Assembly (NCBI GenBank): GCA_026988035.1
Contig: JALSLY010000046.1
Coordinates: 1 to 53,448, forward strand
Length of the DNA stretch: 53,448 nucleotides
Direction of reading: 5' to 3'
Source: Thermotogae bacterium
GTDB taxonomy: Bacteria; Thermotogota; Thermotogae; Mesoaciditogales; Mesoaciditogaceae
Below are positions 1-53,448 of this stretch, piece by piece. Below the pieces are notes generated by a model. That model saw nothing but the letters and a program-made list of their open reading frames with translations. It had not been told where the DNA came from and ran no database searches. How positions within the stretch are numbered: position 1 is the stretch's first letter; the number at the start of each line of letters is the position of its first letter. The position numbers and the translations under genes are program-made.

Positions 1-61
1 TAAGGCATTTGAGAAGATTATCCATCATTCATTCATTCATGATTTCATGTAGATTTTTATT

Positions 62-104
62 TTGACTCATCGATTCATTTTCGTGTAGATTTTTTATGAG
101 TCAA
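62..104. repeat. Inverted repeat upstream of the tRNA promoter
   Basis: TTGACTCAT at 62-70 is perfectly complementary to ATGAGTCAA at 96-104, with 25 bases between. It ends nine bases before the -35 box of the tRNA promoter. Two near-copies of CATGTAGATTTTTAT (about 46-60 and 81-96) also lie here. There is no T-run, so it is not an obvious terminator; it could be an operator or the end of an upstream transcript. Confidence 0.4.
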
Positions 105-112
105 CTCGCGAC

Positions 113-141
113 TTGACATATTGTGAATTGTCTGGTATCAT
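113..141 (+). promoter_or_regulatory. Promoter of the tRNA-Leu/fMet/Met cluster
   Basis: TTGACA at 113-118, a 17-base spacer and TATCAT at 136-141, with TGG just before the -10 box (extended -10). The tRNA-Leu gene starts 15 bases downstream, and the three tRNAs are only 10 to 28 bases apart, so one primary transcript is likely. Confidence 0.8.
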
Positions 142-155
142 ATTCTTGGTTGTTA

Positions 156-244
156 GCCGAGGTGGCGGAATTGGCAGACGCAACGGACTTAAAATCCGTT
201 GAGGGTTATCCCTCGTGTCGGTTCGAGTCCGATCCTCGGCACCA
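156..244 (+). tRNA. tRNA-Leu (TAA anticodon)
   Basis: The acceptor arm GCCGAGG (156-162) pairs with CCTCGGC (234-240), followed by A73 and an encoded CCA. The anticodon stem-loop gives TAA in a CTTAAAA loop. A long variable arm (GAGGGTTATCCCTC) marks a class II tRNA, as expected for leucine, and GTTCGAGTCC forms the T arm. Confidence 0.95.
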
Positions 245-254
245 ACAATTTCGG

Positions 255-331
<77 letters not shown>

Positions 332-359
332 GATTTTTTTATTCTTCTTATGCTCTAAA

Positions 360-436
360 GGCGGCGTAGCTCAGCTGGCTAGAGCATACGGTTCATACCC
401 GTAGTGTCCTGGGTTCGATTCCCAGCGCCGCCACCA
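360..436 (+). tRNA. Elongator tRNA-Met (CAT)
   Basis: Acceptor GGCGGCG (360-366) pairs fully with CGCCGCC (426-432), followed by A and CCA. The anticodon arm TACGG-TTCATAC-CCGTA gives CAT. Full acceptor pairing and no GGG/CCC anticodon stem exclude an initiator. A CAT anticodon could also belong to lysidine-modified tRNA-Ile2, but the GGCGGCG acceptor is more like elongator Met. Confidence 0.88.
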
Positions 437-594
437 TTGATAATTTGTAGTTTATGAATATGAGTCCCCTTCGCTTCGAGTTTTTTTATTCGTACGGACT
501 TTAACTGTTGATATTAATAAAATAAAATCCCATAAAATTAAATTATATTGTCTTCCCCATTCGACTGTGGATAAAATAAAAAAACGTGGAAACA

Positions 595-627
595 AAAGGG
601 GTGTATTAGCTAACGTGCCACCCCTTT
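595..627 (-). terminator. Terminator after the chemotaxis receptor gene
   Basis: AAAGGGGTG (595-603) pairs with CACCCCTTT (619-627) around a 15-base loop. On the minus strand it is followed by TTTTGTTT. It lies 55 bases past the stop of the receptor gene and fits an intrinsic terminator for that transcript. Confidence 0.65.
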
Positions 628-682
628 AATTATTTTTATCAACGCTCTTCAAAAAGACTCCACTGCTGTGAGGCAGCTAAAT

Positions 683-2302
683 TTAAACTTTGAAAAAATT
701 GAGTTTTTCGTTCAATTTGTTGGATTGTTTTTCAACAGGTCTGATCGATGCGTATGCTTCTTCCATTGAGGCGTTTATTTCCTCAAATGTCGCATTTAAG
801 TTTTGAAGTACCTCGGATGATTTGTTTAACAATTCGGAGAGTTTAGTTGCTCCGGCGGCCATTTCTTCAGAACCCGCTGCCTGTTCTTGTGAGCTCGCCG
901 CAACAGTTTGAACGGATTCTTGAAGTTTTGAAACTATCTGCTTGAGAAGCTCAAAACTTTTTAAAACACTCTGAACACTTTCAGATGTCTCGTTGGACAT
1001 ATTGGATGCCTTTTGTACCACATCGAGCGAGTTGTTTACTTCTTGGCTTATTTCTTCAAGAGTTTCTTCGATCTTTCCGGTAGCGCTGGCACTTTCTTCC
1101 GCAAGTTTTCTTATTTCATCAGCAACAACTGCAAAACCTTTTCCGGCTTCTCCGGCTCTGGCGGCTTCTATCGCGGCGTTTAAAGCGAGAAGATTTGTTT
1201 GTTCAGCTATTGAGTTTACCGTTTCAATGATCGTTCCTATATTTTCTGACAAGCGATGAAGTTTGTTCAGGCTTTCTTTTGCCGCTTCACTCACTTCTTC
1301 CGTTTTTTGCGCTCTTTCCATAGTTCCTTCGATCAATCTGTAATCATCATTTATTTCCTTTTCTATCTGTTCACCGTGTTCAGCCATTTTTTGGGCTGCC
1401 TTAGAATTCGTGTCAGAAGTCGACGCCAACTCTTCAAGACTCGCGTTTATTTCCTCAAGTGAGGCACTGTTGTCGGTAACATCTGAGCTCAAGGCATCCA
1501 AATCCTTTGAAGCTTGATTTATGTTTTCGGATACTTCTTTAAAAACCGTTCCAAGTTTTTTGATACTTGAGACAGTTTCTTTGGAAGCATCGATTCCACT
1601 GCTTATAGCGTCCATAAAAATGTTTCTTAGCTTTTCAATTGAAGTGGCCATTCTTCCAATTTCATCTTTACTGTTTACAATGTCCATTTTTACGTTTAAG
1701 ATACCTTTAGACATGTTTTCAACAAGAATCATGACAGTTTTTATTGGCTTCACTAAAATTCTGGCACTCAGGAATGCAACAAGCAACGCGACGATAACTA
1801 TGATGATACTCAGGGCAATGATCACCATTCGAGTTTGATTTATCTGTCCAATTCGTGTATTTTTAAACGCTTCCACGGTGATACTGAGAGACGAATCAAG
1901 GTTTTTCATTATCGTGGAAAATTCCGCATATCTTTGTTGAGACAAATCTTTTACGTTCGTGCCTGAAGCGTCTTTTATTAACTCTTTCAGGAAAGAGATC
2001 TCTTTTGCAAGATCGTTTCGAACATTTCCTGAGAAGTTTGGAAGCATTGAATTGAGAACTGACAAAATCTTGCTGAGGGTTGAAATAGCACCATCGAAAG
2101 CATTTTGATCTTTTGACCATATAGCATCTTTGAGAGCAAGTTCTGCCGAATCTATTTCTTGGATTTTAGCGTTTGCCTCATCAATACGGCTACTTGTGCT
2201 GTTTATTGCCGAGAATTCATAAATTGAGACAACTCCTAATAGCACCACTAAGCCTATGATGATTAGAAAACCGATCAGAGTTTTCGAAAATACACTTTTC
2301 AA
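683..2302 (-). CDS. Methyl-accepting chemotaxis protein
   Basis: A transmembrane chemoreceptor that would signal through CheW/CheA. The 539-residue protein has a first membrane helix at about 7-27, an extracytoplasmic helical sensor of about 130 residues, a second helix at 158-180, a HAMP linker (about 181-233) and a long coiled-coil signalling domain. The invariant hairpin tip reads [20 protein letters not shown] at about 365-384, and a likely methylation segment rich in Q/E/A lies at 469-485. There is no C-terminal NWETF-type CheR tether. The sensor lacks a recognisable Cache or PAS signature, so the ligand is unknown. It overlaps the upstream HD-GYP gene by 4 bases (ATGA), so the two are translationally coupled; a shared motility or cyclic-di-GMP output is an inference. 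Confidence 0.93.
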
Positions 2303-4068
2303 TTTTCCTTCCCCCTTTGAGGTTTATTTTTTCGAGGATGTTCAAGATTTTCGAATTTTAGAATTTTGTGAAAATCCTTGTACAATTTTCTTATTTTCGG
2401 TTGCGCTTCTATAAATGCTTCAATGACCTGTGGATCAAAGTGAGTGCCCGATTCTTCAACGATGATTTCCACAGATTTATCGTAGCCAAGTGCTTTTTTA
2501 TAAGGTCTTTCTGTTGTTAATGCATCAAGCACGTCTCCAACAGCTACTATACGTGCACACAAAGGAATTTCTTCACCTTTCAAGCCATCTGGATACCCGC
2601 GACCGTCCCATCTTTCATGGTGGGAGCGTACAATCTCTTTACCAATTTCAAAAAAATGTTCATGGCTTTTTAGGTCTACTTGATCAAGGATCGCATATCC
2701 ATTGGTCGTATGATTCTTCATTATTTCAAACTCATCGCTATTGAGTTTTCCGGGTTTTCTGAGTATGTAATCTGGTACGCTAACTTTTCCTATATCATGA
2801 AGCGGAGCTTGCTCATGGATCCGTTCAATAAAATCTAAGGTCAGTATCTTTGAAAATTTTGGATTTTTGGCAAGTTGTTCTGCTATAGCACGTGAATACG
2901 ACGCCATTCTAACCAGATGCTCACCCGTTTCTTCGTCTTTACCTTCTACTAATTTAGTAAGGCCAACAAGCGTGCTAAGAACAAGGTTCTGAACTGTTAC
3001 CGTCTTCTTGTGGAGTAATGCCAAAACGTTGGCCACAACTTTTAAGTCTTCAATATCTTCTTTCTTGAACGTATCTTTCTTAAATGAACTTAAAAACAAG
3101 AGAGCATCACACTCACCACCTACACAAAGAGGGAGAATTAGAGCCGACCTCATTCCTTCTTCGAAGATGGAGCCCATTATTGAATAGGGATGACTTTTCA
3201 AATAATCCTCAATATTGTTAACCACGTGTATTCTTCTCGACTTTATAGTGTTTAAAGATTCTTCTGATAACTCCTGAGAAAAACCTTTGCCTATAATAAC
3301 CCTCTTCGAATCGTTAAGAGCTTCTTTAACAATCATTTTGTTTCTTAAGATCTCTGCAAAGGTTAATCGGTTAATTTCGATCGACTTTTTCAATTCTGAA
3401 AAAAGTTCTTTCGCAAACTCTTGCAAAGTTCTCGAACGTCCTCCTAAGTTTAAAACGATTCTGTAAAGCTTTACGCGCCTTGCCATAAGATTGAACCCAT
3501 CGATCAATCTTTCAGTCTCAACGTAGGAAGAATTCTCCGATTTAAACTGATGGAAAAGGCTAAAACTTGAAAGCTGTTCTGAAATGCTTTTTACATGACT
3601 CAAGAGATGTTTTCGAATGGTTTTGGAAAGGGAGATTACAATGATAATTGAAAGTAAAATCACTACCACAAAAATAGCCATGAATATCTCGGTAGCCTTC
3701 TTAACAGCTTTTATCAAGGAAATGTTGATGTTGTTGAGCGTGCGGAAAGCAAACAAGGCACTACTGGGGAATTTTCTTAAGCTATTCAAAGAATCTTTGA
3801 TTTCTTCTATTCTTTTTTGATTTACAAATGGAATAGATGACATTCTCTTTAGCAAATACGAATTTTCCTTAGAGATCAAAGTCAGCCTTTGGTTTTGGCC
3901 ATTTTGTTTGATAACGCTTCCTAAATAGGTTTCGGAAAACTCCTCTACAGAGTACACTCGTGGAATGAAATAAGCGTCATACAAAAAAGCAAGAAAAAGA
4001 GCAAACAGCAATAAACTGCTGAGCGTTAAAATGCTCAAGTTAATTTGTTTCTTAATGGAATGAAACAT
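2299..4068 (-). CDS. Membrane HD-GYP domain protein (putative c-di-GMP phosphodiesterase)
   Basis: HD-GYP proteins hydrolyse cyclic di-GMP. The 589-residue protein has membrane helices at about 12-30 and 129-147 enclosing a short outer segment, a coiled linker, a GAF-like region (about 205-350) and a C-terminal HD-GYP domain. Metal-site residues are visible: H384, the HD pair at 424-425 followed by GK, HH at 483-484, and the GYP signature GRGYP at 489-493, so it is probably active. It is the first gene of a two-gene unit with the chemoreceptor, which begins inside its stop codon. A promoter fits at 4115-4144. The GAF assignment is weaker than the HD-GYP one. Confidence 0.9.
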
Positions 4069-4114
4069 GCTAACTTAAAGCTCCTCTCCGCATATCACTT
4101 TACAAACGACAATT

Positions 4115-4144
4115 ATTATGCCATAATTTACGGAAGCATGTCAA
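4115..4144 (-). promoter_or_regulatory. Promoter of the HD-GYP/chemoreceptor unit
   Basis: On the minus strand, TTGACA (4139-4144) is followed after 18 bases by CATAAT (4115-4120), with TATGG preceding the -10 box. The HD-GYP start codon is 47 bases downstream. Confidence 0.7.
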
Positions 4145-4218
4145 ATAGTTTAACCAAATATTACAAACATAGTATAAATTTAATTTGAGTAATATAAGGC
4201 TAAGAGGAGGTGATACCT

Positions 4219-4818
4219 ATGAACAGAGTTTGCCCAATTCGAGATAGAAAGAAAATCAAAGTTCTGAAACTCCTCTTGGAAACGCGTGGGGATTATAGGG
4301 ATCTCTTATTATTCACACTGGGAATAAACACGGGATTATACATTTCTGATATCCTATCAATGAAATGGGCGTTATTTCTGACCGATACCGGGAGATTGAA
4401 GAAAACGGGCTCGAAAATAGCAATTAAAGAACGAAAAACGAAGAAGATGAAAATTTTTATCTTGAACAAACCGATTTATCGTGCACTGAATTTGTACTTC
4501 AACCATCTTGAAAGCCTGTCGAAGGATGATTATGTTTTTGCATCGCAAAAGCTCGAGAATGGTCGAATAAGACCAATAACTCGTCAGTATGCATGGTTTT
4601 TACTCAACAAATACGCTAAGATGGTCGGGATACACCAAAAAATAGGTACACACACACTTCGTAAAACTTTTGGATACCACCTTTATAAAAAGGGTGTACC
4701 GCTTTACAAAATTCAGGAGGCGTTGAATCAAGTAAGTCCATCTGCTACTTTACGCTACATAGGTGTTGCAGAGGAACTTGATGAATATGACACAACTTAT
4801 ATAAGTCCGAATTTGTAA
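4219..4818 (+). CDS. Small tyrosine-recombinase (phage integrase family) protein, active site altered
   Basis: Resembles the short (about 180-200 residue) catalytic-domain-only integrases of Firmicutes and Thermotogota. ATG at 4219 is chosen because a near-perfect ribosome binding site, AGAGGAGGTGAT, ends about 6 bases before it. Box II HTLRKTFGYH keeps its His and Arg, and the C-terminal TLRYIGV keeps the tyrosine nucleophile. However, box I reads GLYISDIL where the family has GLRISD, so the first catalytic Arg is Tyr. The segment before the nucleophile reads NQVSPS where NHSSPS is usual, so a His is Gln. A nonreplicating or regulatory DNA-binding role is therefore possible. No flanking attachment-site repeats or mobile cargo were seen. 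A weak promoter, TTAACC-17-TATAAA, lies upstream. Confidence 0.85.
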   Translation: MNRVCPIRDRKKIKVLKLLLETRGDYRDLLLFTLGINTGLYISDILSMKWALFLTDTGRLKKTGSKIAIKERKTKKMKIFILNKPIYRALNLYFNHLESLSKDDYVFASQKLENGRIRPITRQYAWFLLNKYAKMVGIHQKIGTHTLRKTFGYHLYKKGVPLYKIQEALNQVSPSATLRYIGVAEELDEYDTTYISPNL

Positions 4819-5036
4819 AAATCTATTTGGTTCACTATGAAGATATTAGAAAACATGTGAAAGCCTTTTATTCGGAGTTTTGCTTATTATTTATGACATA
4901 ACATTTTTGAGTAAGATTTACACTCATAACAAGAACTTACAGTATGAATTTAGTGCTTTTCTTCTCATGATTTTTTTCTCATCAGTTTGATGTGGGTAAT
5001 TGAATTTTATCTATTTTTCACTTTGCAAATGATATG

Positions 5037-5057
5037 ACCCCCTCAAAATGAGGGGGT
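5037..5057. other. Strong hairpin in the 4,819-5,191 intergenic stretch
   Basis: ACCCCCTCA/TGAGGGGGT with a three-base AAA loop, a 9-bp perfect stem. It lies between the convergent integrase-like and solute-binding-protein genes. It may end both transcripts, but neither strand has a convincing T-run after it. Nothing else was recognised in the 373-base stretch. Confidence 0.5.
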
Positions 5058-5191
5058 TTGATAGAGATCCTGAATCAATTTCAGCGTAAATGTTTAAATA
5101 TGATTCTGTCTTGCAAACCAAAATGTTTTTAATGTTTTTATCACTGCTTCCAGAGAAAATAAAGACCATACCTTTTGTAAGGCAGAGTAGT

Positions 5192-7039
5192 TCATTTTGA
5201 TAAATTGTAAAAGATAAGGTCTTTATCACGAAACGGATTATAATTTGCAGGGTATAAGCCCTTTAACCAATCTTTATAGACAAGCTGACGTGACGGTTGA
5301 ATGAGCCAAATCATCACAGCTTGATTGTAAACTTTCATGCTGATTTCCTTGTAAATCTTTTGAGCTTCGTTAGTATTTGTAGCTGCAACAGCTGCATTAA
5401 TAAGAGGATCGAAATCTTTTCGAGCCAATGCACGGAAATTATGGCCAAGCGCTAACCCGTAAACGCTATGTGAAGAAAGATAACCGTACACACGATTATA
5501 AGAGCTGGTGCCAAACCAATCCAAGGCTATCATTGGAATTTCGTTGCCAAGAAATGAATCTACAAGAGAAGCCCAGAGCGTTGGTACTGGAATGATGTTA
5601 AATTTAGGGTTTACCCGTTTTGCATAAGTTTTCAATATCTCGCACGCTTGTCTCATAGTTGGATCCGTGGAGTTATAAATGATTGCAAATTTAAATCCTT
5701 TTTCCCACACTCTACCACCGTACGCTTTTTTGAAATATTCAGCAGCTTTTGCGAGATCTTGATGGTAAATGGGAATACTTGGATCGTAGCCTATAAGTCC
5801 TTTAGATACTGGACTATTTGGTTCTATTCCAAGACCATTCCATACTTCTTTTATGTATACTTGATGTGGGAAAAGATATTCAAACCCTTTTCTTACGTTT
5901 AAGTTTGAGAAAAAATCAGGCGGTATTCCATTGCCATCTAATTTTCCAGAGTAGATGTATTTGCTGTGTGGGCTAACACTAAAAGCAAATGAGATTTGAT
6001 ATTCGGCAAGTTCTGGGATATTTTTTGAGATTTTTATTCCATTGATGTTTCTAACTTGTCCAATAAATTGTGGAGGAACTGATATTATATCGGCATTTCC
6101 ACGTATCAAATCTAATTTTCTGGTTGTGAATTCTGGCACGGTTTTTATAATCGCATATTCTATCTTTGCAGGACCAGCCCAATATTTATTAAATCTTTTC
6201 ATTATGACTTCTCTTCCTCGAATCCATTTGTATAGTTTAAAAGGTCCCGTACCATTTGTAATAGAGTAAAGAGGATCTTTTTGACGAGTTGGATTGTGAT
6301 AAAGCCACCATGTGTTGACTGTACCAGGCCACGCTCCGTGTGCAACTGCCCACTTTTTGTCTATGATCATTGCTACAGAATCAATAATGGAGCTAAAAAA
6401 TGGAGAATATGGGTGAGGTAGGTGAATTACAACGTCATTTCCTTTTATTTGAAAATCTTTTGCCAAGAGATTGAAGGTATCAATAAGTGCTTTTTTGCAT
6501 CTATCATTCCTTGGAAGTTTCGTATCGGTTGCGAAGAGCTCACTCCATGATTTCACTCCTGCGAGTTTCACACTCCATTGCGATATGTTGCTGACGTAAG
6601 AACCATTTATTTTTGGGAGCAGCGGTTCTGTCAATTCATGAGAATCTCCCCCGGCCATTCCAACTACGACGTCTCTTTCAAGAGAATACACAACATCTTG
6701 AGGAGTTAGCAAATCTCCATTTTGAAAATGGACTCCTTGCCTTATATGAAAAATGTACGTCCGACCGTTATCAAGAATGGTTTTGTCTTTGACAGAAGGA
6801 ACATTAGTTGAAAGCACGGGTGTGTATTCTGTTAAAGATGTGCCCTTAAGCTGAATAAGATTTTCGTATATATTGCTCAGAACTTCAAAGGACGCTGTAT
6901 CTATAACCATTGCTGGATCAAGAGTTTCCGCAGCTCGCTCTTGTTCATAAACAACAGTGTTCGGATGAGAAATGGATGCGAACACGAATACAGCCCACAT
7001 CACTGACAACGACACTGAAAAGAAGAACTTAAACTTCAT
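5192..7039 (-). CDS. Family 5 extracellular solute-binding protein (oligopeptide/dipeptide type)
   Basis: DppA/OppA-like proteins bind peptides or oligosaccharides and deliver them to an ABC permease. Start at 7039 (MKFKFFFSVSL) is chosen because GGAGGTGATTTT sits directly before it; an in-frame extension to 7075 would overlap the previous stop. The 615-residue protein begins with a signal peptide (about 1-22), with no lipobox Cys. Family 5 features include LDPAMVIDTASFEVLSNIYE near the N-terminus and YIFHIRQGVHFQNGDLLTPQ. It follows the dipeptidase gene by 32 bases, and no permease or ATPase genes are adjacent, so it must use a transporter encoded elsewhere. Peptides are the inferred ligand, from the dipeptidase neighbour. 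Confidence 0.88.
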   Translation of the reverse strand: MKFKFFFSVSLSVMWAVFVFASISHPNTVVYEQERAAETLDPAMVIDTASFEVLSNIYENLIQLKGTSLTEYTPVLSTNVPSVKDKTILDNGRTYIFHIRQGVHFQNGDLLTPQDVVYSLERDVVVGMAGGDSHELTEPLLPKINGSYVSNISQWSVKLAGVKSWSELFATDTKLPRNDRCKKALIDTFNLLAKDFQIKGNDVVIHLPHPYSPFFSSIIDSVAMIIDKKWAVAHGAWPGTVNTWWLYHNPTRQKDPLYSITNGTGPFKLYKWIRGREVIMKRFNKYWAGPAKIEYAIIKTVPEFTTRKLDLIRGNADIISVPPQFIGQVRNINGIKISKNIPELAEYQISFAFSVSPHSKYIYSGKLDGNGIPPDFFSNLNVRKGFEYLFPHQVYIKEVWNGLGIEPNSPVSKGLIGYDPSIPIYHQDLAKAAEYFKKAYGGRVWEKGFKFAIIYNSTDPTMRQACEILKTYAKRVNPKFNIIPVPTLWASLVDSFLGNEIPMIALDWFGTSSYNRVYGYLSSHSVYGLALGHNFRALARKDFDPLINAAVAATNTNEAQKIYKEISMKVYNQAVMIWLIQPSRQLVYKDWLKGLYPANYNPFRDKDLIFYNLSK

Positions 7040-7071
7040 AAAATCACCTCCAAAGATTATCGTGAAGAAAT

Positions 7072-8274
7072 TCAAATAAACTTGTAAACCTTTCCGGATT
7101 TCATAACAAACTTTACATTTTTCAAAAGGGTTATATCTTCAAGCGGATTTCCCTCAACTGCTATCATGTCCGCTTCTTTTTCAGGTTCAAGAGTTCCTAT
7201 TTTGCTATCCATACCGAGAAGCTCTGCACCCCATTTTGTGGTTGCCATTATCGCATCTACTGGTTTTACACCTGCGTTTACCATCAATTCAAGTTCTTGA
7301 GCGTTTTCTCCGTGCTTGTTAAAGGGTGTGGCGGCATCCGTACCCATGGCAATTTTTACGCCGGCTTTATATGCCCGAACAAAACTGCTAATATGTTGGT
7401 CCATTATCTCCTCCGTTTTTCTGACAGCGTAGTCTGGTATTCCTGCTTCTTTCCCATACTTTTTAATGTTGAATACAGCAGAAAGAGTGGCTACCAAAAA
7501 CACACCTTTTTCTTTCATCATTTGTACAGCTTCATCATCCAAAAATATGCCATGTTCAATTGAATCGATTCCCGCTCTGATGGCGTTCTTTATTCCTTCT
7601 GTACCTTGAGCGTGAGCCGCAGCCTTTTTCCCAGCTTTGTGCGCCTCTTCTATAGCAACTCTCATTTCATCTTCATTGAATTGTGGCGAACCTGGTTCGT
7701 CTCCTTCAGACATAACCCCACCCGTTGCCATCAATTTGACAAAATCGGCCCCCATCTTAAGTTGGTAACGTGCCGCTTTTCTCAATTCATCAACACCGTC
7801 GGCAATGACACCAAATCCTGAATAAGTTATTCCTGGTGCCAACCACATATCTCCATGCCCACCAGTCATTGAAATAGCTTGTCCAGAAACTCTCATCCTG
7901 GGACCATTGAGCATACCTTCTTCAATGGCTTTCTTTAGAGCTACGTCAAGAAATCCCCTATCTCCCATCACTCTTATAGTTGTAAAACCAGCCAAGAGAT
8001 CATTTTTCGCATTCACGTACGCTTTCAATGTTGCTGTGGGGAGTAAGTCTTTTAACATGGCAATTTCCATATTTGGCTCTCCGTTTCCACTCAAATGTAC
8101 ATGAGAATCTATCAATCCTGGAAGCACGGTGTATCCTTTCATATCAATAGTTTCAGCGTTAATCGATGCGTTTTTAGTTATTTCCTTTATTTTTGTTCCA
8201 TCCACTATTACACTTTCATCTTCTAAAAAGTTGCCGTTAGCGTCTATCAAATTCAGATTTTTGAGTACTATCAT
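7072..8274 (-). CDS. Metal-dependent amidohydrolase, probable Xaa-Pro/Xaa-Arg-type dipeptidase
   Basis: A 400-residue member of the amidohydrolase superfamily, closest in motifs to subfamily A (imidazolonepropionase-like; includes binuclear Zn prolidases). Visible metal and active-site elements are HVH at 58-60, GGHGD at 138-142, K180 in FVKLMATGG (candidate carboxylated Lys), H221 in AAHAQG, H241 in IEHG and D313 in GTDAAT. ATG at 8274 is used because AAGGGGTGAG precedes it; a longer in-frame extension lacks a binding site. It is first in a unit with the oligopeptide-binding protein, suggesting peptide uptake and hydrolysis. Upstream lies the Ile/Val/Leu-codon leader and attenuator (8353-8578). 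Substrate is inferred; other amidase substrates remain possible. Confidence 0.85.
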   Translation of the reverse strand: MIVLKNLNLIDANGNFLEDESVIVDGTKIKEITKNASINAETIDMKGYTVLPGLIDSHVHLSGNGEPNMEIAMLKDLLPTATLKAYVNAKNDLLAGFTTIRVMGDRGFLDVALKKAIEEGMLNGPRMRVSGQAISMTGGHGDMWLAPGITYSGFGVIADGVDELRKAARYQLKMGADFVKLMATGGVMSEGDEPGSPQFNEDEMRVAIEEAHKAGKKAAAHAQGTEGIKNAIRAGIDSIEHGIFLDDEAVQMMKEKGVFLVATLSAVFNIKKYGKEAGIPDYAVRKTEEIMDQHISSFVRAYKAGVKIAMGTDAATPFNKHGENAQELELMVNAGVKPVDAIMATTKWGAELLGMDSKIGTLEPEKEADMIAVEGNPLEDITLLKNVKFVMKSGKVYKFI

Positions 8275-8308
8275 CTTTCTCACCCCTTCATTAGAAATAG
8301 AAATCATT

Positions 8309-8338
8309 TTTATATTGAACTTTAAAAATACTTGTGAA
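8309..8338 (-). promoter_or_regulatory. Possible internal promoter of the dipeptidase gene
   Basis: On the minus strand TTCACA (8333-8338), an 18-base spacer and TATAAA (8309-8314). It lies between the attenuator terminator and the dipeptidase start. If active, the gene has a basal promoter independent of the attenuator. Confidence 0.4.
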
Positions 8339-8352
8339 AATTCAATTGATAT

Positions 8353-8441
8353 AAAAAAAGCCACATCTATTAAAGATGTGGCTGGTGGATTCACTTCGAT
8401 TTAAAAGCGTACGCTCAAATCCCCGCTCCTCCACCAGCGGG
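8353..8441 (-). promoter_or_regulatory. Transcription attenuator with terminator and antiterminator arms
   Basis: Minus-strand elements in order. Hairpin one is CCCGCT (8436-8441) with AGCGGG (8422-8427), just after the branched-chain codons of the leader peptide. A competing antiterminator pairs GCTGGTGGA (8430-8438) with TCCACCAGC (8381-8389). An intrinsic terminator pairs AGCCACATCT (8374-8383) with AGATGTGGCT (8359-8368), then a T-run to 8353. The antiterminator shares three bases with the terminator stem. An extra stem, GATTT..AGCG/CGCT..AAATC, sits inside the antiterminator loop. The arrangement fits ribosome-stalling control; no binding data exist. Confidence 0.72.
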
Positions 8442-8510
8442 CAAAATAAGTACTACATAAATTATTTTCTGTTCAATTCCAAAACTCGGCAGAACATATC
8501 TTTTAGTCAT
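8415..8510 (-). CDS. 31-residue leader peptide, branched-chain amino acid (ilv-like) type
   Basis: Begins MTKRYVLPSFGIEQ, continues KIIYVVLIL and ends PAGGGAGI. The eight codons ATA ATT TAT GTA GTA CTT ATT TTG encode I-I-Y-V-V-L-I-L, so seven of eight are Ile, Val or Leu. They stop right before a G+C-rich hairpin and then a terminator. This matches the architecture of ilv leader peptides of enterobacteria, which also have an Ile/Val run followed by Pro and Gly/Ala residues. A strong ribosome binding site, AAGGAAGG, lies 6 bases before ATG. The peptide itself need have no function. The unusual point is that a dipeptidase and an oligopeptide-binding protein follow, not ilv or leu genes. Confidence 0.75.
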   Translation of the reverse strand: MTKRYVLPSFGIEQKIIYVVLILPAGGGAGI

Positions 8511-8548
8511 TTTTTTCCTTCCTTTTTGATAAAAAGAATTTTGCAGTT

Positions 8549-8578
8549 ATCTTATCATTTTACTCTTTGTTGTGTCAA
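8549..8578 (-). promoter_or_regulatory. Promoter of the leader peptide/dipeptidase transcript
   Basis: Minus strand TTGACA (8573-8578), 18-base spacer, TAAGAT (8549-8554). The predicted start site would lie about 30 bases before the leader peptide ATG at 8510. Confidence 0.65.
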
Positions 8579-8727
8579 GTTACAATATACTTTCAAAAGT
8601 GTATACTTGACATATTTCAGATATAAAATTTTAATTTATAAAACGCTTTCCCACATAAAGTCGAAGAGGATCGCAGTTTGTTTTTCGTTTTTTACGCAGG
8701 TCTCAGCAGTGTTGCAAGAACCAGCCC

Positions 8728-8757
8728 TTGACAAAAACGTATAGAATAGCGTAAAAT
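8728..8757 (+). promoter_or_regulatory. Promoter of tRNA-Ala
   Basis: TTGACA (8728-8733), 18-base spacer, TAAAAT (8752-8757). The tRNA begins 13 bases after the -10 box. Confidence 0.8.
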
Positions 8758-8770
8758 GCAAAATGCGTGT

Positions 8771-8846
8771 GGGGTCGTAGCGCAGTTGGGAGCGCGCTTG
8801 CATGGCATGCAAGAGGTCGTGGGTTCGAATCCCATCGACTCCACCA
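8771..8846 (+). tRNA. tRNA-Ala (GGC anticodon)
   Basis: Acceptor GGGGTCG pairs with CGACTCC and includes G3:U70, the alanine identity element. Anticodon arm CTTGC-ATGGCAT-GCAAG gives GGC. A73 and CCA are encoded. It has its own promoter and terminator. Confidence 0.95.
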
Positions 8847-8848
8847 GA

Positions 8849-8876
8849 CGAGGGATAGTTGTATCCCTCGTTTTTT
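8849..8876 (+). terminator. Intrinsic terminator of tRNA-Ala
   Basis: CGAGGGATA (8849-8857) pairs with TATCCCTCG (8862-8870) around GTTG, followed by six Ts. It begins two bases after the tRNA CCA. Confidence 0.92.
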
Positions 8877-8931
8877 CATCTACATTCCTTATATTATGTA
8901 CACACCTGAAACCCTAAAAGAACCTGTGGTG

Positions 8932-8940
8932 TGGTATAAT
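8932..8940 (+). promoter_or_regulatory. Extended -10 promoter of trpS
   Basis: TGGTATAAT with the perfect hexamer at 8935-8940; no good -35 box at the usual distance. The leader contains a hairpin ATTCTCC/GGAGAAT (8965-8981). It is too short for a T-box. Confidence 0.65.
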
Positions 8941-9035
8941 TTCTAAAAGTCCGAAAGAAGTGGGATTCTCCGATGGAGAATGTCTTTTCCATTTGTGCTA
9001 CGCAGTGAGCAAAGTGAATGAAAGGAGTGGCAGGA

Positions 9036-10013
9036 TTGCGTGTTCTTAGTGGAATGAGGCCGACAGGTAAATTGCATATCGGAAATTTGATCGTTCTTGA
9101 CAATTGGATAACCCTTCAGAACAGTGGAAATAAGACTTTTTTCTTTGTAGCAGATTGGCACATGTTGACGACGGGATATGAAAATGTCTCCAACCTTTCT
9201 GAGTTTACAACAACTCTTGTAAGGGAGTACTTAGCTGCTGGGCTAAATCCTGAGAAGAGTACAATCTTCGTTCAGTCGGCTATAAAAGAACATGCAGAGC
9301 TTTATCTTTTGCTATCCATGATCGTTCCTCTCGGTAGACTTGAAAGAGTCCCAACGTACAAAGAACAATTGCGTGAACTTAAGGAACGCAATATTTCAAC
9401 GTTAGGTTTTCTTGGTTATCCTGTGCTTCAAGCAGCTGACATATTGATGTACAATGCGGATGGAGTTCCTGTAAGCGAAGATCAGGCTTTTCATCTCGAA
9501 CTTACTCGCGAGATCGTGCGGCGTTTCAATTCGCTTTACGGGCGGACTTTTAAAGAGCCTAAGACGCTGTTGACTCCAAAGCTCCTTGGAACGGATGGCC
9601 GAAAGATGTCAAAAAGTTATGGAAATACTATAAATATAGATACAAACACGAGAGAAATGGAAAAAATGATTATGCCCATGAAAACAGATCCAGCGCGAAA
9701 ACGCAGGACCGATCCGGGTACACCCGAAAAATGCAACGTGTGGAATTATCATCTTTCTTTTGGAACATCTAAAGAAAAGTTGGATGAGATTCGTCATGGT
9801 TGTACACATGCAACGATTGGTTGCGTGGATTGCAAACGTATCCTTTTGGAAAGTATGAAGAGACGGTTGGAGCCTATATGGGAAAAAATTGAATACTTTA
9901 AAACACATCCAAAAGATGTGAAAGATGTTATTTTTGAAGGTAACAAACGTGCAAGAGTTGCTGCCCAAGAAACCATGAAAAAGGTGAAAAGTGCTGTAAA
10001 CCTTGTTCATTAA
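9036..10013 (+). CDS. trpS: Tryptophan-tRNA ligase
   Basis: Charges tRNA-Trp with tryptophan in the cytoplasm. Class I signatures are present: GKLHIGN for the HIGH motif near the N-terminus and KMSKS in GRKMSKSYGN. TTG at 9036 is preferred because AAAGGAG lies 8 bases upstream and the protein would then begin RVLSGMRPTGKLHIGN after the start, as family members do. ATG at 9018 in the same frame would add six residues and has only a weak site. Four Cys around 255-273 (CNVW, CTHATIGCVDC) may be a metal site. It heads a tight run with scpA, scpB and rluB and is about 27 kb from the trp biosynthetic operon. Confidence 0.95.
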   Translation: MRVLSGMRPTGKLHIGNLIVLDNWITLQNSGNKTFFFVADWHMLTTGYENVSNLSEFTTTLVREYLAAGLNPEKSTIFVQSAIKEHAELYLLLSMIVPLGRLERVPTYKEQLRELKERNISTLGFLGYPVLQAADILMYNADGVPVSEDQAFHLELTREIVRRFNSLYGRTFKEPKTLLTPKLLGTDGRKMSKSYGNTINIDTNTREMEKMIMPMKTDPARKRRTDPGTPEKCNVWNYHLSFGTSKEKLDEIRHGCTHATIGCVDCKRILLESMKRRLEPIWEKIEYFKTHPKDVKDVIFEGNKRARVAAQETMKKVKSAVNLVH

Positions 10014-10024
10014 TGGAGGGCTCT

Positions 10025-10711
10025 ATGGAGTTAAGAGTTCACTTAGCCGAATTTGAAGGTTCACTCGATCTTTTGTTGTTTTTAGTGCGAAAACATCGAA
10101 TGAATCCTTTAGAACTTAAAATTTCTGAGATCACAGACGAATTTGTAGAATACGTGAATGAGATGAAAAAATTGGACATAAACGTCGCATCAGATTTTAT
10201 GGTAATGGCATCAACTTTGATGGAGATAAAGTCAAGGCTTTTACTTAATCCAGAGCCAGAGGCTTTAGAAAAGCAGAATGCCATCGCCAAAAAGCTATAC
10301 GAATATTCTCTAATAAAAGAGGCAGCACAACACTTGGAAGAACTTTACGATTTTCATTCTAAAGAGTACAGTATTTCGGTTTCACCTATGAGCGAAAGTG
10401 AGGTACTTGATAAAGTGCCAGAGGGGTTTTGGAGTGTTTTGAAGTCTGTTGAAGAGGAGATAAAACTTAGGAAAAGAGTTTATAGAATTTCAAAGGATTC
10501 TTATTCCATTACCAAAAAGCTTGAGGAAATCAAGGAATTTGCATTTCAAAAGCGCAGATCTACTATTAGGGAAATCTTACTTCGAGCTCGTGACAAATTG
10601 GAAGCTGTGGTGATCTTTGTAGCTATACTTGAACTTTTAAGGGTAAGATTTTTGTCTCTTGATCTTGCAAAGGGAGAGGTGTCTGTATACGAAGGCGGAA
10701 TTGATCGCTGA
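10025..10711 (+). CDS. scpA: Segregation and condensation protein A
   Basis: Kleisin subunit of the bacterial SMC-ScpAB condensin, which compacts and segregates chromosomes. Length (228 residues) is usual. The N-terminal pattern VHLAEFEGSLDLLLFLVRKH is diagnostic and the C-terminal winged-helix part ends in VRFLSLDLAKGEV. ATG at 10025 is chosen because GGAGG precedes it; an ATG at 10013 overlapping the trpS stop is the alternative. It overlaps the start of scpB, the usual gene order. Confidence 0.94.
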   Translation: MELRVHLAEFEGSLDLLLFLVRKHRMNPLELKISEITDEFVEYVNEMKKLDINVASDFMVMASTLMEIKSRLLLNPEPEALEKQNAIAKKLYEYSLIKEAAQHLEELYDFHSKEYSISVSPMSESEVLDKVPEGFWSVLKSVEEEIKLRKRVYRISKDSYSITKKLEEIKEFAFQKRRSTIREILLRARDKLEAVVIFVAILELLRVRFLSLDLAKGEVSVYEGGIDR

Positions 10712-11249
10712 AATAGAAGCGTTAATGATGGCCTCTCATGGTCTAAGTGCGAATGAAATTATGCGCATAACTGGAAGAAAAAGGAATGAAGTTTTGGAAG
10801 CGATAGACACAATAGAAGAAAAGTACTCTTCTGAGGAACATGGAGTTGAGCTAAAAAATATCGCAGGCAAGTATTCTTTTTTTACGAAAGCAAAGTATGC
10901 TGATGTGGTTTCAAAATTGAGAAGAAAGTCTGTGACAGATTTAACACGTTCACAAATGGAGGTTTTGGCTATAATTGCTCAAAATCAACCCGTTACAATG
11001 AGAGAAATATCCGATTTTAGAAGCGGAATGCCAACCGGACAAGTGAAAGAACTCCTTGCAATGCGTTTAATAAAGAGAAGGCGAGACAAAAGCAAAAAAG
11101 GCAATCCTTACATTTATACTACAACAGATGAATTCTTAAAAGCACTTGGAATTTCCGATCTTTCTGCTATAAAGGGAAGGGAGGATATTTTCGCTGAGAA
11201 TACAAAAGTACCTGAGGATGTGCGGAGTAGCATCGCGCAGAAAAGCTGA
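10701..11249 (+). CDS. scpB: Segregation and condensation protein B
   Basis: Winged-helix dimer that binds ScpA in the SMC condensin complex. Typical motifs are IEALMMASHGLSANEIMRIT at the N-terminus and TRSQMEVLAIIAQNQPVTMR in the second winged helix. The start is uncertain: TTG at 10701 follows AAGG and gives a normal family N-terminus. The frame stays open to a TTG at 10659, which would add 14 residues lying deep inside scpA. The last 56 bases also encode the S4 domain of rluB in another frame, so the C-terminal residues are constrained by two genes. Confidence 0.9.
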   Translation: MIAEIEALMMASHGLSANEIMRITGRKRNEVLEAIDTIEEKYSSEEHGVELKNIAGKYSFFTKAKYADVVSKLRRKSVTDLTRSQMEVLAIIAQNQPVTMREISDFRSGMPTGQVKELLAMRLIKRRRDKSKKGNPYIYTTTDEFLKALGISDLSAIKGREDIFAENTKVPEDVRSSIAQKS

Positions 11250-11916
11250 AGAGCTGATAAGGAGTGGACTTGTAAAGGTTAATGGTGAAAGGATAAAGGA
11301 TTATATTAAAGTTGAGGACGGAGACGTTGTAGAAGTAAATGGGAAAATCGTTAAACCTCAAAGTTATGTGTATTATATGCTTAATAAGCCAGTTGGTTGT
11401 ATTACAACTCGAAAGGATCCTCAAGGGAGAAAAACTGTCTTTGATTTGGTTCATGTTAAGAAAAGCGTCTTCGCAGTGGGAAGATTGGATCGAGATACGG
11501 AAGGCTTACTGTTGCTCACAAACGATGGCGAGCTTTCGCAATTATTGCTTCATCCTCGCTATGAAGTGAAAAGAACGTATGAGGCCCTTGTAGAAGGAAC
11601 GATCAATAGAAAAAAACTTGAGATGTTAAAAGTTGGAATCGATTTGCCTTATGGGTATACTGCTAAGATGAATGTGAAGATTTTAGGAAAAGAAGATGGC
11701 TTGACAAGAGTCAAAATCATGATACATGAAGGAAGAAAACGTGAGATACGTCGTGCTTTTAAATATCTTGGACATCCTATAATTTTACTCAAAAGAGTCT
11801 CTTTTGGTCCTATCGATTTAGACACTCAGATCGGGCCTGGAGAATATCGTGAACTCACAAAAGAAGAAGTCGAGACCTTAAAAAAGTTTGTAAATAAAAG
11901 AAATGAGACCCTTTAA
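11194..11916 (+). CDS. rluB: 23S rRNA pseudouridine synthase, RluB/RsuA family
   Basis: S4 RNA-binding domain followed by a pseudouridine synthase domain with the catalytic Asp in VGRLDRDTEGLLLLTNDGEL. An ATG at 11218 would start inside the S4 domain (CGVASRRKAEELI) and has no spaced binding site. The upstream codons read RIQKYLRM, exactly the missing family N-terminus. The only plausible initiator before them is CTG at 11194, nine bases after AAGGGAGG; no ATG, GTG or TTG exists between it and the in-frame TAA at 11170. A CTG start is therefore inferred. Last gene of the trpS run, ending in a palindrome. Confidence 0.88.
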   Translation: MRIQKYLRMCGVASRRKAEELIRSGLVKVNGERIKDYIKVEDGDVVEVNGKIVKPQSYVYYMLNKPVGCITTRKDPQGRKTVFDLVHVKKSVFAVGRLDRDTEGLLLLTNDGELSQLLLHPRYEVKRTYEALVEGTINRKKLEMLKVGIDLPYGYTAKMNVKILGKEDGLTRVKIMIHEGRKREIRRAFKYLGHPIILLKRVSFGPIDLDTQIGPGEYRELTKEEVETLKKFVNKRNETL

Positions 11917-11925
11917 AGGGTCTCA
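11904..11925 (+). repeat. 22-bp perfect palindrome over the rluB stop codon
   Basis: TGAGACCCTTTAAAGGGTCTCA is a perfect palindrome containing the TAA stop at 11914-11916. As RNA it gives an 8-bp stem and 6-base loop. The following ACCCTTGAA has no T-run, so it is an imperfect terminator or an mRNA 3' end element. Confidence 0.6.
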
Positions 11926-11942
11926 CCCTTGAAAAATGTTGA

Positions 11943-11962
11943 GGGGGGATAGGGGGGTATCC
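11943..11962 (+). other. G-tract hairpin between rluB and the TPR gene
   Basis: Two runs of six G lie nine bases apart; the second forms the loop of a GGATA/TATCC stem (11947-11962). The 145-base gap otherwise shows no clear promoter. Confidence 0.4.
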
Positions 11963-12061
11963 ACTGTCGAAAAGATGATATCATATAGAATGTATCGTTT
12001 TGGTTATGTAACAAAAAAGATGTTGTGAAAACATATTTTCTAATGAGAGGAGTGCTTGCGG

Positions 12062-14296
12062 ATGAAAAGAAAGTTTTTCTTCGCGTTCATATTTGCGCTG
12101 GTGTTGTTAATGTTATCTTCCGTCATAATGGCAACCCCTGTGGATCAAAACGGAGTGGATATGCTTATGGGTGCCAGAAATGCCTTACAACTTTACAAAC
12201 AATATGGTGATACTTCTGGTGTTTCAAATGTCATCTCACAACTTGAGCTTTTCTTGTCCAAATACACAGAACCTGCTCAGTACATAGGGCAAGCGCATGA
12301 ATTGCTTGGAGACGCTTATTACCTTTTGAATGATTATAACCATGCCGTTAAAGAATACGAGAAAGCCATAAGCTATCTTCCAAAGAATTCTCTTGATTAT
12401 GAGTACTCCATATACTCAATGGGGTACGCTTACATGAGTATGGGTGATAATTCGAATGCCATTTCTTATTTTTCATCACTTTACGGCTCTGCCAAATATG
12501 GTGATGAATCAAGAGTACTTGTAGGGAGCATATATGTAAATCTCGGAAAATACGCAGAGGCGAAAAAGGTTTTGAGTGAAGTCAAAGTGAACGTGTGGAA
12601 GGCATGGGCTATCTTTTATGAAGGTAAAATAGCTTTCAACTTGAAAGATTATCAACAAGCTCAACAGCTTTTTTCGAGTGTATCGAATTATTCGAGCGAT
12701 CCCAATGTTATAGAGCCAGCGGCGTACTATAATGCATATTCCCTTTTGAATATGAACAAAATTCAAGAAGCCATAAAAGTAGCCGACGAGTCAATAAAAA
12801 ATTATCCTCCTACTGTATGGAGTGTGGATCTTTACACCATATTGGGTGAATCTTATTACAGAGACGGTCAATATTCTAACGCTTTAAACGCTTTTCAGAA
12901 TGCGATACAGCTTGCTCCAAATCCAGGCAAACTTTATAAAGCTCTTAACGCAAAAGCGTGGACTGAATATAAGTTAAAGAATTATAGTCAAGCTGTGGCC
13001 GACTGGGAAAAAGTACTTAATAATTCTATGGATTCCGGTTTAGCACTTTCTGCTGGACTTAGCGCCGGTGCAACTTTAAGGGAGCTCAAACAATTCGATA
13101 AAGCCATAGCTTTATATGAAGCTATGGAGCCAAAATTCACATCTCAAAAGAACCAAATTATTCTTCAAAAGGGAAAAGCCTATCTTGAATCTGGTAATTA
13201 TGACAAAGCAGTGGGGATTTTTGAAAAGCTTTCAAAACTTGTCGATCCTATAAGCGACTCTGCAGCTTATTGGTTAGCTTACACGTACAACGTCGAAGGG
13301 AAATACAAGAATTCCATAACCGTTCTCAATAATTTGATCGAGGTTAGCAAAGATCCGAATATGAAGGCTAAATCTTACATGCTTGAAGGAGATATCTATT
13401 TTAAACAGTCTAAGTATTCGAATGCTGAAGACGCTTATGAAAAAGCTGTTGCTATTGGAACAAAAGAAACGAAAAATGTGGCAGAGTATAATCTTGGATT
13501 GATTTACTACAACACTTCAGAGTACTCCAAAGCGCTCAATTATTTGAGAGACGTGATGAACAATCGTACCATAGATCCGGATCTCGCGCTTAACGCAGCG
13601 TATTATCTCAGCCAGTCTTATGTTAATCTTCAAGATTACAAGTCAGCTTTGCCTATTTACAGCTGGATCGTTAACTATGACTTTGAAAATGTGTACAGGC
13701 CATCAGTGTACGTTCTTAAAGCAGTAGCTATGGAAAAGCTTGGTCAGTATTCACAAATACCGGCTTATGTGGATAATGTGCTCAAATCTTTCCCCAATGT
13801 GTCTACCAAGAACGATCTGTTGTATTACAAAGCGTATGCCTATCTCGAAGCCGGGAACATTTCAGCTGCACACGCAATAGCATCTTCTCTGCTAAAAGAG
13901 AAAATGTCGAGCAATGCCATGGGTGGGATCTTGTACATAGAGGGAAAGTATTATCAGTCTAAAAATAATGCCAGCGAATCGGCAAAATACTTCAAGGATG
14001 TTTATACCAACTATCCTTCAAGCAGTGTTGCACCAAATGCTGCCTATGAGCTTGGGATGATGTATTACAGACTTGGAAAATATTCCAGTGCCAAAGAAGC
14101 GTTTTTTAGTCTCATCTCTTTGTTTGGAAATGATCCAAAGGTGCCGCAGGCATTTTACTATATAGGTATGTCTTATGAGAAGCTGGGACAGATCTCTGCA
14201 GCTGTTCAAGTTTACAATACGATAATAGAAAAATTTCCGAACTCCGGTCAAGCTGCTTTGGCGAAAAAAAGGCTTTCTGAACTGGGAAAGCGGTGA
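12062..14296 (+). CDS. Secreted TPR-repeat protein
   Basis: A 744-residue protein with a signal peptide (about 1-24, KRKFFFAFIFALVLLMLSS) and tetratricopeptide repeats over nearly all of the rest, e.g. NALNAFQNAIQLAPNPGKLY and AEDAYEKAVAIGTKETKNVA. Repeats of this sort (BamD/YbgF-like) scaffold envelope complexes. ATG at 12062 is used because GAGGAG lies 9 bases upstream; TTG at 12056 would be too close. It overlaps the next gene, a barrel-like protein, by 4 bases, which suggests joint action in outer-envelope (toga) assembly. That role is inference; partner and cargo are unknown. Confidence 0.85.
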   Translation: MKRKFFFAFIFALVLLMLSSVIMATPVDQNGVDMLMGARNALQLYKQYGDTSGVSNVISQLELFLSKYTEPAQYIGQAHELLGDAYYLLNDYNHAVKEYEKAISYLPKNSLDYEYSIYSMGYAYMSMGDNSNAISYFSSLYGSAKYGDESRVLVGSIYVNLGKYAEAKKVLSEVKVNVWKAWAIFYEGKIAFNLKDYQQAQQLFSSVSNYSSDPNVIEPAAYYNAYSLLNMNKIQEAIKVADESIKNYPPTVWSVDLYTILGESYYRDGQYSNALNAFQNAIQLAPNPGKLYKALNAKAWTEYKLKNYSQAVADWEKVLNNSMDSGLALSAGLSAGATLRELKQFDKAIALYEAMEPKFTSQKNQIILQKGKAYLESGNYDKAVGIFEKLSKLVDPISDSAAYWLAYTYNVEGKYKNSITVLNNLIEVSKDPNMKAKSYMLEGDIYFKQSKYSNAEDAYEKAVAIGTKETKNVAEYNLGLIYYNTSEYSKALNYLRDVMNNRTIDPDLALNAAYYLSQSYVNLQDYKSALPIYSWIVNYDFENVYRPSVYVLKAVAMEKLGQYSQIPAYVDNVLKSFPNVSTKNDLLYYKAYAYLEAGNISAAHAIASSLLKEKMSSNAMGGILYIEGKYYQSKNNASESAKYFKDVYTNYPSSSVAPNAAYELGMMYYRLGKYSSAKEAFFSLISLFGNDPKVPQAFYYIGMSYEKLGQISAAVQVYNTIIEKFPNSGQAALAKKRLSELGKR

Positions 14297-15675
14297 GAGT
14301 CGTGAAGGGCTTCGCAGTTGTGGCAGCGTTTTTGATAGTTGCCGCTACCATTCTGGCCCAACCTATATTGCTGGAGATAAGTACCAATTTTATCGCCCAT
14401 AAGCTGGAGCCAGCAGGAAATTTTTCACCAAGGAATATCGGTGTGCGCTTGCCAAAAACATTTGTTAAATCAACTTTTGGCATTTCAAAATCTGCTCCTC
14501 TCATGCTGGTAACTGAAAAAGCTCATATGGGATACGCAATTTTTTCCGTGCCTTTAAAGAATTACGAAGTTAAAATAAAAAGGATCAGAAAAGCTGAATT
14601 TGTCTTTCCAAAGAGCTTATGTTACAAAAGTGCTTTGGAAGGTCCAACTCCGATTCCATATTTTGCTTTTAAGTTGCCGAAGAAAATTTCTTTTCGTTCG
14701 TTAGCTTCTCTAAAAAGAATTCGTAGAAATTTCGAAGGATTTAAAGCGGAGAATTTGAATATTTCTAAAGGAATATACATTTCTATTCTTCCTCACAAAG
14801 GCAAGAGGACATTCATTTCATCCCTTAAAATCCTTGAAATGAAGAAAAAAGTGACAGCCTACTCACCGCTTGGAGGGCTCGAAACGATAGGAAAGTTTAT
14901 CAGAGAAGATAGGTATGCATTTTGGACAACGCCAAAGGAATTTGGTATGGAGATCGACACGTCTTTGATCTCAAACTGGGTTGTTTATAAGTATGCTCAA
15001 GGGTATGTGAGCAACTTATCGTCTTCATTTAGGGTAGGTCCTATTTCCACATTAATATCGATGAGGGAAGGAAACGTAAAAGGCAAAGCATTTACACTTA
15101 GTGGGATATCGTTTGGGACAGAAATATCTTCCAAATCAGCAGTTTCGTTGTTTGCAGAGGTTCCAATCTCTGTTGGGAATTTTATGGCAACTGTGGGAGG
15201 AGAATATGTGACATCATCTCCAACTCAATTCAAACCAAATATAACTTTGAGATATAACATAGGAGGATTTTCGCCTTATATTTTTTACGGTTATGAGGGT
15301 GCCACCCCAACTGTGGGTGCTGGTTTGATCACAAATGTGCTTTCGGTAGTTGGAAAAATGAGCTTAAATTCTACATCAACAATGAGATTGTTTGTGCGGT
15401 ATTTCAGTCCTGTTGGAATAATAGGAACTGGTTTGGGAATGAGAAACGGTATGTACTGGGGAGATATTCAAACAAGTTCAAAGCCTTTTGGCTTTGAAGC
15501 CGTGCAATTCTCTGTGGACGCTGGTGCACATGTAGAATCGAATGGTGCATATGAGGTGTCAGGAACGTTGAATATGGATTTTCGCCTCCTTTCTTCTTAC
15601 ATTCAGACTTGGGCGAGTATGGAATTTAATGGCAATGCTCCCCAATATTCTTACGGTGTGGAGGTGAATTTTTGA
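14293..15675 (+). CDS. Putative outer-envelope beta-barrel protein
   Basis: Not assigned to a named family. The 460-residue product starts with a signal peptide (VKGFAVVAAFLIVAATILAQ). The C-terminal half, from about residue 225, has alternating hydrophobic strands with glycine turns, such as ISVGNFMATVGGEYVTSS and NITLRYNIGGFSPYIFYGYE. The chain ends in Phe (YGVEVNF), the usual last residue of outer-membrane barrels. The N-terminal half is basic and helical/mixed. Start GTG at 14293 overlaps the TPR stop (GTGA); GTG at 14302 is possible. Context points to a TPR-assisted envelope protein. Confidence 0.65.
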   Translation: MRVVKGFAVVAAFLIVAATILAQPILLEISTNFIAHKLEPAGNFSPRNIGVRLPKTFVKSTFGISKSAPLMLVTEKAHMGYAIFSVPLKNYEVKIKRIRKAEFVFPKSLCYKSALEGPTPIPYFAFKLPKKISFRSLASLKRIRRNFEGFKAENLNISKGIYISILPHKGKRTFISSLKILEMKKKVTAYSPLGGLETIGKFIREDRYAFWTTPKEFGMEIDTSLISNWVVYKYAQGYVSNLSSSFRVGPISTLISMREGNVKGKAFTLSGISFGTEISSKSAVSLFAEVPISVGNFMATVGGEYVTSSPTQFKPNITLRYNIGGFSPYIFYGYEGATPTVGAGLITNVLSVVGKMSLNSTSTMRLFVRYFSPVGIIGTGLGMRNGMYWGDIQTSSKPFGFEAVQFSVDAGAHVESNGAYEVSGTLNMDFRLLSSYIQTWASMEFNGNAPQYSYGVEVNF

Positions 15676-15914
15676 GCAAGATCGAATATGATGTGTATGT
15701 TGCTATACCTAAAGCAGAAGTGCATATGCTCAACTACATACTTGAAGCGGAAGATAATTTTTTAAATGTTCGTCACATCGATCCAGCGTCAGGGTTGTTG
15801 AAAATTATAGTAATAGATGATCAGTTGGAAGATCTTTTGAAACTTTTGAATTCTTTGAAAGACGAATTACATTTAAAAGTGGTGAGATATGAGCCGAATC
15901 GTGGAATTCTTTAG
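15672..15914 (+). CDS. DUF4911-like small protein
   Basis: An 80-residue protein of alpha/beta composition, starting at TTG 15672 with GGAGGTG just upstream and overlapping the previous stop (TTGA). The fold looks like a ferredoxin-like ACT-size domain: YDVYVAIPKAEVHMLNYILE, then LLKIIVIDDQLEDLLKLLNS. Similar short proteins occur beside YqeG-type HAD genes in Firmicutes and Thermotogota, recalled as DUF4911. Function unknown. It overlaps the HAD gene by 26 bases, so the pair is probably translated together. Confidence 0.7.
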   Translation: MSKIEYDVYVAIPKAEVHMLNYILEAEDNFLNVRHIDPASGLLKIIVIDDQLEDLLKLLNSLKDELHLKVVRYEPNRGIL

Positions 15915-16956
15915 AAAACCAATACCACGAGAGGTCGTGAAAAATGTCCATGAAATATCGTACAGTAAGTTCAAGCTGTTGGGATTTGACACGATTATTT
16001 TCGATTACGATAATACGCTCGCTCCGTTCAGGCGCGATGTCTCTGGTGACATAGTAGAGTTGCTGAATCGATTGCTCGACGCGGGATTTAAAGTGGCAGT
16101 GGTTACAAACGCTCCCCTTAAGCGGACCGAGATGTTTAGGAAGAAGCTACCGAGAGTGCAGGTTTTTGCCAAAGCACGAAAGCCGGGATTGAAGACGGTA
16201 AAATTGGCGGTAAGAAGGTTAGATTCTAAACCATCTGAAACGGTATTTGTGGGAGATCTTTTCTTTACAGATATCATAGCCGGTAACAGACTTGGAATGT
16301 ACACCATTCTTGTGGAGCCATATCCAGGAGTGGGGCTGTTTTTGGGAACAATAGCGCTGTTGGAAAGAGTCTCTTATAGTGTGCTTTTCTACACATTTGG
16401 GTGGCTTTTTAGAATAAGCGAACTCGCATCTCCAAACGAGTGGCGCAGTAGTATATTTGAAGTGGACTATGACCATATGATAGCGAGTGGAGTTAAACTT
16501 TTCGTTTTTGATATGGATAACACACTTGCAAGATGGAGGGCTTCTAAACTGGACAAGAAAGCGTTGGAGCTTTTAAAGTACCTTTCGAATCGCGTACATG
16601 TAACGGTGCTGTCTAATGGAAATTCTCCGTCGCTCAATTGGTTGGCTAGAAATTCGGATGTGAATATTTTGAGGCATTCGCATAAGCCTTTCACCGGCAA
16701 GCTTATAAAACTCATGAAAAAGTACAATGTGTCAAAAAGTGAAGTGGTGGTCGTTGGTGATCAACTTTTTACAGATATTCTCATGTCCAACCTCGCTGGT
16801 GTGTATTCTGTAAAAGTTGAGCCGATATCGAGAAATGAAATATTATTCACCAGGTTATTGAGGATATTTGAGAGGATCGTAAAACCACTGATAAAATCTA
16901 AACCATCAATAGCGTCAAAAAACAAAACAAAGAGGGAGATCAAAAGGGTAAAATAA
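15889..16956 (+). CDS. Tandem YqeG-type HAD phosphatase-like protein
   Basis: YqeG proteins are single-domain HAD IIIA phosphatases of about 170-190 residues; this 355-residue protein carries two. Domain one has DYDNT (39-43), VVTNA (71-75), K98 and GDLFFTD (122-128). Domain two has DMDNT (208-212), LSNG (241-244), K266 and GDQLFTD (290-296). All HAD catalytic residues appear kept in both halves. A hydrophobic stretch between them (146-172, VGLFLGTIALLERVSYSVLF) could sit on the membrane. The substrate is unknown. Start ATG 15889 lies inside the DUF4911-like gene; the C-terminus is a basic tail. Confidence 0.85.
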   Translation: MSRIVEFFRKPIPREVVKNVHEISYSKFKLLGFDTIIFDYDNTLAPFRRDVSGDIVELLNRLLDAGFKVAVVTNAPLKRTEMFRKKLPRVQVFAKARKPGLKTVKLAVRRLDSKPSETVFVGDLFFTDIIAGNRLGMYTILVEPYPGVGLFLGTIALLERVSYSVLFYTFGWLFRISELASPNEWRSSIFEVDYDHMIASGVKLFVFDMDNTLARWRASKLDKKALELLKYLSNRVHVTVLSNGNSPSLNWLARNSDVNILRHSHKPFTGKLIKLMKKYNVSKSEVVVVGDQLFTDILMSNLAGVYSVKVEPISRNEILFTRLLRIFERIVKPLIKSKPSIASKNKTKREIKRVK

Positions 16957-16959
16957 GGG

Positions 16960-18456
16960 GTGGTAGAAATAAGGGTAGTTGGGTTCAGCAAAAAGATTCC
17001 AGAACTCTCTTCTTTGCTTTCTTCTTTTACACTTAGACTTAATGCTGCAGAGACCGTTACAGCGTGTGTTGGTGAGTTAGAAAAAGTTTCTGAGAATTTC
17101 TTTGAAATTGATTGGTATTCCTATGTTTCAGAAGAGGAAGAATTTGGAAAGGTTCTGGAACAAAAAACATTGAATTTCGCTCACTGGTCAGCTCAAAAGC
17201 ATCATCTTTCAATTACGCCGATTGGTAATTCTATGGTGCTTTTCGTTCCACTGTTTAGCAGAACGAAAAGTCTTGGTGTGCTTGTCATGGGGATAAAAAA
17301 CGATGTGAGTGAAATCACTCGTGGAGTGATAGATGTAGAAAGTTTCTTGGCATTTGAAACGTCAATGGTCATAGAAAACATGAAGCTTGCAAAGGAACTT
17401 GTGAAGAAAAACAAATACGTTGCTGAAGCCAAATATTATCTCGAAAACGTTCTGAATTCTTTAAAATACGCTGTGGTTGTGGAAGACATTTACAGGAATG
17501 AGGAATTTTCAAATGTGCCTTATCGAAAACTCATAACGGACAAAACGAGTTTAAGACCCCAGATAGAAGAGATGATTAACAATGCTTTCGTTTACAGGAA
17601 AGAGATCTCAAACGAAATAGAACATGACGGCAGTTTTTATAGTGTTCACGTTGTTCCAGTTGAGTTGTCTTCGGGATTGAAAGTTGTGGCTTCTATACAA
17701 GATATCACTAACACCAAAGAACTTGAAAGGCTTCAAAAGATAAACAAAATGAAAAATGACTTTGTAGCCACAGTTTCTCATGAATTGAAAACACCTTTGT
17801 CGGCTATACTCGCTTATTCGGAAACCATCCTTGATTCGGTGGATTCACTTGACGATGAAACCCTCAAGCAATTTGTTGGGACTATAAAGAATGAAGGGGA
17901 GCACTTAAAATCAATAGTTAACGATATGCTTGATTTTTCGAAGCTCGAATCTGACAGTTTTCCGATGAACTTTAAGAGAGTAGACTTGATTAAACTTATC
18001 AAGGAATCTTACGAGGGCTTAAAAGCCCGTGCTCAAGAAAATGGAATAAAATTTGAACTGTCATTGCCAGAACATCTTATAAGTGCATATGTAACCGCAG
18101 ATTCAAGAAGAATGCGCCAAATTATTGATAATTTGGTGGTAAATGCCTTCAAATACGATGATAATCCGTCGCCAGAAGTGAAAATCTCACTATTAGATGC
18201 TGGAGAAAATTATATAGTTGAAGTTTACGACAACGGAAGTTCAGTTCCTAAAGAAGAGCGCGACAAAGTATTTCAGAAATTCTATAGAGTTGAGACGATG
18301 AAAGCAAAAGCGTCAGGTACTGGACTGGGCTTAGCACTCGTTAAAGAAATCGTGGAGAAACATCGTGGAAAGATATGGATAGAAGGTGACGAAAACGAAT
18401 GTGGTTTCAAGTTTTCACTTCCAAAGAAAGACTGGTTAACTTCACCAGAACCGTAG
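16960..18456 (+). CDS. Soluble sensor histidine kinase
   Basis: A 498-residue kinase with no membrane helix. The first 150 residues look GAF-like (SMVLFVPLFSRTKSLGVLVM), then a PAS-like part (about 155-255). The HisKA domain has phospho-acceptor H274 in SHELKTPL, and the ATPase domain has N-box DNLVVNAFKY (390-399), G1 DNGSS (424-428) and G2 GTGLGLAL (453-460). GTG at 16960 is the first available start, three bases after the HAD stop. No response regulator gene is adjacent, so its partner is elsewhere. It is followed after 13 bases by an HDOD protein, suggesting linked signalling. GAF and PAS calls are tentative. Confidence 0.88.
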   Translation: MVEIRVVGFSKKIPELSSLLSSFTLRLNAAETVTACVGELEKVSENFFEIDWYSYVSEEEEFGKVLEQKTLNFAHWSAQKHHLSITPIGNSMVLFVPLFSRTKSLGVLVMGIKNDVSEITRGVIDVESFLAFETSMVIENMKLAKELVKKNKYVAEAKYYLENVLNSLKYAVVVEDIYRNEEFSNVPYRKLITDKTSLRPQIEEMINNAFVYRKEISNEIEHDGSFYSVHVVPVELSSGLKVVASIQDITNTKELERLQKINKMKNDFVATVSHELKTPLSAILAYSETILDSVDSLDDETLKQFVGTIKNEGEHLKSIVNDMLDFSKLESDSFPMNFKRVDLIKLIKESYEGLKARAQENGIKFELSLPEHLISAYVTADSRRMRQIIDNLVVNAFKYDDNPSPEVKISLLDAGENYIVEVYDNGSSVPKEERDKVFQKFYRVETMKAKASGTGLGLALVKEIVEKHRGKIWIEGDENECGFKFSLPKKDWLTSPEP

Positions 18457-18469
18457 ATGAGGGCAAAGT

Positions 18470-19327
18470 ATGGCCAAAACTCTAAACGATGTACTTGGAG
18501 AGCTTGATTCCGTTCCAACACCGAGCTTTGTTGTTGCAAAAGTTTTAGAGCTTGTATCTCAACCTGAGGTTTCAGCTTCAGAATTAACCGAAGTCATTGA
18601 AAAAGATCCGAATCTAACAGTCCGAGTCATGAGGCTTGCAAACTCTGCATATTACGGTCTTCCTCAAAAGATATCAACGCTATCTCATGCGGTTATGATC
18701 TTGGGATTTAAAACAGTAAGAAATCTCGTTACAAGTATATACATGCACGATGCCTTTTTCACTTCCAAGTTGAGAACCGAGTTGATCGATACCGAAAAAC
18801 TCTGGCGGCATTTAATAGCTACCGCAATCGCTACAGAACAAATTTCTGATGCTGTGGGCTTCATAAACAAAGAGGAAACGTTCTTGGTGGGAATGATTCA
18901 TGATCTTGGAAAGATCGTTATAGCCAGACTTTTCCCAACTTACACAGATGCTACAATAAAGCTTGCATCGGTGGAACTTATAACATACTTTGAATCGGAG
19001 AAAAAGTTGGGTTTACCTGATCATGTTTCAGTTGCAAATTATCTCTTAGAAAAATGGGGATTTCCTCACGAGATCCAGACGGCCGTGAACTTTCATCATG
19101 ATCCTGAAAAAATAAATGAAGAAACATTGAGAGATATCGTATATATTTCTCACGCCGCGGATGTGGTAGCAAATGTACTCGATCCAAAAGCGGCGGGAAA
19201 TTATACAGTACCGGTCATGAACAGAAGTGTTTGGTCATATTTGAAGCTTAATGGTACATCCTTTCTCGAGATTGCAAAAGAAACTCGCAAAATGGCAAGA
19301 AAGGCCACAGAATTTTTTGCTATATGA
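18470..19327 (+). CDS. HDOD domain protein
   Basis: HDOD is a degenerate HD domain used in signalling proteins linked to c-di-GMP, chemotaxis and two-component systems. The 285-residue protein is nearly all HDOD: SVPTPSFVVAKVLELVSQPE near the start, IEKDPNLTVRVMRLANSAYY, and a retained HD pair in MIHDLGKIV. ATG at 18470 follows GAGGG. Catalysis is not expected for this family, though the HD pair here leaves it open. Last gene of the signalling run; a shared terminator follows. Confidence 0.9.
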   Translation: MAKTLNDVLGELDSVPTPSFVVAKVLELVSQPEVSASELTEVIEKDPNLTVRVMRLANSAYYGLPQKISTLSHAVMILGFKTVRNLVTSIYMHDAFFTSKLRTELIDTEKLWRHLIATAIATEQISDAVGFINKEETFLVGMIHDLGKIVIARLFPTYTDATIKLASVELITYFESEKKLGLPDHVSVANYLLEKWGFPHEIQTAVNFHHDPEKINEETLRDIVYISHAADVVANVLDPKAAGNYTVPVMNRSVWSYLKLNGTSFLEIAKETRKMARKATEFFAI

Positions 19328-19334
19328 AAATATG

Positions 19335-19366
19335 AAAAAGCTCATCGGACCTTCGATGAGCTTTTT
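19335..19366. terminator. Bidirectional terminator between HDOD gene and tRNA-Pro
   Basis: AAAAAGCTCATCG (19335-19347) pairs with CGATGAGCTTTTT (19354-19366) around a 6-base loop. The A-run and T-run flanking the 8-bp core serve both converging transcripts. Confidence 0.88.
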
Positions 19367-19368
19367 CC

Positions 19369-19445
19369 TGGTCGGGGCGACTGGATTTGAACCAGCGACC
19401 TCCTGCGCCCCATGCAGACGCGCTAGCCATCTGCGCCACGCCCCG
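19369..19445 (-). tRNA. tRNA-Pro (GGG anticodon)
   Basis: Read on the minus strand: acceptor CGGGGCG pairs with CGCCCCG, followed by ACCA. The anticodon arm TCTGC-ATGGGGC-GCAGG gives GGG. C1:G72 is the typical proline acceptor end. Length is 77 bases. Confidence 0.94.
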
Positions 19446-19462
19446 GCACTCAAACCGCTTAT

Positions 19463-19491
19463 AGCATATCATAGAAACGGCTCTTTTTCAA
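19463..19491 (-). promoter_or_regulatory. Promoter of tRNA-Pro
   Basis: Minus strand TTGAAA (19486-19491), 17-base spacer, TATGCT (19463-19468), 17 bases before the tRNA 5' end. Confidence 0.7.
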
Positions 19492-19544
19492 TACGACGTG
19501 ATAGACACCTTTGAATATTTTGACAACGTACGGATTTTTTTACG

Positions 19545-19760
19545 TTATTTGCTGGTTTTGATCTTTTCTTTGGACCCAGAGCTCTTTGCAGAGTCTGTAG
19601 AGTAGTATCCACCACCTTTAAAGACGATTCCCACATTTCCGATTTGTCTTACCATTTTTCCACCGCATACATCACATTTAACATTATCAGCTTCAGCAAC
19701 TTTTTTCAAAAGCACAATTTCATGGCCGCATTTTTTACATATGTACCTATAAAGTGGCAT
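19545..19760 (-). CDS. FmdB-type zinc-ribbon protein
   Basis: A 71-residue protein beginning MPLYRYICKKCGHE, with CxxC at the start and a second CxxC in CDVCGG: a four-Cys zinc ribbon. Family members are small putative regulators of unknown target. Start 19760 is chosen for GGAGGCGAT just upstream; the frame extends to 19790. The Gly/Ser/Lys-rich tail is typical. Confidence 0.88.
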   Translation of the reverse strand: MPLYRYICKKCGHEIVLLKKVAEADNVKCDVCGGKMVRQIGNVGIVFKGGGYYSTDSAKSSGSKEKIKTSK

Positions 19761-19896
19761 AAGAATCGCCTCCGTTTTATAATCAATCATTCTTTGAAAA
19801 ATTCTACCACAAATTCTTGAATTTTTCCTTCTCGAACTTTGTGCATATGTTACATTGAATTTAAGCTATATCGGTATTTTACTATCGTAACATCGA

Positions 19897-20670
19897 TTAC
19901 AAGCTTGACTTTACATATCCACCATCTACTCTGAGTGTTATGCCAGTTATGTAGCTTGCACGTTCAGAGGCGAGAAAAACTACTGCACTTGCAATCTCAT
20001 CTGGTGTAGCAAGTCGTTTCACATCTGTCTTACGGGAGATCTCGTTTTCAATGATTTTAGGGTCTTTTCCTTGAGCACGTGCGGAATCTTCAAACAAGGT
20101 ACGCACTCTATTTGTCAAAGTGTAACCCGGAGCTATGCAATTAAAGGTGACTCCTGAAGATGCATGTTCAATCGATAAACTTCTCATCAGTCCTTCTACA
20201 GCCATTCTAATGGAATTGGATAGTAGAAGACGTGGTATGGGTTCGAAAACAGAAACAGATGTAAGGGCAATTACGCGTCCCCATTTTTTCGAAATCATTC
20301 CTGGTAGGAATGTCTTCACAATTCGAACCACACTCATTAATGTTAGGTCACAGGCTTTGTGCCAATCCTCGTCCTCGAGGGTTTCTATTTCTCCAGGTTT
20401 TGGCCCCCCAACATTTGCAAACAGGATATCTACATCACCCACCTCGTTCTTTAAATGGGAAATATCGTCCATTTTCGAAAGATCACAGTTGTGGCCATGA
20501 GCTATTACCCCAAATTTCTCAGATATCTCTTTGGCAACTTCGCCTGTTGAGTGTCTTGCCACAATTTCCAAATTAGCACCCTCAGCTGCGAAAGCCTCCG
20601 CCACAGCCTTTCCTATTCCTTTGGTAGCGCCACCCACTAAAACTTTTTTCCCTGCAAGTCCGAGTTCCAT
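19897..20670 (-). CDS. SDR-family oxidoreductase-like protein, atypical active site
   Basis: A 257-residue Rossmann protein of the FabG-like group. The cofactor loop GGATKGIGKAVAEAF and the NVGG motif are present. The usual catalytic YxxxK is absent: the region reads RLLLSNSIRMAVEGLMRSLS, where LSNS and R replace Tyr and Lys. This matches the recognised SDR subgroup of putative beta-ketoacyl-ACP-reductase-like proteins that lack a perfect tetrad. It may use other residues or not catalyse reduction. Third in a likely unit with the PhoH and glpX genes, 30 bases after glpX. Confidence 0.85.
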   Translation of the reverse strand: MELGLAGKKVLVGGATKGIGKAVAEAFAAEGANLEIVARHSTGEVAKEISEKFGVIAHGHNCDLSKMDDISHLKNEVGDVDILFANVGGPKPGEIETLEDEDWHKACDLTLMSVVRIVKTFLPGMISKKWGRVIALTSVSVFEPIPRLLLSNSIRMAVEGLMRSLSIEHASSGVTFNCIAPGYTLTNRVRTLFEDSARAQGKDPKIIENEISRKTDVKRLATPDEIASAVVFLASERASYITGITLRVDGGYVKSSL

Positions 20671-20700
20671 TATTCGTTACCCCTTTCGGATTTATCTCAT

Positions 20701-21690
20701 TCACATACTGAATTTTACATCTATTCCCTTGCTCTCGAGCGCAATAGTCTTATATGCAAGGTCGTGAAGTGCCTCTACTTTTCGAACAGTATGTGTTTTA
20801 GATCTCATGGCTATTGTATAAGTTATAATGCGGTTTTTGTAATATCTTACACCCTTTAGCATATCACCATCGGTAACTCCAGTGGCAGAAAATATTACGT
20901 TGTCTCCACCCGCAAGATCATCTGTGAAGTAGACATTGTCGAGATCTACATCGCCCAACTTTTGTTTTTCTTCATCGGTTGGAGCTAACTTGAGCTGTAT
21001 TTCCCCACCTAAAGCTTTGAGAGCAGCGGCAGCGAGCACACCTTCAGGTGAACCCCCTATTCCCATATACAGATTCACACCACTATCTGGAAGAGCCGTA
21101 GCAATAGCAGCCGCAATATCACCATCACTTATGAGCTTTATCCTTGCTCCGACTTTCCTGATCTCGTCGATCAAAGCTTCATGTCTCTTACGATTAAGAA
21201 CTACAATAGTGAGTTCGTTAACATCTATTCCAAGCACAGCCGCAGCGATCTTTACGTTCTCCCTTATACTTGCGTTTATATCTAACTTTCCAGCGAGCTC
21301 AGGTCCGCACGCCAGCTTTTGACTGTAGAAAGTTGGAAGGGAAGCAAGCTTTCCTCTTTCGGATGCAGCCATGACGGAAATCGCATTTGGTAGTCCATTG
21401 GCGACAAGACGAGTACCATCTATTGGATCTACGGCTATATCCATCTCAGGCGAATCCTCGGACCAATTTCCAACATGCTCGTTTACGTAAAGCATTGGGG
21501 CTTTATCTTTTTCGCCTTCGCCTATAACGATTGTACCTTTTACATCCACTAATTCGAGCATTCCTCGCATGGCGTCTACTGCCGCTTGATCTACGATTTC
21601 TTTATCTCCGAGACCAAGATATTTGCTTGAATTAAGAGCAGCTGCTTCAGTAACACGAATTAACTCAAGTGTTATCTCTCTCTCGTTCAT
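20701..21690 (-). CDS. glpX: Fructose-1,6-bisphosphatase class II
   Basis: Hydrolyses fructose-1,6-bisphosphate to fructose-6-phosphate in gluconeogenesis. Motifs seen: GEGEKDKAPM and DPIDGTRLVANG (metal-binding), and GGSPEGVLAAAALKALGGE. The 329-residue length is usual. ATG at 21690 follows AAGGAGGA; a longer in-frame start at 21759 would overlap the PhoH gene by 47 bases. It sits 22 bases after the PhoH stop. Confidence 0.95.
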   Translation of the reverse strand: MNEREITLELIRVTEAAALNSSKYLGLGDKEIVDQAAVDAMRGMLELVDVKGTIVIGEGEKDKAPMLYVNEHVGNWSEDSPEMDIAVDPIDGTRLVANGLPNAISVMAASERGKLASLPTFYSQKLACGPELAGKLDINASIRENVKIAAAVLGIDVNELTIVVLNRKRHEALIDEIRKVGARIKLISDGDIAAAIATALPDSGVNLYMGIGGSPEGVLAAAALKALGGEIQLKLAPTDEEKQKLGDVDLDNVYFTDDLAGGDNVIFSATGVTDGDMLKGVRYYKNRIITYTIAMRSKTHTVRKVEALHDLAYKTIALESKGIDVKFSM

Positions 21691-21712
21691 AAAAACGCTT
21701 CCTCCTTGACTT

Positions 21713-22969
21713 TTACAAAATTTGTGATGCCAACGTGGCAAGATCCGATCTGACACCATGAGACAATTTCACATGACCTGCAATCTTGTAAGGTGAGAAC
21801 TTCACGGCTGCATAAGTTAATCCATTAGACGATGCATCTAAGTAAGGACTATCGATTTGGGAAATGTCTCCGGTAAGAATCATTTTAGTCTTGATACCGA
21901 CTCTCGTTATAATCGTTTTTACTTCATGTGGAGTAATATTTTGCGCCTCATCAACAATTATGAATTGGTGTGGAATACTTCTGCCACGAGTGTAACTAAG
22001 GGCTTCAACTTGTAAAAATTTGGCGTTGTCGGCTTTTGAAGTGGATTGCCCAACGTTATCAAACAAAAATTCAAGATTGTCACGTATTGGCTGAATCCAC
22101 GGGCGCATTTTTTCTTCTGCACTTCCCGGTAGGTAGCCTATATCCTTTCCCATAGGTATAACTGGGCGAGTAACGGTTACCTTTCTGTACCTTTTTTTAT
22201 CCACTGTTAAATAGAGTGCCACTGCCAATGCGAGTAAAGTTTTTCCAGTACCGGCAGGCCCAAGGAGAGTAACAAGAGAGACATCATCATCCAAAAGTAA
22301 GTCTAAAGCCATGAGCTGCTCGATATTGAGTGCGTGGATTCCCCATATTTGAGAATCGAATCCTACCTGAATAGGTATAAGCTTTCCGTTTTTGAATCTA
22401 AAAATTTTAGAATCTTTGAATATTACAAATTCATTTTCCACAAGATCGCTGAGTCCTACGGTTCTCGGATCACTATCGTCTGGAGGTGATTTTTCGGATT
22501 TTCTGTAACCAGTAAGTATGCTGTTTTCACTGGTGCGATCGGTCAAGTAATCTTGGGCTTCCAATCCTATTGCGTCTGCTTTTATCCTCATGTTTATGTC
22601 TTTGCTCACGATTATGGTTTTTAAAGAACTGCGCTTTGCAATTTGCAGAGTGTAAAGAAGTATCCAGTCATCGGTTACCCGATCAGACAAGAAATGTGGC
22701 ATTTCTCTTCTATCTTCTACAACTTCGATTTTTAGCATTCCACCATTTTCGAGTTTAACCCCCTTGTAGAGTTTTCCTTTTTGCCTCAGACCATCCAATT
22801 CTCTGGCAACTTGACGGGCATTTCTGCCAATCTCACCTGGGCGGCTTTTGAGTTTGTCTATTTCTTCTATAACGGGAAGCGGGATTATAAGATTGTTATC
22901 TTCAAATGTGTAAATTGAATTCGGATCGTGGATCAGGACATTCGTGTCAAGCACGTAATTTTTTATCAT
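21713..22969 (-). CDS. PIN domain-PhoH ATPase fusion
   Basis: An N-terminal PIN ribonuclease-like domain (NYVLDTNVLIHDPNSIYTFE) is fused to a PhoH AAA-type ATPase with Walker A GPAGTGKT and Walker B FIIVDEAQNITP. Full-length PIN-PhoH proteins (about 420-440 residues) are thought to act as RNA helicase/nucleases. This one is 418 residues, from ATG 22969 after GAGGAGGAG; a TTG immediately before is also possible. First of a unit with glpX and the SDR gene. Confidence 0.93.
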   Translation of the reverse strand: MIKNYVLDTNVLIHDPNSIYTFEDNNLIIPLPVIEEIDKLKSRPGEIGRNARQVARELDGLRQKGKLYKGVKLENGGMLKIEVVEDRREMPHFLSDRVTDDWILLYTLQIAKRSSLKTIIVSKDINMRIKADAIGLEAQDYLTDRTSENSILTGYRKSEKSPPDDSDPRTVGLSDLVENEFVIFKDSKIFRFKNGKLIPIQVGFDSQIWGIHALNIEQLMALDLLLDDDVSLVTLLGPAGTGKTLLALAVALYLTVDKKRYRKVTVTRPVIPMGKDIGYLPGSAEEKMRPWIQPIRDNLEFLFDNVGQSTSKADNAKFLQVEALSYTRGRSIPHQFIIVDEAQNITPHEVKTIITRVGIKTKMILTGDISQIDSPYLDASSNGLTYAAVKFSPYKIAGHVKLSHGVRSDLATLASQIL

Positions 22970-22994
22970 CAAAAACTCCTCCTCGTAAAGAAGG

Positions 22995-23019
22995 GAACCG
23001 CGCCTTGAAGGCGCGATTC
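22995..23019 (-). terminator. Terminator after the 5'-nucleotidase gene
   Basis: GAATCGCGCC / GGCGCGGTTC on the minus strand (10 bp plus a 5-base loop), followed by CCTTCTTT. It begins six bases past the 5'-nucleotidase stop and separates it from the PhoH unit. The T-run is imperfect. Confidence 0.6.
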
Positions 23020-23024
23020 GGTTT

Positions 23025-24677
23025 TTATTTTGTTTCAGTCCATCTTGGGGTGAATGGATATGATTTTATCGGACTTATGTGTTGGATGTATTCCTTAACA
23101 ACATCTGCTAAAACGTAATTAGTGTTGTACTGGTCTCCGTTTTTAAGCATAGAGTAGTGATCTCCACCACTGGCCATATAGTCGTTTGTAGCCACTGTAT
23201 AAATTTTGTTGGGATCTATTGGTTTCCCGTTGAGCAGTATGTTTTCCACACCTTTAGGTGTGACTTTATAAGTCAAGCCCCATGGGTTAAGCCTTGCGCC
23301 TGTGTCATTTGGATGAGATACGGCTCCCCATTCTATGGCTTTGAGAAGATCAGAACCTTTCAATTTGATAGTAACAACGGTATTTCCAAACGGAAGTACT
23401 TTGAGAATATCGCGGTAGGTTATGGTACCGGGAGCGATCGAAGCTCTGATTCCTCCACCATTCATAAGAACAGCTTGAACTCCCAGATTTTTAAGTTTCC
23501 ATGCAACTGCGTCGGTGATCAAATGGCCTATTAATGTGTCTTTTATTCTCGTTTGTCCCTTATCATTTGCGAAATTTACTTTTGAGAATCCAACGGGTTC
23601 GTTCGATTTTGCTTCTCCGATTTGCTTGTACCCAGCAAGAAGTTCTTTGATTTTTTCATTTGGTTTTATTTCTTTTCCGACATAAGTGTAAGTAACTTTT
23701 CCATTTTTGTCTTTGTGGTAAACTTTAAGGTTAACTGGTATAAGTTTATAAGTGTAATCCGTAACCTTGCCGTTTTTCACGATAAGATCGAGTCTGGCGA
23801 CATACTTCGAGAATGATCCGGCTTGAATTATCAATGTTCCCTTGACATTGAGAGGCTCTTCTACAATTGTGTGACTGTGACCATCGAGGATTGCTGTAAT
23901 TCCCTTCACACTCTCAGCAAGAGTAACGCTTCCACCGTAAGGATCATTAGGTTTGTTGTACGTTAACAATTTTCTCATCATCAAGGCGGTGTTAGAAACT
24001 TTGGAACCCGCAGTAAGTCCTGGCCCAAAAATTCCAAGATGCGTTAGAGCCAAAACTATTCCGTTCTTTCCCATAATTGTATGAAGCATTGGAACGTATT
24101 TTTTGGCAACGCTCACTGGTGATAAGAAATCGTAACCTCCAACGTTTTTTGGATTTCCTATATACTCAGTAGTTTTAGTTGTTAACCCAAGTATGGCAAC
24201 ACTAAGGTCTGGAAATCGTTTTATTATGTAAGGCTTTCCAACTGTCTCGTTTGTACCCTTATAAACTATGTTCGCAGAGAGAAACGGAAAGTTCGCCCAC
24301 GTCATTTGTCTCATCAAGATCGACCATGGATGATCGAATTCATGATTTCCAATTGCCATCGCATCTAAATGCATCGCATTTAGGGCCAATATATCTGGTC
24401 GCGCGTAAAGCAAATCAGATTCAGGAACACCTGTGTTTATATCACCGGCATGCAGGAACAAAAAGTCCCATCCATTTTCAGCAGCTTCTTTTCTCGCTTG
24501 CTCCACGATCGTCGCGATTGCGGCGAATCCACCTATGTTCGGATTGTGCCATTCATTGTAAGCCCAAGCATGTCCATGAGTGTCATTTACTTCAAGTATC
24601 ACGAGATGTGCCGCCATCGCCATGATTGAGAAAGCCAACACGATCACGGTAAAGATTAGAAACGATCTTTTTAGCAT
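23025..24677 (-). CDS. Secreted 5'-nucleotidase/metallophosphoesterase
   Basis: UshA/5'-nucleotidase family, releasing nucleosides from extracellular nucleotides. 550 residues with a signal peptide (about 1-22). The metallophosphatase domain shows EVNDTHGH, HAGDINTG, AIGNHEFDH and DGHSHT. The C-terminal substrate domain has NGGGIRASIAPGTITYRDIL and the terminal ATNDYMASGGDHYSML. GGAGGGAAAAAGT precedes ATG 24677. Own promoter at 24712-24741. Supply of nucleosides could feed the purine genes at 44-52 kb (inference). Confidence 0.93.
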   Translation of the reverse strand: MLKRSFLIFTVIVLAFSIMAMAAHLVILEVNDTHGHAWAYNEWHNPNIGGFAAIATIVEQARKEAAENGWDFLFLHAGDINTGVPESDLLYARPDILALNAMHLDAMAIGNHEFDHPWSILMRQMTWANFPFLSANIVYKGTNETVGKPYIIKRFPDLSVAILGLTTKTTEYIGNPKNVGGYDFLSPVSVAKKYVPMLHTIMGKNGIVLALTHLGIFGPGLTAGSKVSNTALMMRKLLTYNKPNDPYGGSVTLAESVKGITAILDGHSHTIVEEPLNVKGTLIIQAGSFSKYVARLDLIVKNGKVTDYTYKLIPVNLKVYHKDKNGKVTYTYVGKEIKPNEKIKELLAGYKQIGEAKSNEPVGFSKVNFANDKGQTRIKDTLIGHLITDAVAWKLKNLGVQAVLMNGGGIRASIAPGTITYRDILKVLPFGNTVVTIKLKGSDLLKAIEWGAVSHPNDTGARLNPWGLTYKVTPKGVENILLNGKPIDPNKIYTVATNDYMASGGDHYSMLKNGDQYNTNYVLADVVKEYIQHISPIKSYPFTPRWTETK

Positions 24678-24711
24678 ACTTTTTCCCTCCTTAGATTTTG
24701 AAATGCCTCTT

Positions 24712-24741
24712 ATTTTAACATTGATTCCATATTATGGTCAA
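24712..24741 (-). promoter_or_regulatory. Promoter of the 5'-nucleotidase gene
   Basis: Minus strand TTGACC (24736-24741), 18-base spacer, TAAAAT (24712-24717); start codon 35 bases downstream. Confidence 0.7.
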
Positions 24742-24799
24742 ATTCTGAACTTCATGTTAAAATGAGAAGAATAAGAAAAGATTTGTTGAATACGGCGAG

Positions 24800-24827
24800 C
24801 TATGCTCTCGTTAATTGATGGTATAAT
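24800..24827 (+). promoter_or_regulatory. Extended -10 promoter of the Rrf2 gene with small inverted repeat
   Basis: TGGTATAAT with TATAAT at 24822-24827. About 10 bases before lies GAGC-TAT-GCTC, a short dyad that could be an autoregulatory site. No good -35 box. Confidence 0.5.
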
Positions 24828-24844
24828 GATTATGAGGTGATGAA

Positions 24845-25297
24845 ATGCTTGACTTGTCAACCAAAAGTATGTATGCTACCCGTGCGGTTTATGAATTGGC
24901 ACACGCATGGAACAGAGGAGTAAGAAAGTTAACACTCAGAGAAATAGTCGAAAGGCAAGATGTTCCAAGTGATTACATGGAGAAGCTGCTTTTCAGACTC
25001 AAGAGATTAGGAATAGTTAGAACCATACGTGGAAAGAATGGAGGGTATTCTCTTGCAAAACCTCCGAAGGATATAAAAGTTTCTGACATTATACTTGGAT
25101 TGGAAAATCCAATCAAAAGGTTGAACTGCATGAACTTGAAGAAAAACTCTGAGGATAGGTGTGCTGAATTTGAGCATTGCATGATCAAATACGTTTGGAG
25201 TGATGCTTACAGTGCAATGATCAAGGCTTTTTCTAAATATACTTTCCAGGATCTTGTGGAAATGGAAGGAAACATGCTTCAAAATAGCAAGGTGTGA
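24845..25297 (+). CDS. Rrf2-family transcriptional regulator
   Basis: 150 residues. The winged helix reads LTLREIVERQDVPSDYMEKL and GIVRTIRGKNGGYSLAKPPK, diagnostic of Rrf2. Three Cys (NCMN, RCAE, HCMI at about 96-117) are placed like the Fe-S ligands of IscR/RsrR-type members, so an iron-sulphur or redox sensor is likely. GAGGTGATGAA precedes ATG 24845. It overlaps an unknown gene by 4 bases and rubredoxin follows, which fits redox control; targets are not proven. Confidence 0.92.
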   Translation: MLDLSTKSMYATRAVYELAHAWNRGVRKLTLREIVERQDVPSDYMEKLLFRLKRLGIVRTIRGKNGGYSLAKPPKDIKVSDIILGLENPIKRLNCMNLKKNSEDRCAEFEHCMIKYVWSDAYSAMIKAFSKYTFQDLVEMEGNMLQNSKV

Positions 25298-25740
25298 AAA
25301 GATTGTTCGTTGATAAAAGTAGAGATTTTTTTGAAATTCTATCTTTAGAAAAAAGAAATTGGCCATCGTTTTACTTTGAATACATCAAGAATGCTCCAAT
25401 GGCTTTTAGTCTTTATCATTCTTTACTTTGTGTTGACGATTCTCAGATCACAACTATAATATTGTCAATGGAACGTAGATATCTGGATCGATGTTATCAA
25501 TCCATATCCGATCTTAAGCCTTACGAGTACGAAGCGGCACGTGCTCTTGTTAGTTTTTCCGAGAAAAACTCTCTTGACCTTTCAAAGATTCAAGTGTACA
25601 TTGTCGGAGCTCTTAATCTCGGAGAGATTTTCAAATTGGATGAGTGCAAAATTTTTATAGATGTCCTTTCTCTGCACAAAATAGGGTTTGATAAGTTGCC
25701 CTTTTTGATTGTTAAAGCGTTTGAGCGAGAAAAGGCGTAG
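25294..25740 (+). CDS. Unknown protein coupled to the Rrf2 regulator
   Basis: Not recognised. 148 residues, starting GTG 25294 inside the regulator's stop (GTGA). Mostly helical, with an N-terminal RDFFEILSLEKRNWPSFYFE and a C-terminal segment IQVYIVGALNLGEIFKLDEC that looks like one beta-alpha unit. No HExxH or CxxC motif; scattered Cys only. Its tight coupling to a putative Fe-S regulator and position before rubredoxin suggest a stress or redox role (inference). Confidence 0.75.
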   Translation: MKRLFVDKSRDFFEILSLEKRNWPSFYFEYIKNAPMAFSLYHSLLCVDDSQITTIILSMERRYLDRCYQSISDLKPYEYEAARALVSFSEKNSLDLSKIQVYIVGALNLGEIFKLDECKIFIDVLSLHKIGFDKLPFLIVKAFEREKA

Positions 25741-25829
25741 GTACAAACGATATTTGTGTGTAACCAAGTCGTGCCATTAATACACGAGACGAATAGCGAG
25801 CTTCACAAAACAAGGAGGTTGATCTGAGG

Positions 25830-26003
25830 ATGGCGGATGAAAAGCAGAAATATGTGTGCACTTTGTGTGGTTATGTGTACGATCCCGAAAAGGGAGATCC
25901 GGATAATGGGATAGAGCCAGGCACCCCGTTTTCTGAGCTTCCAGACGATTGGGTATGCCCTGATTGTGGTGCTCCAAAAGATGCTTTCGAACCTGCTGAT
26001 TGA
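25830..26003 (+). CDS. Rubredoxin
   Basis: A 57-residue one-iron electron carrier. Iron ligands are in [16 protein letters not shown] and [17 protein letters not shown]: two CxxCG knuckles with the standard spacing. ATG 25830 follows AAGGAGGTTGATCTGAG. In anaerobes rubredoxin passes electrons to oxygen- or superoxide-reducing enzymes. It may be co-transcribed with the Rrf2 and unknown genes, 89 bases upstream, or have its own promoter. Confidence 0.97.
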
Positions 26004-26012
26004 TGAAAGTTA

Positions 26013-26335
26013 GGTCGTCCCGGACTGAGCATAGGTCATGCTAAACTTGATACATCTGATAGAGTCTTAAACCGACATGTCATCCCGGACTTGCCACAGG
26101 TCATGCCGTACTTGATACGGCATCTCATTCTCAGATTGCGGGTCAAGCCCGGAATGATGTTATGGTCAAAGACTCTGTGTAAGGCACGCTGCATACTTAA
26201 CACCTTCCACCGCTACGCGGTCCCCCTCACGGCTATCGTTTCGGTCAGAAAAGCGGGAAAGCATTGCGCAATCCCACTTCTCACTTTTATGAACTTCCAG
26301 ATGGTGAGCTTATATGTCTTGATGAAAACTTCGAG
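26013..26335. repeat. Dispersed palindromic repeat cluster A
   Basis: The 412-base gap between rubredoxin and htrA. Two degenerate tandem copies (26013-26066, 26078-26127) share CCCGGACT..AGGTCATGC..ACTTGATAC. CATCCCGGACTTG (26081-26093) is a near inverted match to CAAGCCCGGAATGATG (26144-26159), with an inner GCCGTA/TACGGC-type hairpin. From 26216 come CGGTCCCCCTCACGGCTATCG and a GGGAAAGCATTGCGCAATCCC dyad, then a tail encoding ELPDGELICLDENFE in one frame. All parts recur in cluster B at 35450-35930. Confidence 0.8.
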
Positions 26336-26415
26336 TAAGATGTGAAATCTCTTTCTTTACGGACTCTGGATCGTTTTGAATGTTCATACACAATTTGAGA
26401 TTTTTTATAGTTGGA

Positions 26416-27849
26416 TCACTTGTAAAATATCACAAGCATTTCCATGCCTTGAGAATAAACTGACATAATAACAGTTCCATTCTTTTTGATCTTTTCGTAC
26501 AGTTTTTCAAATTCCTTTGTTGAAGATATTTTTTTATTGTTTAGCGATGTGATCACATCTCCTGGTTGAAGACCGGCCATAGCAGCTTGGCTGTTTGGAT
26601 CAACACTTGTAACTACAACTCCTCTGATGTTTGAAGGTATAGAATATTTTGTCATGTAAAGTTCTGTCAAATCAGCAACACTAAATCCATTTGCGCTATA
26701 AACAGTAGATGATGTTTTAAACACCGCTTTTGATGAAAGTTTTACGCTGAATGTGAGATATTTACCATTTCGATAAACTTTCACATTTACCACGTCATTA
26801 GGAGCATATTCATGAATTGTGCTTACGAGTTTATCTGCGCTGGTAATTTTTACACCGTTAACTTCAACTATGACATCTTTTATCCTTATTCCAGCCTTTG
26901 CTGCTCCACCATCAGGAACCACTCCTATAACCAACGCACCCTTCACATCATCCAAGCCAAGACTCTTGGCGAGAGTAGAGGTGAGATCTCTGACTTGAAC
27001 CCCAAGATATCCAGAACCTTGCCCTTTTATCAGTCTTGCGATCAGGACTTTCGCGGTATTTATTGGTATAGCAAATCCCAATCCTTGTCCCTGCGAAGGA
27101 CTGATTATAGCCGTGTTTATTCCTATGACTCTTCCATGAATATCTACAAGTGGCCCACCACTATTGCCAGGGTTTATCGCGGCGTTTGTTTGAATCATGT
27201 TGTAATAATATCCATTTCCATTTGGTTTTGGAACTTCTCTGTTTACAGCACTTACTATTCCTTGCGTAACCGTGTAGTCAAGGCCAAAGGGGTTTCCAAT
27301 TGCAATTGCATACTCTCCAACATGTACTTTGTTAGAGTCTCCTAAAGTTGCAGCTGGGAAAGTTACTCCTTCAGGAGCTTCGATTTTAATAACGGCAAGA
27401 TCGTTTGTGGGGTCTCCCCCAACAACAATACCTTTGTATTTTTTTCCATTCAATAGCGTTATTTCAGCTTCTTTGGCACCTGCAACTACATGATAGTTCG
27501 TCAATATGTATCCTTTCGAATTGAATATTATTCCGGATCCGAGGCTTTCTACCTGCCTTTCTTCAGGTGTTGGCATTTGAAATCCAAAAAATTTCTTGAA
27601 AAACGGGCTCATTTCCCCAAATGGGTTTGAGTTAGAAACAAGGGTTGTGTGAACTACAACTCTCACGACAGATGGTGATACCGCTTTCGCTACGGCTATC
27701 ACTGGACTTTGTACATTAGGATTGAGATAGCCATAAGAGGATGAGGAAATCGGGGTTACCATGCTTGTGGACGAGTTACCTGCAAACGCAAAGAAGCCAA
27801 CCATCGATACGAGAATCACTGCTAACATGAAAATTCTAAGGTTTTTCAT
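26416..27849 (-). CDS. HtrA/DegQ-type serine protease
   Basis: Envelope quality-control protease. 477 residues, signal peptide about 1-23 (IFMLAVILVSMVGFFAFAG). Catalytic triad visible: H120 in ILTNYHVVAG, D150 in TNDLAVIK, S230 in NPGNSGGPLV. Two PDZ domains follow (about 280-370 and 385-475), as in the Do family. AGGAGGTGCGTTCGA precedes ATG 27849. Single gene, divergent from rpsO. The LA-like loop (residues 75-100) is short. Confidence 0.95.
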   Translation of the reverse strand: MKNLRIFMLAVILVSMVGFFAFAGNSSTSMVTPISSSSYGYLNPNVQSPVIAVAKAVSPSVVRVVVHTTLVSNSNPFGEMSPFFKKFFGFQMPTPEERQVESLGSGIIFNSKGYILTNYHVVAGAKEAEITLLNGKKYKGIVVGGDPTNDLAVIKIEAPEGVTFPAATLGDSNKVHVGEYAIAIGNPFGLDYTVTQGIVSAVNREVPKPNGNGYYYNMIQTNAAINPGNSGGPLVDIHGRVIGINTAIISPSQGQGLGFAIPINTAKVLIARLIKGQGSGYLGVQVRDLTSTLAKSLGLDDVKGALVIGVVPDGGAAKAGIRIKDVIVEVNGVKITSADKLVSTIHEYAPNDVVNVKVYRNGKYLTFSVKLSSKAVFKTSSTVYSANGFSVADLTELYMTKYSIPSNIRGVVVTSVDPNSQAAMAGLQPGDVITSLNNKKISSTKEFEKLYEKIKKNGTVIMSVYSQGMEMLVIFYK

Positions 27850-27958
27850 TCGAACGCACCTCCTATTTATTTTTAGATGTTGTTCCAGATTTTTTGACGC
27901 GTTTTAGCATACTTATGTTCAAAAAGGGAATTTCAAGGAGCATTTTTGTGTACAAATA

Positions 27959-27967
27959 TGGTAAAAT
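27959..27967 (+). promoter_or_regulatory. Extended -10 promoter of rpsO
   Basis: TGGTAAAAT, hexamer 27962-27967; no good -35 box. The leader to the rpsO start is about 60 bases. Confidence 0.5.
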
Positions 27968-27984
27968 TAATTAGACCCGGACTC

Positions 27985-28008
27985 AGAGTTGGGAGAAATA
28001 CCCGCTCT
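27985..28008 (+). promoter_or_regulatory. Candidate S15 autoregulatory leader hairpin
   Basis: AGAG-T-TGGG (27985-27993) pairs with CCCGCTCT (28001-28008) with one bulged T and a G-U next to G-C pairs, around AGAAATA. S15 mRNAs often carry such a mimic of the rRNA site. The 3' arm CCCGCTCT is identical to the arm of the terminator after the gene. Confidence 0.4.
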
Positions 28009-28034
28009 TGGTTCAATTTTATGGAGGTGTCATA

Positions 28035-28298
28035 ATGGAAAAGGAAGATAAGAAAAAGATCGTGGAAGCTTATAGGCTTCACGAGGGAGATACGGGTTCT
28101 GTAGAAGTTCAGGTAGCAATTTTAACGGCGAGGATATCTCATCTGACAGAACATTTAAAAGTTCATCCAAAAGATTTCCACTCGAGACGTGGACTTTTGA
28201 AAATGGTAGGTAAGCGTCGAAGACTTCTTAGATATCTTAGAGATCGTAAACCAGCAGTATACAAAGAACTCATAGCAAAGTTGAATCTAAGGCGGTAA
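28035..28298 (+). CDS. rpsO: 30S ribosomal protein S15
   Basis: 87 residues, binds 16S rRNA central domain early in 30S assembly. Family signatures: [40 protein letters not shown], and [22 protein letters not shown] 28035 follows GGAGGTG; upstream in-frame codons are not preceded by a binding site. Next to pnp, the classical rpsO-pnp order, with a terminator between. Confidence 0.98.
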
Positions 28299-28310
28299 GG
28301 CTTTGAACGA

Positions 28311-28336
28311 AGAGCGGGAATCTGCCCGCTCTTTTA
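28311..28336 (+). terminator. rpsO terminator
   Basis: AGAGCGGG (28311-28318) pairs with CCCGCTCT (28325-28332) around AATCTG, followed by TTTTA. Some readthrough into pnp would be usual. Confidence 0.85.
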
Positions 28337-28388
28337 TTCTTAAAGTAAGTTTTATAACATTTGTTGATATTTTGTTAGAGGTGATCAG

Positions 28389-30548
28389 ATGTACAGGATT
28401 TGGAAGAAAGAATTTAAAGGTAATGAACTCGTCATCGAAAATGGAAAAATGGCGAAGCAAGCTGATGGTGCATTCGTAATTGGTTATGGGGATTCTAAAA
28501 TGCTCGTGACAGCTGTTATGGATAAAAGGCCAAAAGAAGGACTCGATTTTTTCCCCTTAACAGTTGAATACCAAGAGAAATTCTACGCTGCTGGGAAAAT
28601 ACCTGGCGGGTTCATCAAGCGTGAAGGAAGACCAAGTGAGAACGCGGTGCTTTCTGCAAGAATGATTGATAGACCCATAAGGCCTATTTTCCCAAGAGAT
28701 TTTAAAATACCAGTGCAGATTGTCGCAACCGTACTTTCGGTGGATCCTGACAATCCCCCTGATACACTGGGAATAATGGGTGCTTCTCTAGCACTTAACG
28801 CATCTCCAATACCATTTAATGGAAAAGTTGCAGGATTAAGGATTGCGCTTTTGGATGGCAAATACGTTTTCTTTCCCTCAGATGAGATAGCCAAAAAAGC
28901 AGATATAGATCTTGTTGTTGCCGGAACAAGAGATGCGATAACAATGGTTGAAGGAGAAGCAAACGAAGTGAGTGAGGATGTGATGATACAAGTTCTCATG
29001 GAGGCACATGAGGCGATCAAAGAGTTGCTTGATTTTGAAGATGAAATTCTTTCTGAGTTTCATACGGAAAAGTTTGAATACGAAACTCCCAGTGTGGATG
29101 AAACTTTGATCGAAAAACTAAGATCTATGGTTGAAAGGGAAGAGTTAGAAAAGCGCTTACTCACTCAAGGAAAACTTGCAAGAGACAAAAAAATAGCAGA
29201 ATACAAAAATCAGATAATAGATGCATTGATTGAAGAAAGTGGATTAGGAGAAGAAGAAGTGGTCCAGACTAAGACCTTGCTTTCTGATGAGTTTGAAGAT
29301 ATCGTTAAGCACACGATGCGTAGGATGATATTTGAAAAGAATCTGCGCGTTGATGGACGTAATCCAGATGAAATACGTCCCATATCTTGTGAATTGGATT
29401 TGCTTCCGAGAGCGCATGGGAGTGCTTTGTTCACGAGGGGCGAGACTCAAAGCCTTGGAGTCACCACACTTGGAGCTCAGATGGACGTTCAGATTATAGA
29501 TACGCTTTTAGAAGAAGGCGAGAAAAGGTTTATGCTTCATTACAATTTTCCGCCTTACAGTGTTGGTGAGACGGGAAGATTTGGTAGTCCTGGAAGACGT
29601 GAAATAGGCCATGGCCATCTTGCCGAAAGATCTTTCAGACGTGTGATCCCTTCAGAAGAAGAGTTTCCCTATACTATGCGTGTAGTATCTGAAATACTTG
29701 AATCTAATGGCTCTTCTTCGATGGCAACAGTTTGTTCCGGTTCACTTTCACTTATGGCTGCGGGAGTTCCAACAAAGAAACATGTGGCCGGCATTGCCAT
29801 GGGGCTTATCTTTGAGCCAGATGGTTGGGTTGTCTTGACTGATATACTTGGGATGGAAGATCACTTAGGAGACATGGATTTCAAAGTTACTGGGACAAGA
29901 GAAGGAATTACCGCTTTCCAGATGGATGTTAAAGTGGGGAATGTCTCTGAAGAAATAATGAAAGTCGCACTTGAAAAGGCTCGAATCGCAAGAAACAAAA
30001 TTCTTGATATAATGTACGATACAATACCTGCTCCAAGGGACCATCTGTCGAAACATGCTCCAATCATAAAACTTGTTAGAATACCTGTTGAGAAAATAGG
30101 AGAATTGATAGGCCCTGGGGGTCGTACTGTTAAAGCCATATCTGAGGAGTTTGGTGTTGAACTTCAAATCGAAGAAGATGGTCGTGTAAAGATAGTTGGT
30201 GATAAAAACGAAAATGTAAGAGCAGCTCTCCAACAGATCGAAAACATGAATCGAGAGATCAAAAATGGCGAGCGTTTTATTGCCACTGTTACCAGAGTTG
30301 AAGGATACGGTTTCTTTGCTGAGCTCTTCCCAGGTAAAGTCGGGCTTGTTCACGTTTCGAAAATGGGGAGACACGTCAAAAATGTCAGAGATGTTGTTCA
30401 TGTTGGAGATAAAGTAAATGTGGAAGTAGTGGGAAGTGATCCCACAGGAAAGATTCAGCTCAGGCAAGTGGTCGAAGGGAAAGAAAAAGAAACTCAGTAT
30501 CACCAAAGACCCAGGAGGAGGTTTGACGACAGAAAACATGACAAATGA
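28389..30548 (+). CDS. pnp: Polyribonucleotide nucleotidyltransferase
   Basis: Phosphorolytic 3'-5' exoribonuclease. 719 residues: first RNase PH domain (about 1-140, AAGKIPGGFIKREGRPSENA), helical linker, catalytic second RNase PH domain (about 310-545, PYSVGETGRFGSPGRREIGH), KH domain (IGELIGPGGRTVKAISEEFG), S1 domain (ATVTRVEGYGFFAELFPGKV) and a short basic tail. AGAGGTGATCAG precedes ATG. It overlaps the M16 peptidase start. Confidence 0.97.
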   Translation: MYRIWKKEFKGNELVIENGKMAKQADGAFVIGYGDSKMLVTAVMDKRPKEGLDFFPLTVEYQEKFYAAGKIPGGFIKREGRPSENAVLSARMIDRPIRPIFPRDFKIPVQIVATVLSVDPDNPPDTLGIMGASLALNASPIPFNGKVAGLRIALLDGKYVFFPSDEIAKKADIDLVVAGTRDAITMVEGEANEVSEDVMIQVLMEAHEAIKELLDFEDEILSEFHTEKFEYETPSVDETLIEKLRSMVEREELEKRLLTQGKLARDKKIAEYKNQIIDALIEESGLGEEEVVQTKTLLSDEFEDIVKHTMRRMIFEKNLRVDGRNPDEIRPISCELDLLPRAHGSALFTRGETQSLGVTTLGAQMDVQIIDTLLEEGEKRFMLHYNFPPYSVGETGRFGSPGRREIGHGHLAERSFRRVIPSEEEFPYTMRVVSEILESNGSSSMATVCSGSLSLMAAGVPTKKHVAGIAMGLIFEPDGWVVLTDILGMEDHLGDMDFKVTGTREGITAFQMDVKVGNVSEEIMKVALEKARIARNKILDIMYDTIPAPRDHLSKHAPIIKLVRIPVEKIGELIGPGGRTVKAISEEFGVELQIEEDGRVKIVGDKNENVRAALQQIENMNREIKNGERFIATVTRVEGYGFFAELFPGKVGLVHVSKMGRHVKNVRDVVHVGDKVNVEVVGSDPTGKIQLRQVVEGKEKETQYHQRPRRRFDDRKHDK

Positions 30549-31827
30549 TATTACCGTTGAGAAACTTTCAAATGATGCTTTAATCGTCAGCAGGGATATG
30601 CCATTCCTGCGGACGGTTACTTTTGGTATAGGTGTTAATGTGGGAGCAGCGAATGAGAATTCTAACAATTCTGGAATCTCACACTTGATAGAGCACGCGG
30701 TTTTTAAGGGGACAAAAAACTTTGCTGGTCACGATCTAAAACGAATAATAGAATCAGTGGGAGGGGTTCTTAACGCTTTCACTTCCCGAGAGTACACACT
30801 TTTCTATGCCAAAGTTCCTGATTTTGCTTCTCGTCAGGCCTTTGATGTGCTGTACGATCTTGTAAGTGTTCCAATATTTCCGGAAAAAGAGATCGAATTG
30901 GAAAAGGGAGTTGTTCTCGAAGAAATAGCCATGTATGAAGACGATCCAGCGGATCTCTCGGGGACTAATTTTTTGAAAGCACTTTGGGGTGAGGAAACAC
31001 CTTATGGAAGATCGATAATCGGAAAAGTTGAAACTGTCAAAAATACAACTGTTGATGATGTGAGAAAGTATTTCAAAGATCACTACATTTCTTCGAATAT
31101 TCTCTTGTCAATTGTGGGAAATTTGAGATCTTGCGATATGAATTATATTCGGGAGAAAATGGAAGCTCTACAAAACGGTGAATTGAAAGAAGACATTGAA
31201 AAACCTATTGCTCGTCCGTCAACAAATGTTGTAATTGAAAAAAGAGATTTGAAGCAAGTCAACGTTTCCATAGGAATTAAAACCATCGAAAAGTCAGATA
31301 AGAGGAGTTATCCACTATCCATAATAACCACAATACTTGGTGGTGGAATGAGCTCTGTGCTCTTTGAAAAATTGAGGGAGAAATATGGACTTGTCTATTC
31401 AATATCATCTTCTAATCAGTCAAACAGATTAGGGGGATACTTTACAGTGGATTTTTCCACATCTCCAAGTCGAGTCTTTGATGCGATCGAAAAGATCAGA
31501 GGTGTTTTGAATGACATGGCAAATAGTTTAGATTTAAAAAAACACATGGATTATGGAAAGAAAAGATTAAAAGGGAAATTACTCACATCCACTGAATCTA
31601 CGTTTTCTACTATGTTTATGATGGTAGATGATCAATTTACACTTCGAAAAATAAGAGGAATCGATCGTGTAATTCAATCCATCGAGGATGTAAAATACGA
31701 CGATGTAGTTGAAACTTATAGGGACTTCTTCCTTGGAAAGTGGACGCTCTCCGCCGTCGGACCATCCGGGACAGTTCTTGATAAGTTAAAAGCATATGAA
31801 TTTGAGGTGAGTGGCAATGGCCATTGA
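30523..31827 (+). CDS. M16-family zinc peptidase
   Basis: Insulinase-type metalloprotease, often found after pnp (YmxG in Bacillus). The inverted zinc site HLIEH is in NSGISHLIEHAVFKGTKNF, with the downstream acidic ligand region EEIAMYEDDPAD. The C-terminal half carries SSVLFEKLREKYGLVYSISS. Start is uncertain: TTG 30523 right after AGGAGGAGGT gives 434 residues; ATG 30538 is farther from it. Both lie inside pnp. Overlaps the next HD gene by 11 bases. Confidence 0.92.
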   Translation: MTTENMTNDITVEKLSNDALIVSRDMPFLRTVTFGIGVNVGAANENSNNSGISHLIEHAVFKGTKNFAGHDLKRIIESVGGVLNAFTSREYTLFYAKVPDFASRQAFDVLYDLVSVPIFPEKEIELEKGVVLEEIAMYEDDPADLSGTNFLKALWGEETPYGRSIIGKVETVKNTTVDDVRKYFKDHYISSNILLSIVGNLRSCDMNYIREKMEALQNGELKEDIEKPIARPSTNVVIEKRDLKQVNVSIGIKTIEKSDKRSYPLSIITTILGGGMSSVLFEKLREKYGLVYSISSSNQSNRLGGYFTVDFSTSPSRVFDAIEKIRGVLNDMANSLDLKKHMDYGKKRLKGKLLTSTESTFSTMFMMVDDQFTLRKIRGIDRVIQSIEDVKYDDVVETYRDFFLGKWTLSAVGPSGTVLDKLKAYEFEVSGNGH

Positions 31828-32914
31828 ATGGAAACCCCTGGAAGATATAAAAGATGGTGCCGTGCTTGCAGAAGATTTGTATGATGGAACATCGTTCAAA
31901 GTACTACTTTCAAAGGGAACTCGGATTAACAAAGAAATTCTGGATAATCTCAGGAAACGAGAAATCTTATGGCTTCCCGTGGAAGGAAAGGGAGAAGATC
32001 TCGAGAAAATCCGAAATTCCATAGATCTCGATCAAGAATTGCTTAAGGTTGAAGAACCAATAGCTCCTGGAATACGCCTTTCAGTTCCAGATGAAATGTA
32101 CAGAGGGTTCATAACGTCTTTCAAAGATCTTTCGGAACAGCTTAAGCTGGGAGAAAGGATAGATAAAGAATCAGTTGAGCACACCCTTGGGGCAGTTGTG
32201 GATGATCTTCTCAGTCAAAAAGAATATGTGGTCAACTTTTTCAGGAAGCACGTGAGTGGTTATCTTTACAAACACGGTATAAATACTGCTATCCTATCAG
32301 TTATGGTGGGAAATACTTTATCCATGTCGAGATATCATCTCATCCCACTCGCAAAGGCTGCCCTTTTCCATGACATTGGTTTGATGTTTTTAAACGATCC
32401 AGAATATGTAGACATAGGAAGAATGTCAAGCAGAGAGAAAATACTTCAACACACAACGATTGGGTACAAAATCCTTTCATCTTATGGGATAATAGAGAGC
32501 AGGGAGATCCTTGACGCCGTTCTTGAACATCATGAGAAATATGATGGAACTGGCATTCCATTTGAAAAAAAAGGAGAGGACATAAATTTTTATGCACGTA
32601 TACTTCAAATAGCAGATGCTTACGACTCTCTTACGTCCACGTCTTCTGAAGCTCTTAAGTTGACCCCTTATCAAGCTTTAAAATGGATACTTGTTAGGGC
32701 TGGAAAGGATTACGATCCTTACGTTCTTAATGCCTTTATAAAAATTCTTGGTATGTATCCCACGGGGACAAGAGTCAAACTTAACAACGGGAAAATCGGA
32801 ACTGTGATAAGGACAAGCGGTGCGGGACTTCTTATTCCGGTGATTATGGTGGACGGCGCACTTATGGATTTGTCAAAAGACAAAAGTGTGTGGATCGTAT
32901 CTGTAGTGACGTAA
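31817..32914 (+). CDS. HD-GYP-like HD domain protein
   Basis: A 365-residue soluble protein. The C-terminal HD domain has HDIGLMFL, HHEKYDGTGIPF and RILQIADAYDSLTS, the HD-GYP pattern with GTGIP instead of GRGYP. An N-terminal region (LEDIKDGAVLAEDLYDGTSF) resembles the DUF3391-like domain found before HD-GYP. Probable c-di-GMP hydrolase or a related cyclic nucleotide phosphodiesterase. ATG 31817 follows GAGGTGA. Confidence 0.88.
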   Translation: MAIEWKPLEDIKDGAVLAEDLYDGTSFKVLLSKGTRINKEILDNLRKREILWLPVEGKGEDLEKIRNSIDLDQELLKVEEPIAPGIRLSVPDEMYRGFITSFKDLSEQLKLGERIDKESVEHTLGAVVDDLLSQKEYVVNFFRKHVSGYLYKHGINTAILSVMVGNTLSMSRYHLIPLAKAALFHDIGLMFLNDPEYVDIGRMSSREKILQHTTIGYKILSSYGIIESREILDAVLEHHEKYDGTGIPFEKKGEDINFYARILQIADAYDSLTSTSSEALKLTPYQALKWILVRAGKDYDPYVLNAFIKILGMYPTGTRVKLNNGKIGTVIRTSGAGLLIPVIMVDGALMDLSKDKSVWIVSVVT

Positions 32915-32926
32915 AAAAACGGAAAA

Positions 32927-33811
32927 ATGCTTAACATCAACGAAATTAGGATTTTTATAGAAGTAGTGAAAGCCGGAAGTATTACAGGAGCTTCTAAAAA
33001 TTTGTTCATAAGCCAGCCCGCCGTTTCTCAACATATCAAGGCGATTGAAAAAAAATTAAGTACTAAACTTTTTGAAAGAGTCAATACTAAGCTGTATCTC
33101 ACTAACGACGGATTCAAGATTTACAAGGAGTTAGAAACGCTTTACCGGATCTTTGAAGGGACCATCGAAAAGATCAGCACTGAGAGCATTTCAGCTAACA
33201 AGTTGATCAACATAGGTGCGAGCAAAACCATTGGAAACTATCTTCTTCCTTCTCTGATTAAAAGTTATAAAGAAACTGAAAGCGATGTCTACTTTTCTGT
33301 GAGAATTCAAAATACTTCTGAGATTGTTGAAGGAGTTTTAAAAGAAGAGAGCTCGATAGGTTTCGTAGAAGCACCTGTATATCACAAATTATTGAATATT
33401 GAGACAATGTGTGAAGATGAGTTGAAAGTTGTATGTTCGCCAAACAGTGAGATTTCAAAAAGATCTAAGATAACAATTGAAGAGCTGAAAGTGCTTCCGT
33501 TCATATCAAGAGAAAAGGGATCCAGCACCAGGAAAATAATTGAAAATGTTTTTTCAAAATGCGGATGTATTCCCATAAATGTTGTTGCGACAGTTTCAAG
33601 CAACGAAGCAATAAAAGAATTTGTTGCCAGCGGACTGGGAATATCGATACTTAGCAAATTTGCCATTTCCGCTGACGAGAAATGTGGACGCATAGTCTCA
33701 AAAAGTATAGATGGTGTTGAAATCAAAAGGAATTTTTTCATGATCTGGAAAAATGGAAGAACACTCTCGAGTTTAGAAAATGGCTTCAGGGAATTTATTA
33801 AATCATTGTAG
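32927..33811 (+). CDS. LysR-family transcriptional regulator
   Basis: 294 residues. N-terminal winged HTH: SITGASKNLFISQPAVSQHI and a periplasmic-binding-like effector domain, with GLGISILSKFAISADEKCGR near the end. Weak ribosome site (ACGGA). 12 bases after the HD gene. Its usual divergent target is missing: the neighbour at 33863 is convergent, so the target is unknown. CysB/CbbR-like effector substrate cannot be read. Confidence 0.92.
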   Translation: MLNINEIRIFIEVVKAGSITGASKNLFISQPAVSQHIKAIEKKLSTKLFERVNTKLYLTNDGFKIYKELETLYRIFEGTIEKISTESISANKLINIGASKTIGNYLLPSLIKSYKETESDVYFSVRIQNTSEIVEGVLKEESSIGFVEAPVYHKLLNIETMCEDELKVVCSPNSEISKRSKITIEELKVLPFISREKGSSTRKIIENVFSKCGCIPINVVATVSSNEAIKEFVASGLGISILSKFAISADEKCGRIVSKSIDGVEIKRNFFMIWKNGRTLSSLENGFREFIKSL

Positions 33812-33862
33812 CAAAGGTGTTATTCTTATCGATCAAAGGAGATGCGTTAGTTCTCTTCCTCT

Positions 33863-35246
33863 TTACAAGAGTTTTCTTGCAGCCTTGGATATGCCTTCAG
33901 ATGACATTGGATGTTGATTGGCAAATTCCGCAATATCTTTAACATTTAAACCGTTTGCAATCGCTATTCCAAGCTCTCCTATGAGATTATCTGCATCTAT
34001 GCCAACTACCCATGCACCAACGAGTCGCATTGTTCTAACATCGAAAAATTCGCGAATTTCGCCTTCCATTTCATCGAATATTTGTGCACGAGAGTCAACT
34101 TTAAATTGGTAGTCCGTTTCAACAAGTTCAACGCACTTTTCTTTTGCAATAGACGGCATGAGACCAACGTAAGCGATCTTTGGAAAAGTAAAGACGGTTG
34201 TTGGTACTGCGTCAAAGTTCATATAGTCTATAGGATGATTACCAGCCATTATGTTATTAGCAGCTACTAACGATTGTCTAACAGCTGAATGAAAGAGCAT
34301 TGAAGCCCCATTAACGTCACCCGGCGCGTATATGTGTGGAATATTTGTCTGCAATGCATTATTGACAATGATCTTTCCTTCCTTGACGTTAATACCTATT
34401 TCCTGAGTTCTCTGTGGCACAACGGGTTTTCTTCCAATTGCCATTAACACAAGATCGGACTTTACGGTCTTTTTGATTTCATGTTGTGTGTAGATAACTT
34501 CATATTTGCCATCGTATTTTTTGATCTCTTCAACTCTGGCATTCAGGATGATCTCTATATTCGGATCTAAAAGAGCACGCAATTTCCCGGAAAGTCTTGG
34601 CTCCATTGTTGGCAAAATTCTGTCCATCATTTCAACAACGCGCACCTTGACTCCAAACTCGTTGAAAATTGTGGCGGTTTCAAGTCCAATGTAGCCAGCA
34701 CCAATGATCGTTAAAGATTTTGGCAACTCTTTCAAAGTGGGATTAAGAGCAAAAATGTCTCTTGATGTTATACAATACTCAGCACCCTTTATAGGTGGTA
34801 CTGCTACATCTGCACCGCTGGCGATTATAATATTTCCTGCTCTGTATTCTTTTTTTTCCTTTTTCTGTTTCTACCTCAATTGTATGTTCATCTAAAAAAG
34901 AGGCAACGCCTTTGATTAATTTTAAGTGTTTCGAAGCTTCTTTGAGTTCTTTAGCATGTTGTTCGTATCTTATTTTTTGAATGCGGTCTTTATGCTCAAC
35001 TACTTTTGCATAATTAAACCCTACTTTTCCACCTAAGCCAAATAGCCCCACCTTTTTTGAAATTCTGTAGATATCTGCTGCTTCCCTTAACGCTTTTGAG
35101 GGTACGCATCCTTCTGCAAGACAATTTCCACTCATGATGCCTTTAGAATCTATCATAACAACATCTTTTCCAGCTTTTGCAAGTCTAAACGCAGCTGGAT
35201 ATGCACCTCCGCCTGCACCAATTGTTAAAATATCTATTTTTTTCAT
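33863..35246 (-). pseudogene. Dihydrolipoamide-dehydrogenase-like flavoprotein, frameshifted
   Basis: Class I pyridine nucleotide-disulfide oxidoreductase in two frames. Part one (35246 to about 34850) has the FAD motif ILTIGAGGGAYPAAFRLAKA and redox pair in GNCLAEGCVPSK. Part two (to 33863) has NAD motif TIIGAGYIGLE, the FAD motif YAPGDVNGA and the C-terminal interface NQHPMSSEG. The break is at eight T (34850-34857; A8 on the coding strand). Deleting one A restores KKEYRAGNIIIASGADVAV, joining both parts without loss. It could be a true pseudogene, a sequencing error, or a site of transcriptional slippage. No lipoyl-complex genes are nearby, so the substrate is unclear. Confidence 0.85.
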
Positions 35247-35449
35247 GTTACCATCCCTTTCCATAACTAAGTGACGAATTCAAAAACACGATAGCATCAT
35301 TCTTTTAGTGCGTCAAATACACGTATTTTATGGAGGCATAAGTTGTACTTATATACTCACGTTGTGTGTTAACTTTACAATCTATGAATATTTATCAAAT
35401 AAACATCACTTTTCAAGCGATAAGGAAATTTTTCGAAGTCTTATCAAAC

Positions 35450-35646
35450 GTCATCCTGAACCGACCGTAGGTCGTCCTTGACCTGATCCGCGGTTCCCTT
35501 GCCTTTACCAACCAAGCTACGAGATGCTGGTTTTTATCTCGGTGGGTTTATCTCCCACTGAACATGTCTGCCTTTTCTGGACACACTCATCCCGGACTTG
35601 CTCCGGGATCTCATTCTTAGATTCCGGGTCAAGCCCGGAATGACGT
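35450..35646. repeat. Dispersed palindromic repeat cluster B, left part
   Basis: Within the 959-base gap between the flavoprotein gene and niaR. GTCATCCTGAACCGACCG (35450) begins a degenerate copy. At 35588-35646, CATCCCGGACTTG pairs with CAAGCCCGGAATGACG, with CCGGGATCTCATTCTTAG inside; it is the same element as 26081-26160. The rest of the gap (35247-35450 and 35940-36110) shows no gene; a CTCACG/CGTGAG hairpin sits at 36043-36059. Confidence 0.8.
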
Positions 35647-35720
35647 TGTGGAAAAGATGTTGCTCTCGACTACCGCCTGCGCCTTCGCGCCCTGTAAAGG
35701 ACAACAGAACAGACAGGAAA

Positions 35721-35930
35721 GTGGGAAAACATTGTGCACCGCACAATCCCACTCAGCTATCGCTTCGGTCATGGAAGTGGGAAAACATTGTGCACCGCAC
35801 AATCCCTTCTCAGCTATCGCTTCGGTCATGGAAGTGGGAAAACATTGTGCACCGCACAATCCCACTCCTCACTCTTGTGAACTTCCAGACGGCAAGCTCA
35901 TATGCCTTGATGAAAAGTTCAAAGGAGGTT
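35721..35930. repeat. 56-57 bp tandem hairpin repeats (2.7 copies) and tail
   Basis: Units at 35721-35776, 35777-35833 and a partial from 35834. Each contains GTGGGA-AAAC-ATTGTGC-ACC-GCACAAT-CCCAC, a nested hairpin, then GCTATCGCTTCGGTCATG. Two bases differ between units. The tail at 35875-35930 matches 26288-26335 of cluster A and reads ELPDGKLICLDEKFK in one frame. Confidence 0.88.
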
Positions 35931-36116
35931 TAAAACCTTGAGTTAGTTTGTTCAAAATAATTTCACACGAGATGTTGTAGGTTTTCAAGTGTTTATGCCA
36001 TTTTTAATGAACTCTGTTACATCCCGATCTTTTTTTGTTACTCTCACGCACAACGTGAGTTATGTATGTTTGAACTTTATCTAACAAAATTCATGAAAGC
36101 ACAATGAGTTGTGTTT

Positions 36117-36183
36117 TGGTATAATGCTGTTGGTTGATGCATTTTAGATATTCTTTATTGACCTTGAAACGACTGTCGGTCAA
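36117..36183 (+). promoter_or_regulatory. niaR promoter and candidate operator
   Basis: TGGTATAAT at 36117-36125 is an extended -10 box. In the leader, TTGACC (36158-36163) and GGTCAA (36178-36183) form an inverted repeat 14 bases apart, a possible NiaR autoregulatory site. Confidence 0.5.
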
Positions 36184-36205
36184 GTAAATTGAGGAGAATG
36201 AGATT

Positions 36206-36712
36206 TTGAACAGGAAAGAAAGATTGAAGAAAATCGTAAATTTTCTTTCATCATCCCAAGAAAGCATAAGCGGTTCAAAATTGGCATCTTTGTTAGGAGT
36301 CACACGGCAGGTTGTGGTTCAGGATGTAGCTATTCTGAAATCGAAGGGAATAAATATCATATCAACAGCCAGAGGATATGTTTTGAACAATGCGGAGCCA
36401 AAATTTACAATGCTTGTTGCAGTTCAGCATACAAAGGAAATGATACGTGATGAGTTAACATGTGTGGTCAAAAATGGCGGAGAGGTGCTCGATGTGATCG
36501 TCGAGCATCCCATTTATGGGGAAATCAAGGGAAATCTCAACATAAAAACACTTGAAGATGTTGAAAAATTTATCAGTGCCCTTCAAACATCCAGTGCGAT
36601 TCCACTTTTAGCACTTTCAAACGGTGTCCATCTTCATACCATAGGGGCAGATTCTAAGGAAACACTGCAAAAAATTGTTAAATCGCTTGGGAAAATGGGC
36701 CTTTTGATTTGA
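36206..36712 (+). CDS. niaR: Niacin-responsive repressor, NiaR/3H domain
   Basis: 168 residues: N-terminal HTH (SGSKLASLLGVTRQVVVQDV) and C-terminal 3H domain, named for three conserved His, here in VAVQHTKEM, VEHPIYGEI and GVHLHTIG. Homologues bind nicotinate with a metal and repress NAD biosynthesis and niacin uptake. TTG 36206 follows GGAGAATGAGAT. No nadABC or niaP gene is adjacent; the trp operon is convergent. Confidence 0.93.
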   Translation: MNRKERLKKIVNFLSSSQESISGSKLASLLGVTRQVVVQDVAILKSKGINIISTARGYVLNNAEPKFTMLVAVQHTKEMIRDELTCVVKNGGEVLDVIVEHPIYGEIKGNLNIKTLEDVEKFISALQTSSAIPLLALSNGVHLHTIGADSKETLQKIVKSLGKMGLLI

Positions 36713-36753
36713 ATGCCTGACAAAAGATTCATAGAATTATTCGAATTTTGGTG

Positions 36754-37557
36754 TTAAACTAACGCTTTTTTCAACGATGAAATGAAAGAACTTAACTCTG
36801 TTTTTTTATCACCAAATTCCCCATGCTGGTTTATTATTTTCATAATAGCGCTTCCTACAATTACCGCATCCCCAATTTGTCCCACAATTGAGGCTTGTTC
36901 TGGATTTGATATTCCAAAGCCTATAGCAAGGTTCATGTTAGGCATGTTTTTACGTACACGTTTTATGAATTCAGGCAATTCACTTGACACATTTTGGCGC
37001 ATACCTGTTATTCCCGTTACAGATACGCAGTAAACGAATCCAGAAGCAATTTGAGAGATCTTTCTAAGACGGCTGGGCGTTGTTGTTGGTGCAACCAATG
37101 GAATGTAAGCACATCCTTTTTTCTTAGCTTTCAACGAAAAATTCCGTGATTCTTCAAGTGGCAAATCTGGTATGATAAAACCGTCTATGCCTATTGCTGA
37201 GGAATTATTGATCAACAAATCTGGGCCATATTGGAGAATTGGGTTAAAATAACTCATTAGAATGATGGGGATATCTATCTTTGGCCCTATTCTTGCTGCT
37301 AAATCGATGACTTTAACTAAGTTAGTTCCGGAATTAAGCGCTATTTCGTCTGCATACTGAATGACAGGACCATCTGCAAGTGGATCTGCATATGGAACTC
37401 CCAATTCAATGATATCCGCACCGCTTTTGGCAATCAACTCTAAAAAACGCTCAGAAATCTCCAAATTTGGGTCACCAATTGTTAGGTAAGCTATTAAACC
37501 TTTCTGTTTGGATTTTTGAAGTTTGGTGAATTTGTTTTGAATCCTTCCGATTCCCAT
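36754..37557 (-). CDS. trpA: Tryptophan synthase alpha chain
   Basis: Cleaves indole-3-glycerol phosphate to indole. 267 residues. Active Glu in DIIELGVPYADPLADGPVIQ and Asp in GFIIPDLPLEES; phosphate loops FGISNPEQA and VGSAIMK. Starts three bases after trpB. Last gene of the operon. Confidence 0.97.
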   Translation of the reverse strand: MGIGRIQNKFTKLQKSKQKGLIAYLTIGDPNLEISERFLELIAKSGADIIELGVPYADPLADGPVIQYADEIALNSGTNLVKVIDLAARIGPKIDIPIILMSYFNPILQYGPDLLINNSSAIGIDGFIIPDLPLEESRNFSLKAKKKGCAYIPLVAPTTTPSRLRKISQIASGFVYCVSVTGITGMRQNVSSELPEFIKRVRKNMPNMNLAIGFGISNPEQASIVGQIGDAVIVGSAIMKIINQHGEFGDKKTELSSFISSLKKALV

Positions 37558-37560
37558 TTT

Positions 37561-38739
37561 TTACACCTCCATAATTTCTTGAACTCTCTTGACATCTTTG
37601 TCTCCACGTCCAGAAAGGTTTACAATGATACTTTTACTTGGTCCAATCTCTTTTGCGATCTTCATAGCATACGACACGGCATGAGCACTTTCGAGCGCTG
37701 GTATTATCCCTTCAATTTCAGAAAGTACTTTGAAGGCTTTCAAGGCTTCACTATCTGTAACTGAAGTGTAGAACACTCTCTTAATGTCTTTAAGATAACT
37801 ATGTTCCGGCCCAACTCCGGGATAATCAAGTCCCGCCGCTACAGAGTGGGTTGGTAAGATCCTTCCGTATTTGTCCTGAAGAACGTAGCTTTTAGAACCG
37901 TGAAGTACTCCTACGGATCCTTTTTCCAGTGTAGCAGAATGTTTGTTCGAATCAAGACCTAATCCCGCAGCTTCTACACCGATAAGGTTTACGTCCTCTT
38001 TCAGGAACGCGCTAAATATACCCATAGAATTGCTTCCGCCTCCGACACAGGCGATCACGTAATCTGGCAGTTTTCCAATTTTTTCAAAAATTTGATGGCG
38101 TGTTTCCCGACCTATCACCGTCTGAAAATCCCTAACGATCATTGGATATGGATGAGGGCCAGCGACGGATCCTATTATGTAGAATGTACTTTCTACGTTT
38201 GTTACCCAATCTCTTATTGCTTCGTTCATCGCATCTTTGAGAGTTTTGCTTCCGGTACTCACAGGGACTACTTCTGCCCCAAGCAACTGCATTTTCACAA
38301 CATTTGATGACTGGCGCTTTATGTCTTTTTCTCCCATGTATATTGCACATTCGAACCCGAAAAGGGCTGCGGATGTTGCGGTTGCAACACCGTGTTGGCC
38401 TGCTCCTGTTTCCGCTATGACACGTTTTTTTTCCATTCTTTTTGCGATTAGAGCTTGTCCTATTGTATTGTTTATCTTGTGGGCACCTGTGTGGTTGAGA
38501 TCTTCTCTTTTCAGAAATATTTTTGCACCGCCACAGTATTTGGTAAGTCTTTGAGCAAAATATAATGGAGAAGGTCTACCCACGTAGTCTTTTAAATAAC
38601 TTTCAAATTCTGACAAAAAGTCCGCATCTGTTTTGAGTTTTTTGTACTTTTTTTCCAATTCAATTAGCATTGGTATAAGAGTCTCAGGTACGTATCTCCC
38701 ACCGTATTGTCCGAAGTATCCATTGTTATCTGGTAACAT
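37561..38739 (-). CDS. trpB: Tryptophan synthase beta chain
   Basis: Condenses indole with serine using PLP. 392 residues, TrpB1 type: [17 protein letters not shown] Lys in [15 protein letters not shown], and [10 protein letters not shown] phosphate loop. ATG 38739 after GGGAGG is the start; the frame extends to 38871 inside trpF. Overlaps the trpF end by 14 bases. Confidence 0.97.
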
Positions 38740-39361
38740 GATATCGGGCCTCCCTTTTCGCAATTCTGATAAAATTCCGTATTTTATCGATGTCTTTTTC
38801 ACCTGCTGTTTCAACACCACTTGATACATCGACTCCATAAGGTCTAAAACGTTTGATGTTTTGCAAAACATTTTCTGGAGTTAAACCACCTGCAAGTACA
38901 AAAGGACCAAGTTTCCTAATTTTGTCGATCAATTTGACACAGTTAAATCCTTGATCTGTTCCTTCAGGGTTTTTTTGTGAATGAATATCAAACAGTCTTA
39001 GATAGACAGAGTAATCTCCGGGATTCAAAATAGTCTTGCAATCTCGCACAGAAAAAGCTTTTATGATTTTTCTTTGAAACTTCGAACAGTACTGTTGACT
39101 CTCATTTCCGTGGAATTGTAGGTAATCTAATCTACAAAAATCAGCCTTTTCTTTGACCGTTCTTAAGGATTCGTTGACAAAAACCCCGACTTTCGCCACA
39201 GTTGATGGCAGCACAAGCGATATCTTTCTAACTTCTTGCGGGTTTATTTGATGCCTGCTTGGAGCGAAAACAAACCCAATCGCATCAGCTCCAGCCTCAG
39301 CTGCTGCAAGAGCATCTTTCAATCTCTTAATTCCACATATCTTTACCCACATTTCAATCAC
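38726..39361 (-). CDS. trpF: Phosphoribosylanthranilate isomerase
   Basis: Third step of tryptophan synthesis. 211 residues, beta/alpha barrel: [20 protein letters not shown] with catalytic Cys, YLQFHGNE, and GGLTPENV; catalytic Asp in [11 protein letters not shown] 39361 overlaps the trpC stop; ATG 39352 is an alternative with GGGTGAT before it. Confidence 0.95.
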
Positions 39362-40134
39362 CCGATAAGTTCTCTTATTTTGTTTGGAATATTTTTACTT
39401 GACATAAGCGCTTCTCCTACCAAGATAGCCGAAGCGCCTAATTTCTTGATCTTTTCGACATCAGAACGACTTTTGATACCACTTTCTACTACTACAGTTG
39501 CTCCGGCTTCAACAATGATAGGAACTAAATTCTTTGAGACTTCCAGCGATGTTTTAAAGGTTCTAAGATCTCTATTGTTGACTCCAACTATTTTGGGATG
39601 ATGCTTAAGAACCATATCGGTTTCGGATTTATTGTGAACTTCGACCAAGGTGTGCAACCCCAATTTTTTAGCAAGATCCATAAATTTGGCAAGACGCTTA
39701 TCATCAAGAATGGCAACAATTATAAGAATTGCATCAGCACCAAGAACTTTAGATTCAAATATTTGATAGACGTCTATTATGAAGTCTTTTCTTAGAATGG
39801 GTAAATTGCAAGCATTTTTAGTTACTTTAAGATAGGATGGATCTCCACCAAAAAAATATTCGTCTGTCAAAACTGATATTGCCGATGCACCAGAACTTTC
39901 GTACACCTTTGCAATTTCGGCAGGATCAAAGTTTTGTCGTATTGTCCCTCTCGATGGAGAGCGTCTTTTTATTTCGGCTATCAACGCAAGATTTTCTTCA
40001 CGGGCAATAAACTTTTCGAAATCTCTCGCTTTCGGAAGTGCTGGAAGTTTTTTTTCAAGTTCTCTAAGAGGCACTTTTTCTTTTGCAAGGGCAACCTTTT
40101 TCTTTTTATGCCTAAGAATTTCATCCAAGAACAT
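39358..40134 (-). CDS. trpC: Indole-3-glycerol phosphate synthase
   Basis: Closes the indole ring. 258 residues from ATG 40134 (MFLDEILRHKKK), where GGAAGTG is 8 bases away; ATG 40140 is also possible. Signature LIAEIKRRSPSRGTI, LRKDFIID, and GVNNRDLRTF. Overlaps trpD by 14 bases. Confidence 0.96.
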   Translation of the reverse strand: MFLDEILRHKKKKVALAKEKVPLRELEKKLPALPKARDFEKFIAREENLALIAEIKRRSPSRGTIRQNFDPAEIAKVYESSGASAISVLTDEYFFGGDPSYLKVTKNACNLPILRKDFIIDVYQIFESKVLGADAILIIVAILDDKRLAKFMDLAKKLGLHTLVEVHNKSETDMVLKHHPKIVGVNNRDLRTFKTSLEVSKNLVPIIVEAGATVVVESGIKSRSDVEKIKKLGASAILVGEALMSSKNIPNKIRELIG

Positions 40135-41170
40135 TGACATCACTTCCACTTTGTAATTTAAGATTGGTGAACGAAATGAGCTCATCGAGCTTTCGTCGTG
40201 CTGTGCCGGAATCCAGGGAATGTTGTGCTATTTTGAAAGCTTTTTCCGGCTTGTCAGTTATTCCGGCAGCCATGATGCCAAAGGCAGCGTTCAAAATAAC
40301 GGTATCTCTTTTAGGACCGATTTCGCCATCAAGAATACTTTTCGTTATTTCAGCGTTTTTGTATGGATTTCCACCAGCGATAGAAGACAGAGGTGCCCTG
40401 CTAAAACCAAAATCAAGCGGATCAAAATAGATATTTTCAATTTTTCCTTTCATTAAAGAGGTGATCTTGTTCACTCCCGCAAGTGAAAGCTCATCTACCC
40501 CTCCTGCTCCGTGAATGACATATGCACGTTCAACGCCAAGATTTCGCAAAACCTGGGCCATCAATTCGGTGAGTTCCGGGTCGTATACACCGATAACTTG
40601 AGATTTGACCTCCGCCGGATTTGTAAGTGGGCCAAGAATGTTGAAGATCGTTCTGATACCTATTTCTCTTCGAGGAGAGAGTACATTTTTCATCGCCTTA
40701 TGAAATGTTGGTGCAAATAAAAAAGCAATACCAACATTTTCAAGACACCGCGCTACCATCTGACTGGTAAGATTGATATTAACACCAAGCGCTTCCAAAA
40801 CATCTGCACTACCTGAAAGGCTTGATACTGAATGATTCCCGTGTTTTGCTACCGTTATTCCCGCCCCAGCGACAACGAAAGCTGCCGTTGTTGATATGTT
40901 AAACGTGCCAAGACCATCACCACCTGTGCCACACATATCCATTAACGTGGAATTTTTGACAATGACCTTTGTTGCTCTTTGACGCATAACCTTAGCAAAG
41001 CCCGTTATTTCCTCAACTGTCTCGCCTTTGATCCTTAAAGCTGTTAGCAAAGCACCTATCTGAGCTGATGTAGCATTGCCATCGATTATTTCATTCAAGA
41101 CTTTCTCAGACTCTCTTTCTGTCAGTATTTGACCTTTAACCACTTTTTTAAGAGCTTCCTTGATATACAT
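40121..41170 (-). CDS. trpD: Anthranilate phosphoribosyltransferase
   Basis: Transfers phosphoribosyl to anthranilate. 349 residues with MCGTGGDGLGTFNISTTAAF (pyrophosphate loop), KHGNHSVSSLSGSADVLEAL and FNILGPLTNPA. GGGAGG precedes ATG. It is separate from trpG, unlike the fused trpGD of Thermotoga maritima. Confidence 0.97.
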   Translation of the reverse strand: MYIKEALKKVVKGQILTERESEKVLNEIIDGNATSAQIGALLTALRIKGETVEEITGFAKVMRQRATKVIVKNSTLMDMCGTGGDGLGTFNISTTAAFVVAGAGITVAKHGNHSVSSLSGSADVLEALGVNINLTSQMVARCLENVGIAFLFAPTFHKAMKNVLSPRREIGIRTIFNILGPLTNPAEVKSQVIGVYDPELTELMAQVLRNLGVERAYVIHGAGGVDELSLAGVNKITSLMKGKIENIYFDPLDFGFSRAPLSSIAGGNPYKNAEITKSILDGEIGPKRDTVILNAAFGIMAAGITDKPEKAFKIAQHSLDSGTARRKLDELISFTNLKLQSGSDVNVLG

Positions 41171-41183
41171 AAAAAACCTCCCT

Positions 41184-41759
41184 TCATTGTGCGTTCACGA
41201 GTTTTAAGAAATTCAATATAATCGTTTTCCCGTTTTCTGTGAGAATTGATTCTGGGTGAAATTGAACACCCTCAATTTCAAACTCTTTGTGCCGTATTCC
41301 CATGATCTCACCGTCACTGGTTTGGGCAGATATTTCGAAACACGAAGGCAAAGAATATTTTTCAACCGCTAAAGAATGGTAACGTGTTGCCTTAAACGGT
41401 GATGGCATCCCATCAAAAATTTTCTTACCATCATGGTAAATCATTGAAACTTTTCCATGCATGATCGTTTTTGCCGGGATAATTTTCGCGCCGAATGCTT
41501 TTGCTATTATTTGGTGTCCTAAGCACACACCTAAAATTGGTATTCGATCGTAAATTTTTTTCACTAATTCAATAGAGATTCCTGCTTTTGTAGGAGTCGC
41601 AGGACCTGGCGAAATAACAATTGCCGAAGGATTTATCTTAAAGATTTCGTCTAAAGTGATTTGATCGTTGCGTTTGACAACGACTTGAGATTCGAATTCC
41701 AAGAGATACTGGACAATGTTATAAGTAAAAGAATCATAGTTATCGATCATCAAGATCAT
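41184..41759 (-). CDS. trpG: Anthranilate synthase glutamine amidotransferase subunit
   Basis: Supplies ammonia from glutamine to TrpE. 191 residues, class I amidotransferase: catalytic Cys in LGVCLGHQ and His-Glu in VQFHPESILTE. ATG 41759 is placed 6 bases after GAGAGGTG; the frame is open to GTG 41768. Overlaps trpE by 20 bases. Confidence 0.96.
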   Translation of the reverse strand: MILMIDNYDSFTYNIVQYLLEFESQVVVKRNDQITLDEIFKINPSAIVISPGPATPTKAGISIELVKKIYDRIPILGVCLGHQIIAKAFGAKIIPAKTIMHGKVSMIYHDGKKIFDGMPSPFKATRYHSLAVEKYSLPSCFEISAQTSDGEIMGIRHKEFEIEGVQFHPESILTENGKTIILNFLKLVNAQ

Positions 41760-43236
41760 CGCCATCACCTCTCATGGTTAATGCTTTTAACATTGCTTGA
41801 GCTTTGTTAATCGTTTCCATGTATTCGAGATCCGGCATAGAGTCCGCCACAATGCCAGCTCCTGCTTGCCAATAAACCTTGGAATCTTTTATTACTAACG
41901 ATCTGATGATCAAACAGCTGTCAAGATTACCGGTAAAACTGAAATAGCCAACTATTCCTGCATAGGGCCCTCTTCTAACAGGCTCCAGTTCTTCAATTAT
42001 TTCCATTGCACGAACCTTAGGTGCGCCAGAGACGGTTCCAGCGGGAAAAGTAGCCTCCAAAACGTCAAAATCATCGATGCCATTTCTCAAATGCCCTTTA
42101 ATCTTGGTAACAATATGCATAACGTGAGAAAAACTCTTGACCTTCATGAACTCCTCGATTTTCACACTTTTGGGTTTGCAGACTCTTCCGATATCGTTGC
42201 GGCTAAGATCCACAAGCATAACATGCTCAGCCCTTTCTTTTTCATCGTTTAAAAGGTTCTTTGCGATCTCATGGTTGATTCTTGAATCTCTTGTTCGAGG
42301 TCTTGTCCCAGCTATTGGGTTAGTTTCTATGACACCACTCTCAACTTTAACAAGCATTTCTGGCGACGAGCCGATGATTGTAAAATCATCACACTTCAAG
42401 TAAAACATATAGGGAGATGGATTAAGTGTTCGCAGGTTCTTGTAAATCATCAATGGAGAGAGTTCAAGAGGGGCTTCCCAGCGTTGAGAAAGCACGACTT
42501 GAAAAATATCACCAGCGCGTATGTATTCTTTTGCCCGATTTACTATCGTTTCAAAAGTTTCTTTTGACATGTTACTTTTGAAGTTAATGGTTTTGGTGGT
42601 TTTAAAATTACTGTGAGTGTGCTTTTGGCTTGTGGTATTTGTGATGGTGCTAATCTTTTCTTTGATAGCATCAATAATTTGAATTGCTCGCCGATATCTG
42701 TATGTCGAAGTGTTTTCGTCTTCAACTGTATTTACGACTATTTTGAGCGTGTGCTCTTGGTTATCGAAGATCAAAATGACATTTGAAAGGAGAAAATATG
42801 CTTGTGGGAGCTGGAGATCATCACGATTTAAGTTTGGTAGTTTTTCTACATATCGAACCGAGTCGTAAGACAGGTAGCCAACAGCACCACCGTAAAACGA
42901 GGGCAAGTTTTCAATTTCGGGTGCTTTGTAGCGCCTCATCGTTTTTCTTAATATTTCAAGGGGTGTTCCTCGAATTTTATTAATTTTGCCTTTCAGCTCA
43001 ATTGTTCCTACCCCGTTGGCAAAGCGGTAAATTAGGAATGGATCGTATCCAACAAAGGAATAACGACCAATGTGTCCCTCTTGACTACTCTCAAGTAGAT
43101 ACATCTGATCGGCTATCTTTGCTTTGATTACTGACAAAATCGGAATGTCCTTGTTCCAAGCGATCTTATCAAAAATGGGAACTAAATTGAATTTTCGACT
43201 TATTTTTTCGTATTCTCTAAAAGTTGGAAAGATCAC
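41740..43236 (-). CDS. trpE: Anthranilate synthase component I
   Basis: Makes anthranilate from chorismate. 498 residues from GTG 43236, because GGAGGTGATTTTC fills the codons of the upstream TTG 43251. LLESSQEG near residue 48 is the tryptophan feedback site (LLES), so enzyme inhibition by Trp is expected. The chorismate domain has [16 protein letters not shown] and [11 protein letters not shown]. First structural gene, 187 bases after the leader peptide start. Confidence 0.97.
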
Positions 43237-43260
43237 GAAAATCACCTCCAAACGTTTATA

Positions 43261-43302
43261 AAAATAAAAAAATCGGGGATCTTAGGTTTTAAGATCCCCG
43301 AT
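43261..43302 (-). terminator. trp operon attenuator terminator
   Basis: Minus strand ATCGGGGATCTTA / TAAGATCCCCGAT (43290-43302 and 43272-43284), 13 bp with a 5-base loop, followed by TTTTTTATTTT. Lies between trpL and trpE. An upstream hairpin ACCGCGC/GCGCGGT (43353-43359, 43333-43339) overlaps the end of trpL. GGTTTT (43330-43335) could pair with AAAACC of the terminator loop (43285-43290) as antiterminator. Confidence 0.88.
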
Positions 43303-43342
43303 GTTGAATACAACTTACGCCGAAACGAAAAAACCGCGCACG

Positions 43343-43423
43343 TCAACACCGGGCGCGGTACCACCAACCATTATTCTTTAAATTCAGTTGTTTTATCGAA
43401 AAAATATAAAAAAATGTTTTCAT
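43343..43423 (-). CDS. trpL: trp operon leader peptide
   Basis: 26 residues: MKTFFYIFSIKQLNLK then NNGWWYRARC. Tandem Trp codons TGG TGG (43361-43366) lie directly before the first hairpin arm. In attenuation, scarce charged tRNA-Trp stalls the ribosome there and prevents the terminator. The ATG sits 7 bases after the -10 box with no ribosome binding site, so the transcript may begin at or next to the start codon. The peptide is probably of no function itself. Confidence 0.88.
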   Translation of the reverse strand: MKTFFYIFSIKQLNLKNNGWWYRARC

Positions 43424-43430
43424 AACCGAA

Positions 43431-43459
43431 AGTATACACCTAAAAAACAAATTTGTCAA
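43431..43459 (-). promoter_or_regulatory. trp operon promoter
   Basis: Minus strand TTGACA (43454-43459), 17-base spacer, TATACT (43431-43436): near-consensus. No clear TrpR operator was recognised overlapping it. Confidence 0.88.
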
Positions 43460-43524
43460 ATTTTCGAATCGCCCTCGATACTACCTTAGTTGCAGGATTT
43501 GGCCAAAGAATTGCACATGATTTG

Positions 43525-43533
43525 TGGTAAAAT
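43525..43533 (+). promoter_or_regulatory. Extended -10 promoter of the DegV/purine operon
   Basis: TGGTAAAAT with TAAAAT at 43528-43533, 44 bases before the degV-family start. No good -35 box. Confidence 0.5.
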
Positions 43534-43577
43534 CAATATAAAATAAAAACATGTAAGCTACATTTGGGGGCAATCAG

Positions 43578-44438
43578 ATGCGCATAAAGATATTGGTAGA
43601 CAGTACGTCAGATATAAAGCCCGATTGGCTTGAGAAATATGATGCAGATGTCGTTCCTCTGAAAGTTATATGGTCGGATGGCACATCAGAAGATGATGAA
43701 AGGACTCCTCAAGCCCTTATGGATTTTTATGAAAGGCTTAAAAACTCTCCCGAAATCCCAAAAACTTCTCAGCCGACGGTCTTTGAGTTTCTTCAACGGT
43801 ACCGGAATGCAGAACAAGCTGGATACGAAGGCGTGGTTGTGATAACTCTATCTTCTAAGATGTCTGGCACTTTGAACGCAGCAACAACAGCTGCTAAAGA
43901 GTCTGGAATTCCAGTTGAAGTTTTTGATACAAAATTAGCTTCAAGTGTTAATTCACTTGTAGTAAGACGTGCAAGAGAGCTTGCAGATGCCGGAATGACA
44001 CCGAGAGAGATTGCTGAAAGGTTAGAAGAAGAGAGAAGATCGAAAGCGTTTCAGGCTCTTTTTTATGTTTCTGATTTCAAGTTTCTCGTAAAAGGTGGGA
44101 GAGTTTCGAAATTTCAAGGATTCATAGGAACGATGTTCAAAATAAAAGTTGGTCTTTGGATAGACTATAATGGTGAGATGGTGCCATTTGATAAGGCTCG
44201 CGGAAGATCTCGTGCATATGATCTCCTTGTGGAAAGGGTTGGCAAGGAGATTCCCTTTGGTACGCGAGTAAGATTAGCTATGATTCATTCGGATGCAGAA
44301 AACGAAGCGAAAGAACTCCTTGAAAAATTGAAGGAAAAATACGATGTTGTTGAAGCATCTTTTCACATGACCGGAAAGGTAATTACGACACATGTTGGTC
44401 CAGGGATGTGCGGCTTTGGAATGGAGGCTTTGTCGTAA
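43578..44438 (+). CDS. DegV-family fatty-acid-binding protein
   Basis: 286 residues. Signature ILVDSTSDIKPDW at the N-terminus and VVVITLSSKMSGTLNAATTA. DegV (FakB) proteins hold a fatty acid for phosphorylation by FakA. Start ATG 43578 after TTGGGGGCAATC. No fakA in view. First gene of the plus-strand run; 75 bases before the thioesterase. Confidence 0.93.
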   Translation: MRIKILVDSTSDIKPDWLEKYDADVVPLKVIWSDGTSEDDERTPQALMDFYERLKNSPEIPKTSQPTVFEFLQRYRNAEQAGYEGVVVITLSSKMSGTLNAATTAAKESGIPVEVFDTKLASSVNSLVVRRARELADAGMTPREIAERLEEERRSKAFQALFYVSDFKFLVKGGRVSKFQGFIGTMFKIKVGLWIDYNGEMVPFDKARGRSRAYDLLVERVGKEIPFGTRVRLAMIHSDAENEAKELLEKLKEKYDVVEASFHMTGKVITTHVGPGMCGFGMEALS

Positions 44439-44513
44439 AGGCAGATCTCCGGAAATTTGTCTCAAAAAAAGAGCCATGCATCTATAGAAATGAATTTAAG
44501 GGAGGCAAAACTC

Positions 44514-44870
44514 ATGGGAGAAAGCTTGTGCATCGAGAAAACCGTTAATAGCGAAGATTGTGCTTTAACGTTGAAAAGCGGCGATCTGGAAGTGCTTTCT
44601 ACGCCAACAGTTTTAGCTTGGATGGAAGAAGCGTCAGCCAACCTGGCTCGAAAGTTTTTGACATTAGATGAATCCACAGTCGGCGTTCATGTTGAACTTG
44701 ATCACCTTGCTCCTGCCTTTGTTGGCGATAAGGTCAAAATAGAATCAGTGCTAAAAGAACGGGGGACCAAGAAATTCGTCTTTGACATAACCGCGAAGTC
44801 CGGAGAAAAGATGCTTGCAAAAGCCAAACATGTGCGTGTTATTGTAAACAGAAAGCGGTTCGCAAAATGA
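44514..44870 (+). CDS. FlK-like hotdog thioesterase
   Basis: 118 residues, single hotdog domain. The FlK-type triad region is seen as STPTVLAWMEEASANLARKF and HVELDHLAPAFVGDKVKIES, with Thr, Glu and His. Homologues hydrolyse acyl-CoA (fluoroacetyl-CoA in FlK); the substrate here is unknown. ATG 44514 follows AAGGGAGG. Overlaps adenine deaminase by 4 bases. Confidence 0.85.
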   Translation: MGESLCIEKTVNSEDCALTLKSGDLEVLSTPTVLAWMEEASANLARKFLTLDESTVGVHVELDHLAPAFVGDKVKIESVLKERGTKKFVFDITAKSGEKMLAKAKHVRVIVNRKRFAK

Positions 44871-46588
44871 AGATCGAGAACATAATTCCGGTTGCTTTGG
44901 GCAAAATTCCTGCTGACATAGTTCTTAAAAATTGCAAGATCGTTAACGTCTTCACGCATGAAATAGAGACGGGGAATATAGCTCTTTACAAGAAAAGAAT
45001 CGCTGGCGTAGGAGACTATATAGAGGGAAAAGAAACGATAGATTTACATGGTGATTATGTCGTCCCGGGGTTGATCGATGGGCATTTGCATATAGAAAGT
45101 TCTATGTTAGAACCCGTTGAGTTTGCAAGAGCGGTTCTTTCGCGTGGCACCACAACTGTGATAGCCGATCCTCATGAAATAGCCAACGTTATGGGAATTA
45201 CTGGGATAGAATATATGCTTAAATACACCGAAGGTGTTCCTCTCAATATTTATATGATGATTCCATCTTGTGCACCTGCAACTAATATGGAAACAAGTGG
45301 TGCAGAAATATCTTCGATAGATACCATTAGACTTGTTACAAAATATCCACGAGTTTTAGGCCTTGGAGAGGTCATGAATTACCCAGGTGTTTTGAAAACC
45401 AATCACGATTTAATGACGAAGATCGAGATCATTCGCCATCTTTATAAAAAAATCGATGGTCATTCTCCTGGATTGTGTGGAAAGGAATTGAATGCTTATG
45501 TTTCTGCGTTTATACGTTCGGATCATGAGTGTACCACTCAAAGAGAAGCGCTTGAAAAAGTATCAAGGGGAATGCATGTCCTTATAAGAGAAGGAAGCGT
45601 TGCTAGAAATCTCGATGATCTGATAGGTGTTGTAGACGAGAAAAATGAGAGATTTTTTTCATTTTGCACCGATGATCGTCACCCAGATGATATGGTAACA
45701 GAAGGACATATAGACAACATGGTACGCCGTGCCATAGCTAAAGGAATCGATCCTATAACAGCTATAAGGATGGCCACAATAAACACAGCATCTTTCTATG
45801 GTCTGAGAAGTATGGGAGCAATTGCTCCATCGTATAAAGCAGATATAGTCGTCACGCATTCTCTTAAAGACTTCTTTCCTCATATTGTGATTAAAGATTC
45901 GCAAATCGTGGCGATAGATGGGAAAATAAAGGCTAAAATAATTGGAAACAAGGGAGAGAAGTTCATTTCAAGAATGGACGGCAATTTTAAAACTCCACAC
46001 ATAACCGAATCTGATTTAAGAATCGTGAGCACATCAAGCAGAACAAGAGCCATTCGCCTTTTCAACAACAGTCTTGCAACAGAAGAAGAAGTGTTTGACA
46101 TCCCGCCTTCAATGATACCGGATGTAGGCCATGATCTTTTGAAGATCGCGATTGTGAGCAGGTATGATCCAAATAAATCCGTTTCGGTTGGTGCAGTAAC
46201 AGGAATTGGATTAAAATCCGGCGCTATAGCTACTTCTGTTGGACACGATTCACATAACATGTCTGTTGTTGGTACAAACGATCGGGACATGGTAGTCGCG
46301 ATCAATCACGTGATAGAACTTCACGGTGGGATAGTAGTTGTCAACAACGGAAAAGTGATCTCCGAGCTTCCACTTCCTATAGCTGGATTGATGTCGAATC
46401 TTTCCATGGAGAAAGTTGCACAACGAATAAAAGATTTGAAAGAAAGCGCTCATTCATTGGGATGTATCATTGATGATCCTTTTATGGTCCTTTCATTTGT
46501 TCAGTTGGCAGTTATACCCAAGCTTAGAATAACAAACCTTGGTCTTGTAGACGTAGAAAGCCATAAATTCGTCAGCGTTGGTTTGTAA
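44867..46588 (+). CDS. ade: Adenine deaminase
   Basis: Converts adenine to hypoxanthine and ammonia. 573 residues. Metal motifs: GLIDGHLHIESSMLEPVEFA, TTTVIADPHEIANVMG, DGHSPGLCGKELNAY, FCTDDRHPDDMV. C-terminal ade-specific segment VGHDSHNMSVVGTNDRDM. ATG overlaps the thioesterase stop. 16 bases before the molybdenum hydroxylase. Confidence 0.97.
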   Translation: MKIENIIPVALGKIPADIVLKNCKIVNVFTHEIETGNIALYKKRIAGVGDYIEGKETIDLHGDYVVPGLIDGHLHIESSMLEPVEFARAVLSRGTTTVIADPHEIANVMGITGIEYMLKYTEGVPLNIYMMIPSCAPATNMETSGAEISSIDTIRLVTKYPRVLGLGEVMNYPGVLKTNHDLMTKIEIIRHLYKKIDGHSPGLCGKELNAYVSAFIRSDHECTTQREALEKVSRGMHVLIREGSVARNLDDLIGVVDEKNERFFSFCTDDRHPDDMVTEGHIDNMVRRAIAKGIDPITAIRMATINTASFYGLRSMGAIAPSYKADIVVTHSLKDFFPHIVIKDSQIVAIDGKIKAKIIGNKGEKFISRMDGNFKTPHITESDLRIVSTSSRTRAIRLFNNSLATEEEVFDIPPSMIPDVGHDLLKIAIVSRYDPNKSVSVGAVTGIGLKSGAIATSVGHDSHNMSVVGTNDRDMVVAINHVIELHGGIVVVNNGKVISELPLPIAGLMSNLSMEKVAQRIKDLKESAHSLGCIIDDPFMVLSFVQLAVIPKLRITNLGLVDVESHKFVSVGL

Positions 46589-46604
46589 GAGGAGGCGTTC
46601 TTCG

Positions 46605-48914
46605 ATGCAAGGTGTTACCGAAAAACATGGATACTTCATAATTGGAAAAGAAGTACAAAGGGTTGATGCCTTCCAAAAAGTCACAGGTCAAGCAAAATTC
46701 GTAGCCGACTTTGATATGAAAGACATGTTGTATGGTGTATTGGTTTTGTCAAAATATGCGAGAGCACGTGTTAAAAAGATAGACGTCTCTAAGGCAAAAA
46801 TTCTAAAAGGTGTTAAGGCAGTTCTTACTTATAAAGACATCCCCGGTGAGAACCAACTTGGTGAAGTGGTTGCGGATATGCCTTGTTTAGTTCCTGAAGG
46901 GGAAGAAGTTAGATACCATGGAGACGTTGTTGCCTTGGTTGCGGCAGATACTCTCAAAATTGCAAAGAGCGCGGCAAAATTGGTTGAGGTTGAATATGAA
47001 GAGCTCACGCCAATTCTCACAATAGAAGAAGCTTTGAAAAACGAATACAAAGTTCATCCCAACGGAAACGTTTTAACTTCAAAAAGGATAAGAAAGGGGA
47101 ATATAGAAGCAGGATTTGCTGATTCTGATGTGATATTGGAGGACGACTTCTATGCCCACTATCAAGAGCAAGCTTATCTTGAACCTCAAGGAATTCTCGC
47201 CACCTTTGACAACAACTACGGGATAACCATATATGGTTCTATGCAATGTCCTTATTACGTTCAGTCAGCTGTACCAAAGGTTTTAGGAATCCCGATGAAC
47301 CAAGTGCGTGTCATTCAAGCTGAAACTGGAGGAGCATTTGGTGGAAAAGAAGATGTCCCGTCCTATGTTGCTTCTCAATGTGCTCTTTTAGCTTATCACA
47401 CTAAGAAGCCAGTTTTGCTTGTTTACTCAAGAGAAGTTGATATTCAGACAACAAGCAAACGCCATCCTATCAAATCTCATTACAAGCTTGGACTGAGCAG
47501 AGATGGAAAGTTGAAAGCTGTTGAGATCACAGCACACATGGATATGGGAGCCTACGCTACACTCTCTCCAATTGTCATGTACAGAAGTCTTGTTCACGCA
47601 GCCAGTGCTTATGATATCCCAAACGTCAAAGTTGACATAGACGGTGTGTACACCAACAAAGTACCTTGCGGTGCTTTTAGAGGTTTTGGAAGTCCACAAG
47701 TGCTGTTTGCAATGGAATCCATGGTAAGTGAAGCCGCAAAGAGGCTAAAGATGGATCCGATTGATATTCGAATGAAGAATGCCCTACGAGTTGGAAGTCG
47801 AACTTCCACGGATCAAGTTTTAACTGAATCTGTAGGTGCTGTTAAAACCATTGAACATGCTGTCAAAATTTCGAATTACGATGAGTTAAAAAGGCAAGTT
47901 ATTGAGTTCAACGAGAAAAACAAATTCAAGAAACGTGGAATAGGTGTTTCTCATATAATATATGGAGTCTCTCTTGGAGCAGCAGGACAACATCTTGATG
48001 CCGCTGGAGCTCTTGTTCAAGTTCATAGAGATGGAACGATTAACGTACATTTTGGCAACACGGAAATGGGACAAGGAGCCAAGACTGTTATATCAATGAT
48101 TGCAGCAGAAGCGCTGGGGCAGAAAATGGACAAGATCCGTGTGGACAATCCTGATACATCTTACGTTCAAGATAGTGGTCCGACAGTAGCGTCTAGAACA
48201 ACAGTTTTTGGTGGTAATGCTGTAAAAAGTGCCTGTGAAAGTATAAAAAGTAGAATGGCTAAGCATTTTGCAAAAACGAGAAAAGTCCCAATTGACGAAA
48301 TCACATTTGAAAACGGAACGGTCAAAACATCTAATGGAGAAGAGGAAGATTTTGGTAAGCTCGCACAGGAATGTTACGATGCCAATGTTAAGATGATCGA
48401 GAGAGGATGGTTCGTTTCCCCAAAACTTTATTGGAATCCCGAGACCGGAATTGGAGAAGCATATATAACGTATGCTTATGCCACGCAGATCGTGCTCGTT
48501 GAAGTTGACATGTTGACAGGGAGAACACAGGTAATAGAAGGCTACACATCTCACGATGTTGGGAAAAAGCTTAATCCTGTAGGCTTAGTAGGACAAGTTC
48601 AAGGAGGATTTGTTCAAGGAATGGGATATGGACTTTTTGAGGAGATCAAAACATCCAGCGGGAAGATTTTAACTGATAATTTCAACACATACATCATTCC
48701 AACTATAAGCGATATACCTAAGAAACTTGTGATAGATTTTGTGGAAGATGATTATTCACAAGGACCGTTTGGTGCGAAAGGAATAGGGGAACCATCTCTT
48801 ATGCCAACACCTGCTGCTGTAGCTAACGCCATTTCAGATGCCATAGGGAGAAGAATCAAACGTATCCCAGCAACTCAAGAGTATGTTATGAATCTTATAG
48901 AGGAGGTAAAATGA
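46605..48914 (+). CDS. Xanthine-dehydrogenase-type molybdenum hydroxylase large subunit
   Basis: 769 residues, the molybdopterin-binding subunit alone. Motifs: GGAFGGKEDVPSYVASQCAL, CGAFRGFGSPQVLFAMESMV, GNTEMGQGAKTVISMIAAEA and the catalytic Glu in GAKGIGEPSLMPTPAAV. Start ATG 46605 after GAGGAGG. The FAD and 2Fe-2S subunits are not in the window. Placed between adenine deaminase and an 8-oxoguanine-type deaminase, the likely substrate is a purine such as hypoxanthine, but nicotinate or other N-heterocycles are possible. Confidence 0.92.
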   Translation: MQGVTEKHGYFIIGKEVQRVDAFQKVTGQAKFVADFDMKDMLYGVLVLSKYARARVKKIDVSKAKILKGVKAVLTYKDIPGENQLGEVVADMPCLVPEGEEVRYHGDVVALVAADTLKIAKSAAKLVEVEYEELTPILTIEEALKNEYKVHPNGNVLTSKRIRKGNIEAGFADSDVILEDDFYAHYQEQAYLEPQGILATFDNNYGITIYGSMQCPYYVQSAVPKVLGIPMNQVRVIQAETGGAFGGKEDVPSYVASQCALLAYHTKKPVLLVYSREVDIQTTSKRHPIKSHYKLGLSRDGKLKAVEITAHMDMGAYATLSPIVMYRSLVHAASAYDIPNVKVDIDGVYTNKVPCGAFRGFGSPQVLFAMESMVSEAAKRLKMDPIDIRMKNALRVGSRTSTDQVLTESVGAVKTIEHAVKISNYDELKRQVIEFNEKNKFKKRGIGVSHIIYGVSLGAAGQHLDAAGALVQVHRDGTINVHFGNTEMGQGAKTVISMIAAEALGQKMDKIRVDNPDTSYVQDSGPTVASRTTVFGGNAVKSACESIKSRMAKHFAKTRKVPIDEITFENGTVKTSNGEEEDFGKLAQECYDANVKMIERGWFVSPKLYWNPETGIGEAYITYAYATQIVLVEVDMLTGRTQVIEGYTSHDVGKKLNPVGLVGQVQGGFVQGMGYGLFEEIKTSSGKILTDNFNTYIIPTISDIPKKLVIDFVEDDYSQGPFGAKGIGEPSLMPTPAAVANAISDAIGRRIKRIPATQEYVMNLIEEVK

Positions 48915-48915
48915 G

Positions 48916-50313
48916 ATGAATTTTAAGAATAAGAAAGTGATCGGACCAACATTCGAAGAGATGTTGCATCCTGATAAGATCGATCCCAAGATAAGAAAGC
49001 AGGCATTAAGCAAATTTAAGGAAGATCCACTCGATCCGATAAACTTTTTCAACATTACGTGGCGTGGAGTAGATAACAAGGTAAAATATATTGTTTTACC
49101 CAAAGCTCTAACTGGAGTGGAGGCCAACATAATCGTCATGTATGGTAGAGATTTTCCAACAGGTAGCCACAAAGTTGGAGCAACTTATTCAATTCTTGCC
49201 GAAAAAGTTATCAGAAACGAAGTAGATCCCTCTTATCACACTCTCATATGGCCATCAACTGGAAATTACGGGATTGGCGGAGCGTGGGTTGGATGTCGGA
49301 TGAAATTCGATTCCGTTGTGATTTTACCAGAAGAGATGAGCAAAGAGAGATTTGACATAATAAGATCGTATGGAGCTCGCGTCATCGCGACACCAGGCTG
49401 CGAATCAAATGTGAAGGAAATATACGATAAGGCTAAGGAATTGAAGAGTAAGAATCCTGAAAAAGTACGAATTTTAAATCAATTCAGCGAGTTTGGGAAT
49501 TATCGTTTTCACTATTACGTTACGGGTAACACAATGTTGGAATTGGTTAAAGAAGAAGGGATAGGAAACGGAAAGATCGCTGCGATAGTTTCTGGAGTTG
49601 GATCGGCTGGAACAATAGCCTGTGGTGATAGAGTTAAACAAGTCTTTCCGGAGACTAAAGTTGTAACGCTGGAACCTATTCAATGTCCGACAATTTCCAT
49701 GAATGGCTACGGGGGACATGATATACAGGGAATAGGAGACAAACACGTCACGTGGATACATCATGTTACTAACAACGATGCAGTTGTTGCGGTTGATGAT
49801 ATGGAATCAAAAAAAGGCTTACAACTTCTTACAGACGAAGTTGGAAAATCTTTTCTTAAAGAATTCATCCCAGAAAAAACCGTAGAAGAAATCGCCACAA
49901 TTTTTGGAATTTCGGGTGTTGCCAACGTTCTCGGTGCTATAAAAGTTGCTAAAAAATATGAATTCGGGCCAAACGATAACATCGTGACAATAGCGACTGA
50001 CACTGTGGAAAGATATCATTCAGTTATGGCGGATCTTGATAAAAGACTTGGAAAAATGGATAGAGCGGAAGCAAAAGCGAGATTTGAATCTATATTCATG
50101 GGTGTGAAAACAGACTGGTTTTTTGAAGGAACGCTTGAGAACAGAAGAAGGTGGCACAATCTTAAATACTATACGTGGGTTGAACAGCAAGCTAAGAGTG
50201 TTGAAGAGCTAAACGAACAGCTTAGTGATGAGTATTGGGAGGCCCAGCAAAAGATTGTTAAAGAGACAGATGATCTCATCCTGGAATACAGGAAAAAAGA
50301 AGGGATAGCGTGA
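48916..50313 (+). CDS. Cysteine-synthase-fold PLP enzyme of purine cluster
   Basis: 465 residues, fold type II. PLP Lys is in PTGSHKVGATYSIL, substrate loop STGNYGIGGAWVG, phosphate loop SGVGSAGTIACG. Longer than cysteine synthase (about 300-320) with an extra C-terminal helical part from about 385. Clusters for anaerobic purine breakdown in other bacteria carry diaminopropionate ammonia-lyase (YgeX); this is related in fold and could play that part, but the reaction cannot be read. One base after the molybdenum subunit; GAGGAGGTA precedes. Confidence 0.82.
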   Translation: MNFKNKKVIGPTFEEMLHPDKIDPKIRKQALSKFKEDPLDPINFFNITWRGVDNKVKYIVLPKALTGVEANIIVMYGRDFPTGSHKVGATYSILAEKVIRNEVDPSYHTLIWPSTGNYGIGGAWVGCRMKFDSVVILPEEMSKERFDIIRSYGARVIATPGCESNVKEIYDKAKELKSKNPEKVRILNQFSEFGNYRFHYYVTGNTMLELVKEEGIGNGKIAAIVSGVGSAGTIACGDRVKQVFPETKVVTLEPIQCPTISMNGYGGHDIQGIGDKHVTWIHHVTNNDAVVAVDDMESKKGLQLLTDEVGKSFLKEFIPEKTVEEIATIFGISGVANVLGAIKVAKKYEFGPNDNIVTIATDTVERYHSVMADLDKRLGKMDRAEAKARFESIFMGVKTDWFFEGTLENRRRWHNLKYYTWVEQQAKSVEELNEQLSDEYWEAQQKIVKETDDLILEYRKKEGIA

Positions 50314-51656
50314 AATATCTTTTCAAAAACATTGCCTACCTTGCGACTTTTGATGAGATGGGAGAGATGGAGAATGCTTCTCTCTCGGTAGAAGATAATC
50401 GCATATCTTATATTGGTGAAGAAACACCAAATGGAGATTTTGATCGTATAATAGATTGTTCTAACAAGATAATGCTTCCTGGGTTTGTCAACACACATCA
50501 TCATCTTTATCAATCACTTACTAGAAATGTTAAAAGTGTCCAAAACGCAAAGCTTTTTGATTGGCTTGTAAATCTTTACGAGATTTGGAAAAATTTAGAT
50601 GAGGAAGGAGCTTATGTCAGCGCAGCGGTGGCCTCTGCCGAAATGGCTCTCAGTGGAGTGACAACTACCAGTGATATGCTCTATCTCTATCCTAACGGAA
50701 AGAACTCGCTCTTTGATGAAGAAATAAGGGGAGTAGCTCATGTTGGACTTAGATTTCATCCCACAAGAGGTTCTATGTCCATGTCTAAGAAAGATGGGGG
50801 TCTCCCACCAGATTCAGTAGTTCAGAGTGAAGATGAGATTCTTTCGGAGTACGAGCGCGTCATTTCTAAATATCATGATAGATCGAAATATGCGATGGTA
50901 AAGGTTGCACTTGCCCCGTGTTCTCCATTCTCGGTAACAGAATCTCTCATGGAAAAAACACTTGAATTGGCAGAAAAAAGGGATGTTTTACTTCACACTC
51001 ACTTAGCAGAAACAAAGGACGAAGAGGATTTTTGTCTTGAAAAATTTGGTCTAAGGCCGGTTGACTATATGGAAAGAATAGGGTGGCTGAATCCACGCGT
51101 ATGGTTTGCCCATCTTGTGCATATTAACGATATGGATATTGAAAAACTTCGTAAAAACGATGTGGGGGTTTCTCATTGTCCTTCTTCAAACATGAGACTT
51201 GGTTCTGGAATAGCACCAATCGTAAGAATGAAAGGACTCAGAGTTTCTCTTGGTGTTGATGGAAGTGCTTCTAACGATACATCAAACATGATTTTAGAGA
51301 TTAGAAACGCATTACTACTTCAAAGGGTAAAATATGGTGCATCTGCGATTACGCCAAGAGAAGCTTTGAATTTTGCCACTGTTGGTGGTGCTAAAGTCCT
51401 GAGAATGAATGATTATATTGGTACGTTGAAAGTTGGAAAAGCGGCTGATCTCATAATGTTCGATCTCAATAAAATAGGATTTGCCGGTGGATTGGACGAT
51501 CCTGTAAGTGCGATTGTCATGTGTGATGCTAAACAGGTAGATTTTAGTATGATCAATGGCAATGTGATCGTTGAAAACGAAAAGCTGACTGTGAATGATG
51601 TAGCTCAACTGGTTGAAACTCAAAATAGGATATCCAAAAAGTTAATAAGGGGGTAG
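50310..51656 (+). CDS. 8-oxoguanine deaminase-like amidohydrolase
   Basis: 448 residues, TrzN/SsnA group. NTHHHLYQSLTRNVKSVQNA and LFDWLVNLYEIW, then TTTSDMLYLYP, HTHLAETKDEEDF, HCPSSNMRLGSG and GVDGSASND match 8-oxoguanine/isocytosine deaminases best. Start GTG 50310 overlaps the PLP gene (GTGA). SsnA-type assignment is an alternative. Would deaminate an oxidised purine. Confidence 0.85.
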   Translation: MKYLFKNIAYLATFDEMGEMENASLSVEDNRISYIGEETPNGDFDRIIDCSNKIMLPGFVNTHHHLYQSLTRNVKSVQNAKLFDWLVNLYEIWKNLDEEGAYVSAAVASAEMALSGVTTTSDMLYLYPNGKNSLFDEEIRGVAHVGLRFHPTRGSMSMSKKDGGLPPDSVVQSEDEILSEYERVISKYHDRSKYAMVKVALAPCSPFSVTESLMEKTLELAEKRDVLLHTHLAETKDEEDFCLEKFGLRPVDYMERIGWLNPRVWFAHLVHINDMDIEKLRKNDVGVSHCPSSNMRLGSGIAPIVRMKGLRVSLGVDGSASNDTSNMILEIRNALLLQRVKYGASAITPREALNFATVGGAKVLRMNDYIGTLKVGKAADLIMFDLNKIGFAGGLDDPVSAIVMCDAKQVDFSMINGNVIVENEKLTVNDVAQLVETQNRISKKLIRG

Positions 51657-51664
51657 GAGAATTC

Positions 51665-53158
51665 ATGGAAATTAAAGAATTCTATGATTACTCAAAGGAA
51701 ATATCAAAGCTTCGCAACGCCATATCTCTTCTCGCGTGGGATATGAGAACCAAGATCCCGCCAAAAGGAATTAAAGATAGAGCTGAAGTTATGGGAAAAT
51801 TGTCGAGGATGGTATTTGAAATGGCTACAGCACCAAAGGTGGCAGAATTTGTAGAGTATTTCAACAGACCAAAGATCTACGATTCTCTCAACGATGTTGA
51901 CAGAAGAAATGTGGATCTTGCAACCAAATATTATCGTAGGCAAAAATCGATACCACCGGACAAGATTGAAAAATTTTCAATCGTTTGTTCAAAAGGTGAA
52001 AGTATTTGGCAAGAAGCACGTGCCGAGTCGAATTTTGCGAAGTTTCAGCCAATCCTTGAAGAGATAGTCGGATATCTCAAAGAATTTACCGAACTTTACG
52101 GATACGAAGATAACAGATACGATGCATTACTTGAAGATTATGAACCATCAACAACAACCAAAGATATAAAAAACGTCATAGATGGATTAAAGAAGGATCT
52201 CGTGCCGTTCATTCAAAAGATATCTCACTCTAAGGCGCCAGATGATACGATTTTGAATGGTAACTTTGACAAATCTCTGCAAAAGAAGCTTTCCATTGAA
52301 GTATTAAAAGCCATGACGTATGATTTTGATGGTGGAAGATTGGATGAAACTGCTCATCCATTTACCATAGGGATAGGACCGGGGGACGTGCGCGTAACCA
52401 CGAAATATGATCCCAAAGATTTGAGACCTTCTTTCTTTGGAACCATGCACGAGGGTGGACATGCTCTCTACGAACAGGGAATAGCGAAAGAATACCATGG
52501 AATGATGATAGGAACTGCGGCATCTATGGGAATTCACGAATCCCAATCGAGAACATGGGAGAACATGATTGGAAGATCCAGGGCATTTTGGAAATTTTTC
52601 TATCCTAAACTTTGTGAGATTTTTCCGCAGTATGCCGATATTCCATTAGAGGATTTTTACAAAGCCATAAATGTTGTAAAACCCTCATTAATAAGGATAG
52701 AAGCAGATGAAGTTACATATAATTTACACATCATACTCCGATTTGAAATTGAAGAGGCTCTCATAAATGATCGCGTAAAGATTGCAGATCTTCCTGAACT
52801 GTGGAATTCGAAGATCAAAGAATATCTTGGAATAGAACCGTCTAATGATGCCGAAGGAGTTCTTCAAGACGTGCACTGGTCAGGTGGTCAGATGGGATAC
52901 TTTCCATCTTACATGCTTGGAAATATCTATGCAGCTCAATTTTTCGCAACGGCGAAGAAAGAGATTCCAGATCTTGAAGAACGAGTAGCTTCAGGGGATT
53001 TAAAAACATTCAGAGAATGGCAAAGAGAAAAAATACATAAACACGGTGCATTGTACGATCCAAAAGATCTTATTGTCAAAGTTACCGGTGAGCCACTCAC
53101 CCATAAGTACTTCATAGAGTATATAACTGAGAAATTCTCTGACGTTTATGGAATTTGA
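51665..53158 (+). CDS. M32 thermostable carboxypeptidase
   Basis: 497 residues, carboxypeptidase Taq family. Zinc site HEGGH in FGTMHEGGHALYEQG; DVRVTTKY and IHESQSRTWEN are the conserved family motifs. TAGGAGA precedes ATG 51665. Eight bases after the deaminase, so probably in the same transcript. Cytoplasmic, broad C-terminal amino acid removal. Confidence 0.96.
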   Translation: MEIKEFYDYSKEISKLRNAISLLAWDMRTKIPPKGIKDRAEVMGKLSRMVFEMATAPKVAEFVEYFNRPKIYDSLNDVDRRNVDLATKYYRRQKSIPPDKIEKFSIVCSKGESIWQEARAESNFAKFQPILEEIVGYLKEFTELYGYEDNRYDALLEDYEPSTTTKDIKNVIDGLKKDLVPFIQKISHSKAPDDTILNGNFDKSLQKKLSIEVLKAMTYDFDGGRLDETAHPFTIGIGPGDVRVTTKYDPKDLRPSFFGTMHEGGHALYEQGIAKEYHGMMIGTAASMGIHESQSRTWENMIGRSRAFWKFFYPKLCEIFPQYADIPLEDFYKAINVVKPSLIRIEADEVTYNLHIILRFEIEEALINDRVKIADLPELWNSKIKEYLGIEPSNDAEGVLQDVHWSGGQMGYFPSYMLGNIYAAQFFATAKKEIPDLEERVASGDLKTFREWQREKIHKHGALYDPKDLIVKVTGEPLTHKYFIEYITEKFSDVYGI

Positions 53159-53201
53159 TGAAAATTTTTAGGACTTTTGGGCTCAGATACTATGATAAAA
53201 G

Positions 53202-53447
53202 TCAAGCATAAATTGGATCTTTTTCAAATTTTTCGCAATCATATATAAAGGTTACCTTATTCACATAAACAGCATGTGCGATCAAGATCATCTTCTTCAT
53301 TGAAAAAAGCACGATGCGTGCTAAGTTCAACTTTATAGATGTCTGACTTAAGGGCGTAGCCGTTAATTTCAATGACTGAATGCTACACCCTGAAAGGATA
53401 AGCATTAAAATCATACCGACCGCTGCTGATGTCAGTAATTTTTTCAC
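53202..53447 (-). CDS. Putative lipoprotein, window edge, perhaps degraded
   Basis: Starts GTG 53447 at the window edge: MKKLLTSAAVGMILMLILSG then Cys, a signal peptide with lipobox LSGC. The mature part is only about 60 residues. A second frame over 53235-53350 encodes a more protein-like stretch (YALKSDIYKVELSTHRAFF), so one or two frameshifts are possible. A start farther right cannot be excluded. No homology recognised. Confidence 0.5.
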   Translation of the reverse strand: MKKLLTSAAVGMILMLILSGCSIQSLKLTATPLSQTSIKLNLARIVLFSMKKMILIAHAVYVNKVTFIYDCEKFEKDPIYA

Positions 53448-53448
53448 A

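Follow-up and report, generated by a model that had tools for sequence, protein, structure and literature searches.

What governs the expression of a dipeptidase gene and its neighboring peptide-binding-protein gene in a member of the Mesoaciditogaceae, and which nutrient does the short reading frame in front of them respond to? Both genes lie on the minus strand of the analyzed stretch of 53,448 nucleotides (the window). The first gene of the unit (7072–8274) encodes a dipeptidase/carboxypeptidase of the amidohydrolase superfamily, which resembles Xaa-Pro dipeptidases, scores 402.8 bits against NF051886 (under the cut-off of 500) and has 3mtw (Cc2672) and 3be7 as structural relatives. The second (5192–7042) encodes a periplasmic oligopeptide/dipeptide-binding protein of the SBP_bac_5 type. 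The pair matches the dipeptidase and oligopeptide-binding genes named in the original prediction, which took the region ahead of them for a branched-chain amino acid attenuator without giving its strand. Classical leader-peptide attenuation is best documented in biosynthetic operons of Proteobacteria and Actinobacteria. The evidence presented here makes it highly probable that the element is a ribosome-mediated attenuator through which branched-chain amino acids govern a two-gene unit for peptide scavenging.

The whole leader element lies on the minus strand. Its promoter (8549–8578) consists of TTGACA (8578–8573), a spacer of 18 bases with TG one base short of its end, and TAAGAT (8554–8549). 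The sequence then reads as a ribosome-binding site, GGAAGG (8517–8522), ahead of a leader peptide gene of 31 codons (8415–8510), whose translation, MTKRYVLPSFGIEQKIIYVVLILPAGGGAGI with its stop, has homologous leader peptides in four relatives. Eight consecutive sensor codons (8442–8465), ATA ATT TAT GTA GTA CTT ATT TTG, encode IIYVVLIL, where all residues except the tyrosine are Ile, Val or Leu (7/8). Comparable runs occur by chance in about 0.5% of 31-residue segments (30/5480, from ten long open reading frames of the window); a stronger argument than this figure is the conservation of the run in four other genomes. The run is followed by a pause-type hairpin, CCCGCT-GGTGGAGG-AGCGGG (8422–8441), which folds with −10.5 kcal/mol (shuffle z −2.7) and shows a compensatory pair in relatives. 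A competing, antiterminator-like helix of 9 bp joins its 5′ arm GCTGGTGGA (8430–8438) to its 3′ arm TCCACCAGC (8381–8389), with 8438–8430 facing 8389–8381. The last three bases of TCCACCAGC are also the first three of the stem of an intrinsic terminator, AGCCACATC/GATGTGGCT plus a T-run (8352–8383, or 8383–8359 in a narrower delimitation), which was recognized from its sequence and a compensatory change in relatives and sits between the leader frame and the first structural gene. The segment from hairpin to terminator has a shuffle z of −5.3, and 0/200 shuffles were equally stable. Promoter, leader frame with its ribosome-binding site, branched-chain codon run, hairpin, competing GCTGGTGGA/TCCACCAGC pairing and terminator had all been proposed earlier, and each was recovered, including the three-base overlap between antiterminator and terminator. 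At gathering score, the Rfam 15 covariance models, leader families included, found only tRNAs in the window, and a search of 14 related loci gave zero matches.

The named relatives of the source genome are Mesoaciditoga sp. and Athalassotoga saccharophila. In four more genomes of the family (G002, G004, G005, and G007) the dipeptidase gene adjoins an orthologous SBP_bac_5 gene located directly 3′ of it, with identities to the source genes of 77–86% for the dipeptidase and about 76–79% for the binding protein. A leader is present at every orthologous unit found in this two-gene arrangement (4/4 relatives), encoding the peptides MTEKCVLLDLGTEQKIIHVVLILPAGG, MIERHVSFGFEFEQKIIFVVLIMPAGGGAGI, and, in two genomes, MVEKYVEKKISQEVVYIVLILPAGGLAGV. 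The Athalassotoga dipeptidase orthologs lie inside a larger opp operon and have no leader. All four relatives' leaders stand behind TTGACA-18-TAnnAT with an upstream TG, purine-rich ribosome-binding sites occupy the corresponding place, and promoter, sensor run, hairpin, competing helix and terminator are kept throughout (4/4). Loss of the Ile/Val/Leu run in relatives had been set beforehand as a sign against the attenuator, and the run is retained in all four relatives with the gene pair. Among the substitutions in Ile/Val/Leu codons, 7/8 again yield Ile, Val or Leu (P about 0.025 against random changes, from few sequences), and the tyrosine position drifts (Y/H/F/Y). The covariation analysis that had been suggested as a check reveals compensatory changes in both the hairpin, where one pair appears as C-G, U-A or G-U, and the base of the terminator stem, where A-U is replaced by G-C in two relatives. 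The competing helix is preserved in 5/5 branched-chain leaders, a small set of related sequences two of which are nearly identical.

This arrangement suggests how the element may operate. While charged Ile, Val and Leu tRNAs are plentiful, the leading ribosome would pass IIYVVLIL and reach GCTGGTGGA, which would first be covered by the ribosome and later held in the CCCGCT/AGCGGG hairpin, so that the complete terminator would form and transcription would end ahead of the dipeptidase gene. If one of the three amino acids were scarce, the ribosome would stall early in the run, within its first six codons (I I Y V V L), and leave GCTGGTGGA free to pair with TCCACCAGC; the terminator would then lose its three foot base pairs and more polymerases would pass into the dipeptidase gene. 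Shortage of Ile, Val or Leu thus probably switches on peptide scavenging, and peptides may serve as a branched-chain source for an organism that apparently cannot make these amino acids.

Ribosome positions were modeled by masked folding at equilibrium, with an assumed footprint from 18 bases upstream to 12 bases downstream of the start of the A-site codon; the results cover the elements other than the G006 dapF element. The competing helix forms when the A site holds any of the codons I, I, Y, V, V and L; from the next Ile codon of the run onward the three shared pairs are blocked, and once the Pro codon is reached the ribosome blocks the entire helix, leaving a complete terminator. In the best stalled state of the source leader, the terminator foot is open in about 40–50% of the molecules at equilibrium, while the corresponding values reach up to 92% in G002 and about 7% in G004. 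The untranslated source-genome RNA also forms the competing helix in an equilibrium fold. Since the competing helix removes only three terminator base pairs, control may be partial, and the caution voiced on this point in the original prediction was justified by the modest opening upon stalling. A related element in front of the lysC operon of the source genome behaves more distinctly: its helix is absent when the masked ribosome stands upstream, present exactly on Lys-Lys-Gln-Val and absent later. The predicted fold switch by ribosome position is sharper for the lysC leader and partial for the branched-chain leader.

The lysC element belongs to a larger set. A DNA search of the source genome for a second copy returned the element itself only, and the paralogs became visible only with a structural model. 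A covariance model trained solely on the five branched-chain leaders (R1) and run over 103 Thermotogota genomes identified 17 further elements in Mesoaciditogaceae. A second model (R2), built from all 22 family elements, returned exactly those 22 at 65–101 bits, with the next match at 32 bits, and this gap closes the family set. Across the 22 elements, 97% of the cells of the competing helix are paired, as opposed to at most 51% when slid, and the helix shows two-sided changes; its exclusivity with the terminator covers three base pairs only. The paralogs have CCCGGTGGA/TCCACCGGG as competing helix and GGGCCACATC/GATGTGGCCC as terminator. GCT/AGC of the dipeptidase leaders thus corresponds to CCC/GGG, and the three shared bases co-vary in three places: the 5′ arm of the competing helix, the segment common to both structures, and the 3′ arm of the terminator.

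What changes between these elements is the coding content. In the stretch of 11 codons that leads up to the conserved GG-coding segment, Ile, Val and Leu number 6–7 in the five dipeptidase leaders and 1–3 in the other 17. A leader with NKKQVKYSPGG precedes a complete lysC-dapB-dapA-dapD-aminotransferase-lysA operon in the source genome, where the Lys-codon element (L155, NKKQVKY) with the same scaffold lies at G000:C4:12350-12466 on the minus strand, and likewise in G002. NKKYVK leaders stand before dapF-dap operons, and leaders with (N)KKHHVKY or a variant precede an ABC transporter with a binding protein that most resembles Lys/Arg/ornithine ones (TIGR01096, below cut-off). An NRKH(I/D)KY leader precedes an APC-type transporter and an NERR(H/D)HR leader an SBP_bac_5 protein. 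It appears reasonably likely that Mesoaciditogaceae possess one duplicated, modular attenuator scaffold whose cassette of sensor codons has been swapped from operon to operon, and that the branched-chain version moved to peptide scavenging in a lineage lacking branched-chain biosynthesis, turning a biosynthetic-type attenuator into a starvation sensor. The constant parts would then be the GGTGGA/TCCACC competing helix and the GCCACATC terminator.

Beyond the family, other Thermotogota gave weaker model matches of about 30–41 bits, some of which may be read as classical attenuators; here the names of the downstream genes were read from N-terminal sequence rather than from profile searches. HHH/HHHH leaders are located ahead of genes reading as hisZ-like, RR-R leaders ahead of argG- and argJ-like genes, and a His/Arg leader ahead of amino-acid binding proteins. 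An NNNNNP leader (L207, G004:C25:30793-30879) with five Asn codons (NNNNNPLDIGRWG) precedes an AsnA-like gene. The Lys codons before lysine operons and the distant His and Arg codons before his and arg genes provide the codon-to-operon logic with internal positive controls. Taken with the conserved run and the compensatory changes, these codon-matched homologs constitute comparative support for the proposed attenuator.

Several further leader-like sequences were encountered. In a different Thermotogota genome, a scaffold-like element of 31 bits (L206, G012:C5) with the leader end NRRIKEPVGVFGE lies before a dipeptide-type ABC permease gene and possibly marks another attenuated peptide transporter. 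Three leaders ending NNQPEPK... (L073, L057, and L061, in the f7 g10 genomes) carry a scaffold-like terminator before a citrate synthase-like gene and perhaps represent an attenuator for glutamate/glutamine supply. In L198 (G074:C10), a run of N, either an assembly gap or a masked stretch, lies beside a repeated stretch in a his leader region. Weak matches such as L060, L063, and L065 were rejected as chance matches or plain terminators. The window itself holds a likely trp attenuator (43423–43262, minus strand) before a trp gene cluster, with tandem Trp codons in the leader MKTFFYIFSIKQLNLKNNGWWYRARC and its stop (43423–43343), followed by a GC-rich hairpin, T6 and a second strong terminator; this leader was not among the matches of the R2 search.

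Could the conserved frame matter for its product rather than for its translation? IIYVVLIL is hydrophobic and conserved, as would be expected of a small functional peptide, perhaps a membrane-associated one, and an intrinsic terminator located in a 5′ region may act constitutively, in which case this terminator might simply set a fixed basal level downstream. This combination is nevertheless very unlikely, since homologs with the same scaffold encode very different, basic peptides (KHHVKYPPGG), the frame ends vary among leaders, that of G005 stopping after PAGG, and the competing helix covaries, which a fixed terminator would not need. The end of the frame raises a different thought, namely that the leader acts through peptide-specific arrest at its proline codon(s) (PPGG or PAGG), as in polyproline stalling, instead of through a shortage of charged tRNA. 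Pro-Pro-Gly stalling that requires EF-P is known, and Pro-Pro-Gly is coded in many paralogs. The dipeptidase leaders, however, encode just one Pro, with Ala after it, some paralogs have LPGG alone, and RNA pairing already accounts for the CCC/GGT bases. A ribosome halted at Pro would moreover cover the competing arm in the masked folds and leave the terminator in place, and such an arrest is hardly to be expected.

A narrower form of the preferred explanation holds that only one amino acid, e.g., Leu or Ile, is truly sensed, the remaining codons of the run being there incidentally. In favor of such a restriction, Ile and Val replace each other among species (ATA-GTA, ATT-GTT, and GTA-ATA), whereas CTT and one GTA of the run are invariant. 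The position within the run outweighs any single residue, however, because the first six codons all permit the competing helix, and multivalent ilv leaders are known from enterobacteria. Sensing of one amino acid is thus improbable, if far from absurd, and sensing of the branched-chain group as a whole is preferred.

The enterobacterial leaders of ilvGMEDA, ilvBN and leu likewise combine a short branched-chain-rich leader peptide with a hairpin, a competing helix and an intrinsic terminator, and share the multivalent sensing of Ile, Val and Leu. The Mesoaciditogaceae leader is predicted to work like such a multivalent ilv-type attenuator and has the structural features tested for ribosome-mediated attenuation. 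In contrast to the ilv and leu leaders, it would control a dipeptidase and a peptide-binding protein rather than biosynthesis, and its competing arm consists of the 5′ arm of the pause hairpin together with the loop, instead of the 3′ arm, and overlaps the terminator by three bases only; the choice of this arm also departs from the trp/his scheme. Its different operon and the lack of an Rfam match place the leader outside the enterobacterial ilv leader family. The His and Arg leaders of other Thermotogota, found with the same covariance models and carrying sensor codons that match their operons, show much weaker sequence similarity to the Mesoaciditogaceae scaffold, a resemblance rather than established common descent. 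In Firmicutes, T-box and CodY likewise tie amino-acid shortage to uptake. Both modes of sensing differ from the one proposed for the Mesoaciditogaceae leader: uncharged tRNA is bound directly by the T-box, and CodY acts as a DNA-binding protein. A survey that included Fusobacteria/Thermotogae genomes found zero T-boxes in them (PMC2494555). The literature searched contained no description of attenuators in Mesoaciditogaceae or of this scaffold, and no prior description of the His/Arg leader attenuators of other Thermotogota.

Why a branched-chain sensor should control peptide scavenging becomes understandable from the physiology of the family. Neither ilvC (PF01450, 10/10 family genomes) nor ilvD (PF00920, 7/7 family genomes searched) was found, whereas both are present in 14/14 control genomes, including Thermotoga maritima. 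The family therefore apparently cannot make Ile and Val and should need both from outside; Leu, which derives from the Ile/Val pathway, would be required as well. This agrees with the earlier proposal that the leader turns on peptide uptake and hydrolysis instead of synthesis, and in such a lineage it makes sense for a scavenging unit to respond to branched-chain amino acids. A search of the family for BrnQ-type transporters gave no match. The family does have LIV-type binding proteins, so that free branched-chain amino acids may be imported too, and none of the seven LIV-type binding protein genes inspected has a branched-chain leader. The closest solved relatives of the dipeptidase include Arg/Lys carboxypeptidases, which was counted against the preferred explanation. 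That a branched-chain shortage should control the hydrolysis and uptake of peptides is coherent, though another supply route is conceivable.

What appears new is the modular scaffold together with the predicted role in scavenging by an apparent auxotroph. A deep-branching thermophilic phylum is thereby predicted to carry a set of leader-peptide attenuators, and one of them seems to be devoted to scavenging where the sensed amino acids apparently cannot be made. Its sensor codons predict branched-chain amino acids as what the dipeptidase/transporter unit provides, a prediction not available from sequence similarity alone, and a common scaffold with exchangeable codons would make the evolution of attenuator specificity directly traceable.
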